From contig JAUMYN010000002.1 of the NCBI GenBank assembly GCA_030528625.1, positions 132,104-172,890 on the forward strand: a stretch of DNA of 40,787 bases. Reading direction: 5' to 3'. Source of the stretch: Candidatus Saccharimonadota bacterium (GTDB taxonomy: Bacteria > Patescibacteriota > Saccharimonadia > Saccharimonadales > Saccharimonadaceae). The translations under genes were made by a program, and so were the position numbers. Under the pieces are notes generated by a model. That model saw nothing but the letters and a program-made list of their open reading frames with translations. It was not told the origin of the DNA and made no database searches. Shown piece by piece: positions 1-40,787 of the stretch. Each line of letters starts with the position of its first letter. Position 1 is the stretch's first letter.

Positions 1-100
1 GTACAAGTTAACAGGGGTGAAGCTGTTTATGTTAATTCTGAGGGGGTACAAGTTAACAGGGGTGAAGCTGTTTATGTTAATTCTGAGGGGGTACAAGTTA
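1..100 (+). repeat. 45-bp tandem repeat, 2.2 exact copies, in frame with the coding region
   Basis: Bases 1-45 and 46-90 are identical, and 91-100 begins a third copy. Because 45 is a multiple of three, the repeat adds 15-residue units without a frameshift. More copies may lie left of the window. Confidence 0.95.
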
Positions 101-324
101 GCCAGCGCGATATTGTCGTCTTATCGTATTGCCGACGCCCTAAAAAACGCCGTGAGATATTCATCAAGCTCGGCCTCTTTGCTAGCCAGAAAAGCTGGTT
201 ACGAACAGTTGGCCATCTGCTAGAGGGAGGATACTTAGCGCCGACCATCCCAGACAAGCTGCGCAGTCGCAACCAACAGTATCGCACCACGAGCAAGGGT
301 GAGGAACTCCTGAAAAAGCTATAG
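1..324 (+). CDS. C-terminal fragment of a winged-helix protein (AlbA_2/HATPase_c_4-type ATP-binding regulator), 5' end outside window
   Basis: An open frame runs from base 1 to the TAG at 322-324 (107 codons, no start inside the window). The last ~75 residues look like the C-terminal winged helix of Schlafen/AlbA_2-type 'ATP-binding protein' regulators: a segment like SQRDIVVLSYC, then REIFIKLGL, then the wing TIPDKLRSRNQQYRTTSKG, which closely follows the family consensus (T-x-PDKPxSRNQKY). Before it lie two exact copies of a 15-residue unit (VQVNRGEAVYVNSEG) plus a partial third. Proteins of this family often carry low-complexity repeats between the ATPase-like core and the winged helix. 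The role is probably DNA binding or transcriptional control, but the catalytic part is not visible. An overlapping reading frame at 17-223 is a shadow of this one. Confidence 0.72.
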   Translation, partial: VQVNRGEAVYVNSEGVQVNRGEAVYVNSEGVQVSQRDIVVLSYCRRPKKRREIFIKLGLFASQKSWLRTVGHLLEGGYLAPTIPDKLRSRNQQYRTTSKGEELLKKL

Positions 325-356
325 CCAGACCCCAGCCACACCATAACAGAGGTCGC

Positions 357-452
357 TAGCGTTAAACGAATGTTTTTGGCTATTAGAATAGCGTTAAACG
401 AACTTTTTTTGCTATTTAACTAGACAAAAACGAAGTTTTTTGCTATACTCAT
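357..452 (+). repeat. three imperfect 32-bp direct repeats ending in the promoter of the next gene
   Basis: Copies begin at 357, 389 and 421 with a regular 32-bp step. Each has the plan TAG-x(5-7)-AAACGAA, a run of five to seven T, then GCTAT. Only the third copy carries a good -10 box (TATACT at 444-449); the equivalent places in copies one and two read TATTAG and TATTTA. The step is close to three helical turns, so the A/T tracts lie on one face of the DNA. Confidence 0.8.
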
Positions 453-458
453 CGTATG
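442..458 (+). promoter_or_regulatory. -10 promoter box giving a predicted leaderless start for the AAA ATPase gene
   Basis: TATACT at 444-449 is followed by 6 nt and then the ATG at 456. With normal sigma-70 spacing, the A of the ATG is the transcription start. No Shine-Dalgarno site is present. Confidence 0.6.
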
Positions 459-1595
459 TTACCGCGACATCTCCAGCCAACCATCCAATCCATCCTTGAC
501 AGCGGACTGATCACTATACTCTACGGTGCGCGTCAGGTTGGCAAGACAACCCTAGCCAAACAAGTGGCTGAGTCCTATCAGCGACCCCTCTACCTCAATT
601 GCGACGACCCAACCGTTGTCACCAGTCTCACTCAAAAATCAGCTATCGAGCTCCGTGCCTACCTGGGCGACGCCGATCTGGTTATTGTCGACGAAGCGCA
701 GCGCGTGGAGAATATCGGCATCAGCCTCAAGCTTATCCATGACACCTATCCAGACATCCGGCTGCTCATCACCGGCTCGTCCAGCCTGGACTTGTCAAAT
801 AAAATCACTGAGCCGCTCACTGGGCGCAGCGTCGAAGTGCCGCTCTATCCCCTCGGCCTCCGCGAAGTATCGCAGACCCCGGCGGAGTATCTGGCATATG
901 CCAACATCATGATGCTGCGCGGCGGGTATCCTGGCATGTGGCACCTTAGCGCCGACGAAGCCTACAGCCGCTTGTCAAACATCGCGACGAACTATCTGTA
1001 TCGCGACGCCTTTTCGCCGCGAGTGGTGTACGACCAGACTATCATGAATGATTTACTGCGCCTCCTGGCCTACCAGGTTGGTAGCGAAGTGAATTATAGC
1101 GAACTGGGGCGGTCGCTGGGTATTAGCAACGACACTGTAAAGCGCTATGTCGATTTGCTGGAGAAAGCTTTCATTATCTTTCGGCGCAATCAATACCGGC
1201 GCAATCAGCGAGCCGAAGTGGGCCGGCTGCGTAAAGTCTATTTTACCGACCTTGGCATCAGAAATGCACTGATTGACGATTTCAAGCCGCTGGAGCTACG
1301 CGACGACACCGGTGCGCTGTGGGAGAACTTCTGTATTATCGAACGACTCAAACACCTACAGGCGACTCATCGACGCGTCCGATCATTTTATTGGCGGGGT
1401 GACGGCGGGGCGGAAATCGACATTATTGAGGAAGAGGCCGGAGGGGTGCACGCTATCGAGTGCAAATACGGCAGCAAACAGCCGCGCCTACCAGCAGAGT
1501 TTTCGCGGCTCTACCCCGAGGCGTCGTTTGCGGTGTTGTCGCCAGATACGCTGCTGAGCGAGTTGTTTGACACGCCGCAGCAGCCGCTCTTGTAG
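456..1595 (+). CDS. AAA-family ATPase with C-terminal DUF4143-type domain
   Basis: This 379-residue protein has a Walker A motif GARQVGKTT at residues 24-32 and a Walker B motif LVIVDEAQ with D79-E80, then a sensor-like ITGSSS. The middle part contains a helix-turn-helix-like stretch (SELGRSLGISNDTVKRYVDLLE). The C-terminus has the EIDII...AIECKYG pattern of a PD-(D/E)XK-like fold, as in the DUF4143 domain. Length and order match the widespread 'ATP-binding protein, AAA_14/DUF4143' family, whose physiological role is poorly known; many members move between genomes. It stands alone between the winged-helix fragment and the T4SS-like block, with its own promoter. Family assignment is firm, function is not. 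Confidence 0.9.
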   Translation: MLPRHLQPTIQSILDSGLITILYGARQVGKTTLAKQVAESYQRPLYLNCDDPTVVTSLTQKSAIELRAYLGDADLVIVDEAQRVENIGISLKLIHDTYPDIRLLITGSSSLDLSNKITEPLTGRSVEVPLYPLGLREVSQTPAEYLAYANIMMLRGGYPGMWHLSADEAYSRLSNIATNYLYRDAFSPRVVYDQTIMNDLLRLLAYQVGSEVNYSELGRSLGISNDTVKRYVDLLEKAFIIFRRNQYRRNQRAEVGRLRKVYFTDLGIRNALIDDFKPLELRDDTGALWENFCIIERLKHLQATHRRVRSFYWRGDGGAEIDIIEEEAGGVHAIECKYGSKQPRLPAEFSRLYPEASFAVLSPDTLLSELFDTPQQPLL

Positions 1596-1625
1596 CCTCG
1601 CTGGTTGGTGAATCACTAGATACTC

Positions 1626-1654
1626 TTGCGCTTATTGCAAAACTATGCTATAAT
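1626..1654 (+). promoter_or_regulatory. sigma-70-like promoter for the lipoprotein gene
   Basis: TTGCGC at 1626-1631, a 17-nt spacer, then TATAAT at 1649-1654 preceded by TG (extended -10). The predicted start near 1661 leaves a leader of about 45 nt containing GGAAAGGGA just before the ATG at 1706. This is one of the few leadered single genes in the window. Confidence 0.65.
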
Positions 1655-1705
1655 TTCGTCAAACTCGTTTTTCATTACATAGTTGGCGAAGGCCAGGAAA
1701 GGGAA

Positions 1706-2578
1706 ATGAATACTATGAGCGCAAACAACAAAGGTGGTGAAGGACGCGGTAGGTTAGAAATCCTGAATAGATCTTCGACTGCCGCCATAGCTAGCGTGGC
1801 TCTATTTCTAACTGGCTGTTTTGGTGGCGGCAAAACAGAGACAACGCCAGGCCCAGCACCAACTGTGGCGGGAGAGTTGACGCCCGAGGCCAGCGTTAAC
1901 CCGAACGCCACCACTGAAGCGCCTCAGCCAAACCCGACCACCGAAACTCCTGAGCAGAAGCTAATTAGAGAGTTTGAGGAGAGGCGAGAGCATCTCGTGA
2001 AATATATAAATATGTCCAATGGCGAGTGGTCGGCGCTTGCGCCCGAGAAAAAGCATGAGGTCTTGGGGTTAACTCTAGAAGTAGCTCGCGAAAGAGCAGC
2101 CCTTGAGCTAATCGAGAAGGACGAGTGCAACAAATATGAAAGCGTCCTACTTGAGGGTAAGTTTGATCCTGCGTCCGCCCCTCCCGACACCACAATGGCC
2201 GCACTTTTAGCCTATAGGCAAGCTGTTCTTCTGACACATAACTCTTTAGGGATAGCAACAGGATCCGCTAATCTGGCGGACGATTTCGTCAGGAGAATGG
2301 CGAATGTCATGCTACCGGACGACCCAGAGCTGACAAGCCCCCTTGGCGATCCCATCAGGAAAGAGCTGGAAAAAGGCCGAATTGTCGACGTTAGTTGTGT
2401 TCCACCGATGATCATGGGGGCCAAGGACCCAGAAAATCAACCAGGGGGGGTTGTCCGTAGGAAAATAGCAATCTCCGATTACTACGGCCTTACAGACGTA
2501 ACGATTGACTGGCACCCCACAGAACATGGATCGGTACCTGTTGTCGTAAGACAACTAAGCTCAGGGGCTTTCTTGTAG
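1706..2578 (+). CDS. predicted lipoprotein, function unknown
   Basis: The 290-residue product has a long N-region (about 24 residues), a hydrophobic stretch and the lipobox LTGC with the modified cysteine at residue 38, so it should be anchored to the outer face of the cytoplasmic membrane. A Thr/Pro/Glu-rich linker follows (about residues 45-85), then a mostly helical, charged domain I do not recognise. The start at 1706 is chosen for the GGAAAGGGA upstream; the in-frame ATG at 1715 is a possible alternative. It is first in the same-direction block leading into the VirB6-like genes, so an accessory part in the secretion machine is plausible by position only. Confidence 0.75.
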   Translation: MNTMSANNKGGEGRGRLEILNRSSTAAIASVALFLTGCFGGGKTETTPGPAPTVAGELTPEASVNPNATTEAPQPNPTTETPEQKLIREFEERREHLVKYINMSNGEWSALAPEKKHEVLGLTLEVARERAALELIEKDECNKYESVLLEGKFDPASAPPDTTMAALLAYRQAVLLTHNSLGIATGSANLADDFVRRMANVMLPDDPELTSPLGDPIRKELEKGRIVDVSCVPPMIMGAKDPENQPGGVVRRKIAISDYYGLTDVTIDWHPTEHGSVPVVVRQLSSGAFL

Positions 2579-2615
2579 TCCATCCAGGACACAAAGACTG
2601 ATATATTTTTATACT

Positions 2616-2641
2616 GCCCATGCTATAATACCAGCATGGGC
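2616..2641 (+). promoter_or_regulatory. leaderless-type -10 box inside a perfect 9-bp palindrome spanning the start codon
   Basis: Arms at 2616-2624 and 2633-2641 are perfect inverted repeats (GCCCATGCT / AGCATGGGC) around an 8-nt centre. The -10 box TATAAT (2624-2629) fills the centre and the ATG (2636) lies in the right arm, 6 nt after the -10. This could be an operator that blocks RNA polymerase. Confidence 0.6.
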
Positions 2642-5608
2642 ATTATAAAAAAGCTATTGCTGGCCGCTACTATTAGCTGTCTGTTAGTTGGCTTTGCTGG
2701 ACAGGCCGCCTCTGCTGATATGCTAGACAACAACAAGGCGGCCGCACTGGCCAAGAAATATATCGCCTATCGCGGTATTTTGCGCTGCGCGCATCACGGC
2801 TCCTTCAAGGACTCTGTACCGGGGGGTTACCGCTCAGACCCTGGTTACTATGTCGAACACACCAGCATTGCAATACCCGTCCGGGAGGCGGCTGTTATCT
2901 TGGATGGCGGTGACAACAACTGGGAGACTAAACACCATGGAGAAGGGTTCTATTGTAACTCGTTTATGCACCAGGCCGCTAGTGCCTTAAGCCCAGGCAC
3001 TAGTTTTCATGATTTTATCACCGGGCTAGGTTATAAGCAGGAGGGAGACGGATATAAACTGGCAAATGCTAACGAGGCGGTGAAAAACGCCGTTATTAGT
3101 AAATATCGTGAAACCTCGTGGCCAACCGACAACCCGAAGAATATGCCAGAGCTTGCGTACGGAAACATCTCCTCTCTCGCCTGGCTGCCAGAAGAATCGC
3201 GCTACTGGATAGTCAATCAACATCTCAGCAAGAGGTGCGAGAGCTTCAAGCCAGCGGACGGATTTCCACCCCAGCCATCAGAGTATAGCAACATCTCTAT
3301 ATATCAAGGATCTGGCAACCTGAGCACAGGTCGCTATGTTGATAGGGTGGTCCGCAGAGCGGGCCTCACCACGCCGTGTCCGATTGCAAGCGATGTTGGA
3401 AAGGTGCACCAGGCCGTAGCGCAAAAATACCACCGAGAACAGGCAAATGCCAAGCGGCAACACGCCGCCAACGCCCTGGCTGGCGCTATGTGTAGCTCGC
3501 TGGAGGGCGACGAGAAAGCTAGTTGTGAAAAGAAATACCGCGAGGCCTACGAAGTATGTTACCCCCGAGAATACCAGCCAGGTGTTTCGGATAAGCCAGA
3601 AAATACCTCCTTGTGTATTAGTCAACGAACGGGGGGGGCTCAGCAGAGGATCTTGAGATACTTACGAGAAGCCCAGGACGGAGCCCAAAATATCACCCCC
3701 CCGACAGACGTTTCAGCCACAGTCCCAGATAGCGGCGGCATCGCAGAAAAGCGTACCTGCGGCTCAGAGGTAACCGGGGTTGGTTATCTGTTGTGTCCCG
3801 GCCTTGATACATTAGCAACCGTTTCTGACGGCATATGGAAATCTTTTGAAGGCCTCTTGAAAACCAACCCTCTTAAGGGGCAGTCTGGCGACTACCTTTA
3901 TGAGATGTGGGCTGGGTTTCGAGACCTTGCCAATGCTATTTTGGCCATCGTCTTCCTGGTGATTATCGCCTCGCAGGTCAGCGGTATCGGCATCTCTAAC
4001 TACGGCATCAAAAAGATGATACCTCGAGTTATCATAGCGGCGGTTGCCATCAACGCTTCGTTCATTTTAATGCAGGTAGTGGTTGATTTGGCGAACGTTC
4101 TCGGTAAGACACTGTATGATCTTATCGTCAATGCGGGCGGCTTTAATACCCAGGCGAACCTCGATAATATCGGGCTAACAGGCCTTATTGAAGATATTAT
4201 CTTCCACGGGGGGTTGACTTTTGCGGCTGGCGCAGGAATTGCTGCGGGAATTGCTGCAATTCAGATGCCCGCCGCCCTTATTTTTGTCGCTCTTATCATG
4301 CTACCAGCAGTACCAGGATTTATCGCGGGGATGCTTGCTCTGGCTATTCGCTCCGCCCTCATCCCAGTGATAGCGGTGATCGCACCAATCGCTATAGCGG
4401 CATATGTATTACCAAACACTCAAGGGTTGTTTGATAAGTGGCGAAAGACTACTACGGCGATGCTTTCTTTGTATCCGCTGGCGTCGGTGTACTATGGCGG
4501 GCTCAAGCTAGCGGCCTTGATTATGATCAGCACTGGCAGCAGCGGTATGCGGCTCATCGGCATGGTGGTGCTGATGTGCGGGGCAGCCGTAGTGCTGGTG
4601 CTGGCTGTTAAGGCAAATGCTATTACTGGCAAGATTACTGGGGCTGTGAAGAACGGTCTCGGCAAGCTCACCGCGCCAGTACAAAGCACTCTCAACGAAT
4701 CTTTCGGCCCGGCTGCAAAAGAGGGTATACAGTCCTTCAAATACGGCAGAGATCGCAAGGGTTTGTTTGGAGCCATGCAGAAAGGTATGCGCAGCTTTGA
4801 CCGCTCAAAGCGCGACCGAGCACTACGCAGCGCCATTCTGGAGAATGAACTCTCTCGCCAGCACGCCGAAAGTTTTGTGGCTGATCCGACAGAGGCTGGT
4901 AAGCGGCTCAAAGGTCTGCAAGACGTCCCGGGGGGAGCTGCTTATATCAGGGAGCAAGAGGCAGCGCTGGTTAAGCAACAAGAGGTTGGTTTCCGTGCCA
5001 GTAGCCTAGAAGAGCTGGAGAAGAGTATGGTTGAGGCTATCCAGAAGGGCAACCGCATCGCTGCTCAGGCTATTCAAAATGTTATGTTGTCGCAAGGCGG
5101 CCGCGGCTTAGAGGCCTTTAACAAGTCAGTGATGAAAACTGAGCCGACCGGCGAAATGCGCACCTCCTTGGTGGAGAACCTGGTTTCCAACCACGGCAGC
5201 GCTCTAATGAAGGACTTTGCCACTCGACAGTGGACACAGTCCGGGGAGACAATGGCTGCCGCCCAGGCCGCCTGGACGGGGCCGAACAAGAATACCGATT
5301 CAATCAGCGCCAAAGACTTCTCGGATATGTCGTCAGCCGCCCAGCTGCGAGTATTGGGGGCATCGGTTGGTGATGATGGCAATGTGACTATAGCGGTTGA
5401 CAAAGACGGCAACTATGGCGGTCGCAACCTCGACAATAATGCCCTCCGAGCACTGTTGGATTCTTCAACCGACCTAGGCGAGGGAATTGCCAAAGATTCT
5501 CCTGTTGCTAAGGCACTTCAAAAAGTTGCCGCGCAGCGCGGCATAACAGCTCCTGGCGTCGTTGATGATTCCATATGGCCAAAAAACGAGAACACTTCGC
5601 CCAAGTAA
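2636..5608 (+). CDS. VirB6/TrbL-like polytopic T4SS membrane protein, first paralogue
   Basis: A 990-residue protein with a signal peptide (residues 1-28, cleavage near ASA-D), a large Cys-rich extracellular part to about 400, a membrane block with several long hydrophobic helices at roughly 420-660, and a hydrophilic, helical, Ala/Gln-rich cytoplasmic tail to the end. The membrane block resembles VirB6/TrbL proteins that form the inner-membrane channel of type IV secretion systems. Just before it is a paired-cysteine motif C375-x(4)-TGVGYLL-C387, which recurs in the next gene, so the two are paralogues. The N-terminal region has many more cysteines, suggesting disulfide-rich surface exposure. 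It starts from a predicted leaderless promoter. The family call is by topology and context. Confidence 0.75.
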   Translation: MGIIKKLLLAATISCLLVGFAGQAASADMLDNNKAAALAKKYIAYRGILRCAHHGSFKDSVPGGYRSDPGYYVEHTSIAIPVREAAVILDGGDNNWETKHHGEGFYCNSFMHQAASALSPGTSFHDFITGLGYKQEGDGYKLANANEAVKNAVISKYRETSWPTDNPKNMPELAYGNISSLAWLPEESRYWIVNQHLSKRCESFKPADGFPPQPSEYSNISIYQGSGNLSTGRYVDRVVRRAGLTTPCPIASDVGKVHQAVAQKYHREQANAKRQHAANALAGAMCSSLEGDEKASCEKKYREAYEVCYPREYQPGVSDKPENTSLCISQRTGGAQQRILRYLREAQDGAQNITPPTDVSATVPDSGGIAEKRTCGSEVTGVGYLLCPGLDTLATVSDGIWKSFEGLLKTNPLKGQSGDYLYEMWAGFRDLANAILAIVFLVIIASQVSGIGISNYGIKKMIPRVIIAAVAINASFILMQVVVDLANVLGKTLYDLIVNAGGFNTQANLDNIGLTGLIEDIIFHGGLTFAAGAGIAAGIAAIQMPAALIFVALIMLPAVPGFIAGMLALAIRSALIPVIAVIAPIAIAAYVLPNTQGLFDKWRKTTTAMLSLYPLASVYYGGLKLAALIMISTGSSGMRLIGMVVLMCGAAVVLVLAVKANAITGKITGAVKNGLGKLTAPVQSTLNESFGPAAKEGIQSFKYGRDRKGLFGAMQKGMRSFDRSKRDRALRSAILENELSRQHAESFVADPTEAGKRLKGLQDVPGGAAYIREQEAALVKQQEVGFRASSLEELEKSMVEAIQKGNRIAAQAIQNVMLSQGGRGLEAFNKSVMKTEPTGEMRTSLVENLVSNHGSALMKDFATRQWTQSGETMAAAQAAWTGPNKNTDSISAKDFSDMSSAAQLRVLGASVGDDGNVTIAVDKDGNYGGRNLDNNALRALLDSSTDLGEGIAKDSPVAKALQKVAAQRGITAPGVVDDSIWPKNENTSPK

Positions 5609-5650
5609 TGGCGTAATCCGTTACTAGACAGCCAAAACCAGACACTTTTA

Positions 5651-5690
5651 TTGACTTTTTAGCCCAAAAATGCTACCATAAGGGGGAATG
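5651..5690 (+). promoter_or_regulatory. sigma-70-like promoter close to the second VirB6-like start
   Basis: TTGACT at 5651-5656, a 17-nt spacer and TACCAT at 5674-5679. The ATG at 5688 is 8 nt after the -10, so the leader would be at most about 2 nt. Confidence 0.7.
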
Positions 5691-8186
5691 GAGTGGTTAT
5701 ATGCGAGGCGGCGGCCGGAGTGTCGGCGGCCACATGGTTTGTTGCTGCTGATAGCCGGTCTGCTAGTCAGCCTGTTTGCTGGTCTCTCGCTGTTTTCAAC
5801 CACCGCCTCTGCGGCGCCCGAGGCTATTTGGTCAGGACAGAGCCTGCGCTATGAAGACGCTATCTACAACGAACTGACCGACGCCCGGCAAAAAACCGCC
5901 CTGGGGCGGACGGCCGAGGAACGTGTTTATTCTTATAGTAGGAATACCAATAACCCCAGCGGCATCGCTCAAGAGATACTGACGATTCATTTTCCAGCCG
6001 GTACTACGCCGTCAAGCGCCTCGGAAGCAACCCACACGAGGTATTCTGCCAGCGCTGGCGGCACCTATTCACCGCGGTCATCGTCAACCATTACCATCAA
6101 GGGTACTCACGGCGAAGGAAATCCCGAAGCGTCAAGTTGTGCGGTGACTGGCATTGGCTATTTGGTCTGTCCTATTGTATCGTCTTTAGCCAAGGGGATG
6201 GACAATCTGTATGAATGGCTAACCGTGCTGTTCAAGGCGCCGACGCTAGGTTCGGCAAACGACAATAGCGGCATCAAGCTGGCTTGGGAAATTATGCGCA
6301 ACCTGGCCAATGCCGCCTTTATTGTCGGCTTTTTGATCGTTATTTATTCGCACCTCACCTCAGTGGGGCTGACAAATTATAATATCAAGAAGTTGTTGCC
6401 GCGGCTAATTGTCGCGGCGGTATTGGTGAATACTTCGTTTATTATCTCGCTCTTTGTTGTCGATCTGTCAAATATTGCCGGTACCGAGCTGCACAAAATG
6501 CTGATTGAGGTCAGGGAACAGGTGGCGGCCGGCGAGGCCTTGCAGCAAAGCGGCGGCATCACCTGGGATCAGGTGGCAGCTGGTATTTTGTCCAATGGTG
6601 CGGTGGCGGCAGGGGTTGTCTACGGCAGCCTCAAACTCAGCACTAGTCTGCTGCCGCTGTTTCTTGCGCTACTGGTTGGCATGGTGATGATTCTGATCGT
6701 AGTGTTGGTGATTTTGGCCGCCCGGCAGGCGCTGATTGTTATTTTGGTGATTATCTCGCCGCTGGCCTTTGTGTGTTATCTGCTGCCTGGCACCGAAAAG
6801 TGGTTTGAAAAGTGGCGCAATAGCCTGTTTACCATGCTGATTTTCTTTCCGGCCTTTGCGTTGGTGTTTGGCGGGGCGTCGCTGGCCGCGGCGATTATTA
6901 TGCAAATTCCGGGCAATGCGGTGATGGCAATATTGGGCCTGGGCGTGCAGGTGGCGCCCCTGGCGCTAACGCCGTTGATTTTGAAGCTGAGCGGCGGCGT
7001 ATTGAGTCGGTTTGCTGGCCTCGTCAATGACAAGGCCAAGGGGCCATTCGACCGAGCCAAGAAGTTCAGCATGGACTGGCACCGAAAGAAAGAGAACGAA
7101 CGCCTCACTAAGGACAAGCTCAGCCCGACCGCCCGAGCGCTGCGGGCCTTACGGCGCCGATCGCACAGTTTTACCCAGAGCGTGGAAGATTATCAGAAGA
7201 AAGCCGACAACTCTATGGAGGCGTGGCGGCTGGAGCAGGTGGCGCGTAATGAACGGCGAGCCTCCGAAGAGCTGGCGATGCGCGCTGCCAGTGATCACCT
7301 GGAGGCATCAAAGGGACAGGTCGAGGTGATGCACGCCAATACTCGGGCTGGCTATGCGCCGTTTGGTCTTGATACCAGCGCCACGCGGGGCATCCAGGCC
7401 AGCGCTCGCTCGCTGGCTATCCAGGGGTTGCAACAAGAAGGCGCTAAGCGTATCTCGGCGCATCGACTGGCTACCGAGTTGTCTGAAAATGAGCAGCTAC
7501 GCGATCTGGTTGGTGAGGTAGAAAATCTCTACGACATAAATCATGTAGCTGGCTCGACCCGTGCGCTCGCAGCCGCTAAGAGTGCAGTGAGTGCCCACTA
7601 TGAAGAATCTATCAAGAATGCAACGGCGATTATTAACAGCGCCAATCTTACTAACGCCCAGATAGTTGGTCTAGTCAACGGCATCTCATCCAAGAAGATT
7701 ACGGTTACCGATGATATTCGTATCGCGGCGGCCCGCCAGATTGCCGGCGGCGCCGATGGCGGAGCTATCCAGAACCTGCTCGAAACTGCCCAGTTTAAGG
7801 ATCTGCCTAATGATTTGGCGCAAGAGCTCGGCGAGGCGCTCAATAATAACTCGGCAAAGCCGTTCTGGCTGGGTAGTGCTGAGTGTTCTAATATTAAACA
7901 AAAGACCGTCCTTGAGACAGGTGATGAGTTCATTATAAAAAATATTATCACGTCGCTTCAGCGGGATAAGCTATCAGCTGAAAAGATCGTTAATACTGAT
8001 GCGGTGCAGCTTGCCGAGTTTAAGAAGCTTCTAGAAAAACACGCCTCGGCCGTCCTACCTCAGCTGTCTGCTAAAAATATAGCGGAGCTTAAGAGCTCGC
8101 TGGCTCTGTCGAAAAGCGATCCGCTCTACGCTGGTCGCCTGGGCGAGCGGGCGGATGCAGTGGATGGCCTCCTCAAACTCCTGTAG
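5688..8186 (+). CDS. VirB6/TrbL-like polytopic T4SS membrane protein, second paralogue
   Basis: The 832-residue product has a signal peptide (hydrophobic 17-40, cleavage near ASA-AP), a short extracellular part, then C151-x(2)-TGIGYLV-C161, matching the paired-cysteine motif of the preceding gene. Several membrane helices occupy about 204-440, including NLANAAFIVGFLIVIYSHL and IKKLLPRLIVAAVLVNTSFI, which align with the same positions of the first paralogue. The tail from about 440 is charged and helical, probably coiled coil, and cytoplasmic. Two tandem VirB6-like genes suggest a heteromeric channel or two alternate channels. It has its own promoter rather than reading on only from the gene before. 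Confidence 0.78.
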   Translation: MEWLYARRRPECRRPHGLLLLIAGLLVSLFAGLSLFSTTASAAPEAIWSGQSLRYEDAIYNELTDARQKTALGRTAEERVYSYSRNTNNPSGIAQEILTIHFPAGTTPSSASEATHTRYSASAGGTYSPRSSSTITIKGTHGEGNPEASSCAVTGIGYLVCPIVSSLAKGMDNLYEWLTVLFKAPTLGSANDNSGIKLAWEIMRNLANAAFIVGFLIVIYSHLTSVGLTNYNIKKLLPRLIVAAVLVNTSFIISLFVVDLSNIAGTELHKMLIEVREQVAAGEALQQSGGITWDQVAAGILSNGAVAAGVVYGSLKLSTSLLPLFLALLVGMVMILIVVLVILAARQALIVILVIISPLAFVCYLLPGTEKWFEKWRNSLFTMLIFFPAFALVFGGASLAAAIIMQIPGNAVMAILGLGVQVAPLALTPLILKLSGGVLSRFAGLVNDKAKGPFDRAKKFSMDWHRKKENERLTKDKLSPTARALRALRRRSHSFTQSVEDYQKKADNSMEAWRLEQVARNERRASEELAMRAASDHLEASKGQVEVMHANTRAGYAPFGLDTSATRGIQASARSLAIQGLQQEGAKRISAHRLATELSENEQLRDLVGEVENLYDINHVAGSTRALAAAKSAVSAHYEESIKNATAIINSANLTNAQIVGLVNGISSKKITVTDDIRIAAARQIAGGADGGAIQNLLETAQFKDLPNDLAQELGEALNNNSAKPFWLGSAECSNIKQKTVLETGDEFIIKNIITSLQRDKLSAEKIVNTDAVQLAEFKKLLEKHASAVLPQLSAKNIAELKSSLALSKSDPLYAGRLGERADAVDGLLKLL

Positions 8187-8205
8187 TCCCCGGCCGGTGA
8201 GATTT

Positions 8206-8222
8206 GCTATACTGTAGACATG
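8206..8222 (+). promoter_or_regulatory. -10 box with predicted leaderless start for the PrgI gene
   Basis: TATACT at 8208-8213, then 6 nt, then ATG at 8220. There is no Shine-Dalgarno site. Confidence 0.6.
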
Positions 8223-9122
8223 GCGGTATACAAAGTTCCTCAAGACGTGGAAGCCGAAGACAAGCTGCTGGGGCCGTTTAGTTTCAAGCAGTTTATCTTT
8301 CTGATCATCATGGTGATGGCGCTAGCGCTGGCCTGGGGGTTGTCGCAGTTATTATTGCCACTCGGTATCATACCGCTGCCGATCGCTCTCTTTTTCGGCG
8401 CGCTGGCGCTGCCACTGCGCAAGGATCAGCCGATGGAGATCTATCTGGCGGCAGTTATTTCATTTATTACGAGGCCCAAGAAGCGGCTGTGGCGGCCCGA
8501 TGGCGTCGAGTCGCTGATTGAGGTGGTGGCGCCGCGCCAGGAGGCCACCCAGCCAGTCAAACAATACGATCAGGCCGAGGTGCAAAAGCGCTTGTCGTAT
8601 CTGGCGACGCTGGTCGATAGTCGCGGCTGGTCGGTGCGCGGCGTGCATGACCCAAACAGTTCCATGCAGACTGACTTGTATAATGAAGCGCAGACCGCTC
8701 ACGATGTGCTTGACAATGAGAATAGTACTTCTCAGCAAATCGGCTCGCTGATTAGCCAGGCAGATGCGCGGCGGCGTCAAGAAATGATCGAGCGGATGCA
8801 GCAGCCGGCGCCGACCGCCCCGGCACCTCCAGCGAACACCGCCAGTCAGCCGGCCGCTGAGCCGCAGCTGGTTATCAACCCATATCCGTCCATGCATCAA
8901 TCTGTTGTCGCGCCGCTTGCTGATCAGCCGGCGCCAGCCGATCCGGCGCCGCAGACTGCACCGACTACGCCGACACCTAGCCTAACCACGGTATCACCTG
9001 CTATAATGGATCTAGCCAGCAACCATAGCGACCTTTCCGTCGAAACTTTGCAGCGCGAAGCCAATCGCCTGGAGCGGCAAGCCAAGGCACCAGAGGAGGA
9101 AGTCGTTATTTCATTACGCTAG
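8220..9122 (+). CDS. PrgI-family (VirB3-like) T4SS membrane protein
   Basis: The N-terminal ~95 residues match PrgI proteins of Gram-positive conjugation systems: the opening YKVPQDVEAEDKLLGPFSFKQ, two close membrane helices (about 22-44 and 46-66), then basic residues. PrgI is the counterpart of VirB3 and usually sits next to VirB4, as it does here. The remaining ~200 residues are an extension rich in Pro, Ala, Gln and Thr (especially about 195-265), probably disordered and cytoplasmic. PrgI proteins are normally about 100-150 residues, so this one is about twice the usual size; the tail may bind the VirB4 pair encoded downstream. Confidence 0.85.
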   Translation: MAVYKVPQDVEAEDKLLGPFSFKQFIFLIIMVMALALAWGLSQLLLPLGIIPLPIALFFGALALPLRKDQPMEIYLAAVISFITRPKKRLWRPDGVESLIEVVAPRQEATQPVKQYDQAEVQKRLSYLATLVDSRGWSVRGVHDPNSSMQTDLYNEAQTAHDVLDNENSTSQQIGSLISQADARRRQEMIERMQQPAPTAPAPPANTASQPAAEPQLVINPYPSMHQSVVAPLADQPAPADPAPQTAPTTPTPSLTTVSPAIMDLASNHSDLSVETLQREANRLERQAKAPEEEVVISLR

Positions 9123-9134
9123 GGGTGGATTATT

Positions 9135-9962
9135 ATGCAACCAATGACATCACAACCTATCCAACCTGCGGCCCTGCCGCAACAGCCGCCCGCGAATACG
9201 CCGGCGGGACCTCCTGCTAGCCAGTCAACCCCGGCCGCCCCAAAGCAAAATGCACCGCTCAGCACCCAAAACACCTTGTTGTTTTCTGAGATGCGTGAAA
9301 ATATGATTATCATGAACGACGGTAGTTTTCGGGCGGTGGTGGAATGCCAGTCGATCAATTTTGACCTAATGAGCAGCCGCGAGCGCGAGGGGGTGGAGTT
9401 TAGTTATCAAAACTTCCTTAACTCGCTCTATTTTCCTATTCAAGTACTCGTGCGGTCGCGCCGGGTCGACATCGGGCCCTATCTCGACCGGCTTGTATCT
9501 ATTCGGCGCTCCCAGGATAATATGCTATTGAACGTACTGATGGATGATTATATTAACTTTATCGACGTGCTTGCTCAAGAGGCCAATATTATGGATAAGA
9601 GTTTTTACGTCGTGGTGCCGTATTATCCGGCGGGTGATGTCACGGCCGTCAAGCAGCAGGCTAAGGGGCTGTTTGACAGCTTGTTCGGCGGCAAGAAGGA
9701 GGCAGCGGTAACAAAGATCGACCAAGCCGCCTACGAGAAGGCCAAGGATGAGATTAGGCACCGCATCGATGCGGTAATAGACGGTCTTTATCAGATGGGG
9801 GTGAAATGTTCCCAGCTCACTACCAAGCAGCTGGGCGAGTTGTTCTATAGTTCTTATAATCTGGAAACTGCTGTGCGACAACCTTTGAATCTGGATGCGG
9901 CAGAACTAACTAGCACCTATGTTCGAAAGGGCGCTGGCGAGGCGCCGGGAGTGAGGGGTTAA
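9135..9962 (+). CDS. TraC-like protein resembling a VirB4 N-terminal domain
   Basis: A 275-residue protein with a Pro/Ala-rich start (to about residue 40), then a segment of the kind found at the N-terminus of TraC/VirB4 proteins (SEMRENMIIMNDGSFRAVVE, a SINFDL motif, and YQNFLNSLYFPIQVLVRSRR). It has no Walker motifs. The likely role is a structural partner of the VirB4 ATPase that follows. The stop TAA and the next ATG share one base (TAATG at 9960-9964), so the two are translationally coupled. The upstream GGGGTGGA supports the start at 9135. Confidence 0.75.
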   Translation: MQPMTSQPIQPAALPQQPPANTPAGPPASQSTPAAPKQNAPLSTQNTLLFSEMRENMIIMNDGSFRAVVECQSINFDLMSSREREGVEFSYQNFLNSLYFPIQVLVRSRRVDIGPYLDRLVSIRRSQDNMLLNVLMDDYINFIDVLAQEANIMDKSFYVVVPYYPAGDVTAVKQQAKGLFDSLFGGKKEAAVTKIDQAAYEKAKDEIRHRIDAVIDGLYQMGVKCSQLTTKQLGELFYSSYNLETAVRQPLNLDAAELTSTYVRKGAGEAPGVRG

Positions 9963-11806
9963 TGGCAAAAAAGCTTGATCCTGTCGATATAGCGGCCCAG
10001 CAGCGCGCCAAAGAGCAAGCTGAAGTCGAGCAGGCCTTCTTGACTGGCGTACGCACCTTGCGTGATTTTATTGCACCAAGTAGTATCGAGCTGCAAACCA
10101 GCTATTTCCGCCTCGGCACCAAATACGGCCGCACCATGTACGTCTACGGCTATCCGCGCCAGATTTACACTGGCTGGCTGAGCTCGATTATCAATATTGA
10201 CGAGGTGCTGGACATCAGTATGTTTATTTATCCAGTTGATACTCAGATCGTCCTCAACAATCTACGCAAAAAGGTGACGCAACTAGAGGCGAGTATGAGT
10301 ATCAATGCCGAGAAGGGTCGGGTGCGCGACCCAGGTATGGAGGCGGCCCTGCAAGACGCCGAGGAGCTGCGCGATCAGCTACAAATCGGCGCCGAAAAGT
10401 TTTTCCGCTACGGCTTGTATATTACGCTATACGGCGATAGCCTTGATGAGCTTAATTTTATTCAGCACAAAATCGAGACTATTTTTGGCCAGCAGCTGGT
10501 GTTTTCAAAAGTGGCATCCAGCCAGCAGGAGCAAGGGCTCAATAGCACTATTCCGCAGCTGACTGACAAGTTGCAGGTACGCCGTAATATGAATACTGGT
10601 GCTGTTTCGACGAGCTTTCCATTTACTTCAGCCGACCTCACCGACGGCAAAGGGGTGTTGTACGGCATCAATATGCATAATAACGGCCTGGTGATTTTTG
10701 ACCGCTTCTCTCTCGAAAATGCCAACATGGTGGTATTCGCGAAGTCTGGTGCCGGTAAGTCGTTTACTGTCAAGCTAGAGGCGCTGCGCAGCATGATGAC
10801 GGGCAGTGATATTTTGATCATTGACCCGGAAAACGAGTATCAAAAACTGTGCGACGCTGTGGGCGGCAGTTATATTCGCCTCAGCCTCAATAGCGACACT
10901 CGTATCAATCCGTTTGATCTGCCGCGGGTAATCGACACTGATGAGGCGGATGATGCTCTGCGCGCTAACCTCGTGACGCTGCACGGTCTGCTGCGGCAGA
11001 TGCTTGGCGGCTCGCAACTGGCCGACGGACAGGTGGTAGGCGGACTAACGCCGGCTGAAGAGGCGGATATTGACCAAGCGCTGATCGACACCTATGCCCG
11101 GGTTGGTATTACCTCTGATCCATTGACGCACAATTCTACTCCGCCGACTATCAGCGATCTGTACGATACGTTGCTGCATATGGGCGGTACGGGCCCGCAG
11201 CTCGCTCAGCGGCTGCGTAAGTTTACCTCGGGCACTTTTGCCGGTATCTTTTCACAGCAGTCGAATATTGATATTAACAACAATATGGTGGTGTTTAATA
11301 TTCGCGACCTAGAGGACGAGCTGCGACCGGTGGCGATGTATATTGTGCTCAATCACATCTGGAACATTACGCGCACCGACCAGAAAAAGCGCATGTTAAT
11401 CGTCGATGAGGCCTGGCAGCTGATGAAATATGACGATTCGGCCAATTTCCTGTTCAGTTTGGCTAAGCGAGCCCGTAAATACCAGCTGGGACTGACGACG
11501 ATCACGCAGGATGTGGAGGACTTTATGGGGAGCAAGATGGGCCGGGCGATTGTTGCCAACTCGTCGATGCAGCTCCTGCTCAAGCAGTCGGCGAGCGCGG
11601 TTGATGTTCTGGCTAATGTGTTCAAGCTGACCGAGGAGGAGCAGAAGCGCCTGGCGAATTTTCCGGTGGGGCAGGGGTTGTTTTTTGCCGGACAGAACCA
11701 CGTCCACATTCAAATTCAGGCCAGCGACACCGAATATAATCTCATCAATACCAACCCAATCACCCAGCAGCCGCACACACCAGCCAGCGGCTATGGGGCG
11801 GTGTAG
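9962..11806 (+). CDS. virB4: VirB4/TraC-type T4SS ATPase
   Basis: A 614-residue cytoplasmic ATPase that powers assembly or substrate transfer in type IV secretion. Walker A is AKSGAGKS at residues 260-267 (K266), followed by the DILIIDPENEY motif typical of VirB4. Walker B is RMLIVDEAW with D482-E483, followed by the arginine-rich AKRARKYQLGLTTITQD stretch. The N-terminal 250 residues hold the CagE/TrbE-like domain. Length fits the compact Gram-positive VirB4 group. It is coupled to the preceding gene by a one-base stop/start overlap. No VirD4 coupling protein or VirB11 ATPase is present in the window. Confidence 0.93.
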   Translation: MAKKLDPVDIAAQQRAKEQAEVEQAFLTGVRTLRDFIAPSSIELQTSYFRLGTKYGRTMYVYGYPRQIYTGWLSSIINIDEVLDISMFIYPVDTQIVLNNLRKKVTQLEASMSINAEKGRVRDPGMEAALQDAEELRDQLQIGAEKFFRYGLYITLYGDSLDELNFIQHKIETIFGQQLVFSKVASSQQEQGLNSTIPQLTDKLQVRRNMNTGAVSTSFPFTSADLTDGKGVLYGINMHNNGLVIFDRFSLENANMVVFAKSGAGKSFTVKLEALRSMMTGSDILIIDPENEYQKLCDAVGGSYIRLSLNSDTRINPFDLPRVIDTDEADDALRANLVTLHGLLRQMLGGSQLADGQVVGGLTPAEEADIDQALIDTYARVGITSDPLTHNSTPPTISDLYDTLLHMGGTGPQLAQRLRKFTSGTFAGIFSQQSNIDINNNMVVFNIRDLEDELRPVAMYIVLNHIWNITRTDQKKRMLIVDEAWQLMKYDDSANFLFSLAKRARKYQLGLTTITQDVEDFMGSKMGRAIVANSSMQLLLKQSASAVDVLANVFKLTEEEQKRLANFPVGQGLFFAGQNHVHIQIQASDTEYNLINTNPITQQPHTPASGYGAV

Positions 11807-11821
11807 TATAATAAGGGTATG
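11804..11821 (+). promoter_or_regulatory. -10 box with predicted leaderless start, abutting the virB4 stop
   Basis: TATAAT at 11807-11812 follows the virB4 stop TAG (11804-11806) with no gap. The ATG at 11819 comes 6 nt after the box. Confidence 0.6.
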
Positions 11822-14800
11822 GCTACCGGGACGAAGCAACGACCAGACGAGACGGCTCTCAATCCGGCAGAGAGAGACGCGGCGGTAAAATTATCACCTG
11901 CCGAATTGGCAAAATGGGATCAGATTGAGGCTGGTTTGCGCGATGATATGGCCGCCGATTCTGCCGAACACGAGAGTCTGGCAAGTCGCGAGGGGGGGTT
12001 TGAATTTGTCGGCTCTTCTGCATCAAAAAAACCTGCCAAAAAAACCGAGCGTCTCCTGGCTCAGCTCGTTAAGCGGCGCGGGGTGGCAGCTGGGGGACTG
12101 ACAATCGGCGCATTGATAATTATTGCCATACTCACCCTGATAAATCCCGCTCTTGGTTTACAGCACCTGGCGGAAAATCTGACGCTTACTGGCGACTCCG
12201 GTAATACCGTCATGCAGCGACAACTCTCTAAAGTAATTGGTGCGGCGATTTCTCCGGAAGATTGCAAAGGCTCAAAGTTGTGCAGCAAGATGAATCAGAT
12301 GTCTTATCCGATGCTGCGCCGCCTGGCAAAGGCTGGTATTACGCCGATGAATGCCGATGGACCAATGGAAATTGCGGGCCGCGGTTACGCCAAAGAGCGA
12401 CCTACTAGCTGGCGTATTGAGCGAGGTGATAAAACCATTACCGTAAGCTCCGGTGAGTTTATGACATTTCTGTCCCGTAGCGAAAACCGCGATATCGCCG
12501 CCAAAGTGCTCGGGCGACGCGGTGTCTTAGGCTTAGCGCTGGAGCACAGTTTGTGGAATAGCCGTTATCTCAATAAGAAACTCTTTAGTAAGTTTAAGAT
12601 TGTTCGCAACGGCGGTATCGCTGCTAAAGCTGATGGGAAAGACAAAGCTAATGATCGCATAGAAAAATACCGAAAGAATATCCCGAGCACCGAAAATATC
12701 AACGATTCGGTAGTAAGCAAAGTTAAGTCCAAGATGGAGGGGCATCTCAATAAAATCAAGCGAGCCGGCCTAGCCTATACCGTACCCGCCAGCTCTTGTA
12801 TCGCCGTCAAGGCGCCACGAATAATCGCTGGTGCCTACGCCGCCGCCCAGCTCCTTCCTCTCATGCCGCTTGCATCTGATCTCATCCTATCGCCAGCCTC
12901 TCGAGCTAAGGCCGTCGGGGCGGGGAGTGGCTTTTCAGCGGAGGATATGGAAACGGTTGGTACAATGATGACCAAGAAAGTACCTCGTCCGTCAGACAAG
13001 AAACTCACCGCTTTCGTTGATTCAAAATATTTACAGGCGGCAGCTGGCTTTAATAAAACAAAGCTACGCATCCACGATGATTTCGCCCCAGGCTATGCTG
13101 TGCTAAAAAATAAAGCGTTCCAAGGTATTAGCTCTCTAGAGGACAGCTCAAAGGGTGCCTGTGATATTATCCTCAGTCCAACTGCTATGTACAGTGCGAT
13201 GGCGGTTGATGCCGCGGTAACTGTTGCCGCCTCGGGCATGGGTGTCGGACTCCTCAAGATAGTCGGCAGTTACCTCATTAGCGAGGTGGTGAGCTTCATT
13301 GGGCAACAGGCAGCTGGGGCTATCGCTAAAGCGGCGCTCGCGGCAATTGTTAATACTGATGCTATCAAGCAAGCCGAGGGGGAGACGTTAGGCGATGCGG
13401 TCGGTATTTCAGCTATGGCATTTTTTTCCTCAAGCGCCATGTCGCAGCATTTACCAATCCTGCCAGTAAATAAAGTAAAAGAGTTTGCTAGTCTGCGCGC
13501 AGACTCCGAGCGGTTACAAAGAGAGATGGATATTGCCTCGCTGAGTCCATTTGACACGTCTAGTCGCTATACTTTCCTCGGTAGTATCGCGCACAATACC
13601 GCCCAACTCATGATAACCAGTGGTTTTTACGGCCGACCAAGCGCTGTGTCGGTTCTATCGAGTTTATTTAGGATGCCACTCGCCCTCAGCTCGCCAATAA
13701 CTAAGGCCTCTGACGTCAGTGCAGCAGAAACCTATTGTAGTTATGCCGAAGATTTTGGCATGAAGCCTTCGGTTGACGGACAGGATATTGTGCCGGGTAT
13801 CAATAATGCCGGGTTCGGCTGCCACGGCTCTACTGCCGCCCAAGACGCTATGGAGCCAAGCGAGGTAATCGCTATTGCCGAAGCCGAGGGATGGCTGGAT
13901 AATAGCGTCGCCATCGGCGATGAGGATGACCTGGATGATCTCCTCAGTAAGGGCTTTATTAAAAAAGACACACCGCTAGCGGATTTTATGGAGTCGTGTG
14001 GCGACCCAACAAGCGGTGACCACCTTTACAACGCTGCTTCCTGTATGACGGGGGCTGAGTATACTTCATCAACCACTTCACATAATTCGATAAAGCTTGA
14101 TACTACCTGTGTCACGCGACAGGTTGACGGCGTAACCAAGCAGGTTTGTCCTGCCGACGCACCAAAAGAAGCGGCGGGATCCAGCGTATCCGTCGCCAGT
14201 AGTCGAGCACTAGCCGCAGCACCTGTACTACTTTGGCAATACCAAGTTCATCAGGCGGTGATGGGATTTGCCTGGGATGAATCGGGCAGACAGAGCGCCT
14301 CATCTGCTGCGACGGCAGGTCCGGGTGAGTGGGCGGTCAGTCCTAATCATAGCGGTGAAATGGGCGAGGGTGAGAATAGTGCCGCCTGGGAAAAGTGGAA
14401 AAACGACATGAAGGGTAATGGTAAAAATGAAACCGGTGTACTTAAGCCAATGACGACTAGCTTCCCTCAGGTGATCTGCCCAAGCAGTAATTCGCTCAAT
14501 GCCCACGGCGGCGGTAATCTCTTTCACCCCAACGCTGCCAAGTCCGGCCAGGCGCTCCTAGAGGCCTACCATAACGACCCGGCAAACAAGGGCCGCTATC
14601 TAGTGCCAAGCGCCTGCTTCCGCTCCATTGAGGCGCAGAAAAAAGCCTATGCCGACATGCAGCGTGGCGGCAACCTGGCGGCACCCCCAGGCCGATCCAA
14701 CCACGGCTGGGGTACGGCAATTGATTTTCGCACCTCGTCTAGCCCAACAGGCTTCGAAACATCCATTACCAGCTTTTCCTCGCCAGATTATCTATGGCTC

Positions 14801-14911
14801 AAGAACAATGCATATAAGTATGGCTGGATCAACCCTAAGAAAATGCAGCCTGGTCAGTGCTCTGGTAACGGCTGTGAAGCCTGGCATTTTCAGTATGTGG
14901 GGCCGCTATGA
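11819..14911 (+). CDS. large T4SS-associated membrane protein with C-terminal VanY/M15 peptidase domain
   Basis: The 1030-residue product starts with about 85 charged cytoplasmic residues, a membrane helix at about 89-108, and a long extracellular region with further hydrophobic segments (about 325-360 and 460-510). The last ~130 residues are a D-Ala-D-Ala carboxypeptidase-like (VanY, peptidase M15) domain: S960-N-H962-G-W-G965-T-A-I-D969 fits the SxHxxGxAxD zinc signature, and EAWHF supplies the third ligand H1023. It should cut peptide stems of peptidoglycan, either to let the apparatus through the cell's own wall or to act on a partner's wall. It follows virB4 and overlaps the next hydrolase gene by ATGA. 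Confidence 0.83.
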   Translation: MATGTKQRPDETALNPAERDAAVKLSPAELAKWDQIEAGLRDDMAADSAEHESLASREGGFEFVGSSASKKPAKKTERLLAQLVKRRGVAAGGLTIGALIIIAILTLINPALGLQHLAENLTLTGDSGNTVMQRQLSKVIGAAISPEDCKGSKLCSKMNQMSYPMLRRLAKAGITPMNADGPMEIAGRGYAKERPTSWRIERGDKTITVSSGEFMTFLSRSENRDIAAKVLGRRGVLGLALEHSLWNSRYLNKKLFSKFKIVRNGGIAAKADGKDKANDRIEKYRKNIPSTENINDSVVSKVKSKMEGHLNKIKRAGLAYTVPASSCIAVKAPRIIAGAYAAAQLLPLMPLASDLILSPASRAKAVGAGSGFSAEDMETVGTMMTKKVPRPSDKKLTAFVDSKYLQAAAGFNKTKLRIHDDFAPGYAVLKNKAFQGISSLEDSSKGACDIILSPTAMYSAMAVDAAVTVAASGMGVGLLKIVGSYLISEVVSFIGQQAAGAIAKAALAAIVNTDAIKQAEGETLGDAVGISAMAFFSSSAMSQHLPILPVNKVKEFASLRADSERLQREMDIASLSPFDTSSRYTFLGSIAHNTAQLMITSGFYGRPSAVSVLSSLFRMPLALSSPITKASDVSAAETYCSYAEDFGMKPSVDGQDIVPGINNAGFGCHGSTAAQDAMEPSEVIAIAEAEGWLDNSVAIGDEDDLDDLLSKGFIKKDTPLADFMESCGDPTSGDHLYNAASCMTGAEYTSSTTSHNSIKLDTTCVTRQVDGVTKQVCPADAPKEAAGSSVSVASSRALAAAPVLLWQYQVHQAVMGFAWDESGRQSASSAATAGPGEWAVSPNHSGEMGEGENSAAWEKWKNDMKGNGKNETGVLKPMTTSFPQVICPSSNSLNAHGGGNLFHPNAAKSGQALLEAYHNDPANKGRYLVPSACFRSIEAQKKAYADMQRGGNLAAPPGRSNHGWGTAIDFRTSSSPTGFETSITSFSSPDYLWLKNNAYKYGWINPKKMQPGQCSGNGCEAWHFQYVGPL

Positions 14912-16236
14912 TCAATAAGAAGAGAATAACGCTGATAAGTATCGCCACCCTCCTTATAGGGCCGGTTGTCTATGCCGCTGCTTTCGACCCTCGCTTTTAC
15001 GAGCAGAATAACATTTACTTCTACAGTCCATTAGAGGAACTCAACCAAATCTGTACTCCCGGTGAAGTAGGGGGCCGGCTAGGCAAGCTGCCAGAAAAGT
15101 GGAGCGACATTAAGCTTCCCGAGGCGACTATAAAATTCTTCGAGAAACATAAATACCGCGAAAGAGCCGAGAAAAACAAGGAGGCCTATATGGCGGGCGA
15201 GAGATCTAGGTATAAGGTGCCATGGACGGTGCTAGCTACTCTGCATTATCGCGAGGCTGATATGGACCCGAATCGAACCATGGCAAACGGTGAGGCGCTG
15301 CATGGCGGGCGTAGTATTGATGAGCAGGATGTTGGTACCACCCTGGCGGAAGATTCGGTGCTTGCTGCTAAAGCTTTCGTTGACAAGGCAAGACTCTACC
15401 AAGGCAATCCGGTGCCTGATATTGAAAAATCCACCATCGAGGACTGGGCAAATGCCTTTCTGGCCTATAATCGCGGCAACATGTTCATGAACTGGAATAA
15501 AACATACCAAGACTCCCAGTATGTCATGACTGGCTATGACGAGAGTCGCCTGACTATGGCCTGGATTGCCGCCGACTCCTACGAGGAGCCCGGAGGAAAG
15601 AAGAAAAACGACTATTTCAATCAAGGGAAGATTGAGAGAAAGCCCGGCGCTCTGGCGATGTTAGCATATCTGGGCGGGCCAGGCGGATCGCTCGGCTGTA
15701 AGGACATGAGCAAGAAGACTACTGGCAATATCCTCGAGACCGCCAAACTATTTGCCATCGACAAGCCCATCGGCAATACCACTGGCGGCTGGAGACAGCA
15801 GGCCAAGCCGGAGTTTGTGGCTGCCCTCGAAAAATTCAATCCCGGCCCAGCCCGCTGGGGGGGTGATGCTGGGTTTGCCGACTGCGGCGTCTTTGTGGCT
15901 ACGGTGATGCGCGCCAGCGGAGTTGATCCAGAGTTTCCCGCTTCCGGTACTGCTAATCATGACAGATATCTCAGAACGTCTGGTAAGTATAAAATTATCG
16001 AACATCCGAAAGAAAGTGACCTACAGCCGGGAGACATTCTGATTTATGACTATGGGGGTACTGGCCATATCGGCTTTTATGCGGGTGATCTTGGCAACGG
16101 CCTAAAGTTTATTGACGCCTCAATGCGTAAGCGCCCGCCAAGCTATCGTGATAAATACGCCCTTACCTATATGTTTAGCAAGAGCAAGACGTTTGCCGCA
16201 CGATTTATCGGCAATGCTGGAGGGGGAAGTGTTTGA
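14908..16236 (+). CDS. secreted peptidoglycan hydrolase: lysozyme-like domain plus NlpC/P60-like domain
   Basis: The 442-residue protein begins with a signal peptide (LISIATLLIGPVVYAAA). The middle resembles a lytic-transglycosylase/lysozyme fold (VPWTVLATLHYREADMDPN, candidate catalytic E116, and the later AFLAYNRG). The C-terminal part looks like NlpC/P60: ADCGVFV with nucleophile C326 and GHIGFYAG with H387. The arrangement recalls the two-domain VirB1/CwlT-type hydrolases of Gram-positive conjugation systems, which cut glycan and peptide. It overlaps the preceding gene by four bases (ATGA). The NlpC/P60 part is clearer than the lysozyme part. Confidence 0.8.
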   Translation: MINKKRITLISIATLLIGPVVYAAAFDPRFYEQNNIYFYSPLEELNQICTPGEVGGRLGKLPEKWSDIKLPEATIKFFEKHKYRERAEKNKEAYMAGERSRYKVPWTVLATLHYREADMDPNRTMANGEALHGGRSIDEQDVGTTLAEDSVLAAKAFVDKARLYQGNPVPDIEKSTIEDWANAFLAYNRGNMFMNWNKTYQDSQYVMTGYDESRLTMAWIAADSYEEPGGKKKNDYFNQGKIERKPGALAMLAYLGGPGGSLGCKDMSKKTTGNILETAKLFAIDKPIGNTTGGWRQQAKPEFVAALEKFNPGPARWGGDAGFADCGVFVATVMRASGVDPEFPASGTANHDRYLRTSGKYKIIEHPKESDLQPGDILIYDYGGTGHIGFYAGDLGNGLKFIDASMRKRPPSYRDKYALTYMFSKSKTFAARFIGNAGGGSV

Positions 16237-16945
16237 CCATATCCATAAAAAACACCTCTGGCTAGCCGCGGCGCTGCTGGTGTTACTGATTATCGTCCTG
16301 AGTATCAAATACGTTATGGACGCTATGCTGTTTCAGCCGCACGGTACACTGTTTATCACCAGCGTTCCCGACAAGATTAGCGTAGAAATTCAGGGACACA
16401 CCCGACATATCAACACCTCGTCGCAGCGCTCCATACCGCTGCCGGTTGGTAGTTATGATATTACTTTTCGCGCCGAGGGGTTTGCTGCTCATACGGTGCC
16501 AATGACTATTCAGGACAAGGAGGAAAAGGATATTGCCTTTATTCTTCAGCCCGAAACTGATGCAGCGCGGCGTGAAATCGAAAAGAGTAAATACGAGGAA
16601 CCGAAGGGCGCCGCCGAAGCCTACAAGATGCAGCAACAGATTGAACAGCTCGCCAAAGCAGCACCAATCGTCGAGAAGCTACCCCTGAATGCCAAATGGT
16701 ACACCATCACCCAGTGTCCGCCGTCCAGAGTAGGTTTGGGGTTGCGTACTGGTATTTGTATTAGAGGGCTAGAGAGTCATATGGCCGAAGCCTACCGGGC
16801 GCTCGTAGCGCTGGGCTACGACTTGGAGCCTTATGATATATCAGTGAACGACGTCCTTCTACCCAACAAAAACGACGTGGCGAATGGCTGGGCCGAACCA
16901 TGCAAGGAGTCGGTGAATGGCTATTGCCGCACTACTGGCGAATAG
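16229..16945 (+). CDS. membrane-anchored PEGA-domain protein
   Basis: With the GTG start at 16229 the product is 238 residues: a short cytoplasmic start, one membrane helix (LWLAAALLVLLIIVLSIKYV), then an extracellular PEGA-like beta domain (GTLFITSVPDKISVEIQG ... LPVGSYDITFRAEGF). A helical and a Cys-containing C-terminal part follow. GGAGGGGG at 16219-16226 suits the GTG; the ATG at 16214 is an alternative but would contain the ribosome site. The gene overlaps the end of the hydrolase gene by 8 bp. PEGA domains are found in surface proteins; a wall-contact role beside the hydrolases is inference. Its stop abuts the converging dnaN stop. Confidence 0.72.
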   Translation: MFDHIHKKHLWLAAALLVLLIIVLSIKYVMDAMLFQPHGTLFITSVPDKISVEIQGHTRHINTSSQRSIPLPVGSYDITFRAEGFAAHTVPMTIQDKEEKDIAFILQPETDAARREIEKSKYEEPKGAAEAYKMQQQIEQLAKAAPIVEKLPLNAKWYTITQCPPSRVGLGLRTGICIRGLESHMAEAYRALVALGYDLEPYDISVNDVLLPNKNDVANGWAEPCKESVNGYCRTTGE

Positions 16946-18046
16946 CTAGCTCTTCATTGGCATAATAATATGCATATAGTCGGTTTGCTTGGCTGCTTCT
17001 TTGATAATACACGGCGCTAGTTTGCCGCTGAAGGCAAATTCTACTACGCCGCCATCAGTGACCGCTAATGCCTCAATGAGATAGCGCGAGTTTAGCGTCA
17101 CCGTACCATTGCCTTTTACCTTGGCCGCCGCCTCAGAAGTATTTTCGCCTAGCTCAGAGGCCACCGAGTGAACAGAGAGCGACGACGCTTCTTCATCGGC
17201 GCTTAACGTGATACCGCCGCCTGAATCACGGGCGAACAGGCTTGCAATCTTGGTGATACGAGAAAAATCAGCCTTGTCGATCACCGCAGTAGTTTCGGAC
17301 GAGGCGGGAATAAGCTGGCGATAGTTCGGAAAGGCGCCGTCAATCAGGCGGCTTACCAGCTCCATCTGCGGCGTTTGAAACCCAACCTGCGCATCATTAA
17401 ATACAATAGCCACTTCCTCGACCGACTCATCAAGGCTACGCAACACCTCCTGGAGCGTCGATGCTGGAATCACCGCTGCGATCTCCGCCTCAGTCGACAT
17501 GAGCCGCCGCTCCGCCAAGCGATAGCCGTCGGTGGCTGCTAGATACAGCGCGCCCTCGTGTGTGTGCCAGTAGACACCGGTCAGCACCGCCCGCGTCATA
17601 TCAGAGCTGGTCGCCACAATAGTCTGCGCCACGGCCCGCTTGAGCTCCTCGGTCGACAGGGTAATAGTGACGCCATTCGCCTCATCAATTGTCGGTAGCT
17701 CTGGAAATTCATCAGCCACCACGCCGTTAATAACCGACGAAAACTTTCCCGAGGTAATATGAAGGTGATTATCTTTGGCACTGAGCGATATGACGCCAGC
17801 TGGCAACCCAGAGATAAAATCGCTCATCAGTCGCGCCGGAATGGTAATTGAGCCCGGCGTCTCCACCTTGGCGCCGACATATTGCGTAGCGGCAATTTCC
17901 AGGTTGGTTGCCGCCACCACGAGACGGCCGCCGTCAGTTCGCAACAAAATATTGTTCAAGATAGCTAATTCATTGCGGCTAGTGGCGACTCGACTAATCG
18001 CATTTAGCGCCTTGGTGAGGTTTTCTTGAGTAACAGTTATATTCAT
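16946..18046 (-). CDS. dnaN: DNA polymerase III beta subunit (sliding clamp)
   Basis: A 366-residue product, the normal length for DnaN, starting MNITVTQENLTKALNAISRV. The recognisable features are the three repeated clamp domains, the ISLSAKDNHLHITSG pattern and the C-terminal MHIIMPMKS. The clamp ring tethers the replicative polymerase to DNA. I chose the ATG at 18046 because AAAGGA precedes it and the family starts there; a longer frame to 18118 adds non-homologous residues. It lies downstream of dnaA in the same direction, the usual bacterial order. Its stop codon directly abuts the stop of the converging PEGA gene with no spacer. Confidence 0.97.
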   Translation of the reverse strand: MNITVTQENLTKALNAISRVATSRNELAILNNILLRTDGGRLVVAATNLEIAATQYVGAKVETPGSITIPARLMSDFISGLPAGVISLSAKDNHLHITSGKFSSVINGVVADEFPELPTIDEANGVTITLSTEELKRAVAQTIVATSSDMTRAVLTGVYWHTHEGALYLAATDGYRLAERRLMSTEAEIAAVIPASTLQEVLRSLDESVEEVAIVFNDAQVGFQTPQMELVSRLIDGAFPNYRQLIPASSETTAVIDKADFSRITKIASLFARDSGGGITLSADEEASSLSVHSVASELGENTSEAAAKVKGNGTVTLNSRYLIEALAVTDGGVVEFAFSGKLAPCIIKEAAKQTDYMHIIMPMKS

Positions 18047-18301
18047 TATCTTTTCCTTTCTTTTCTCTCGCGTTAGTAATAATAGGTGCTGTGGAAACTG
18101 GGTATAATTAGTGTTCAAACAGGGGTGGTTGCGGTAGGTTACCCTGTGGAAGGGGCTGTTGATTGATGTAGAGAACTGGGTGGATAAGTAACCGGTTCCT
18201 CACAGCTTGACATAGGCGTGTTGGTCGCAGTTGGGGACATATATCAACTCGTCCACCGCCTAACCACCGCCTATACACAGCTTTTCCACTGGTTTTACAC
18301 A
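18047..18301. other. dnaA-dnaN intergenic region with a loose cluster of DnaA boxes (candidate part of oriC)
   Basis: DnaA-box-like 9-mers: GTTTCCACA (minus, 18090-18098), CCTTCCACA (minus, 18145-18153), TTATCCACC (minus, 18179-18187), CTATACACA (plus, 18271-18279), TTTTCCACT (plus, 18282-18290) and TTTTACACA (plus, 18293-18301, overlapping the dnaA stop). Most differ by one or two bases from TTWTNCACA. No other gene is visible here. Confidence 0.6.
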
Positions 18302-19644
18302 TAAAGCCGCTCCCTGACGTCGTTAATCTGTTCGCGAATAGATAGGTTAGTAAGGCTTTCTCGGGTGATTTTGTCGACGGAGTGCATGGCAGTAGTGTGA
18401 TCCTTGCGTCCTAGCTCTTGGGCGATTTTAGGAAAGCTTAGCTTCAGCTCGCTGCGCAGTAGATACATGGCGATTTGTCGCGGCTGCACAATATATTTGT
18501 CGCGCCGCGCCGAACACATATCTTTCACATCAATACCGAAGTGCCGCGCTGTCTTGTCGATGATCTGCTTGGCGGTAATGTGGTGTGGCCGCGCCTGCTT
18601 CATATTCCCCAGTAGTCCTTCGGCAGCTGCTAGATCGGGTGTGAAGTTTTGCATCTCGGCATACGCCAGTAGTCGATTAAGCGCTCCTTCGAGTTCGCGA
18701 ATATTGGTTTTGAAATTGCTAGCCAGGAACTCGACCACCTCGGCTGGCAGGGCTGTGTCGCTTTGGGCGGCCTTGGCACTGACGATGGCGCAGCGCGTTT
18801 CGTAATCTGGCATCTGAATATCAATAGCCATACCCCATTCGAAGCGGCTGCGCAGGCGGTCGGTCAGGGTTGGGATGCTTTTGGGGGGCTTGTCGGAGCT
18901 GATGATAATCTGCTTATTGTTCTGGTGCAGGTCGTTAAAAGTATGAAAGAATTCGTCCTGGGTTTTTTCCTTGCCGGCGATAAACTGCATGTCGTCAACA
19001 ATGAGCACATCGACGTGGCGATATTTTTCGGAGAAACCTTGTTTTTTGAAGCGGATTGAATCGAGAAACTCATTAACGAAGGCCTCGGTGGTGGTGTAGA
19101 GCACGCGCGCCGAGGGCTGGCGGCGGAGGATTTCATTGCCAACGGCCTGCATAAGGTGAGTTTTACCCAGGCCGGCACCGCCGTACAGATAGAGCGGATT
19201 ATATTTAGTGCCCGGGTTAGCCGCCACGGCTTGACAGGCAGCATGAGCCAGATCATTACTAGAGCCGACAATAAACGAATCGAAGGTGTAGCGGGGATTA
19301 AGGTTGGAGGCGGAGCGGTTGCGCGGAGCGGTGATGGTTGGCGTTTTGGCGACGGCTTCGATCGGCGCATCACGATTAACTCGCGGTTTTTTCTTGCCGG
19401 AGGCGATAGTGTAGTGGATGGTATTTGCGGTAATGCCATGTTTGGCGAGGATTTCGCGGATTTTAGTATGAAACCGCTTCTCTAGCTGCGCCTTAATAAA
19501 AATATTAGGCGAAACGATCACCACCTCATCGTCATTGATAATATCTAGCGAGGTTTGCTGGAACCAGGATGAAAACGACGGTGTTTGAACGCTCACCTCC
19601 ATTTCCCCCAGCACACTCTGCCAAATTACCACCGGCTTTTTCAC
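18295..19644 (-). CDS. dnaA: chromosomal replication initiator DnaA
   Basis: A 449-residue protein with the four DnaA parts: helicase-loading N-domain, variable linker (about 80-115), AAA+ domain with GGAGLGKT at 155-162 and VLIVDDMQF, and the C-terminal DNA-binding domain with the signature KIAQELGRKDHTTAMHS. It opens oriC and loads the helicase. The start is GTG at 19642-19644, with GGGAG eight bases upstream. Its promoter overlaps a DnaA box, suggesting self-repression. It is divergent from rpmH. Confidence 0.98.
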   Translation of the reverse strand: MKKPVVIWQSVLGEMEVSVQTPSFSSWFQQTSLDIINDDEVVIVSPNIFIKAQLEKRFHTKIREILAKHGITANTIHYTIASGKKKPRVNRDAPIEAVAKTPTITAPRNRSASNLNPRYTFDSFIVGSSNDLAHAACQAVAANPGTKYNPLYLYGGAGLGKTHLMQAVGNEILRRQPSARVLYTTTEAFVNEFLDSIRFKKQGFSEKYRHVDVLIVDDMQFIAGKEKTQDEFFHTFNDLHQNNKQIIISSDKPPKSIPTLTDRLRSRFEWGMAIDIQMPDYETRCAIVSAKAAQSDTALPAEVVEFLASNFKTNIRELEGALNRLLAYAEMQNFTPDLAAAEGLLGNMKQARPHHITAKQIIDKTARHFGIDVKDMCSARRDKYIVQPRQIAMYLLRSELKLSFPKIAQELGRKDHTTAMHSVDKITRESLTNLSIREQINDVRERLYV

Positions 19645-19675
19645 GTCTTTTACTCCCTCTCGTTAGCTTAGTATC

Positions 19676-19704
19676 ACTATAGCAACCGCGGAGGTTTTCC
19701 ACAA
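19676..19704 (-). promoter_or_regulatory. dnaA promoter overlapping a DnaA box
   Basis: On the minus strand, -35 TTGTGG (19699-19704), a 17-nt spacer and extended -10 TGC-TATAGT (box at 19676-19681). The -35 shares bases with the DnaA box at 19695-19703. Confidence 0.65.
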
Positions 19705-19855
19705 GCACCAGTGGGATAAATAGAGTAGTGTGATAATAGGGGTGATGTTTTCCACAGCCAAACAGCACATCTGTTAATCTGTGGAAAAAACAGGATGAAA
19801 AGTGGAAAACAATCAGTGCTGCCTCTTAGCTGCGGTGCGCGAAGTACTGAAAATC

Positions 19856-19884
19856 TTGCATTATAGTGCAAAAAACGATACAAT
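19856..19884 (+). promoter_or_regulatory. rpmH promoter
   Basis: TTGCAT at 19856-19861, a 17-nt spacer, TACAAT at 19879-19884. The ATG is 9 nt after the -10, so the leader is about 3 nt. Confidence 0.65.
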
Positions 19885-19893
19885 AAGGCAAGT

Positions 19894-20031
19894 ATGCCAA
19901 AGCGAACATATCAACCACACACTCGTCACCGCGCCAAGACCCATGGCTTTCGCGCGCGGGTGTCGACTAAGGCCGGTCGTGCCGTTTTGAAGCGCCGCCG
20001 CCTCAAGGGGCGAGCCAAGATCGCCATCTAA
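19894..20031 (+). CDS. rpmH: 50S ribosomal protein bL34
   Basis: A 45-residue protein, [20 protein letters not shown] then [17 protein letters not shown]-like sequence, matching the bL34 consensus (KRTYQPS...THGFRARM.TK.GR.VL..RR.KGR). Length is typical. It heads the rightward group rpmH-rnpA-yidC-jag next to dnaA, the conserved order in most bacteria. Confidence 0.96.
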
Positions 20032-20036
20032 GATCG

Positions 20037-20062
20037 AATCACCCGTCACCTGGCGGGTGATT
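20037..20062 (+). terminator. hairpin between rpmH and rnpA
   Basis: Perfect 9-bp stem AATCACCCG (20037-20045) / CGGGTGATT (20054-20062) with an 8-nt loop, followed only by TTG. It may be a weak terminator or an RNA-processing or stability element; the rnpA -10 box follows seven bases later. Confidence 0.5.
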
Positions 20063-20068
20063 TTGCGG

Positions 20069-20084
20069 TATACTTAGAAATATG
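20069..20084 (+). promoter_or_regulatory. -10 box near rnpA start
   Basis: TATACT at 20069-20074, 7 nt before the ATG at 20082. A matching -35 is not clear because the hairpin fills that space. Confidence 0.5.
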
Positions 20085-20429
20085 TTAACCCAACCTCATC
20101 GATTTCACGGCCACAACAGCCTGCGCTATGTTTATCGGCACGGCCAGGCGGTGCGCACCTCGCAACTGATCGTGCGGCACTTAGATAACCCGCGCCGTAC
20201 CGCTAGCCGATTTTCGGTGGTGGTGAGTAAAAAAGTACTCAAATCGGCGGTACTGCGCAATCGCGTGCGCCGCCGTCTCTACGAGATTGTGCGCCATGAG
20301 CTACCCACGCTGAGATCAGGGGTTGACGTGGTGTTGATCGTGGTGTCGCCAGAAGTACTGACGCTTGATCACGCGACGCTCAATGGCCTGGTGCGACAAC
20401 TATTCGCTAGCGGCCGACTGTATAAATAG
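20082..20429 (+). CDS. rnpA: ribonuclease P protein component
   Basis: A 115-residue basic protein with the RnpA signature KSAVLRNRVRRRLYE and the preceding SRFSVVVSKKV strand. It binds RNase P RNA and helps mature tRNA 5' ends. The length is normal and the position between rpmH and yidC is the conserved one. Confidence 0.95.
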   Translation: MLTQPHRFHGHNSLRYVYRHGQAVRTSQLIVRHLDNPRRTASRFSVVVSKKVLKSAVLRNRVRRRLYEIVRHELPTLRSGVDVVLIVVSPEVLTLDHATLNGLVRQLFASGRLYK

Positions 20430-20437
20430 CGGATTAT

Positions 20438-20456
20438 CTGCTATACTACGGACATG
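20438..20456 (+). promoter_or_regulatory. -10 box with predicted leaderless start for yidC
   Basis: TATACT at 20442-20447 preceded by TG, then 6 nt and the ATG at 20454. Confidence 0.6.
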
Positions 20457-21359
20457 AGTTTTTTTGATGTGGTAATAGTGCAGCCGATTTTTAATCTGCT
20501 GATGGCAATTTACGGACTAATTCCCGATTTCGGGATTAGCGTGGTGATATTTACGATCATTGTGCGTTTGGCGCTGTGGCCGCTAGTGAAAAAGCAGCTT
20601 CGTCAGGCCAAGGCAATGCGCAAGATGCAGCCAGAGCTGGCCAAGTTAAAAGTGAAATACAAAAATAATCGCCAGATGCAGAGCGTGGCGATGCTGGAGT
20701 TGTATAAAAAGCACAATGTCAGTTTGTTTGGGTCAATGGCAATTCTGTTGATACAGTTGCCGATTTTGTTCGGCATCTACCGCGTGGTGCAGCTGTTCGT
20801 GTTGCATCGCGATCAGCTGGGGCAGTACACCTATGACGTGCTCGAGCACGTTCCGGTAGTAGAGCGGCTGATTCAGCACCCCGAGACATTTAATCAGAAT
20901 TTCCTAGGCATGATTGATCTGACGAAGCAGGCGGTGTCGCAGCATGGTACGGAGGTAGCTTTGGTGCTACTGGCGCTGGCGGCGGCAGTGCTTCAGTTCT
21001 TCCTCTCTAAACAGCTATCGCCAAACAGTGACAGTAAACGGCGGCTACGCGATGTTCTGGCTGAGGCTGGGCAAGGTAAGGACGCCGATCAGGCAGAAGT
21101 AAACGCCATCATGATGCGCAAAATGATGAAGGTGCTGCCAGTGATGCTGTTCTTTATCATGATTTCGCTACCGGGCGCACTGGCGCTCTACCTAGCAACC
21201 GCTAATGCAGCAGCCTACATCCAGAACGCGATCATCATGAAGCAAGATGGCGATGATGAGCCGGCCGCGCCAACTAAGGCTGCGCCAGCGAAGTCGGCTG
21301 CTAAGCGGGCCTCGTCGGCGAAAGAGGCGCGGATAACGCGAATAAAAGCAAAGGAGTAG
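20454..21359 (+). CDS. yidC: membrane protein insertase YidC/Oxa1 family
   Basis: A 301-residue Oxa1-type insertase of the short, Gram-positive kind. Membrane helices appear near 25-45 (GISVVIFTIIVRLALWPLV, with the conserved basic residue inside the first helix), 92-115, 162-180 and 218-250. A coiled hairpin of basic residues (KKQLRQAKAMRKMQPELAKL) lies between helices one and two. The C-terminal tail is Ala/Lys-rich, as in YidC proteins that bind ribosomes. It inserts membrane proteins, alone or with Sec. jag follows by one base. Confidence 0.95.
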   Translation: MSFFDVVIVQPIFNLLMAIYGLIPDFGISVVIFTIIVRLALWPLVKKQLRQAKAMRKMQPELAKLKVKYKNNRQMQSVAMLELYKKHNVSLFGSMAILLIQLPILFGIYRVVQLFVLHRDQLGQYTYDVLEHVPVVERLIQHPETFNQNFLGMIDLTKQAVSQHGTEVALVLLALAAAVLQFFLSKQLSPNSDSKRRLRDVLAEAGQGKDADQAEVNAIMMRKMMKVLPVMLFFIMISLPGALALYLATANAAAYIQNAIIMKQDGDDEPAAPTKAAPAKSAAKRASSAKEARITRIKAKE

Positions 21360-21360
21360 C

Positions 21361-21816
21361 ATGGAGCGGGCAGAGATAGTAGCACTGAGCAAGCAATACC
21401 TCGAGGATGTACTGACCTTTTTTGATCTGAATATTGAGGTCGAGGTGGTAATTGAGGACGAAGTGGTAGTAGTGCGGGTGCCGTCAACCGAGCGCAATAG
21501 CCTGCTGATTGGTAAGAATGCCGAAACGCTGCGCAGCCTGCAACACTTACTAGCGTCGATGCTGCGCAATAAAAACACCTCGGTACATCGGGTCAATGTA
21601 GATATTGCTGACTACAAAAAGCAGCATGCCGAGAAGATTGCTGAAAAGGCGCGCGGCTGGATTGAAGAAGTGCGGCGCACCGGGGAGCGCAAGACGATTG
21701 AACTGAACGCGGCCGACCGCTGGGTGGTGCATCATGTTGCCAGTGAGTACGACGATATCGAAACACATTCCGAGGGTGAGGGGCGAGCGCGAAGGCTGGT
21801 GATGGGGTTGCGATAG
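21361..21816 (+). CDS. jag: Jag/KhpB RNA-binding protein (KH and R3H domains)
   Basis: A 151-residue protein with a KH-type core (SLLIGKNAETLRSLQHLLA, with the GxxG-like loop reading IGKN) and a C-terminal R3H domain (RKTIELNAADRWVVHHVAS, then a GEGRARRLVMG ending). The N-terminal Jag domain of some relatives is missing or reduced. It binds RNA and is linked to cell-envelope control in Gram-positive bacteria. GGAG overlapping the yidC stop serves as the ribosome site, so it is an operon partner of yidC. Confidence 0.93.
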   Translation: MERAEIVALSKQYLEDVLTFFDLNIEVEVVIEDEVVVVRVPSTERNSLLIGKNAETLRSLQHLLASMLRNKNTSVHRVNVDIADYKKQHAEKIAEKARGWIEEVRRTGERKTIELNAADRWVVHHVASEYDDIETHSEGEGRARRLVMGLR

Positions 21817-21820
21817 TCTC

Positions 21821-21850
21821 ACACTAGTCAGGGGATTGGCTGACTAGTGT
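21821..21850. terminator. 11-bp perfect hairpin between converging genes
   Basis: ACACTAGTCAG (21821-21831) and CTGACTAGTGT (21840-21850) with an 8-nt loop. It overlaps the stop codon of the leftward glycosyltransferase. No T-run follows on the + side, so termination strength is uncertain. Confidence 0.6.
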
Positions 21851-22878
21851 CGCTTGATGAACGACGACAGAAATATTGCTAGCTGCTTAAAATTTGATAA
21901 CACCCCCCCGAAGGTCAGCGCCGCAAAGGGATGTTTGGTGAGGCGGCGTAGGATATTCTCGAGAAGGTATTTTTTAGCACCGATATAATGGGTGTTTTGA
22001 GCGACCGCCAGGCCATCGCTTGCCCCCTGGCGAATGAGGCTCAGCTTCTCCTCGAGGGGGAGCCCTGAGCGGCTTACCAACATCCAATATGATAGGAGCC
22101 AGCGCCACTTTACCCAGTGAGCCAATTCTTGCGTCTTGCGGACAGGGCGCTTGCCAATGAATGCATCAAGGGCCGCGTTGTTTATCTGGCGATATTCGGG
22201 GACGATCGATGAGCGTCGAAATACGTTTGTCCCGCGATTAACGAGATAGCTATAGGTAATATCGGGGATGATGCACAGGCGGCGGCAGTGAGCGAGATAG
22301 GAAAAAGCGAACAGCAGATCTTCGCCAAACCACACATCATCCCTAAAGCGTAGTTTGTGGCGGCGAATAATATCGGCCCGGAACAACTTATTCCATAGGT
22401 TGTATAGTGTGCCGTCTTGTCCGATGGAGGTGAGGGTGAAATCGACAATATCCTCCTCGACCGTAGCTGGCTGAGGTGACACTGGCGTCACACTTTGGGG
22501 GGTAAGTCGCTTGATCTGCCAGCCTGACACCAGTAAATCGGCGTCGGTTGAATCGATCGCCCGAATGATGGTGTAGAGTGTCCCCGGTAGAATTGTATCG
22601 TCTGAGTCATAAAACTGGATATACTGCCCTCGAGCCCTAGCAAGTCCAAGATTGCGCGCGCTGGAGGGACCGCCATTTTCTTTAGAGTAGATCCGTACTC
22701 GCCTATCTTTGGTGGCGTAGCGCTTCATTAAGGCTAGCGAGTCATCCGTTGATCCATCATCCACTAGAATAAGTTCAAAATCCCGAAACTCCTCGTGTAG
22801 GATGGCGGTAACGATACCATCAAGATATTCGGCCGCATTATATACTGGAATGATAATACTCAGAGTCGGGGCTTTCAT
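21844..22878 (-). CDS. family 2 glycosyltransferase
   Basis: A 344-residue GT-A-fold enzyme: LSIIIPVYNAAEYLDG at the start, LVDDGSTDDS, GGPSSARNLGL and the metal-binding DSDD (in QFYDSDDTILPG). GT2 enzymes of this type add sugars to surface polysaccharides at the inner membrane face; donor and acceptor cannot be told. I start at the ATG 22878 because TACACT lies seven bases upstream and the family begins there; the longer frame to 22920 runs into the promoter. It is divergent from the ABC exporter. Confidence 0.92.
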   Translation of the reverse strand: MKAPTLSIIIPVYNAAEYLDGIVTAILHEEFRDFELILVDDGSTDDSLALMKRYATKDRRVRIYSKENGGPSSARNLGLARARGQYIQFYDSDDTILPGTLYTIIRAIDSTDADLLVSGWQIKRLTPQSVTPVSPQPATVEEDIVDFTLTSIGQDGTLYNLWNKLFRADIIRRHKLRFRDDVWFGEDLLFAFSYLAHCRRLCIIPDITYSYLVNRGTNVFRRSSIVPEYRQINNAALDAFIGKRPVRKTQELAHWVKWRWLLSYWMLVSRSGLPLEEKLSLIRQGASDGLAVAQNTHYIGAKKYLLENILRRLTKHPFAALTFGGVLSNFKQLAIFLSSFIKRH

Positions 22879-22885
22879 GTATTCA

Positions 22886-22914
22886 AGTGTATCTGTCGCC
22901 AGAGTAAAACACAA
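22886..22914 (-). promoter_or_regulatory. promoter for the family 2 glycosyltransferase
   Basis: Minus-strand TTGTGT (22909-22914), a 17-nt spacer, and TACACT (22886-22891), 7 nt before the ATG. Confidence 0.6.
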
Positions 22915-22926
22915 GGCCACATGTGG

Positions 22927-22942
22927 TATAATGGAGGATATG
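22927..22942 (+). promoter_or_regulatory. -10 box near the ABC permease start
   Basis: TATAAT at 22927-22932, then GGAGGAT and the ATG at 22940. The gap is 7 nt. The GGAGG is too close to the ATG (2 nt) for normal ribosome spacing, and the upstream ATG at 22931 lies inside the -10 box, so 22940 is the likely start. Confidence 0.55.
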
Positions 22943-23764
22943 CAAAGAAGAGGTGTGCTGAGTAAGCAAAACAGAGTTTTGCTCTATGAGCTGGTAAAAA
23001 CTGATTTTAAACTGCGCTATCAAGGGTCATTTCTAGGGATCGTCTGGTCGGTACTAAAGCCGCTCCTGCTGTTCGCGGTGATGTATATGGTGTTCGTGCA
23101 CTTCTTGAAGTTTACTGACGGCACGCCGCAATACCCTATCGTGCTACTGCTCGGCATTACGCTATGGGCCTTTTTTTCCGAAGCGACTAGCGTTGGTATG
23201 CAATCAATTGTTGGACGCGGCGATATCTTGCGGAAGATCAACTTCCCGAAGTATATTATCATTCTGTCGGCAATGACTAGTTCGCTTATTTCGTTGAGCA
23301 TTAACCTCGTTGTGGTCATTATCTTTGCACTGGCCACCGGTATTCAATTTACCGGACTGGCACTTTTAGCACCGATCAATATCCTACAACTCTTTATCTT
23401 GGCCTTCGGCTGCTCATTAATACTATCGACACTGTATGTTAAATTTCGTGACATTGGACATATCTGGGAGGTGGTGGCTCAGATACTGTTTTATGCGACA
23501 CCGATTTTCTATCCGCTGACGATGGTGGCAGGAAGAGAGCTGTTTGGTGTGTCGGTATCCCAGCTGATTATGTTAAATCCTTTAGCACAGACCATTCAAG
23601 ATGCGCGGCATAACCTTATATCGCCCACTACTGTACCGACTACCTGGGAAGTGCAAACAAATGCTATAGCAATGGCGGTACCACTCATTATTACCGCGCT
23701 CATTCTGGGGATCGGTATTTGGTATTTTTCGAGAAATTCTAAAAGATTTGCGGAGATAATGTAG
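22940..23764 (+). CDS. ABC-2 type polysaccharide export permease (Wzm/TagG-like)
   Basis: A 274-residue protein with six predicted membrane helices in the ABC-2 pattern. It opens LLYELVKTDFKLRYQGSFLG, then IVWSVLKPLLLFAVMYMVF, typical of Wzm/TagG permeases, and contains the conserved YATPIFYPLTMV near the end. With the ATPase encoded next it exports lipid-linked polysaccharide across the membrane. The stop TAG and the GTG of the ATPase share one base (TAGTG), so the two are translationally coupled. Confidence 0.93.
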   Translation: MQRRGVLSKQNRVLLYELVKTDFKLRYQGSFLGIVWSVLKPLLLFAVMYMVFVHFLKFTDGTPQYPIVLLLGITLWAFFSEATSVGMQSIVGRGDILRKINFPKYIIILSAMTSSLISLSINLVVVIIFALATGIQFTGLALLAPINILQLFILAFGCSLILSTLYVKFRDIGHIWEVVAQILFYATPIFYPLTMVAGRELFGVSVSQLIMLNPLAQTIQDARHNLISPTTVPTTWEVQTNAIAMAVPLIITALILGIGIWYFSRNSKRFAEIM

Positions 23765-24999
23765 TGGTCGGAAATAAAAAACAGAACGCTGTCGCGCTCA
23801 AGGTTAGCCATATTAACAAAAGCTTTCGCTTGCCAACAGAGCAGGCGAATGGTATCAAGCAGGCGGTCATTAACTACCTTAAGGGTATTAAGGGCTATAA
23901 GCAGCAGCAGGTTCTGAGAGATATTAGCTTTACGGTAGAAAAAGGTGATTTTTTCGGCATCGTCGGGCGTAATGGTTCGGGTAAGTCGACTCTGCTAAAG
24001 CTTATTTCGCAGATTTATCAGCCCGATAGCGGCAAGATTACCGTTAATGGAAAGTTAGTGCCGTTTATTGAGTTGGGTGTTGGCTTTAATCCAGAGCTGA
24101 CTGGTCGAGAAAATATTTATATGAACGGGGCGCTGCTCGGTTTTTCGCGTGAGGAGATGGCCGATATGTATGACGATATCGTCGCCTTTGCCGAGCTTGA
24201 CGAATTTATGGATCAAAAGCTGAAGAATTACTCGAGCGGTATGCAGGTCCGGTTGGCGTTTTCTATCGCCATCAAGGCCGATGCGGATATCCTGGTATTG
24301 GACGAGGTGCTGGCGGTCGGCGACGAATCGTTCCAGCGAAAATGTTTTCAGTATTTTGCCGAACTAAAGAAGCGAAAAAAGACGGTTATTTTGGTGACGC
24401 ACTCTATGGATCACGTTACCAAGTTTTGCAACAGAGCAGCCCTTATAGACAAGGGTTATGAGATGACAGTTGGAAAGCCGGGTGAGATTGCCCAGCTGTA
24501 TCGCAGTTTGAATATGCAGGAAATCGAGCAGCCTAAGGAACAGGACGCACAAAAACCGGAAAACAACAGGATCGGCACTAAAAAGCGGGATATATCGATC
24601 GACATAGCCTATCAGCGAAAAAACCAACAGCTACACTTTGCTGCTACTATCGAAACAAAAAGTAATATTATCGATCCAGTCTTTACGTTTGTTATTCAAA
24701 AAGACACGGGGGAGCCGGTGTATCGATGGGTAACCGACGAGAAGCTAAAGGGTGAGGAGTTTGTGCTTGCGAAAAATCGACCAGTGAAGCTCACTCTGGC
24801 CCTGCAGGACGTCTTTCCTGATGGGGTATTCAGTGTTCAAGTAGCTGTTAAGAAGAGGGATAGAACGGAGGATTATTTATTGATTAATGATTGTCTTAAA
24901 TTTGAAATTATCAATAAACAATCGCCGCATCCGTATGATAATCTGTGGAAGCCGCGAGAAGAGTTTTTGATGGAGGCCGTCAATGAGAAGACTGCGTGA
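23764..24999 (+). CDS. polysaccharide ABC exporter ATPase with C-terminal Wzt-like domain
   Basis: A 411-residue ATPase: Walker A GRNGSGKST at 68-76, signature YSSGM at 156-160, Walker B ILVLDE at 176-181, then the H-loop VTHSMDH. The PFIELGVGFNPELTGRENIY stretch is diagnostic of Wzt/TagH/RfbB ATPases. Residues from about 270 form an extra beta-rich domain comparable to the Wzt C-terminal domain, which in O-antigen exporters reads the capped end of the finished chain. That suggests the glycan exported here carries a terminal modification, possibly the pyruvate added by the enzyme encoded two genes later. Start is GTG. Confidence 0.94.
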   Translation: MVGNKKQNAVALKVSHINKSFRLPTEQANGIKQAVINYLKGIKGYKQQQVLRDISFTVEKGDFFGIVGRNGSGKSTLLKLISQIYQPDSGKITVNGKLVPFIELGVGFNPELTGRENIYMNGALLGFSREEMADMYDDIVAFAELDEFMDQKLKNYSSGMQVRLAFSIAIKADADILVLDEVLAVGDESFQRKCFQYFAELKKRKKTVILVTHSMDHVTKFCNRAALIDKGYEMTVGKPGEIAQLYRSLNMQEIEQPKEQDAQKPENNRIGTKKRDISIDIAYQRKNQQLHFAATIETKSNIIDPVFTFVIQKDTGEPVYRWVTDEKLKGEEFVLAKNRPVKLTLALQDVFPDGVFSVQVAVKKRDRTEDYLLINDCLKFEIINKQSPHPYDNLWKPREEFLMEAVNEKTA

Positions 25000-25822
25000 T
25001 TTCAACTATGACACGACGCCTGGGGTAAAAGATGCCCTTAAACAGCTCATAAAAGCGTTGATCAGAAAATATTATATCAAACCTGCTGCGGCATTTGAGC
25101 GCCGCATGGTGCGGCGGCGCTTTAATAAAACGAAGCGCATGATCGGCCAGTTTTATTTGAAAAAGCAAACAACTATCCCGAAAATAATTCATTACATCTG
25201 GGTCGGCGGCAATAAAAAGCCAGCGTCGGTTGAGCAATATATCGCAAGTTGGAAGAAGTATTGCCCCGACTATCTCATTGTCGAGTGGAATGAAAAAAAC
25301 TACGATATAACAGTCAATCGCTATACTCGCGAGGCATATCGGTCAAAAAAATGGGCTTTTGTCACCGACTATATGCGCCTTGATCTACTTGATCAGTTTG
25401 GGGGTATTTATGTTGATAGCGACGTTGAGATACTAAAAAGCCTCGATCATTTCCTTGATGAAGAGGCGTTTACGAGTTTTGAAACGGGAGACCCCTCGCA
25501 AACGCTAATGCCAACTGGGATGATGGCCGCTGCCGCCGGTAATCGTTGGATTCGCTACCTGAAGACATATTATGACAACGATCGGCCATTTATTCTTGCT
25601 GACGGCAGCTTTGATCTTAATGCTAATACGGTGACAATCACCAGAATGACTCGCGAGAAGTATGGTATTAGGATGGACAATACACTGCAACGAACCGAAG
25701 ACTTTGTGTTATATCCGAGTGATTATTTCTGTCCGAAGTCATGGAGCACTGGCAAAATTACTCTCACAAAGAATAGTCATACTATTCATCATTTTGCGGG
25801 AAGTTGGAAGGAAAAGAGGTAG
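24983..25822 (+). CDS. GT32-family glycosyltransferase (capsular sugar transferase, DXD type)
   Basis: A 279-residue protein with IPKIIHYIWVGG (65-76) and the metal-binding DXD motif in FGGIYVDSDVE (D145-S-D147), preceded by AFVTDYMRLDLL. This is the Gly_transf_sug/GT32 pattern seen in Och1-like and bacterial capsular sugar transferases. It overlaps the ATPase gene by 17 bp and is followed four bases later by the pyruvyl transferase, so all are one operon. Substrate unknown. Confidence 0.88.
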   Translation: MRRLRDFNYDTTPGVKDALKQLIKALIRKYYIKPAAAFERRMVRRRFNKTKRMIGQFYLKKQTTIPKIIHYIWVGGNKKPASVEQYIASWKKYCPDYLIVEWNEKNYDITVNRYTREAYRSKKWAFVTDYMRLDLLDQFGGIYVDSDVEILKSLDHFLDEEAFTSFETGDPSQTLMPTGMMAAAAGNRWIRYLKTYYDNDRPFILADGSFDLNANTVTITRMTREKYGIRMDNTLQRTEDFVLYPSDYFCPKSWSTGKITLTKNSHTIHHFAGSWKEKR

Positions 25823-25826
25823 CTCT

Positions 25827-26957
25827 ATGAAAAGGGTATTGTTAGTCGGCGAGCGATACTCGACGAACTTGGGTGACGGGGTTATTTATCAGACCGTCGA
25901 GAGAATGATTCGTGCGAACTTCCCCGACGCTTCTGTCTATGGGCTTGATTTGTCGGGGAGGGTGACCTATAGCGATGATGTCGACTGGCTGCAGACAAGT
26001 TTTGACGCTATGCTAGCCAAGTATCTATCGGCGGATGTCGCGAGGGCACGACTAGTAAGAAGACAGCTAAGGGCGATACTAGACAAACGGCCTGTTGACG
26101 CAATCGTGTTCGTCGGCGGGCAGTTGCTCATGGACTACTTCGTGCGACCGATGGCCGCGGTAGTCAATGAGGCAGAGCGACGAGGTATCCCAGTTGTCTA
26201 TAACGCTTGCGGATTCGGCAAGACTAGCCAAAGAGACCATAGAAACATTCGAACATTACTTGAGAATAATACTGTCGTGGCGGTATCGTTGCGCGACGGT
26301 ACGAATGAGGGGGTTCTGGGGCGGCTCGCTAACGGAGTGGTGCCAGTGCTGACAACCGATCCAGTATTGGAGTTGGCCGCCTACTGGCCCGAGATGAGAC
26401 GAAGAAAGAGAAGCAAGATCGGCCGGGTGGGCATCAATATTATGAGCCCATGGACAACACATAGGAGTCATCCCGAAGCGGGCAACGCCTATACGAAGCA
26501 ACTGCTGACTGCTATCATTGAGTTTTGTGAAAAGCAGGGGTTAAGTTGGCAGATATATAGCAATGGCGCAAGCGAGGACGTTGCATATATCAGCGGGGCG
26601 TGCCGCGAGCTAGGTATTGCCCCCCAGGCTATCGCGCCGCCACCGCAAACACCAGAGCAGCTGGTCGCGCAGATTGCCTCCTATGATATGATCGTTGGTT
26701 TTCGTATGCATACGCACATTATTGCACACGCCCTTGCCATCCCGACAGTTGGGCTTATTTGGGATGAAAAAATCGCCTGCTACGCCGAGCAAACCGGGCA
26801 GATCAAGCAATTCTTGGCGATTAATTCGTCTCCCGAGGAGGTGTGTCAAAGTATGAAGCACACCCTAAAGCACCATCAAGCGGCTTCCGCACGACCGCCT
26901 CGTGACAGAACGCCTAATAGTCAGTTCTTATGCGATAGTTTGAAGCCCCTACTGTAA
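25827..26957 (+). CDS. polysaccharide pyruvyl transferase family protein (CsaB-like)
   Basis: A 376-residue protein with the family marks: N-terminal VGERYSTNLGDGVIYQT, and C-terminal VGFRMHTHIIAHALAIPTVG followed by a W-DEK segment. Such enzymes move pyruvate from PEP to a sugar as a ketal; CsaB acts on ManNAc of wall polymers that hold SLH-domain proteins. I start at the ATG 25827, with GAGG seven bases before it; a longer frame starting at 25662 overlaps the upstream gene heavily and adds unrelated residues. Its end overlaps the converging surface-protein gene by 9 bp. Confidence 0.87.
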   Translation: MKRVLLVGERYSTNLGDGVIYQTVERMIRANFPDASVYGLDLSGRVTYSDDVDWLQTSFDAMLAKYLSADVARARLVRRQLRAILDKRPVDAIVFVGGQLLMDYFVRPMAAVVNEAERRGIPVVYNACGFGKTSQRDHRNIRTLLENNTVVAVSLRDGTNEGVLGRLANGVVPVLTTDPVLELAAYWPEMRRRKRSKIGRVGINIMSPWTTHRSHPEAGNAYTKQLLTAIIEFCEKQGLSWQIYSNGASEDVAYISGACRELGIAPQAIAPPPQTPEQLVAQIASYDMIVGFRMHTHIIAHALAIPTVGLIWDEKIACYAEQTGQIKQFLAINSSPEEVCQSMKHTLKHHQAASARPPRDRTPNSQFLCDSLKPLL

Positions 26958-28646
26958 TAGATGAAGTGGGATGCCGAGCAGTGTATTGGTATCATAGTCC
27001 GTTTTGGTGCGGAGATACCAGCGGCCGTTGAGAAGATACTTATCAACAAAAGGGCGGGTTGTCCCTGCTGGTATCGGCTGGCCGACGGGGGAGCTAGTGA
27101 GGAGGCTGGTCTTCTGAGAGTTGCTGCGTAGAGTCAGCGAACGCGGCTTATCCATCGGGATAAGGGCAACGTGTTCTTCAACCGAAGAACTTGCTATGCC
27201 GATAAGGCGATCCGATTGAAAATCTTGAGTCGTTTGGTAGTAGAGCACATCATTGAAACTAAACTTTCGACCAAAATCGAGAGAAATGTTCTTTTGTAAA
27301 ACAGTCTCTTCTTGAGTGCGGATATTTATCATCGGCGTCCCTGCGGGTAAGTATAGCTTTCGCGGCTTATCGAAGGGCAGGGTGTTGGTCGTTTTTGCCG
27401 TATCGATACAGTGAATGGGAAAACCAAGCTCATTATCAGCCTTTGTGTCGGTGTCGGTGCGCAGATAAGTTGTATTGTTGACGGTGATCTTTGAGGTGAA
27501 GTGCGCGACTCGTCCGACTGGGAACGAGAGGGTGGTGTCAACCAACCCCGTGCTGGGCGCGACTTTGTTTGCGCTTGAGCAGATAATTGGCATCCAGCGA
27601 GGATGTTCAATGGGAGCGAAAGGAATTTCTTGCAGCGAAGCTAGCGCAACGCCTTTGTTATATACATGATCCTGATCCCACTCTGAGCGAAGATAGGTAA
27701 CACCATTGAGAACGGCTTTGCTTGTGAAGCGTATTTGTCGTTTTTCCAGCAGCGGTTCGTCCACCGACGCTTGGATTGCCAGGTCATATTTTCTGGTACT
27801 GTGTTTTATCTCCATCCAGCGCGGCTTATCCATCGCCCCCCAGACTATGCCGGAGGTCGATCCAAACCAGTCGGTAAATAAGGCATAGAAATTACGATTG
27901 CCGTAGGCACTACAGCTGTCGCCGAGACCATAGCCAGCATTGAGGGCCGCCTGATTTGGTTGATATGGCGTGTAGCGATAGAGTGCTGAGGTGGCGCGGT
28001 TTTTGATGGTGACTATCGTGCTCCCGCAGGCTTTGTTGGGACTATACTGAATGCGGTTTGGCCCAACTGGATAGTTTGTCCAACCGCCGTTAAGCACGCT
28101 GCGGAATAGTTTGGCGGCATGACGGATTTGATTTTTGAGGCCATAATACTGCGAATCACAGGCCGCAGTGTCAGGACAACCAAAGCCGGTTGCCGAACGG
28201 TATTGTATATGATTTGGCCAGGTGTCGCTGATGAGGCCCTGCTCTTTTTCAAGAAGAACAATAAGTACTTGAGGGTTGATAGCGTAGTCTTGGGCCGCCT
28301 GCCAGATGATTTGAGCGGCGCTTTCGCCGTTAAAGCTTTCTTGGGCCATGCAGACAAACTTGCCGTTGCGGATATGGTAGCGCAGCTGCGGATAGCGCTG
28401 CGCGAGATGAACATTGGTATTATTGCAGGGATTTTTACTATCAAGGAAAGACTGAATCTGCTGTACCGACATGCTGTTTTTATTTGCCATCACCGAATCA
28501 GACATAATATTGCCAGGATCAAAAGCACTGAGATTAGCCGCTCGCAGGGGGGTGAAGTGGGTGTGGAAGAGTACAACAAGGGCGGCAGTTGCTGCCAGGA
28601 GTGTTGGTAGGCTTTTTCTTCGTAGTGGATAGAGTTTCAGCGCCAT
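26949..28646 (-). CDS. secreted surface protein with N-terminal enzyme-like domain and four C-terminal repeats
   Basis: A 565-residue protein with a signal peptide (hydrophobic 13-36, ALVVLFHTHF). Residues ~40-265 include FDPGNIMSDSVM, QIQSFLDSKNPC, VLLEKEQGLISDTW, GFGCPDTAACDSQYYG and GNRNFYALFTDWFG. From memory, this pattern recurs in secreted proteins of Actinobacteria (often labelled hemagglutinin or cell-wall proteins), with E in LLEKEQGL resembling a lysozyme-fold glutamate. From about 280 there are four imperfect ~65-residue repeats, each starting near PRWM/PRKL/PRSL and ending in Y(L/Y)R/QT-x-(T/S/D)D, probably small beta wall-binding units. AAGGAGG precedes the ATG. It pairs with the small membrane protein upstream. 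The exact function is unknown. Confidence 0.75.
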   Translation of the reverse strand: MALKLYPLRRKSLPTLLAATAALVVLFHTHFTPLRAANLSAFDPGNIMSDSVMANKNSMSVQQIQSFLDSKNPCNNTNVHLAQRYPQLRYHIRNGKFVCMAQESFNGESAAQIIWQAAQDYAINPQVLIVLLEKEQGLISDTWPNHIQYRSATGFGCPDTAACDSQYYGLKNQIRHAAKLFRSVLNGGWTNYPVGPNRIQYSPNKACGSTIVTIKNRATSALYRYTPYQPNQAALNAGYGLGDSCSAYGNRNFYALFTDWFGSTSGIVWGAMDKPRWMEIKHSTRKYDLAIQASVDEPLLEKRQIRFTSKAVLNGVTYLRSEWDQDHVYNKGVALASLQEIPFAPIEHPRWMPIICSSANKVAPSTGLVDTTLSFPVGRVAHFTSKITVNNTTYLRTDTDTKADNELGFPIHCIDTAKTTNTLPFDKPRKLYLPAGTPMINIRTQEETVLQKNISLDFGRKFSFNDVLYYQTTQDFQSDRLIGIASSSVEEHVALIPMDKPRSLTLRSNSQKTSLLTSSPVGQPIPAGTTRPFVDKYLLNGRWYLRTKTDYDTNTLLGIPLHLLQ

Positions 28647-28658
28647 AGGCCTCCTTGA

Positions 28659-29207
28659 TTATAATGTTATAGAGCTGGTCATGGTCCCTGTTCGTTCACC
28701 GCTACTAACCCGAATATCAATGAGCCATTTGCCCGCACCTAGTTCCGTCAGCGGCACGCTAAAGCCAGCACACGAAGACGAAGAAGGATTTGGGATGATT
28801 TGTGAGGTTTTTGTAACGGTGCGGTCGGCTTTTTTCAGGACAAGCGTACAGGTTCCTGAGGTGAGCATCTGATCCATGGTTGTGCGCAGTATTAGTTGTC
28901 CGTCGACAACGGCTTGATAACTTATACTACCCGACAAAGAGCGCGATGACTGATCGGCTGGTATGTCGGTTCGCTGTAGAGGCTTTTTTTCCGTCTCTCG
29001 CTGTTGTGCTGGGGGTGGGGTGTTATCTGATCCATTCTCAGGGGGTTTCGCTGTTGTGGTGTCTGGCTCTACTGCCGCGGGAGGGTTGTTGGGCGCCAGG
29101 CGGGAGAAATATAAATACAGTATTACAGCACAAGCGATCACCACAGTAGTGACTAGTGTAATAATGGCGATAGAGCGTTTTTTTGAGGAATGTTTGTGTA
29201 TGTTCAT
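28659..29207 (-). CDS. single-pass membrane protein with Pro-rich linker and beta domain, function unknown
   Basis: 182 residues: a basic start, a membrane helix (about 12-34, SIAIITLVTTVVIACAVILYLYF), a Pro/Thr/Asn-rich linker (to about 85), then a beta-rich domain with two cysteines (SGTCTLVL and SSSCAGFSV) that could form a disulfide, resembling an Ig-like fold. It is type II with the domain outside. It is transcribed with the surface protein, whose start lies 12 bases after this stop, so they may act together at the cell surface. No clear family. Confidence 0.72.
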   Translation of the reverse strand: MNIHKHSSKKRSIAIITLVTTVVIACAVILYLYFSRLAPNNPPAAVEPDTTTAKPPENGSDNTPPPAQQRETEKKPLQRTDIPADQSSRSLSGSISYQAVVDGQLILRTTMDQMLTSGTCTLVLKKADRTVTKTSQIIPNPSSSSCAGFSVPLTELGAGKWLIDIRVSSGERTGTMTSSITL

Positions 29208-29471
29208 GGTGGTTACGTTTTTATTTTATCAGCCGAATGCCGCTGCTGTCAATATAGCACTTAGCTTGGAGGACCCTGCTATTTATCACCCCATGGTATG
29301 CATCCGTGGATGCACCGTGTTAAGTATTTCACCCACAGAATGTGCCTAGCGACCTTACAGGAAGTAAGCTAAAGGACTGCCACATCGCAGTGTTGCAGCC
29401 CAGAAGTAGACCAATACCCCATTAGATCTGGCGACCTATATTGATTTGTCAAAACATGGTATCATGGACAC
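29208..29471. promoter_or_regulatory. divergent intergenic region with promoters and inverted repeats
   Basis: No protein gene seen. A strong minus-strand promoter for the membrane protein has TTGACA (29247-29252), an 18-nt spacer and TAAAAT (29223-29228). The wecB -10 TATCAT is at 29460-29465, exactly 6 nt before its ATG, without a good -35. Between them lie a 7-bp palindrome TGCATCC-GT-GGATGCA (29299-29314), a CTTAC-AGGAA-GTAAG hairpin, and a CTGC/GCAG hairpin in 29340-29400. Structured RNA is possible but matches no RNA family I know. Confidence 0.55.
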
Positions 29472-30578
29472 ATGATAAAGGTAATGAGTGTATTCGGTAC
29501 GCGCCCTGAGGCAATCAAGATGGCGCCGGTCGTCAAGGAACTTGAGAAGCGACCAGAAATTAAATCAATCGTTTGCGTGACGGCACAGCATCGCCAAATG
29601 CTGGATCAGGTTCTCGAGGTGTTTGACATCACCCCTGACTACGATCTGGACGTGATGCAGCCAAATCAGACGCTGTCCATCGTTACTTCGAAAATTCTCG
29701 AGGGTATGGATGAGGTAATTCAGCAGGAACGACCAGACATCGTGTTGGTCCATGGTGATACGACGACCTCTATGACTGCAGCCCTTGCGGCGTATTACCA
29801 GCAGGCGGCGATTGGACATGTTGAGGCGGGCCTGCGCACCTATGATAAGTATTCACCGTTCCCTGAAGAGATGAATCGCCAGCTTATTGACTGTATGGCT
29901 GATATGCTGTTTGCGCCAACTGAGCAGAGTAAGGCAAACCTCAAAGACCTCAAAAACAAGGGGCAAGAAATTTATGTCACTGGCAACACGGCGATTGATG
30001 CTATGGCGGCAACCGTCTCGAGTGACTATACCAACCCGATTTTTGACTGGGTGGGTAAAGATAGGATGATCTTGGTGACGGCGCATCGGCGCGAGAACCT
30101 TGGCGACCCGATGCGTAGTATTTTTAGGGCTATCAAGCGCATCCTGGATGAATTTCCGGATGTTAAAGCGGTATATCCAGTCCATCTCAACCCGAAAGTG
30201 CAGAGTGTTGCCCAGGAGGTCCTCGGCGATAATGATCGGATCAAGTTGATTGAGCCGCTAGGGGTGGTCGACTTCCATAATTTCATGGAAAAATCACACA
30301 TTATTATGACTGATAGCGGCGGTGTTCAAGAAGAGGCGCCATCTTTGGGCAAGCCAGTACTAGTACTTCGTGATACGACTGAGCGCCCAGAGGGTGTTGA
30401 GGCTGGCACACTGAAGCTGGTGGGCACTGACGAGGAAGCGGTGTACGCGGCGGCGCATCAGCTATTGTCCGATGACGCAGTATATGCAGCGATGAGCAGG
30501 GCGCAGAACCCGTACGGCGACGGCCACGCCAGTGAACGAATTGTCGATGCGATTATCAGTAAGTTTAAGGAGGCCTAG
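29472..30578 (+). CDS. wecB: UDP-N-acetylglucosamine 2-epimerase (non-hydrolysing)
   Basis: A 368-residue protein that interconverts UDP-GlcNAc and UDP-ManNAc. Visible marks are FGTRPEAIKMAPV at the start, VHGDTTT, the signature HVEAGLRT...PFPEEMNRQ, VTAHRREN and the C-terminal SGGVQEEAPSLGKPVLVLRDTTERPE. The length is normal. The product, UDP-ManNAc, is a building block of wall teichoic acids and pyruvylated wall polymers. It shares an operon with the next glycosyltransferase, whose ATG follows its stop directly. Confidence 0.97.
   Translation: MIKVMSVFGTRPEAIKMAPVVKELEKRPEIKSIVCVTAQHRQMLDQVLEVFDITPDYDLDVMQPNQTLSIVTSKILEGMDEVIQQERPDIVLVHGDTTTSMTAALAAYYQQAAIGHVEAGLRTYDKYSPFPEEMNRQLIDCMADMLFAPTEQSKANLKDLKNKGQEIYVTGNTAIDAMAATVSSDYTNPIFDWVGKDRMILVTAHRRENLGDPMRSIFRAIKRILDEFPDVKAVYPVHLNPKVQSVAQEVLGDNDRIKLIEPLGVVDFHNFMEKSHIIMTDSGGVQEEAPSLGKPVLVLRDTTERPEGVEAGTLKLVGTDEEAVYAAAHQLLSDDAVYAAMSRAQNPYGDGHASERIVDAIISKFKEA
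30567..30573 (+). promoter_or_regulatory. strong Shine-Dalgarno site inside the end of wecB
   Basis: AAGGAGG at 30567-30573 with 5 nt to the ATG at 30579. It shows that operon-internal genes here use ordinary ribosome binding, unlike the first genes. Confidence 0.75.
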
Positions 30579-31925
30579 ATGAAATCGGCGAAACAGGGGG
30601 TGGACAAGGCTCAGGTGGAGATTGATGAGCTAAAAAAAGAAAAGGCAGCGCTTGAGCGCGAGAATGCCGAGCTAAAGCTCCTTGTCTCGTCAAAGCGTTT
30701 TCGCTTGGCGAATAAGATGGGTAACGCGTTCAATAGCCTATTCCCAGTTAGTAGCAGGCGTCGAGCTGCCGTCAAAAGCGTGGCGCGCCAGGCAAAGAAA
30801 CTGAACAGCGCCAAGCGCCGCCGGGCGCTGCGGCCGCTTATGAAAGAGCTACAGTCGCTGTCGGCTGGCTTTGATAAGGTGATGGTGGTTAACTCCATTC
30901 CATGGGATGTCGAGTTAAAGCAGCGACCACACCATCTTGCGGTTGAGTTTGCTAAGCTGGGCTATTTCGTCGTATTTTTGGAGTGTAGTAACTATCTACA
31001 CAGCCTACGAAAAGTTAACGACTCGCTAGTAACGATTAACAACCCAGAGCTCCTAGAGTCGTTCCGAGGCTCAGATAAGGAAGTGTATTTTATGCAGCTC
31101 AGTACGATTGCTAGTATTTCTGTCGAGGATATACTGCGGCTGGAAAAAACGGTTGGCATGAAAGTGATCTATGATTATATCGATGAGCTGCACGAGGATA
31201 TTTCGGGGGACTTGTACCATCAACGCCTAATCTGGAATGCGCTGCCAAAGATTAAGCCAGCTTTAGTGACTGTTACGTCAGATGTTTTGCTCGAGCAGGT
31301 GAAGGAACACTATACTGGGTCGAAAATCGTCGTAGCGAAAAACGCGGTCAATATTGACCATTTCGACTTCAAGCAGCATGCCAAGGCGCAGCCAGCAAAA
31401 GACCTGAAGAAAATTCTCGCTAATAAGCGGCCGGTGGTCGGCTACTACGGTGCGATTGCCCCGTGGATTGATTACGATATGCTCAATACGCTCGCTCGGA
31501 AGCGCTCGGATCTTGAGTTTGTGTATATTGGTATTGATTACGGCGATGCGCTGAAGCATCTTGAGCTACTGCCAAATGTCCACTATCTTGGACCAAAAGA
31601 CTACAATGACCTGGCAGCCTATTCGCTCTTCTTTGACTGCGCTATCATTCCTTTTGTTAGGGGTGAGATTGCGAAAGCAACATCGCCAGTTAAGCTGTTT
31701 GAATATATGGCGGCGGGCGTGCCAACGGTTTGTACGCGCGACCTGCGAGAGTGTAGCGGCTATGACTATGTCTTTATGTCGAAAAACAATGCCGAGTTTG
31801 AGGCTAATATCGATAAAGCTGTGCGGGCTAAACAGGACGCGAAGGCTCGCGCCGCCCTCCTTAAGCAAGCTCGGGCTCACACTTGGACGCAGCGCGCTAA
31901 AGACATTGACGAAGGGTTACGCTGA
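30579..31925 (+). CDS. GT-B glycosyltransferase with N-terminal coiled coil
   Basis: A 448-residue protein. Residues 8-38 form a heptad-rich coiled coil (VEIDELKKEKAALERENAEL), followed by a basic amphipathic stretch to about 95 that probably binds the membrane face. Then comes a GT1/GT4-like enzyme: VMVVNSIPWDVELKQRPHHL, similar to TuaH-type transferases, and the C-terminal donor site with KLFEYMAAGVPTVCT. Sugar and acceptor are unknown. It may be held in a complex through its coiled coil; the converging neighbour encodes another glycosyltransferase with a C-terminal coiled coil. Confidence 0.87.
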   Translation: MKSAKQGVDKAQVEIDELKKEKAALERENAELKLLVSSKRFRLANKMGNAFNSLFPVSSRRRAAVKSVARQAKKLNSAKRRRALRPLMKELQSLSAGFDKVMVVNSIPWDVELKQRPHHLAVEFAKLGYFVVFLECSNYLHSLRKVNDSLVTINNPELLESFRGSDKEVYFMQLSTIASISVEDILRLEKTVGMKVIYDYIDELHEDISGDLYHQRLIWNALPKIKPALVTVTSDVLLEQVKEHYTGSKIVVAKNAVNIDHFDFKQHAKAQPAKDLKKILANKRPVVGYYGAIAPWIDYDMLNTLARKRSDLEFVYIGIDYGDALKHLELLPNVHYLGPKDYNDLAAYSLFFDCAIIPFVRGEIAKATSPVKLFEYMAAGVPTVCTRDLRECSGYDYVFMSKNNAEFEANIDKAVRAKQDAKARAALLKQARAHTWTQRAKDIDEGLR

Positions 31926-31951
31926 GAGTAACTATCGCAACCAAGTAAAAG

Positions 31952-31974
31952 ACCGGGCTTAGCTCGGTTTTTTT
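31952..31974. terminator. intrinsic terminator, probably bidirectional, between converging glycosyltransferase genes
   Basis: Stem ACCGGGC (31952-31958) / GCTCGGT (31962-31968), loop TTA, then seven T to 31974. On the minus strand the hairpin is followed by CTTTT. The loop holds the stop codon of the leftward gene, and its last four codons lie in the T-run and right arm. Confidence 0.85.
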
Positions 31975-33077
31975 GTCAGGTGGCGTTTCACCTGAGAGAC
32001 TGCGTTCTTAATTGAGCCGCGCACGGTTTTGAGCCGCGCCAGTTCGGTATCGGTCTTCTGCAGGTGGGCGGTAATCTGTTCAAGTTCTGCTACGCGAGCG
32101 GCGAGTCTGGCTACCTCCGCCTGTTTGCGGTTAATGTCGCGGCTGTGGCGCACGAGGAGATAATCAATAAGCTGAGGAATATATCGGGCATTGTTCTCTT
32201 GGCAGAGCGCCTGAGCCTTTGTCAAGTCATCCACCCGAGCCAACATACTGCCAAGCCAAAACTCTTGCAAATCATCCTCAAGCCCAATATGGTGCTTATC
32301 CAGGAGTTCTCGCCAGTAATCTCGCAATAGACAAAGATACTCCAGATACCCTACCGGCTCTCCATTCAGGGTATTGCCGGTGATGGTCTTTGAGAGGACG
32401 CCAGTGCGCTTTGGGTTGCGTCTGTAAAAATAAAGCTGTTGATGCAAGAAGACAAAAACCCGGATACCGTCAAAAACCTGCGGAGTAAAGAAATTATCTT
32501 CAAATGCCCAAAAATTTGATTTTTGCCAATCAACCGCCTCAATGAGGCGACGACGGTAGAGCTTGCCCCAGGCGGTCATTGGTAAGAAGTGTTGATAAGT
32601 ATTAACAATAAGCAGGCTGAAGGCTGCTTCGGTGGACGACACCACCTCCTGCTTGTCGTGCAGAACTGGCGATAGGCCGCCGGCCTGCTCGACGTCATCG
32701 GAAAATTCCATAAACTGAAACATCACCGCGTCGGCCTTTGCTTTGAGGGCGGCCGCGACGGTATGCTTGATAGTGTCAGGGTGAAACAGATCATCGGAAT
32801 CAAGAAAAGTAATATAATCACCGGTGGCTATCTGAAAACCAGAAAAGCGCGCCATATTAAGCCCGGCATTTTCTTTATGAACCACCTTGATACGCCTATC
32901 CTTGTTTTTCCAGGCGTCACAGCGCTTGCCAGAGTCGTCTTGAGAGCCGTCATCTACCAGGATGATCTCTATATTGGAATAGCTTTGAGCAACGACTGAT
33001 TTGACGCAGCTATCAAGATAATCGCGCACGTTGTATACAGGGATGATGATGCTGACGAGGGGGTTTGAGCGGGACAT
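31959..33077 (-). CDS. family 2 glycosyltransferase with C-terminal coiled coil
   Basis: A 372-residue protein: SIIIPVYNVRDYLDSCVKSV, LVDDGSQDDSGKRCD and the metal-binding LDSDD near residue 95 define GT2. After the catalytic domain, residues ~315-352 form a coiled coil (AEVARLAARVAELEQITAHL) followed by a basic amphipathic end (SIKNAVSQVKRHLTKKPS). The -10 box TATACT (33087-33092 on the plus coordinates) lies 9 nt before the ATG. It is divergent from the WbaP-like gene. Confidence 0.92.
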   Translation of the reverse strand: MSRSNPLVSIIIPVYNVRDYLDSCVKSVVAQSYSNIEIILVDDGSQDDSGKRCDAWKNKDRRIKVVHKENAGLNMARFSGFQIATGDYITFLDSDDLFHPDTIKHTVAAALKAKADAVMFQFMEFSDDVEQAGGLSPVLHDKQEVVSSTEAAFSLLIVNTYQHFLPMTAWGKLYRRRLIEAVDWQKSNFWAFEDNFFTPQVFDGIRVFVFLHQQLYFYRRNPKRTGVLSKTITGNTLNGEPVGYLEYLCLLRDYWRELLDKHHIGLEDDLQEFWLGSMLARVDDLTKAQALCQENNARYIPQLIDYLLVRHSRDINRKQAEVARLAARVAELEQITAHLQKTDTELARLKTVRGSIKNAVSQVKRHLTKKPS

Positions 33078-33132
33078 AGTATCTATAGTATACTACATTG
33101 CCGTGCTGATAATGGAGCTTTTTATGATAAGG

Positions 33133-33152
33133 TGTTAGAATAAAGAGAGATG
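33133..33152 (+). promoter_or_regulatory. extended -10 box for the initiating sugar transferase
   Basis: TG-T-TAGAAT (box 33136-33141), 8 nt before the ATG at 33150. Confidence 0.5.
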
Positions 33153-34568
33153 AAAACGGACAGATCTCTGTTATTGCGGGTGGCGCTTGTCGCCGCGGAC
33201 GTCTTGGCGGTGGTTATCTCGTTTGCGTTAGCATACTATTATCGAACGCATATTAGCGATAGTCCTTATTATTTTACCCCTGAGATACGGAGTTTTGTTA
33301 TCCTGGCAATAACCCTTGTCCCGCTATGGCTGGGGGTTAATTTTCTGTCGGGACTCTATGAAAGATCGGTATATCTGTATCGACCAAAAGAGTATGGGCG
33401 TATACTCATCGCGTCAGTAGTCAGTGTGATGGCGATGATCTCATATGGCTTCTTTACGGAAGAGACCATCTTTCCGGTGCGGATTATAGCAGTGTATTTT
33501 GTGGCTATCAATTTTATCATTATGGTGGTGGGGCGTGAACTAGTGCGCGGGCTGCATCGCCTATTATTGCAATTTGGTTACGGACGGAGAAAAGTGCTTA
33601 TTATCGGCCAGTCGACGCGCAGTGCTGAGTTGGCGCAGTTTTTTGTCGACACTATTGGCTACGGGTATGATGTGGTGGGTGTGGTGGCAAAGTCGCAGTA
33701 TCTGCCAAGCAAGACCTCATATCGCATTTTTTCGAATACTAAAGAGGCTATCGCGGCGACCAGCCCGGATATCCTCATCCAAACTGATCTGGCTCAATCA
33801 GAGGCCGTTCACGACTATGCAATTGAACACCATGTCGCATATATGTTCGTGCCGCAGCAAGATCGTCTTCTGTCGCGGCTTAATAGCGTAGAAATTGTCG
33901 GAGGGTTACCGATCGTTGAAGTACGCATCACTAAGCTGTTTGGAGCTGGTCGGTTCTGGAAACGGCTGATGGATGTAGTGTTGGGAGGCTTGGGATTATT
34001 GATTGCGTTGCCAATTATGCTTGTCATCGCCCTGATTATGAAACTGACTCGACCAAAAGATTCAGTGTTGTTCTCGCAGGTGCGGCTTACCAGGCTGAAT
34101 CGAGAGTTCCGCATTTATAAGTTCCGCTCGCAAAAATCAGAGTACGACGGCACCACCCCAGAGGAAGCCTTTACGATGATGGGCCGGCCGGAATTAATTA
34201 AGGAATACCGCAGTGGCGGTGATCGGCTTGACGATGATCCGCGAGTTACTCGACTAGGGGCGTTTTTGCGAGCGACTTCACTTGACGAACTGCCGCAGCT
34301 ATTCAACGTGGTGCGGGGCGATATATCGTTGGTGGGGCCGCGTGCACTGATTCCGCAGGAAATCAATCAATATAAGCGCAAGAGCACCATACTGTCGGTA
34401 AAAGCGGGCCTTACTGGTCTGGCGCAGGTGATGGGGCGGCGCAGTATTAGTTTTGAAGAGCGACGACGCCTTGATGTGTATTATGTACAAAACTGGTCGC
34501 TGCTACTAGACATTCAGATTTTATTCAAGACCGTTATGTCGGTGCTATTCCGGCGGGGTGCCAGCTAA
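33150..34568 (+). CDS. WbaP/CpsE-like polyprenyl-phosphate sugar phosphotransferase
   Basis: A 472-residue enzyme that starts glycan synthesis by moving a sugar-phosphate to undecaprenyl phosphate. Four N-terminal membrane helices (about 9-29, 48-68, 84-102, 109-127) and a Rossmann-like central domain (KVLIIGQSTRSAEL) come first. The C-terminal bacterial sugar transferase domain has the membrane hairpin RLMDVVLGGLGLLIALPIML, the catalytic dyad D379-E380 in SLDELPQLFNV, and GDISLVGPRAL. This is the normal long form. The next gene overlaps its stop by one base (TAATG). Confidence 0.95.
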   Translation: MKTDRSLLLRVALVAADVLAVVISFALAYYYRTHISDSPYYFTPEIRSFVILAITLVPLWLGVNFLSGLYERSVYLYRPKEYGRILIASVVSVMAMISYGFFTEETIFPVRIIAVYFVAINFIIMVVGRELVRGLHRLLLQFGYGRRKVLIIGQSTRSAELAQFFVDTIGYGYDVVGVVAKSQYLPSKTSYRIFSNTKEAIAATSPDILIQTDLAQSEAVHDYAIEHHVAYMFVPQQDRLLSRLNSVEIVGGLPIVEVRITKLFGAGRFWKRLMDVVLGGLGLLIALPIMLVIALIMKLTRPKDSVLFSQVRLTRLNREFRIYKFRSQKSEYDGTTPEEAFTMMGRPELIKEYRSGGDRLDDDPRVTRLGAFLRATSLDELPQLFNVVRGDISLVGPRALIPQEINQYKRKSTILSVKAGLTGLAQVMGRRSISFEERRRLDVYYVQNWSLLLDIQILFKTVMSVLFRRGAS

Positions 34569-35707
34569 TGGCGCGAGGGAACCCATCGTGGCTCCACGGC
34601 AAAAGGGTTGCCATTGTTACCGACTGGCTTACGACCTATGGTGGAGCGGAAAAGGTAACGAAAACTATATCTGACATGTTCCCTGAAGCGCCGATCTTTA
34701 CGTCGCAATACTCTGAACGGGAGGTTGACTGGTTTATCGGTCGTGATGTGAGAACTGGCTGGCTTAATCGATTGCCAGCTAGTTGGCGTAAGATTCTTGG
34801 TCCGCTGCGGTTGTGGTATTTTTCACGGCTGCGCCTTGACGATTTTGAGGTGATTATCTCGGTGGCGATTAGTGAGAGTAAGGGGGTAAAAACAGGGCCA
34901 GAGCAACTCCACATCAGTTACCTACAGGGGCCGCCAGTGCAGTATTACTGGGGAATGTATGATGAATATGTGAAAAATCCAGGGTTTGGTCGGCTGAATT
35001 GGCTGGTGCGATGGTTTTTTAGGCTGCTGGTCGGGCCGCTGAGGAGGTTTGATTATAAACTGGCGCAACGGCCAGACGTATTGATTGCGAATTCAACCTA
35101 TTCCGCTGAGGAGATCAAGCGTTACTATCACCGTACAGCTGAGGTTGTCTTTCCGCCGGTTGAGGTTGACGCTTTTCGGGCGGCGTCGGGTCGCGACGAC
35201 TACTTCATATCTACCTCCCGCCAGGTGAATTGGAAACGGCTTGATTTGGCGGTTGAGGCGTTCAAGCAGACGGGGCAGCGGTTGCTCCTGGTTGGTGGCG
35301 GCGCCGAACACGAGCGTTTGGTGGCGATGGCTGCTGGTGCTAAGAACATCGAATTTATTGATACGGTGAGCGACGCTAGGCAGCTGGCGTCCATTGTGGC
35401 CGCGGCCCGCGGTTTTATATTCCCGAGTCTAGAGCCATTTGGTATCGCGCCGATTGAGGCCCTCAGCGCTGGTGTCCCAGTAATTGCCTATCAAAAGGGC
35501 GGAGCGATTGACTATATAGAAGACGGCAAGAACGGACTGTTTTTCCAGGAGCAAACAGTTGAGAGTTTGGCGGCGGCCCTGCACACCTTTGATAGGCTAC
35601 GATTTACAGCATCCACGGTGGCACGTTCGGCGCAGCGATTTTCGACGAAACACTTTAAGCGGCGGCTTGCTCTGTGTATCAGGAGGTATTGTGATAGAAA
35701 AAATTAA
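34568..35707 (+). CDS. family 4 glycosyltransferase
   Basis: A 379-residue GT-B enzyme with the N-terminal WLTTYGGAEKV loop and a C-terminal donor site (FPSLEPFGIAPIEALSAGVPVIAYQKGG, with the E-x7-E motif). It resembles mannosyl- or rhamnosyl-type transferases of polysaccharide loci; the sugar cannot be predicted. It is coupled to the WbaP-like gene by a one-base overlap and overlaps the ligase gene by 17 bp, so it probably acts soon after the initiating step. Confidence 0.93.
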   Translation: MARGNPSWLHGKRVAIVTDWLTTYGGAEKVTKTISDMFPEAPIFTSQYSEREVDWFIGRDVRTGWLNRLPASWRKILGPLRLWYFSRLRLDDFEVIISVAISESKGVKTGPEQLHISYLQGPPVQYYWGMYDEYVKNPGFGRLNWLVRWFFRLLVGPLRRFDYKLAQRPDVLIANSTYSAEEIKRYYHRTAEVVFPPVEVDAFRAASGRDDYFISTSRQVNWKRLDLAVEAFKQTGQRLLLVGGGAEHERLVAMAAGAKNIEFIDTVSDARQLASIVAAARGFIFPSLEPFGIAPIEALSAGVPVIAYQKGGAIDYIEDGKNGLFFQEQTVESLAAALHTFDRLRFTASTVARSAQRFSTKHFKRRLALCIRRYCDRKN

Positions 35708-37166
35708 ACGCTACCGAACCGAGTTGCGCACGCTTAGCCTGCTAGAAAAGCCATTACTGATACTGCCGGTTGCTGTGTGGTTTTCATATTATCCAAACCT
35801 AACGCTCGGCCGATTCAGCAGCACCAATCTGGAGGTGTCAATCGTCCTGCTCTTTATTGCACTGGTGGCATTAATCAGCCTGCCTGCCGTGTGGGCTAAT
35901 CGAAAGGTGCTGGTGCAAAATCGAGCTGTATGGTTGAGTGGTGCGTTCGTGGCGTGGAACTGCCTGAGTGTGGTGTGGGCGATCAATCCAGTTCGCGGCC
36001 TCCTACACAGTAGCGTGTGGTTGTTGTTATGGTTATGCTTTCTGGCAATGTTGAGTGCAAAAAACAAACGAACCGTCGTACCGATGATGGGCTCTGTGTT
36101 TGTTGGGTCGGCAGCGCTGATGAGCGCCATAGCGCTCGCTCAGGTGGTATATGGCGCCTGGGTTGACTGGGGACTCTGTGCTGGTTGTTTGGCTCGCGGG
36201 TTTGGATTTGTGCGTCCAAGCGCCCTAGCAGCCGAGCCGCAGTTCCTGGGAAGTTTACTGATCGCGCCCATTATTATGTTACTATACCGCACGCTACGAG
36301 GAGGGGTAGGGTATCTCGAGAAAGGATTGCTCGTACTCATGACGATGGCGTTATACAGTACGCTGAGCCGCGGGGCTATTTACGCACTGCTGCTGGCAGC
36401 GGTTATTTTGATAGTGATAGTCTGGCGCTCGTATGCTGTGCCGCTCCGAAGGGCAGTCGTTGTGCCGACAATAGTAGTACTGCTTAGTTTCGGCATGGGG
36501 ATGTTGTGGCATGGTCTGTTCACGCAACTAAATCCGCGCGTGACGGACGGGTGTTATGACGCGGTGGCAAAGTCAGTTAACCACTTAAGTCTTGGAAAGA
36601 TAAGCTTACCGAAACCGAAGCAACAACCAGCACAGGAGACTCCTCTACCGACTGGCGGCGAAATACACACGCCAACACGAGCGATGTTTGACGGTTATGT
36701 CCAGCGGTCAACAAATGAAAGAACGATATTAAACGACAGAGCGATAAAAGCCTGGTCGCGCACTGCGCACACGACCGTGGCGGGTGTTGGCGCTGGTAGT
36801 GCGGGGCGTGCTATGTACCAGGCCGATCCGTCAAGCGGGTGGGAGCTGGAGATTGTTCAGAATGAATACCTATCAACTCTTTTGGAGCTAGGGATAGTTG
36901 GCGTGGTGCTTTTTGTTGCGGTGCTGTTCGGACTGTTTCGTGTCGTGCGCTGTCGGCCGTGGTTATGGGCTATTTTGGTCGGCTTTATCGTGCAGTGGAA
37001 CTTCTTTAGCGGACTGCCAAACGCCCTGCATATCTATCTAGTGTGTGGCGTTATGGTTGTGTACTGCTCTATGCCCCATGCTGTGTCAGCTGGCGGCAGG
37101 GCGGGCGACGGCCTCCGTCTCTCCTCTAAGCAAGACTCTCCCGAATCTGCTATACTAAAAGCATGA
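35691..37166 (+). CDS. O-antigen ligase/polymerase-like (WaaL/Wzy_C) membrane protein
   Basis: With the GTG at 35691 (AGGAGG four bases upstream) the product has 491 residues and about ten to twelve membrane helices. A central TLSRGAIYALLLAAVI matches the Wzy_C/O-antigen ligase core. A large extracellular loop (about residues 280-385) follows, ending with GVGAGSAGRAM and QNEYLSTLLELGIVG, the family's C-terminal pattern. It would join or polymerise lipid-linked glycans outside. A longer frame to 35559 lies inside the preceding gene and is unlikely. The last codons overlap the sortase start by ATGA. Confidence 0.88.
   Translation: MIEKIKRYRTELRTLSLLEKPLLILPVAVWFSYYPNLTLGRFSSTNLEVSIVLLFIALVALISLPAVWANRKVLVQNRAVWLSGAFVAWNCLSVVWAINPVRGLLHSSVWLLLWLCFLAMLSAKNKRTVVPMMGSVFVGSAALMSAIALAQVVYGAWVDWGLCAGCLARGFGFVRPSALAAEPQFLGSLLIAPIIMLLYRTLRGGVGYLEKGLLVLMTMALYSTLSRGAIYALLLAAVILIVIVWRSYAVPLRRAVVVPTIVVLLSFGMGMLWHGLFTQLNPRVTDGCYDAVAKSVNHLSLGKISLPKPKQQPAQETPLPTGGEIHTPTRAMFDGYVQRSTNERTILNDRAIKAWSRTAHTTVAGVGAGSAGRAMYQADPSSGWELEIVQNEYLSTLLELGIVGVVLFVAVLFGLFRVVRCRPWLWAILVGFIVQWNFFSGLPNALHIYLVCGVMVVYCSMPHAVSAGGRAGDGLRLSSKQDSPESAILKA
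37148..37165 (+). promoter_or_regulatory. -10 box for sortase, embedded in the end of the preceding gene
   Basis: TG-C-TATACT (box at 37151-37156), then 6 nt and the ATG at 37163. The box lies inside the ligase gene, so the sortase could be read both by coupling (ATGA overlap) and from its own leaderless promoter. Confidence 0.55.
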
Positions 37167-38074
37167 GAGATATTATGCTGCGCGGGAGGACAGCGCCGAA
37201 ACAGCGAGGCGGGCTGCGAGTACCAGCTCGTGGAGCTGCTCGCCCGGTCGTTCGGCCGCAATCGATACCGCCACGCCGCTCGTCTGAACTGCTGGAGCTG
37301 CGTCGCCTCTATAAGGTGGCAGCTAAGGCGGACATGCTGCGCCGGGCAGTGGAGGCTCGGCGTCCTCGGCAGCGGCATTTTTGGGCGTCGTGGCGGGGGC
37401 TCCGCAGCGCTCTGCCGCAAGCCCTGGCGGCTATAGTGGTGCTGGCGGCGGGCTATGTGGTGGTCGATGTTTGGCTGACGAATCGGCGTATTGAGCAGCA
37501 GGCCGCTGGCAATCAAGCAATTGTGGCGGCTGCCACGACGACTGATGCCACACCAGAACAGCGGCAGGAGGCCGAGGGGCGGGATGAGCGTCCTCAACCG
37601 CACGCTCTCGATAATTACCGTGTCGAAGCATCTTTGCCGCGCGCTATCTTTATTGATAAACTGAACGTCAAAGCCCGCACCCTGCCTATGTCGGTCAATC
37701 CTGACGGCAGCATGCAGGCGCCGATCAATATCGATGATGCGGGGTGGTACACTGGCAGTGTCAAACCAGGCCAAAAGGGCGCCGCTATCATTGTAGCCCA
37801 TGCTTCTGGCCCGACGCGCAGAGGTCTATTCGCCTATCTGGATACGCTGAAGGCGGGCGATCAGCTGGCAGTAGAGCGAGGTGACGGCAGTCGGCTGAAC
37901 TATCAGGTGCTGAGCAAGAAAGTGTTGCCGCTTGATAAGGTCGATATGGAGGAGATGTTTCGGGTACAAGAAGGGGACGAGGGGCTGAATCTGATGACCT
38001 GTGCCGGCAAATGGCTGGCTGAGCGAAAGACCTTTGAACAGCGCGTCATGGTATTTACTAAGAGGTTGCCATAA
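37163..38074 (+). CDS. sortase family transpeptidase
   Basis: A 303-residue protein with a long basic cytoplasmic start, one membrane helix (about 85-105) and a C-terminal sortase domain. The catalytic residues are H213 (VAHASG), C280 (LMTCAG) and R294 (FEQRVMVF). Sortases cut a C-terminal sorting motif and attach the protein to the wall or to other proteins. No LPxTG-like substrate is encoded in the window. The class is not certain (D/E-like by the TC motif). It is coupled to the downstream regulator by TAATG. Confidence 0.93.
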   Translation: MRDIMLRGRTAPKQRGGLRVPARGAARPVVRPQSIPPRRSSELLELRRLYKVAAKADMLRRAVEARRPRQRHFWASWRGLRSALPQALAAIVVLAAGYVVVDVWLTNRRIEQQAAGNQAIVAAATTTDATPEQRQEAEGRDERPQPHALDNYRVEASLPRAIFIDKLNVKARTLPMSVNPDGSMQAPINIDDAGWYTGSVKPGQKGAAIIVAHASGPTRRGLFAYLDTLKAGDQLAVERGDGSRLNYQVLSKKVLPLDKVDMEEMFRVQEGDEGLNLMTCAGKWLAERKTFEQRVMVFTKRLP

Positions 38075-38412
38075 TGCTGACCAAAAAACAAAAGATCCTA
38101 CTAGATACTATTGGCGCCTTTATTAAGGAGCATGGTTACAGTCCGACGCTGCGCGAACTGATGCGGCTGTTGCGGTATCAGTCGGTGTCAACGGTCGCCA
38201 AGCATATCGACAATCTGGTGGCGGCCGGCTATCTCTACAAGCAAGAGGGGGCGGTGCGTTCTTTGTCGTTGACAACACCAGCGCAGGCGGCCCAGCCGTG
38301 GCGGCTGGCGATTGAGCAGGCAATTACCCGGCGGGAGGCGAGCGGGACAGCAGAGGCGCTAGAGCAGGCAGTGGTCTTGCGCCAGGCGCTCGCTATTTTG
38401 TCCGGGGACTAG
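38074..38412 (+). CDS. LexA-like DNA-binding protein lacking the S24 protease domain
   Basis: A 112-residue protein whose first ~65 residues match the LexA winged helix: LTKKQKILLDTIGAFIKEHG, YSPTLRELMRLL and SVSTVAKHIDNLVAAGYL. LexA is about 200 residues, with a Ser-Lys self-cleaving domain that is absent here; the remaining 45 residues are an Ala-rich helical tail. It therefore cannot be inactivated by RecA-stimulated cleavage in the usual way. It is coupled to the sortase by a one-base overlap, which hints at control of surface genes rather than SOS, though this is inference. Confidence 0.85.
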   Translation: MLTKKQKILLDTIGAFIKEHGYSPTLRELMRLLRYQSVSTVAKHIDNLVAAGYLYKQEGAVRSLSLTTPAQAAQPWRLAIEQAITRREASGTAEALEQAVVLRQALAILSGD

Positions 38413-38418
38413 CCTGGC

Positions 38419-38447
38419 TTTACTTTTTACCCAAGATGCGCTACAAT
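38419..38447 (+). promoter_or_regulatory. promoter for tRNA-Asn
   Basis: TTTACT at 38419-38424, a 17-nt spacer and TACAAT at 38442-38447. The tRNA starts about 30 nt later. Confidence 0.5.
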
Positions 38448-38477
38448 AAAACCGCTGCCTGCTTGGTAGCATGGTAT

Positions 38478-38552
38478 TCCGGCATAGCTCAGTGGTAGAG
38501 CGGTTGGCTGTTAACCAATAGGTCGCTGGTTCGAGCCCAGCTGCCGGAGCCA
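38478..38552 (+). tRNA. tRNA-Asn (anticodon GTT), CCA encoded
   Basis: A full cloverleaf: acceptor TCCGGCA (38478-38484) / TGCCGGA (38542-38548), discriminator G, then encoded CCA (38550-38552). The D arm is AGCTCAGTGGTAGAGC. The anticodon stem GTTGG/CCAAT holds loop CTGTTAA with anticodon GTT at 38510-38512. The T arm is GCTGG-TTCGAGC-CCAGC. Confidence 0.97.
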
Positions 38553-38591
38553 TTTTATGAAGTAATACGAACTGCCATACAAGGCTATTTG

Positions 38592-38945
38592 ATGACTCAC
38601 GAAGCATTCGCCTCTTTCCTGATGAGCCTCCCAGGGGTGTGGCTGGATTATCCGTTTGGCGACGACGTGGCAGTCTATAAAGTTGGCCGCGATAATGATG
38701 GCGCCGGTAAGATGGTGGCGCTGGTAGCCGAAGGGTCAAAACCGCTGCGCGTCAGCCTGAAATGCGATCCGCTGCTGGCCGAGACGCTGCGCGAGCGCTA
38801 TGAATCGGTGCTCCCCGGGTATCATTTGAACAAGCGGCACTGGAACACGATCATCTGTTCGGGACAGTTGAGCGATGAAGAGATTTTTGACCTGGCGCGA
38901 CTAAGCTATCGTTTGGTTGCTGGAGCGGAGCCAGCGGACGCCTAG
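38592..38945 (+). CDS. MmcQ/YjbR family protein
   Basis: A 117-residue protein with the MmcQ/YjbR pattern: FASFLMSLPGVWLDYPFGDD, then AVYKVG...KMVALVAEG, LRVSLKCDPLLAETLRERY and PGYHLNKRHWNTI. The fold is CyaY-like and proposed to bind DNA; the role is unknown. I choose the ATG at 38592 over the TTG just before it. Its stop shares CTAG (38942-38945) with the stop of the converging gene. Confidence 0.9.
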   Translation: MTHEAFASFLMSLPGVWLDYPFGDDVAVYKVGRDNDGAGKMVALVAEGSKPLRVSLKCDPLLAETLRERYESVLPGYHLNKRHWNTIICSGQLSDEEIFDLARLSYRLVAGAEPADA

Positions 38946-39550
38946 TCGCCCGACAGCGCCGATAGCTGCTTGTGGATATTACTCAAGTCGCTGACTGCCT
39001 TGTCGAGAAAGGCCCGCTGTTCACTCGAGCGGGTTTTTTTCGCCAACGTTTCCATATGTGTTACGGCCTCTTTGATCTGAAAACGCATTTCGCGCAGGTA
39101 AGTCTCGTCCAGCGAAGCATTGAGAGCAGCCTCAGAGAGCTTTTTGTCCAGTGGATCTATCGGGTCAAGGCTGGCGAACGACGCTTCGCGTTGTTTGGCG
39201 TCGGCTTGTGGCAGTAAAGTGGCTGCCGCCGACGCATTGGCGGTTGTGAGTACTGCAATCAGCGAGCTATTGGCGTCTTGCAAGGCGCTGGAGCGTAGTC
39301 GGCTCTGATAGCGTTCGGCAACTTTTTGTAGCTTGACCAATCGAGCAGCAATCCGATCGGGCGAGCCAATGGTGGCCGAGCGGTTTGGGGTAAGCACGAT
39401 AAGCACTAGACTGAGTAGCAGCATCACCCCTAGACCGATCAGCATCAGCCGTAGCCGCTTGCTCAGACCGCTTGGTGGCGGTGGCGGGGCGATTTGCTGT
39501 AAATAATCAATGCCCGTCGGCTGTGGTTGAAGCGGATCATTCGGATACAT
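38942..39550 (-). CDS. single-pass membrane protein, function unknown
   Basis: 202 residues: a Pro/Gln-rich cytoplasmic start (to about 30), one membrane helix (about 33-53, RLMLIGLGVMLLLSLVLIVL) and a helical extracellular part of about 145 residues rich in Ala, Leu, Gln and charged residues. No cysteine pairs or known motifs. It converges on the MmcQ gene and diverges from dnaG, so it is transcribed alone. Confidence 0.72.
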   Translation of the reverse strand: MYPNDPLQPQPTGIDYLQQIAPPPPPSGLSKRLRLMLIGLGVMLLLSLVLIVLTPNRSATIGSPDRIAARLVKLQKVAERYQSRLRSSALQDANSSLIAVLTTANASAAATLLPQADAKQREASFASLDPIDPLDKKLSEAALNASLDETYLREMRFQIKEAVTHMETLAKKTRSSEQRAFLDKAVSDLSNIHKQLSALSGD

Positions 39551-39588
39551 ACCTTCATTTAACCATAAACAGCAACAGAGGTAAAGAG

Positions 39589-39606
39589 TGCTATAATGAG
39601 GATATG
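39589..39606 (+). promoter_or_regulatory. extended -10 box with predicted leaderless start for dnaG
   Basis: TG-C-TATAAT (box 39592-39597), then 6 nt and the ATG at 39604. No good -35 is seen. Confidence 0.62.
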
Positions 39607-40787
39607 CAGGATGCCAAAGAAGAAGTGCGGGCGCGGCTGGCCATTGAAGATGTGATTGGCGAGTACGTCCAGTTAAAGCGCGCGGGGCGAAATCTTAAGG
39701 GGCTCAGTCCGTTTACTGATGAGCGGACGCCGAGTTTTATGGTCAGTCCCGAAAAGCAGATTTGGCATGATTTTTCCTCGGGCAAGGGTGGCGATGTGTT
39801 TTCGTTTGTGATGTTGGTGGAGGGAATGGATTTTAAGCAGGCGCTCGAGCATTTGGCGCGCAAAGCTGGTGTGGATATGAGCTTGTTTTCACGAGGCGAT
39901 GGCCGAACGGCCAAGCGGCGCGCCCGGGCGCGTGAAGCCTTGGGTTTGGCGGCGCGGTTTTATCAGCAAGTATTGGTGCGTACACCAGAGGCGCTTAGCT
40001 ATGTCAGTCAGCGGCGGGGTCTGAGCCGGCAGACGGTGCAGGAGTTTATGATTGGTTATGCGCCGACAGACGGACAGTCGCTGGTAGCGGCACTGGAAAA
40101 ACGTGGTTTTTCACGGCAGGAATTGGCCGATGCGGGGCTAACCAATCGGTTTGGCGGCGATTTATATCGCGGGCGGATGGTGGTGGCGCTGAGCGATGCG
40201 AGTGGTGAGGTGATTGGCTTTACGGGGCGGATTATTCATGAGGATCCGAAGGCGCCGAAATACCTCAACACGCCGCAGACGCTGCTGTTTGATAAGTCGC
40301 GGCATATTTTTGGTTTGTTTCAGGCCAAAGAAGCGATTCGTAGGCTGGACGAGGCAGTGATTGTTGAGGGAAACTTGGATGTGGTGAGTAGTCATCAGGC
40401 TGGTGTAAAGCAGGTGGTGGCGACAGCCGGTACGGCGATGACTGAACAGCACCTCAAGACGCTCAGCCGGCTGGCGGGGCGAGTGAAATTGGCATTTGAC
40501 GGCGATAAGGCGGGGCTGAGCGCCACGGAGCGGGCGATTGGCTTAGCGCAAACGGTTGGCGTGGAGTTGGAGGTGGTGAACCTGCCGGACGGCGCGAAGG
40601 ACCCGGATGAACTGATTCAATCCCAAGGCGTTGAGGCATGGCAGGCGGCCATTGCTCAGTCGGTGCCGGCGGTGCAGTGGGTGATTGACCAGTATTCCCG
40701 GCGGGAAGATGTACAGACTGCTGAGGGCAAGCGCCGTTTTTCAACCGCCGCCCTGACGCTGATTCGTGGCTTGAAAGACCCAGTGGA
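39604..40787 (+). CDS. dnaG: DNA primase, 3' end beyond window; zinc-ligand positions replaced
   Basis: The frame runs from the ATG at 39604 to the window edge (394 codons) without a stop. Residues 1-95 align with the CHC2 zinc-binding domain (GLSPFTDERTPSF, WHDFSSGKGGDVFSFVM), but the Cys, His, Cys, Cys ligand positions read S35, T38, D56 and S59. The RNA polymerase core follows normally, with the TOPRIM motifs EGNLDV (usual EGYMDV) and FDGDKAG, plus KYLNTPQT. It makes RNA primers at the replication fork. The length seen fits the first two domains; the helicase-binding end is missing only because the window stops. Confidence 0.95.
   Translation, partial: MQDAKEEVRARLAIEDVIGEYVQLKRAGRNLKGLSPFTDERTPSFMVSPEKQIWHDFSSGKGGDVFSFVMLVEGMDFKQALEHLARKAGVDMSLFSRGDGRTAKRRARAREALGLAARFYQQVLVRTPEALSYVSQRRGLSRQTVQEFMIGYAPTDGQSLVAALEKRGFSRQELADAGLTNRFGGDLYRGRMVVALSDASGEVIGFTGRIIHEDPKAPKYLNTPQTLLFDKSRHIFGLFQAKEAIRRLDEAVIVEGNLDVVSSHQAGVKQVVATAGTAMTEQHLKTLSRLAGRVKLAFDGDKAGLSATERAIGLAQTVGVELEVVNLPDGAKDPDELIQSQGVEAWQAAIAQSVPAVQWVIDQYSRREDVQTAEGKRRFSTAALTLIRGLKDPV

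Follow-up and report, generated by a model that had tools for sequence, protein, structure and literature searches.

A DnaG primase of Saccharimonadales whose CHC2 domain appears to be kept without its zinc ligands

The zinc ribbon of DnaG primases has been described as conserved and essential for reading priming sites (PMC6163395, PMC10218098), and its zinc ligands are called highly conserved in reviews (PMC6163395). The window, a stretch of 40 787 nucleotides from a Candidatus Saccharimonadota genome, ends inside a dnaG gene in which all four ligand positions are occupied by other residues. This locus raises the question of whether the domain is decaying, holds a metal by other means, or works without one.

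Zinc ligand positions of the window DnaG

The open reading frame begins with ATG at 39604 and was matched by the whole-protein DnaG model TIGR01391 with 370 bits (cut-off 283.6). From the N-terminus, CHC2 is followed by DNAG_N, then by TOPRIM and finally by the beginning of the DnaB-binding domain. The features, in window coordinates, are as follows.

39604..40787, + strand: dnaG (DNA primase), truncated behind residue 394 where the contig stops; contig C4 of this genome opens with the remainder
39616..39882, + strand: CHC2 / zinc-ribbon domain without zinc ligands, residues 5-93 (PF01807, 95.4 bits, cut-off 24.9)
39706..39708, + strand: Ser35 codon, at the first zinc Cys position (E. coli C40), from sequence; Ser in 100% of the compared zinc-less DnaGs
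39715..39717, + strand: Thr38 codon, at the zinc His position (E. coli H43), from sequence; T, S, G, N, K, R, Q, A or V in relatives
39769..39771, + strand: Asp56 codon, at the third ligand Cys position (E. coli C61), from sequence; Asp nearly order-wide
39778..39780, + strand: Ser59 codon, at the fourth ligand Cys position (E. coli C64), from sequence; Ser by TCN and AGY codons in relatives
39958..40329, + strand: DNAG_N, N-terminal domain of the catalytic core, residues 119-242 (PF08275, 98.8 bits)
40357..40617, + strand: TOPRIM catalytic domain, residues 252-338 (PF13155, 73.5 bits)
40675..40785, + strand: start of the DnaB-helicase-binding region, residues 358-394 (PF10410, 24.7 bits, cut-off 20.6)

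The stretch LSPFTDERTPSFMVSPEKQIWHDFSSGKGGDVFSF of the protein aligned with the CHC2 domain, and the zinc-domain structure 1d0q matched the window DnaG with E=2.7e-28. The earlier note had read S35, T38, D56 and S59 at the ligand positions of an otherwise well aligned CHC2 domain, and this was borne out. Of the features that define a CHC2 zinc finger, the ribbon fold and the spacing were present, and the Cys-His-Cys-Cys ligands were absent. Residues 1-394 were found to contain no cysteine. Takeover of the zinc by a new Cys or His elsewhere was rejected, because none was found in the CHC2 domain.

Contig C2 ends at 172890, inside dnaG, and this cut is what could be said for a pseudogene, a sequencing error or a misassembly. 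Nevertheless, the last 55 bases of C2 were identical to the first 55 bases of C4, and the joined C2 and C4 reading frame ran through 577 aa with no stop, compared with 578 aa in a same-genus relative. The C-terminal 200 aa carried by C4 showed 59% identity to a same-genus relative. The S-T-D-S set was shared by 9/9 genomes of the genus, whose codons at the ligand sites show synonymous changes, and no readable member of the order had CHCC. Local mutation, sequencing or assembly error and a pseudogene were therefore rejected on the shared residues of the relatives and the contig join, and we give these explanations practically no chance. The claim that the gene is otherwise intact held as well, as the join yields an uninterrupted frame.

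The TOPRIM catalytic residues E255, D299 and D301 are retained, in columns that are invariant in the DnaG alignment. The gene following dnaG on C4 was judged from its sequence to be sigma-70-like (DDSVRLYLREIGKIPLLS). DnaG was the only CHC2 protein in the window's genome, and a search for Prim-Pol, the one AEP family covered, found none there. A second, zinc-bearing primase was thus rejected, none being detected by CHC2 or Prim-Pol. Since it is the sole CHC2 protein in a genome with no Prim-Pol found, has a sigma-70-like neighbour and keeps its catalytic residues, the window DnaG must prime; it serves a bacterium with a reduced genome as its housekeeping replicative primase.

Elsewhere in the window, a 112-aa protein at 38074-38412 carries only the LexA DNA-binding domain, the peptidase domain being absent. 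Very long open reading frames at 2636-8186 and 11819-14911 flank a TraG/VirB4-like ATPase (9962-11806) in a type IV secretion-like cluster; those of 990 aa and 832 aa were without a Pfam match, and the one of 1030 aa carried a C-terminal VanY peptidase.

Distribution in the order, class and phylum

The readable DnaGs from other genera of the family and from other families of the order all showed S-x-D-[S/A/T], with the exception of genus g27, and x was T, S, G, N, K, A or Q across the order. The spacing of the CHC2 domain was unchanged over hundreds of sequences. Site 3 was Cys in g27 and in many other zinc-less lineages. Within its S-x-D-S order, g27 (L011, L085) reads S-T-C-T, a natural double mutant in which sites 3 and 4 have changed together.

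In the same class, families f9, f10, f175, f177, f178 and f179 had intact CHCC, and the site was absent from f11 (SKD[S/T]), f12 (SRDS), f174 (SNDA), f176 (SHDA) and f180 (SHDT). The histidine is retained in f176 and f180, as expected of intermediates. DnaG of the remaining phylum was mostly CHCC. Further zinc-less forms were found in f49 (SRDS/SRDA), in f36 and f133 (STCT), and in one member of f20 (SKCT), a family that also has CHCC members. Named Patescibacteria and Parcubacteria DnaGs grouped among sequences of the same phylum, which on this basis appears to be Patescibacteria.

In a tree of the catalytic domain only, the f11/f12/f174/f176/f180 group fell outside the CHCC families and the order; L154 and L163 are long branches whose own placement is unsure. 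Forcing one zinc-less clade within the class cost 23.9 log units (p-AU 0.017), and a single loss in the class was rejected on this test. Two losses within the class are likely, and are the best reading of these sequences. A single loss after which all four ligands were regained is formally conceivable but unlikely. On a tree of 205 sequences, the minimum number of changes between the zinc and zinc-less states was 16, an approximate count from a quick search under one model with a sample enriched for zinc-less sequences by design. Parsimony on an unrooted tree does not separate loss from gain; CHCC being the common state and the occurrence of histidine-keeping intermediates point to loss.

Zinc-less CHC2 domains beyond the phylum

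A scan was made with a degenerate nucleotide pattern encoding S-P-F-x-x-E-[K/R]-T-P-S-F, which is unable to match Cys at the first site. In viral contigs, 98 stretches matched, and nearly all of those read proved to be CHC2 domains in which the ligand set was S-x-[D/C]-[S/A/T] or a near variant of it. At least 119 stretches matched in named genomes, mainly of Alphaproteobacteria (Pelagibacteraceae, Bradyrhizobium, Methylobacterium, Caulobacteraceae and others); Corynebacterium, Chlorobium, Empedobacter, Nevskia, Calditrichaeota, other Bacteroidetes and Patescibacteria were also among the matches listed. When 17 pattern-bearing named genomes were searched whole, the zinc-less CHC2 was the sole strong CHC2 match in most, and a few had another CHC2 copy or a weak second match. 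In Algoriphagus (G773), the pattern had matched an accessory protein, and the main DnaG was CHCC. Many intact DnaGs were also found in Alphaproteobacteria around Bradyrhizobium, where the best-scoring 30 were sampled with a bias toward intact ones. An oddity specific to CPR bacteria was rejected by the zinc-less DnaGs of named Alphaproteobacteria, Corynebacterium, Chlorobium, Bacteroidota and phages.

Residue pattern, selection and predicted fold

In a set of 305 DnaGs, selected in part for Ser at site 1 and including phylum and class samples that were not selected by ligand, the ligand set was either CHCC or S-x-[D/C]-[S/T/A/G] and nothing else. Cys at site 1 or site 4 with the other lost was seen in 0/305. 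The residue between sites 3 and 4 shifted with the ligands, being Gly in 90% of zinc DnaGs and Ser in 94% of zinc-less ones. Asp at site 3 was paired with Ser at site 4 in 125/135 cases, and Cys at site 3 with Thr (53) or Ser (25). At P36, K41, P43, S44, F57, G63 and F68 the same preferences were observed in zinc and zinc-less DnaGs. Residue 55, which adjoins site 3, was His in 94% of the order, and it is His, Lys or Tyr in zinc DnaGs as well. Independent lineages arrive at the same replacement letters.

The NG86 dN/dS values within the family were 0.054 for the ribbon, 0.064 for the whole CHC2 domain and 0.134 for the catalytic domain, obtained from 14, 17 and 9 usable pairs of 55, respectively, many pairs being saturated at synonymous sites. 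Ser59 was constant while its codon alternated between TCN and AGY, and synonymous changes at the ligand sites were found within the genus. These substitution patterns indicate that the zinc-less ribbon domain is under strong purifying selection.

An AF2 model, for which the input alignment comprised 58 zinc-less DnaGs only, had a mean pLDDT of 93.6, with 94-97 for residues 21-70. Foldseek returned 2au3 as the top match, and the Geobacillus zinc domain 1d0q was matched with a TM of 0.88 and an rmsd of 1.5 Å. The structure modelling proposed in the earlier note thus yielded a standard ribbon fold that is predicted to match the zinc-bound domain; AF2 ignores metals and learned such domains zinc-bound, and the model backs the fold, not its stability. 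Single-sequence folding of the isolated domain, with no alignment, gave a mean pLDDT of 56 and about 35 in the ribbon, which was not predicted. The view that the domain is kept without its metal rather than decaying gains support from the order-wide absence of the ligands, the low dN/dS of the ribbon, the codon switching at Ser59 and the modelled fold, all of which suggest retention.

Proposed mechanism and alternatives

We consider it probable that the CHC2 ribbon of the window DnaG folds and works metal-free, keeping its contact with the template and having a Ser/Asp/Ser turn network in place of the metal. The former zinc knuckles SPF and DFSS would be held in position by hydrogen bonds from Ser35, Asp56 and Ser58/Ser59, and the unchanged hydrophobic core would also hold both turns. 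Contacts to the template and to the primer start may be made by the KTPSF loop, the GGD turn, K51 and the conserved W54-H55 pair, and priming would follow the course known from other DnaGs. Elsewhere, lineages that retain Cys at site 3, most often together with Thr at site 4, might have come to the same outcome. Two reports concern other primases: bulky ribbon side chains of T4 gp61 stack on template bases (PMC10359460), and the trinucleotide preference of C. difficile DnaG is set by the residue adjoining the third ligand (PMC5204125).

The site might instead still bind Mg, Ca or zinc through Asp56, Ser35, Ser59 and His55, or through backbone or water. Within the order Asp56 and Ser35 hardly vary, as is largely true of His55, and zinc sites of the CysAspHis2 type occur in the Ros family (PMC9779718). 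But site 2 is free and accepts even Lys, Arg and Gly, site 3 swaps between Asp and Cys, and site 4 among Ser, Thr, Ala and Gly; the domain has gained no new conserved Cys or His, and the variation at residue 55 is shared with zinc DnaGs. We therefore regard a metal held by other atoms as unlikely. Still less probable is that the ribbon is vestigial and that template recognition has shifted to the catalytic domain or a partner. TWINKLE offers a precedent, being a remnant of a zinc domain without priming (PMC7231222); however, the ribbon of the window's family has a lower dN/dS than the catalytic core, its base-contacting columns are kept, and its spacing is unaltered. Metal-free function of the ribbon thus remains our preferred reading, and the alternative considered below concerns the cause of the loss.

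Other zinc sites lost in the order

Several other proteins of the window's genome (G000) have lost zinc cysteines.

G000 C3:282231-286076 (loci L471 and L472 region): RpoC, 1281 aa, 4 cysteines, both zinc sites absent
G000 C3:350450-351070 (locus L474): RecR, C4 zinc finger lost, with C, T, S and Y at the ligand positions (TCPVTFALIDESEALSPLYAD)
G000 C3:315045-315170: ribosomal protein L36, cysteine-free
G000 C3:422417-424885: TopA, C-terminal repeats without zinc cysteines

Zn1 of the order's RpoC reads INPHDSKLKGVRSREAAVDKNGE. It was lost in all readable sampled members of the order (6 besides the window's), and Zn2 was lost in 6/6 full-length RpoCs of the order, the window's included, one of which retains 2/4 cysteines (comparison loci L515-L520 and L542-L555). 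The RecR zinc finger was lost in all readable sampled order members (7 besides the window's), and it was intact in all 20 other sampled genomes of the class and phylum where RecR was found (L487-L513). In the sampled sister families of the class, the RpoC and RecR zinc sites were all intact, zinc-less-DnaG families included. It appears, then, that in the deep clade the DnaG zinc was lost alone with RpoC and RecR kept, and that in the order all three were lost. RpoC Zn2 was also lost in f49 (G303).

A lineage-wide saving of zinc or cysteine may have driven the loss, an account that gives a cause and says nothing about priming. It would fit the absence of both RpoC zinc sites and of the RecR finger from the sampled order members, the cysteine-free L36 and TopA C-terminus, and a Cys content of 0.75% of residues (ORFs of at least 300 aa, window's genome). 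But CxxC motifs are kept in UvrA, PriA, RadA, DnaJ, MetRS, Fpg and an NrdR-like ORF (UvrA and the NrdR-like ORF being named from their sequence), and whole-genome zinc avoidance as the full cause was rejected for this reason. Moreover, f11, f12, f174, f176 and f180 combine a zinc-less DnaG with intact RecR and RpoC, so the loss in DnaG did not await a general purge. We hold this cause to be possible, while leaning somewhat against it.

Relation to known systems

The window DnaG shares with bacterial DnaG (TIGR01391; 2au3, 1d0q) the domain order, the catalytic residues, the ribbon fold and spacing, and an adjacent sigma-70-like gene; it differs in that all four ligands are replaced and its N-terminal 394 residues are cysteine-free. 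In the literature searched, which left most subscription journals outside, no described zinc-less DnaG or zinc-less Patescibacteria RpoC was found.

Other nucleic-acid-binding zinc domains have dispensed with zinc. Ml4 and Ml5, Ros/MucR family proteins of Mesorhizobium loti, fold and bind DNA zinc-free through hydrogen bonds and a larger core; their fold and function are unrelated to those of DnaG, and their zinc-free state was measured, whereas that of the window DnaG is inferred (PMC9779718). In E. coli topoisomerase I, the zinc-ribbon-like D8/D9 and Topo_C_Rpt repeats are without zinc cysteines and keep DNA binding. Zinc-less topoisomerase I repeats are reported in Alphaproteobacteria, Actinobacteria and Bacteroidetes, partly the same groups as zinc-less DnaG, but these are tandem C-terminal repeats and not the start-site reader of a primase (PMC9369019). 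TWINKLE, a mitochondrial relative of T7 gp4 and a phage-like helicase, likewise has a primase-type zinc domain with lost cysteines. There, ligand loss went with loss of priming, which POLRMT took over, whereas the window DnaG is the only primase found in its genome (PMC7231222).

Zinc in the universal enzyme DnaG looks replaceable. A broader proposition, which we judge to be evenly balanced, is that in a whole bacterial order the core of replication, transcription and recombination (DnaG, both RpoC sites, RecR) operates with none of the structural zinc supposed to be universal there. The same proposition holds that in DnaG the metal is interchangeable with one small residue set, S-x-D-S or S-x-C-T, at which bacteria and phages have arrived in parallel on many occasions. 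Because the ligands have disappeared repeatedly in nature while the other parts of the domain stayed the same, the role of the metal, holding two turns, can be told apart from that of the domain, reading DNA, and many paired natural comparisons are available for testing this. The loss is also relevant to inhibitors that target the zinc domain of primases, and since RpoC and RecR of the order lost their zinc in parallel, the reason why zinc was given up there can be put to the test.

Two minor observations concern other CHC2 proteins. Some genomes of the class have short accessory CHC2 proteins with intact CHCC, perhaps on mobile elements; two were read (L171 in G733 and L175 in G115), and two more (G574:C4:24744 and G345:C3:139756) are known as matches only. 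Among phage primase genes (L176-L273), zinc-less CHC2 was common, and several forms were unlike the cellular ones, for example WKDHGTGEGGD and YDFGDTSKKGD.
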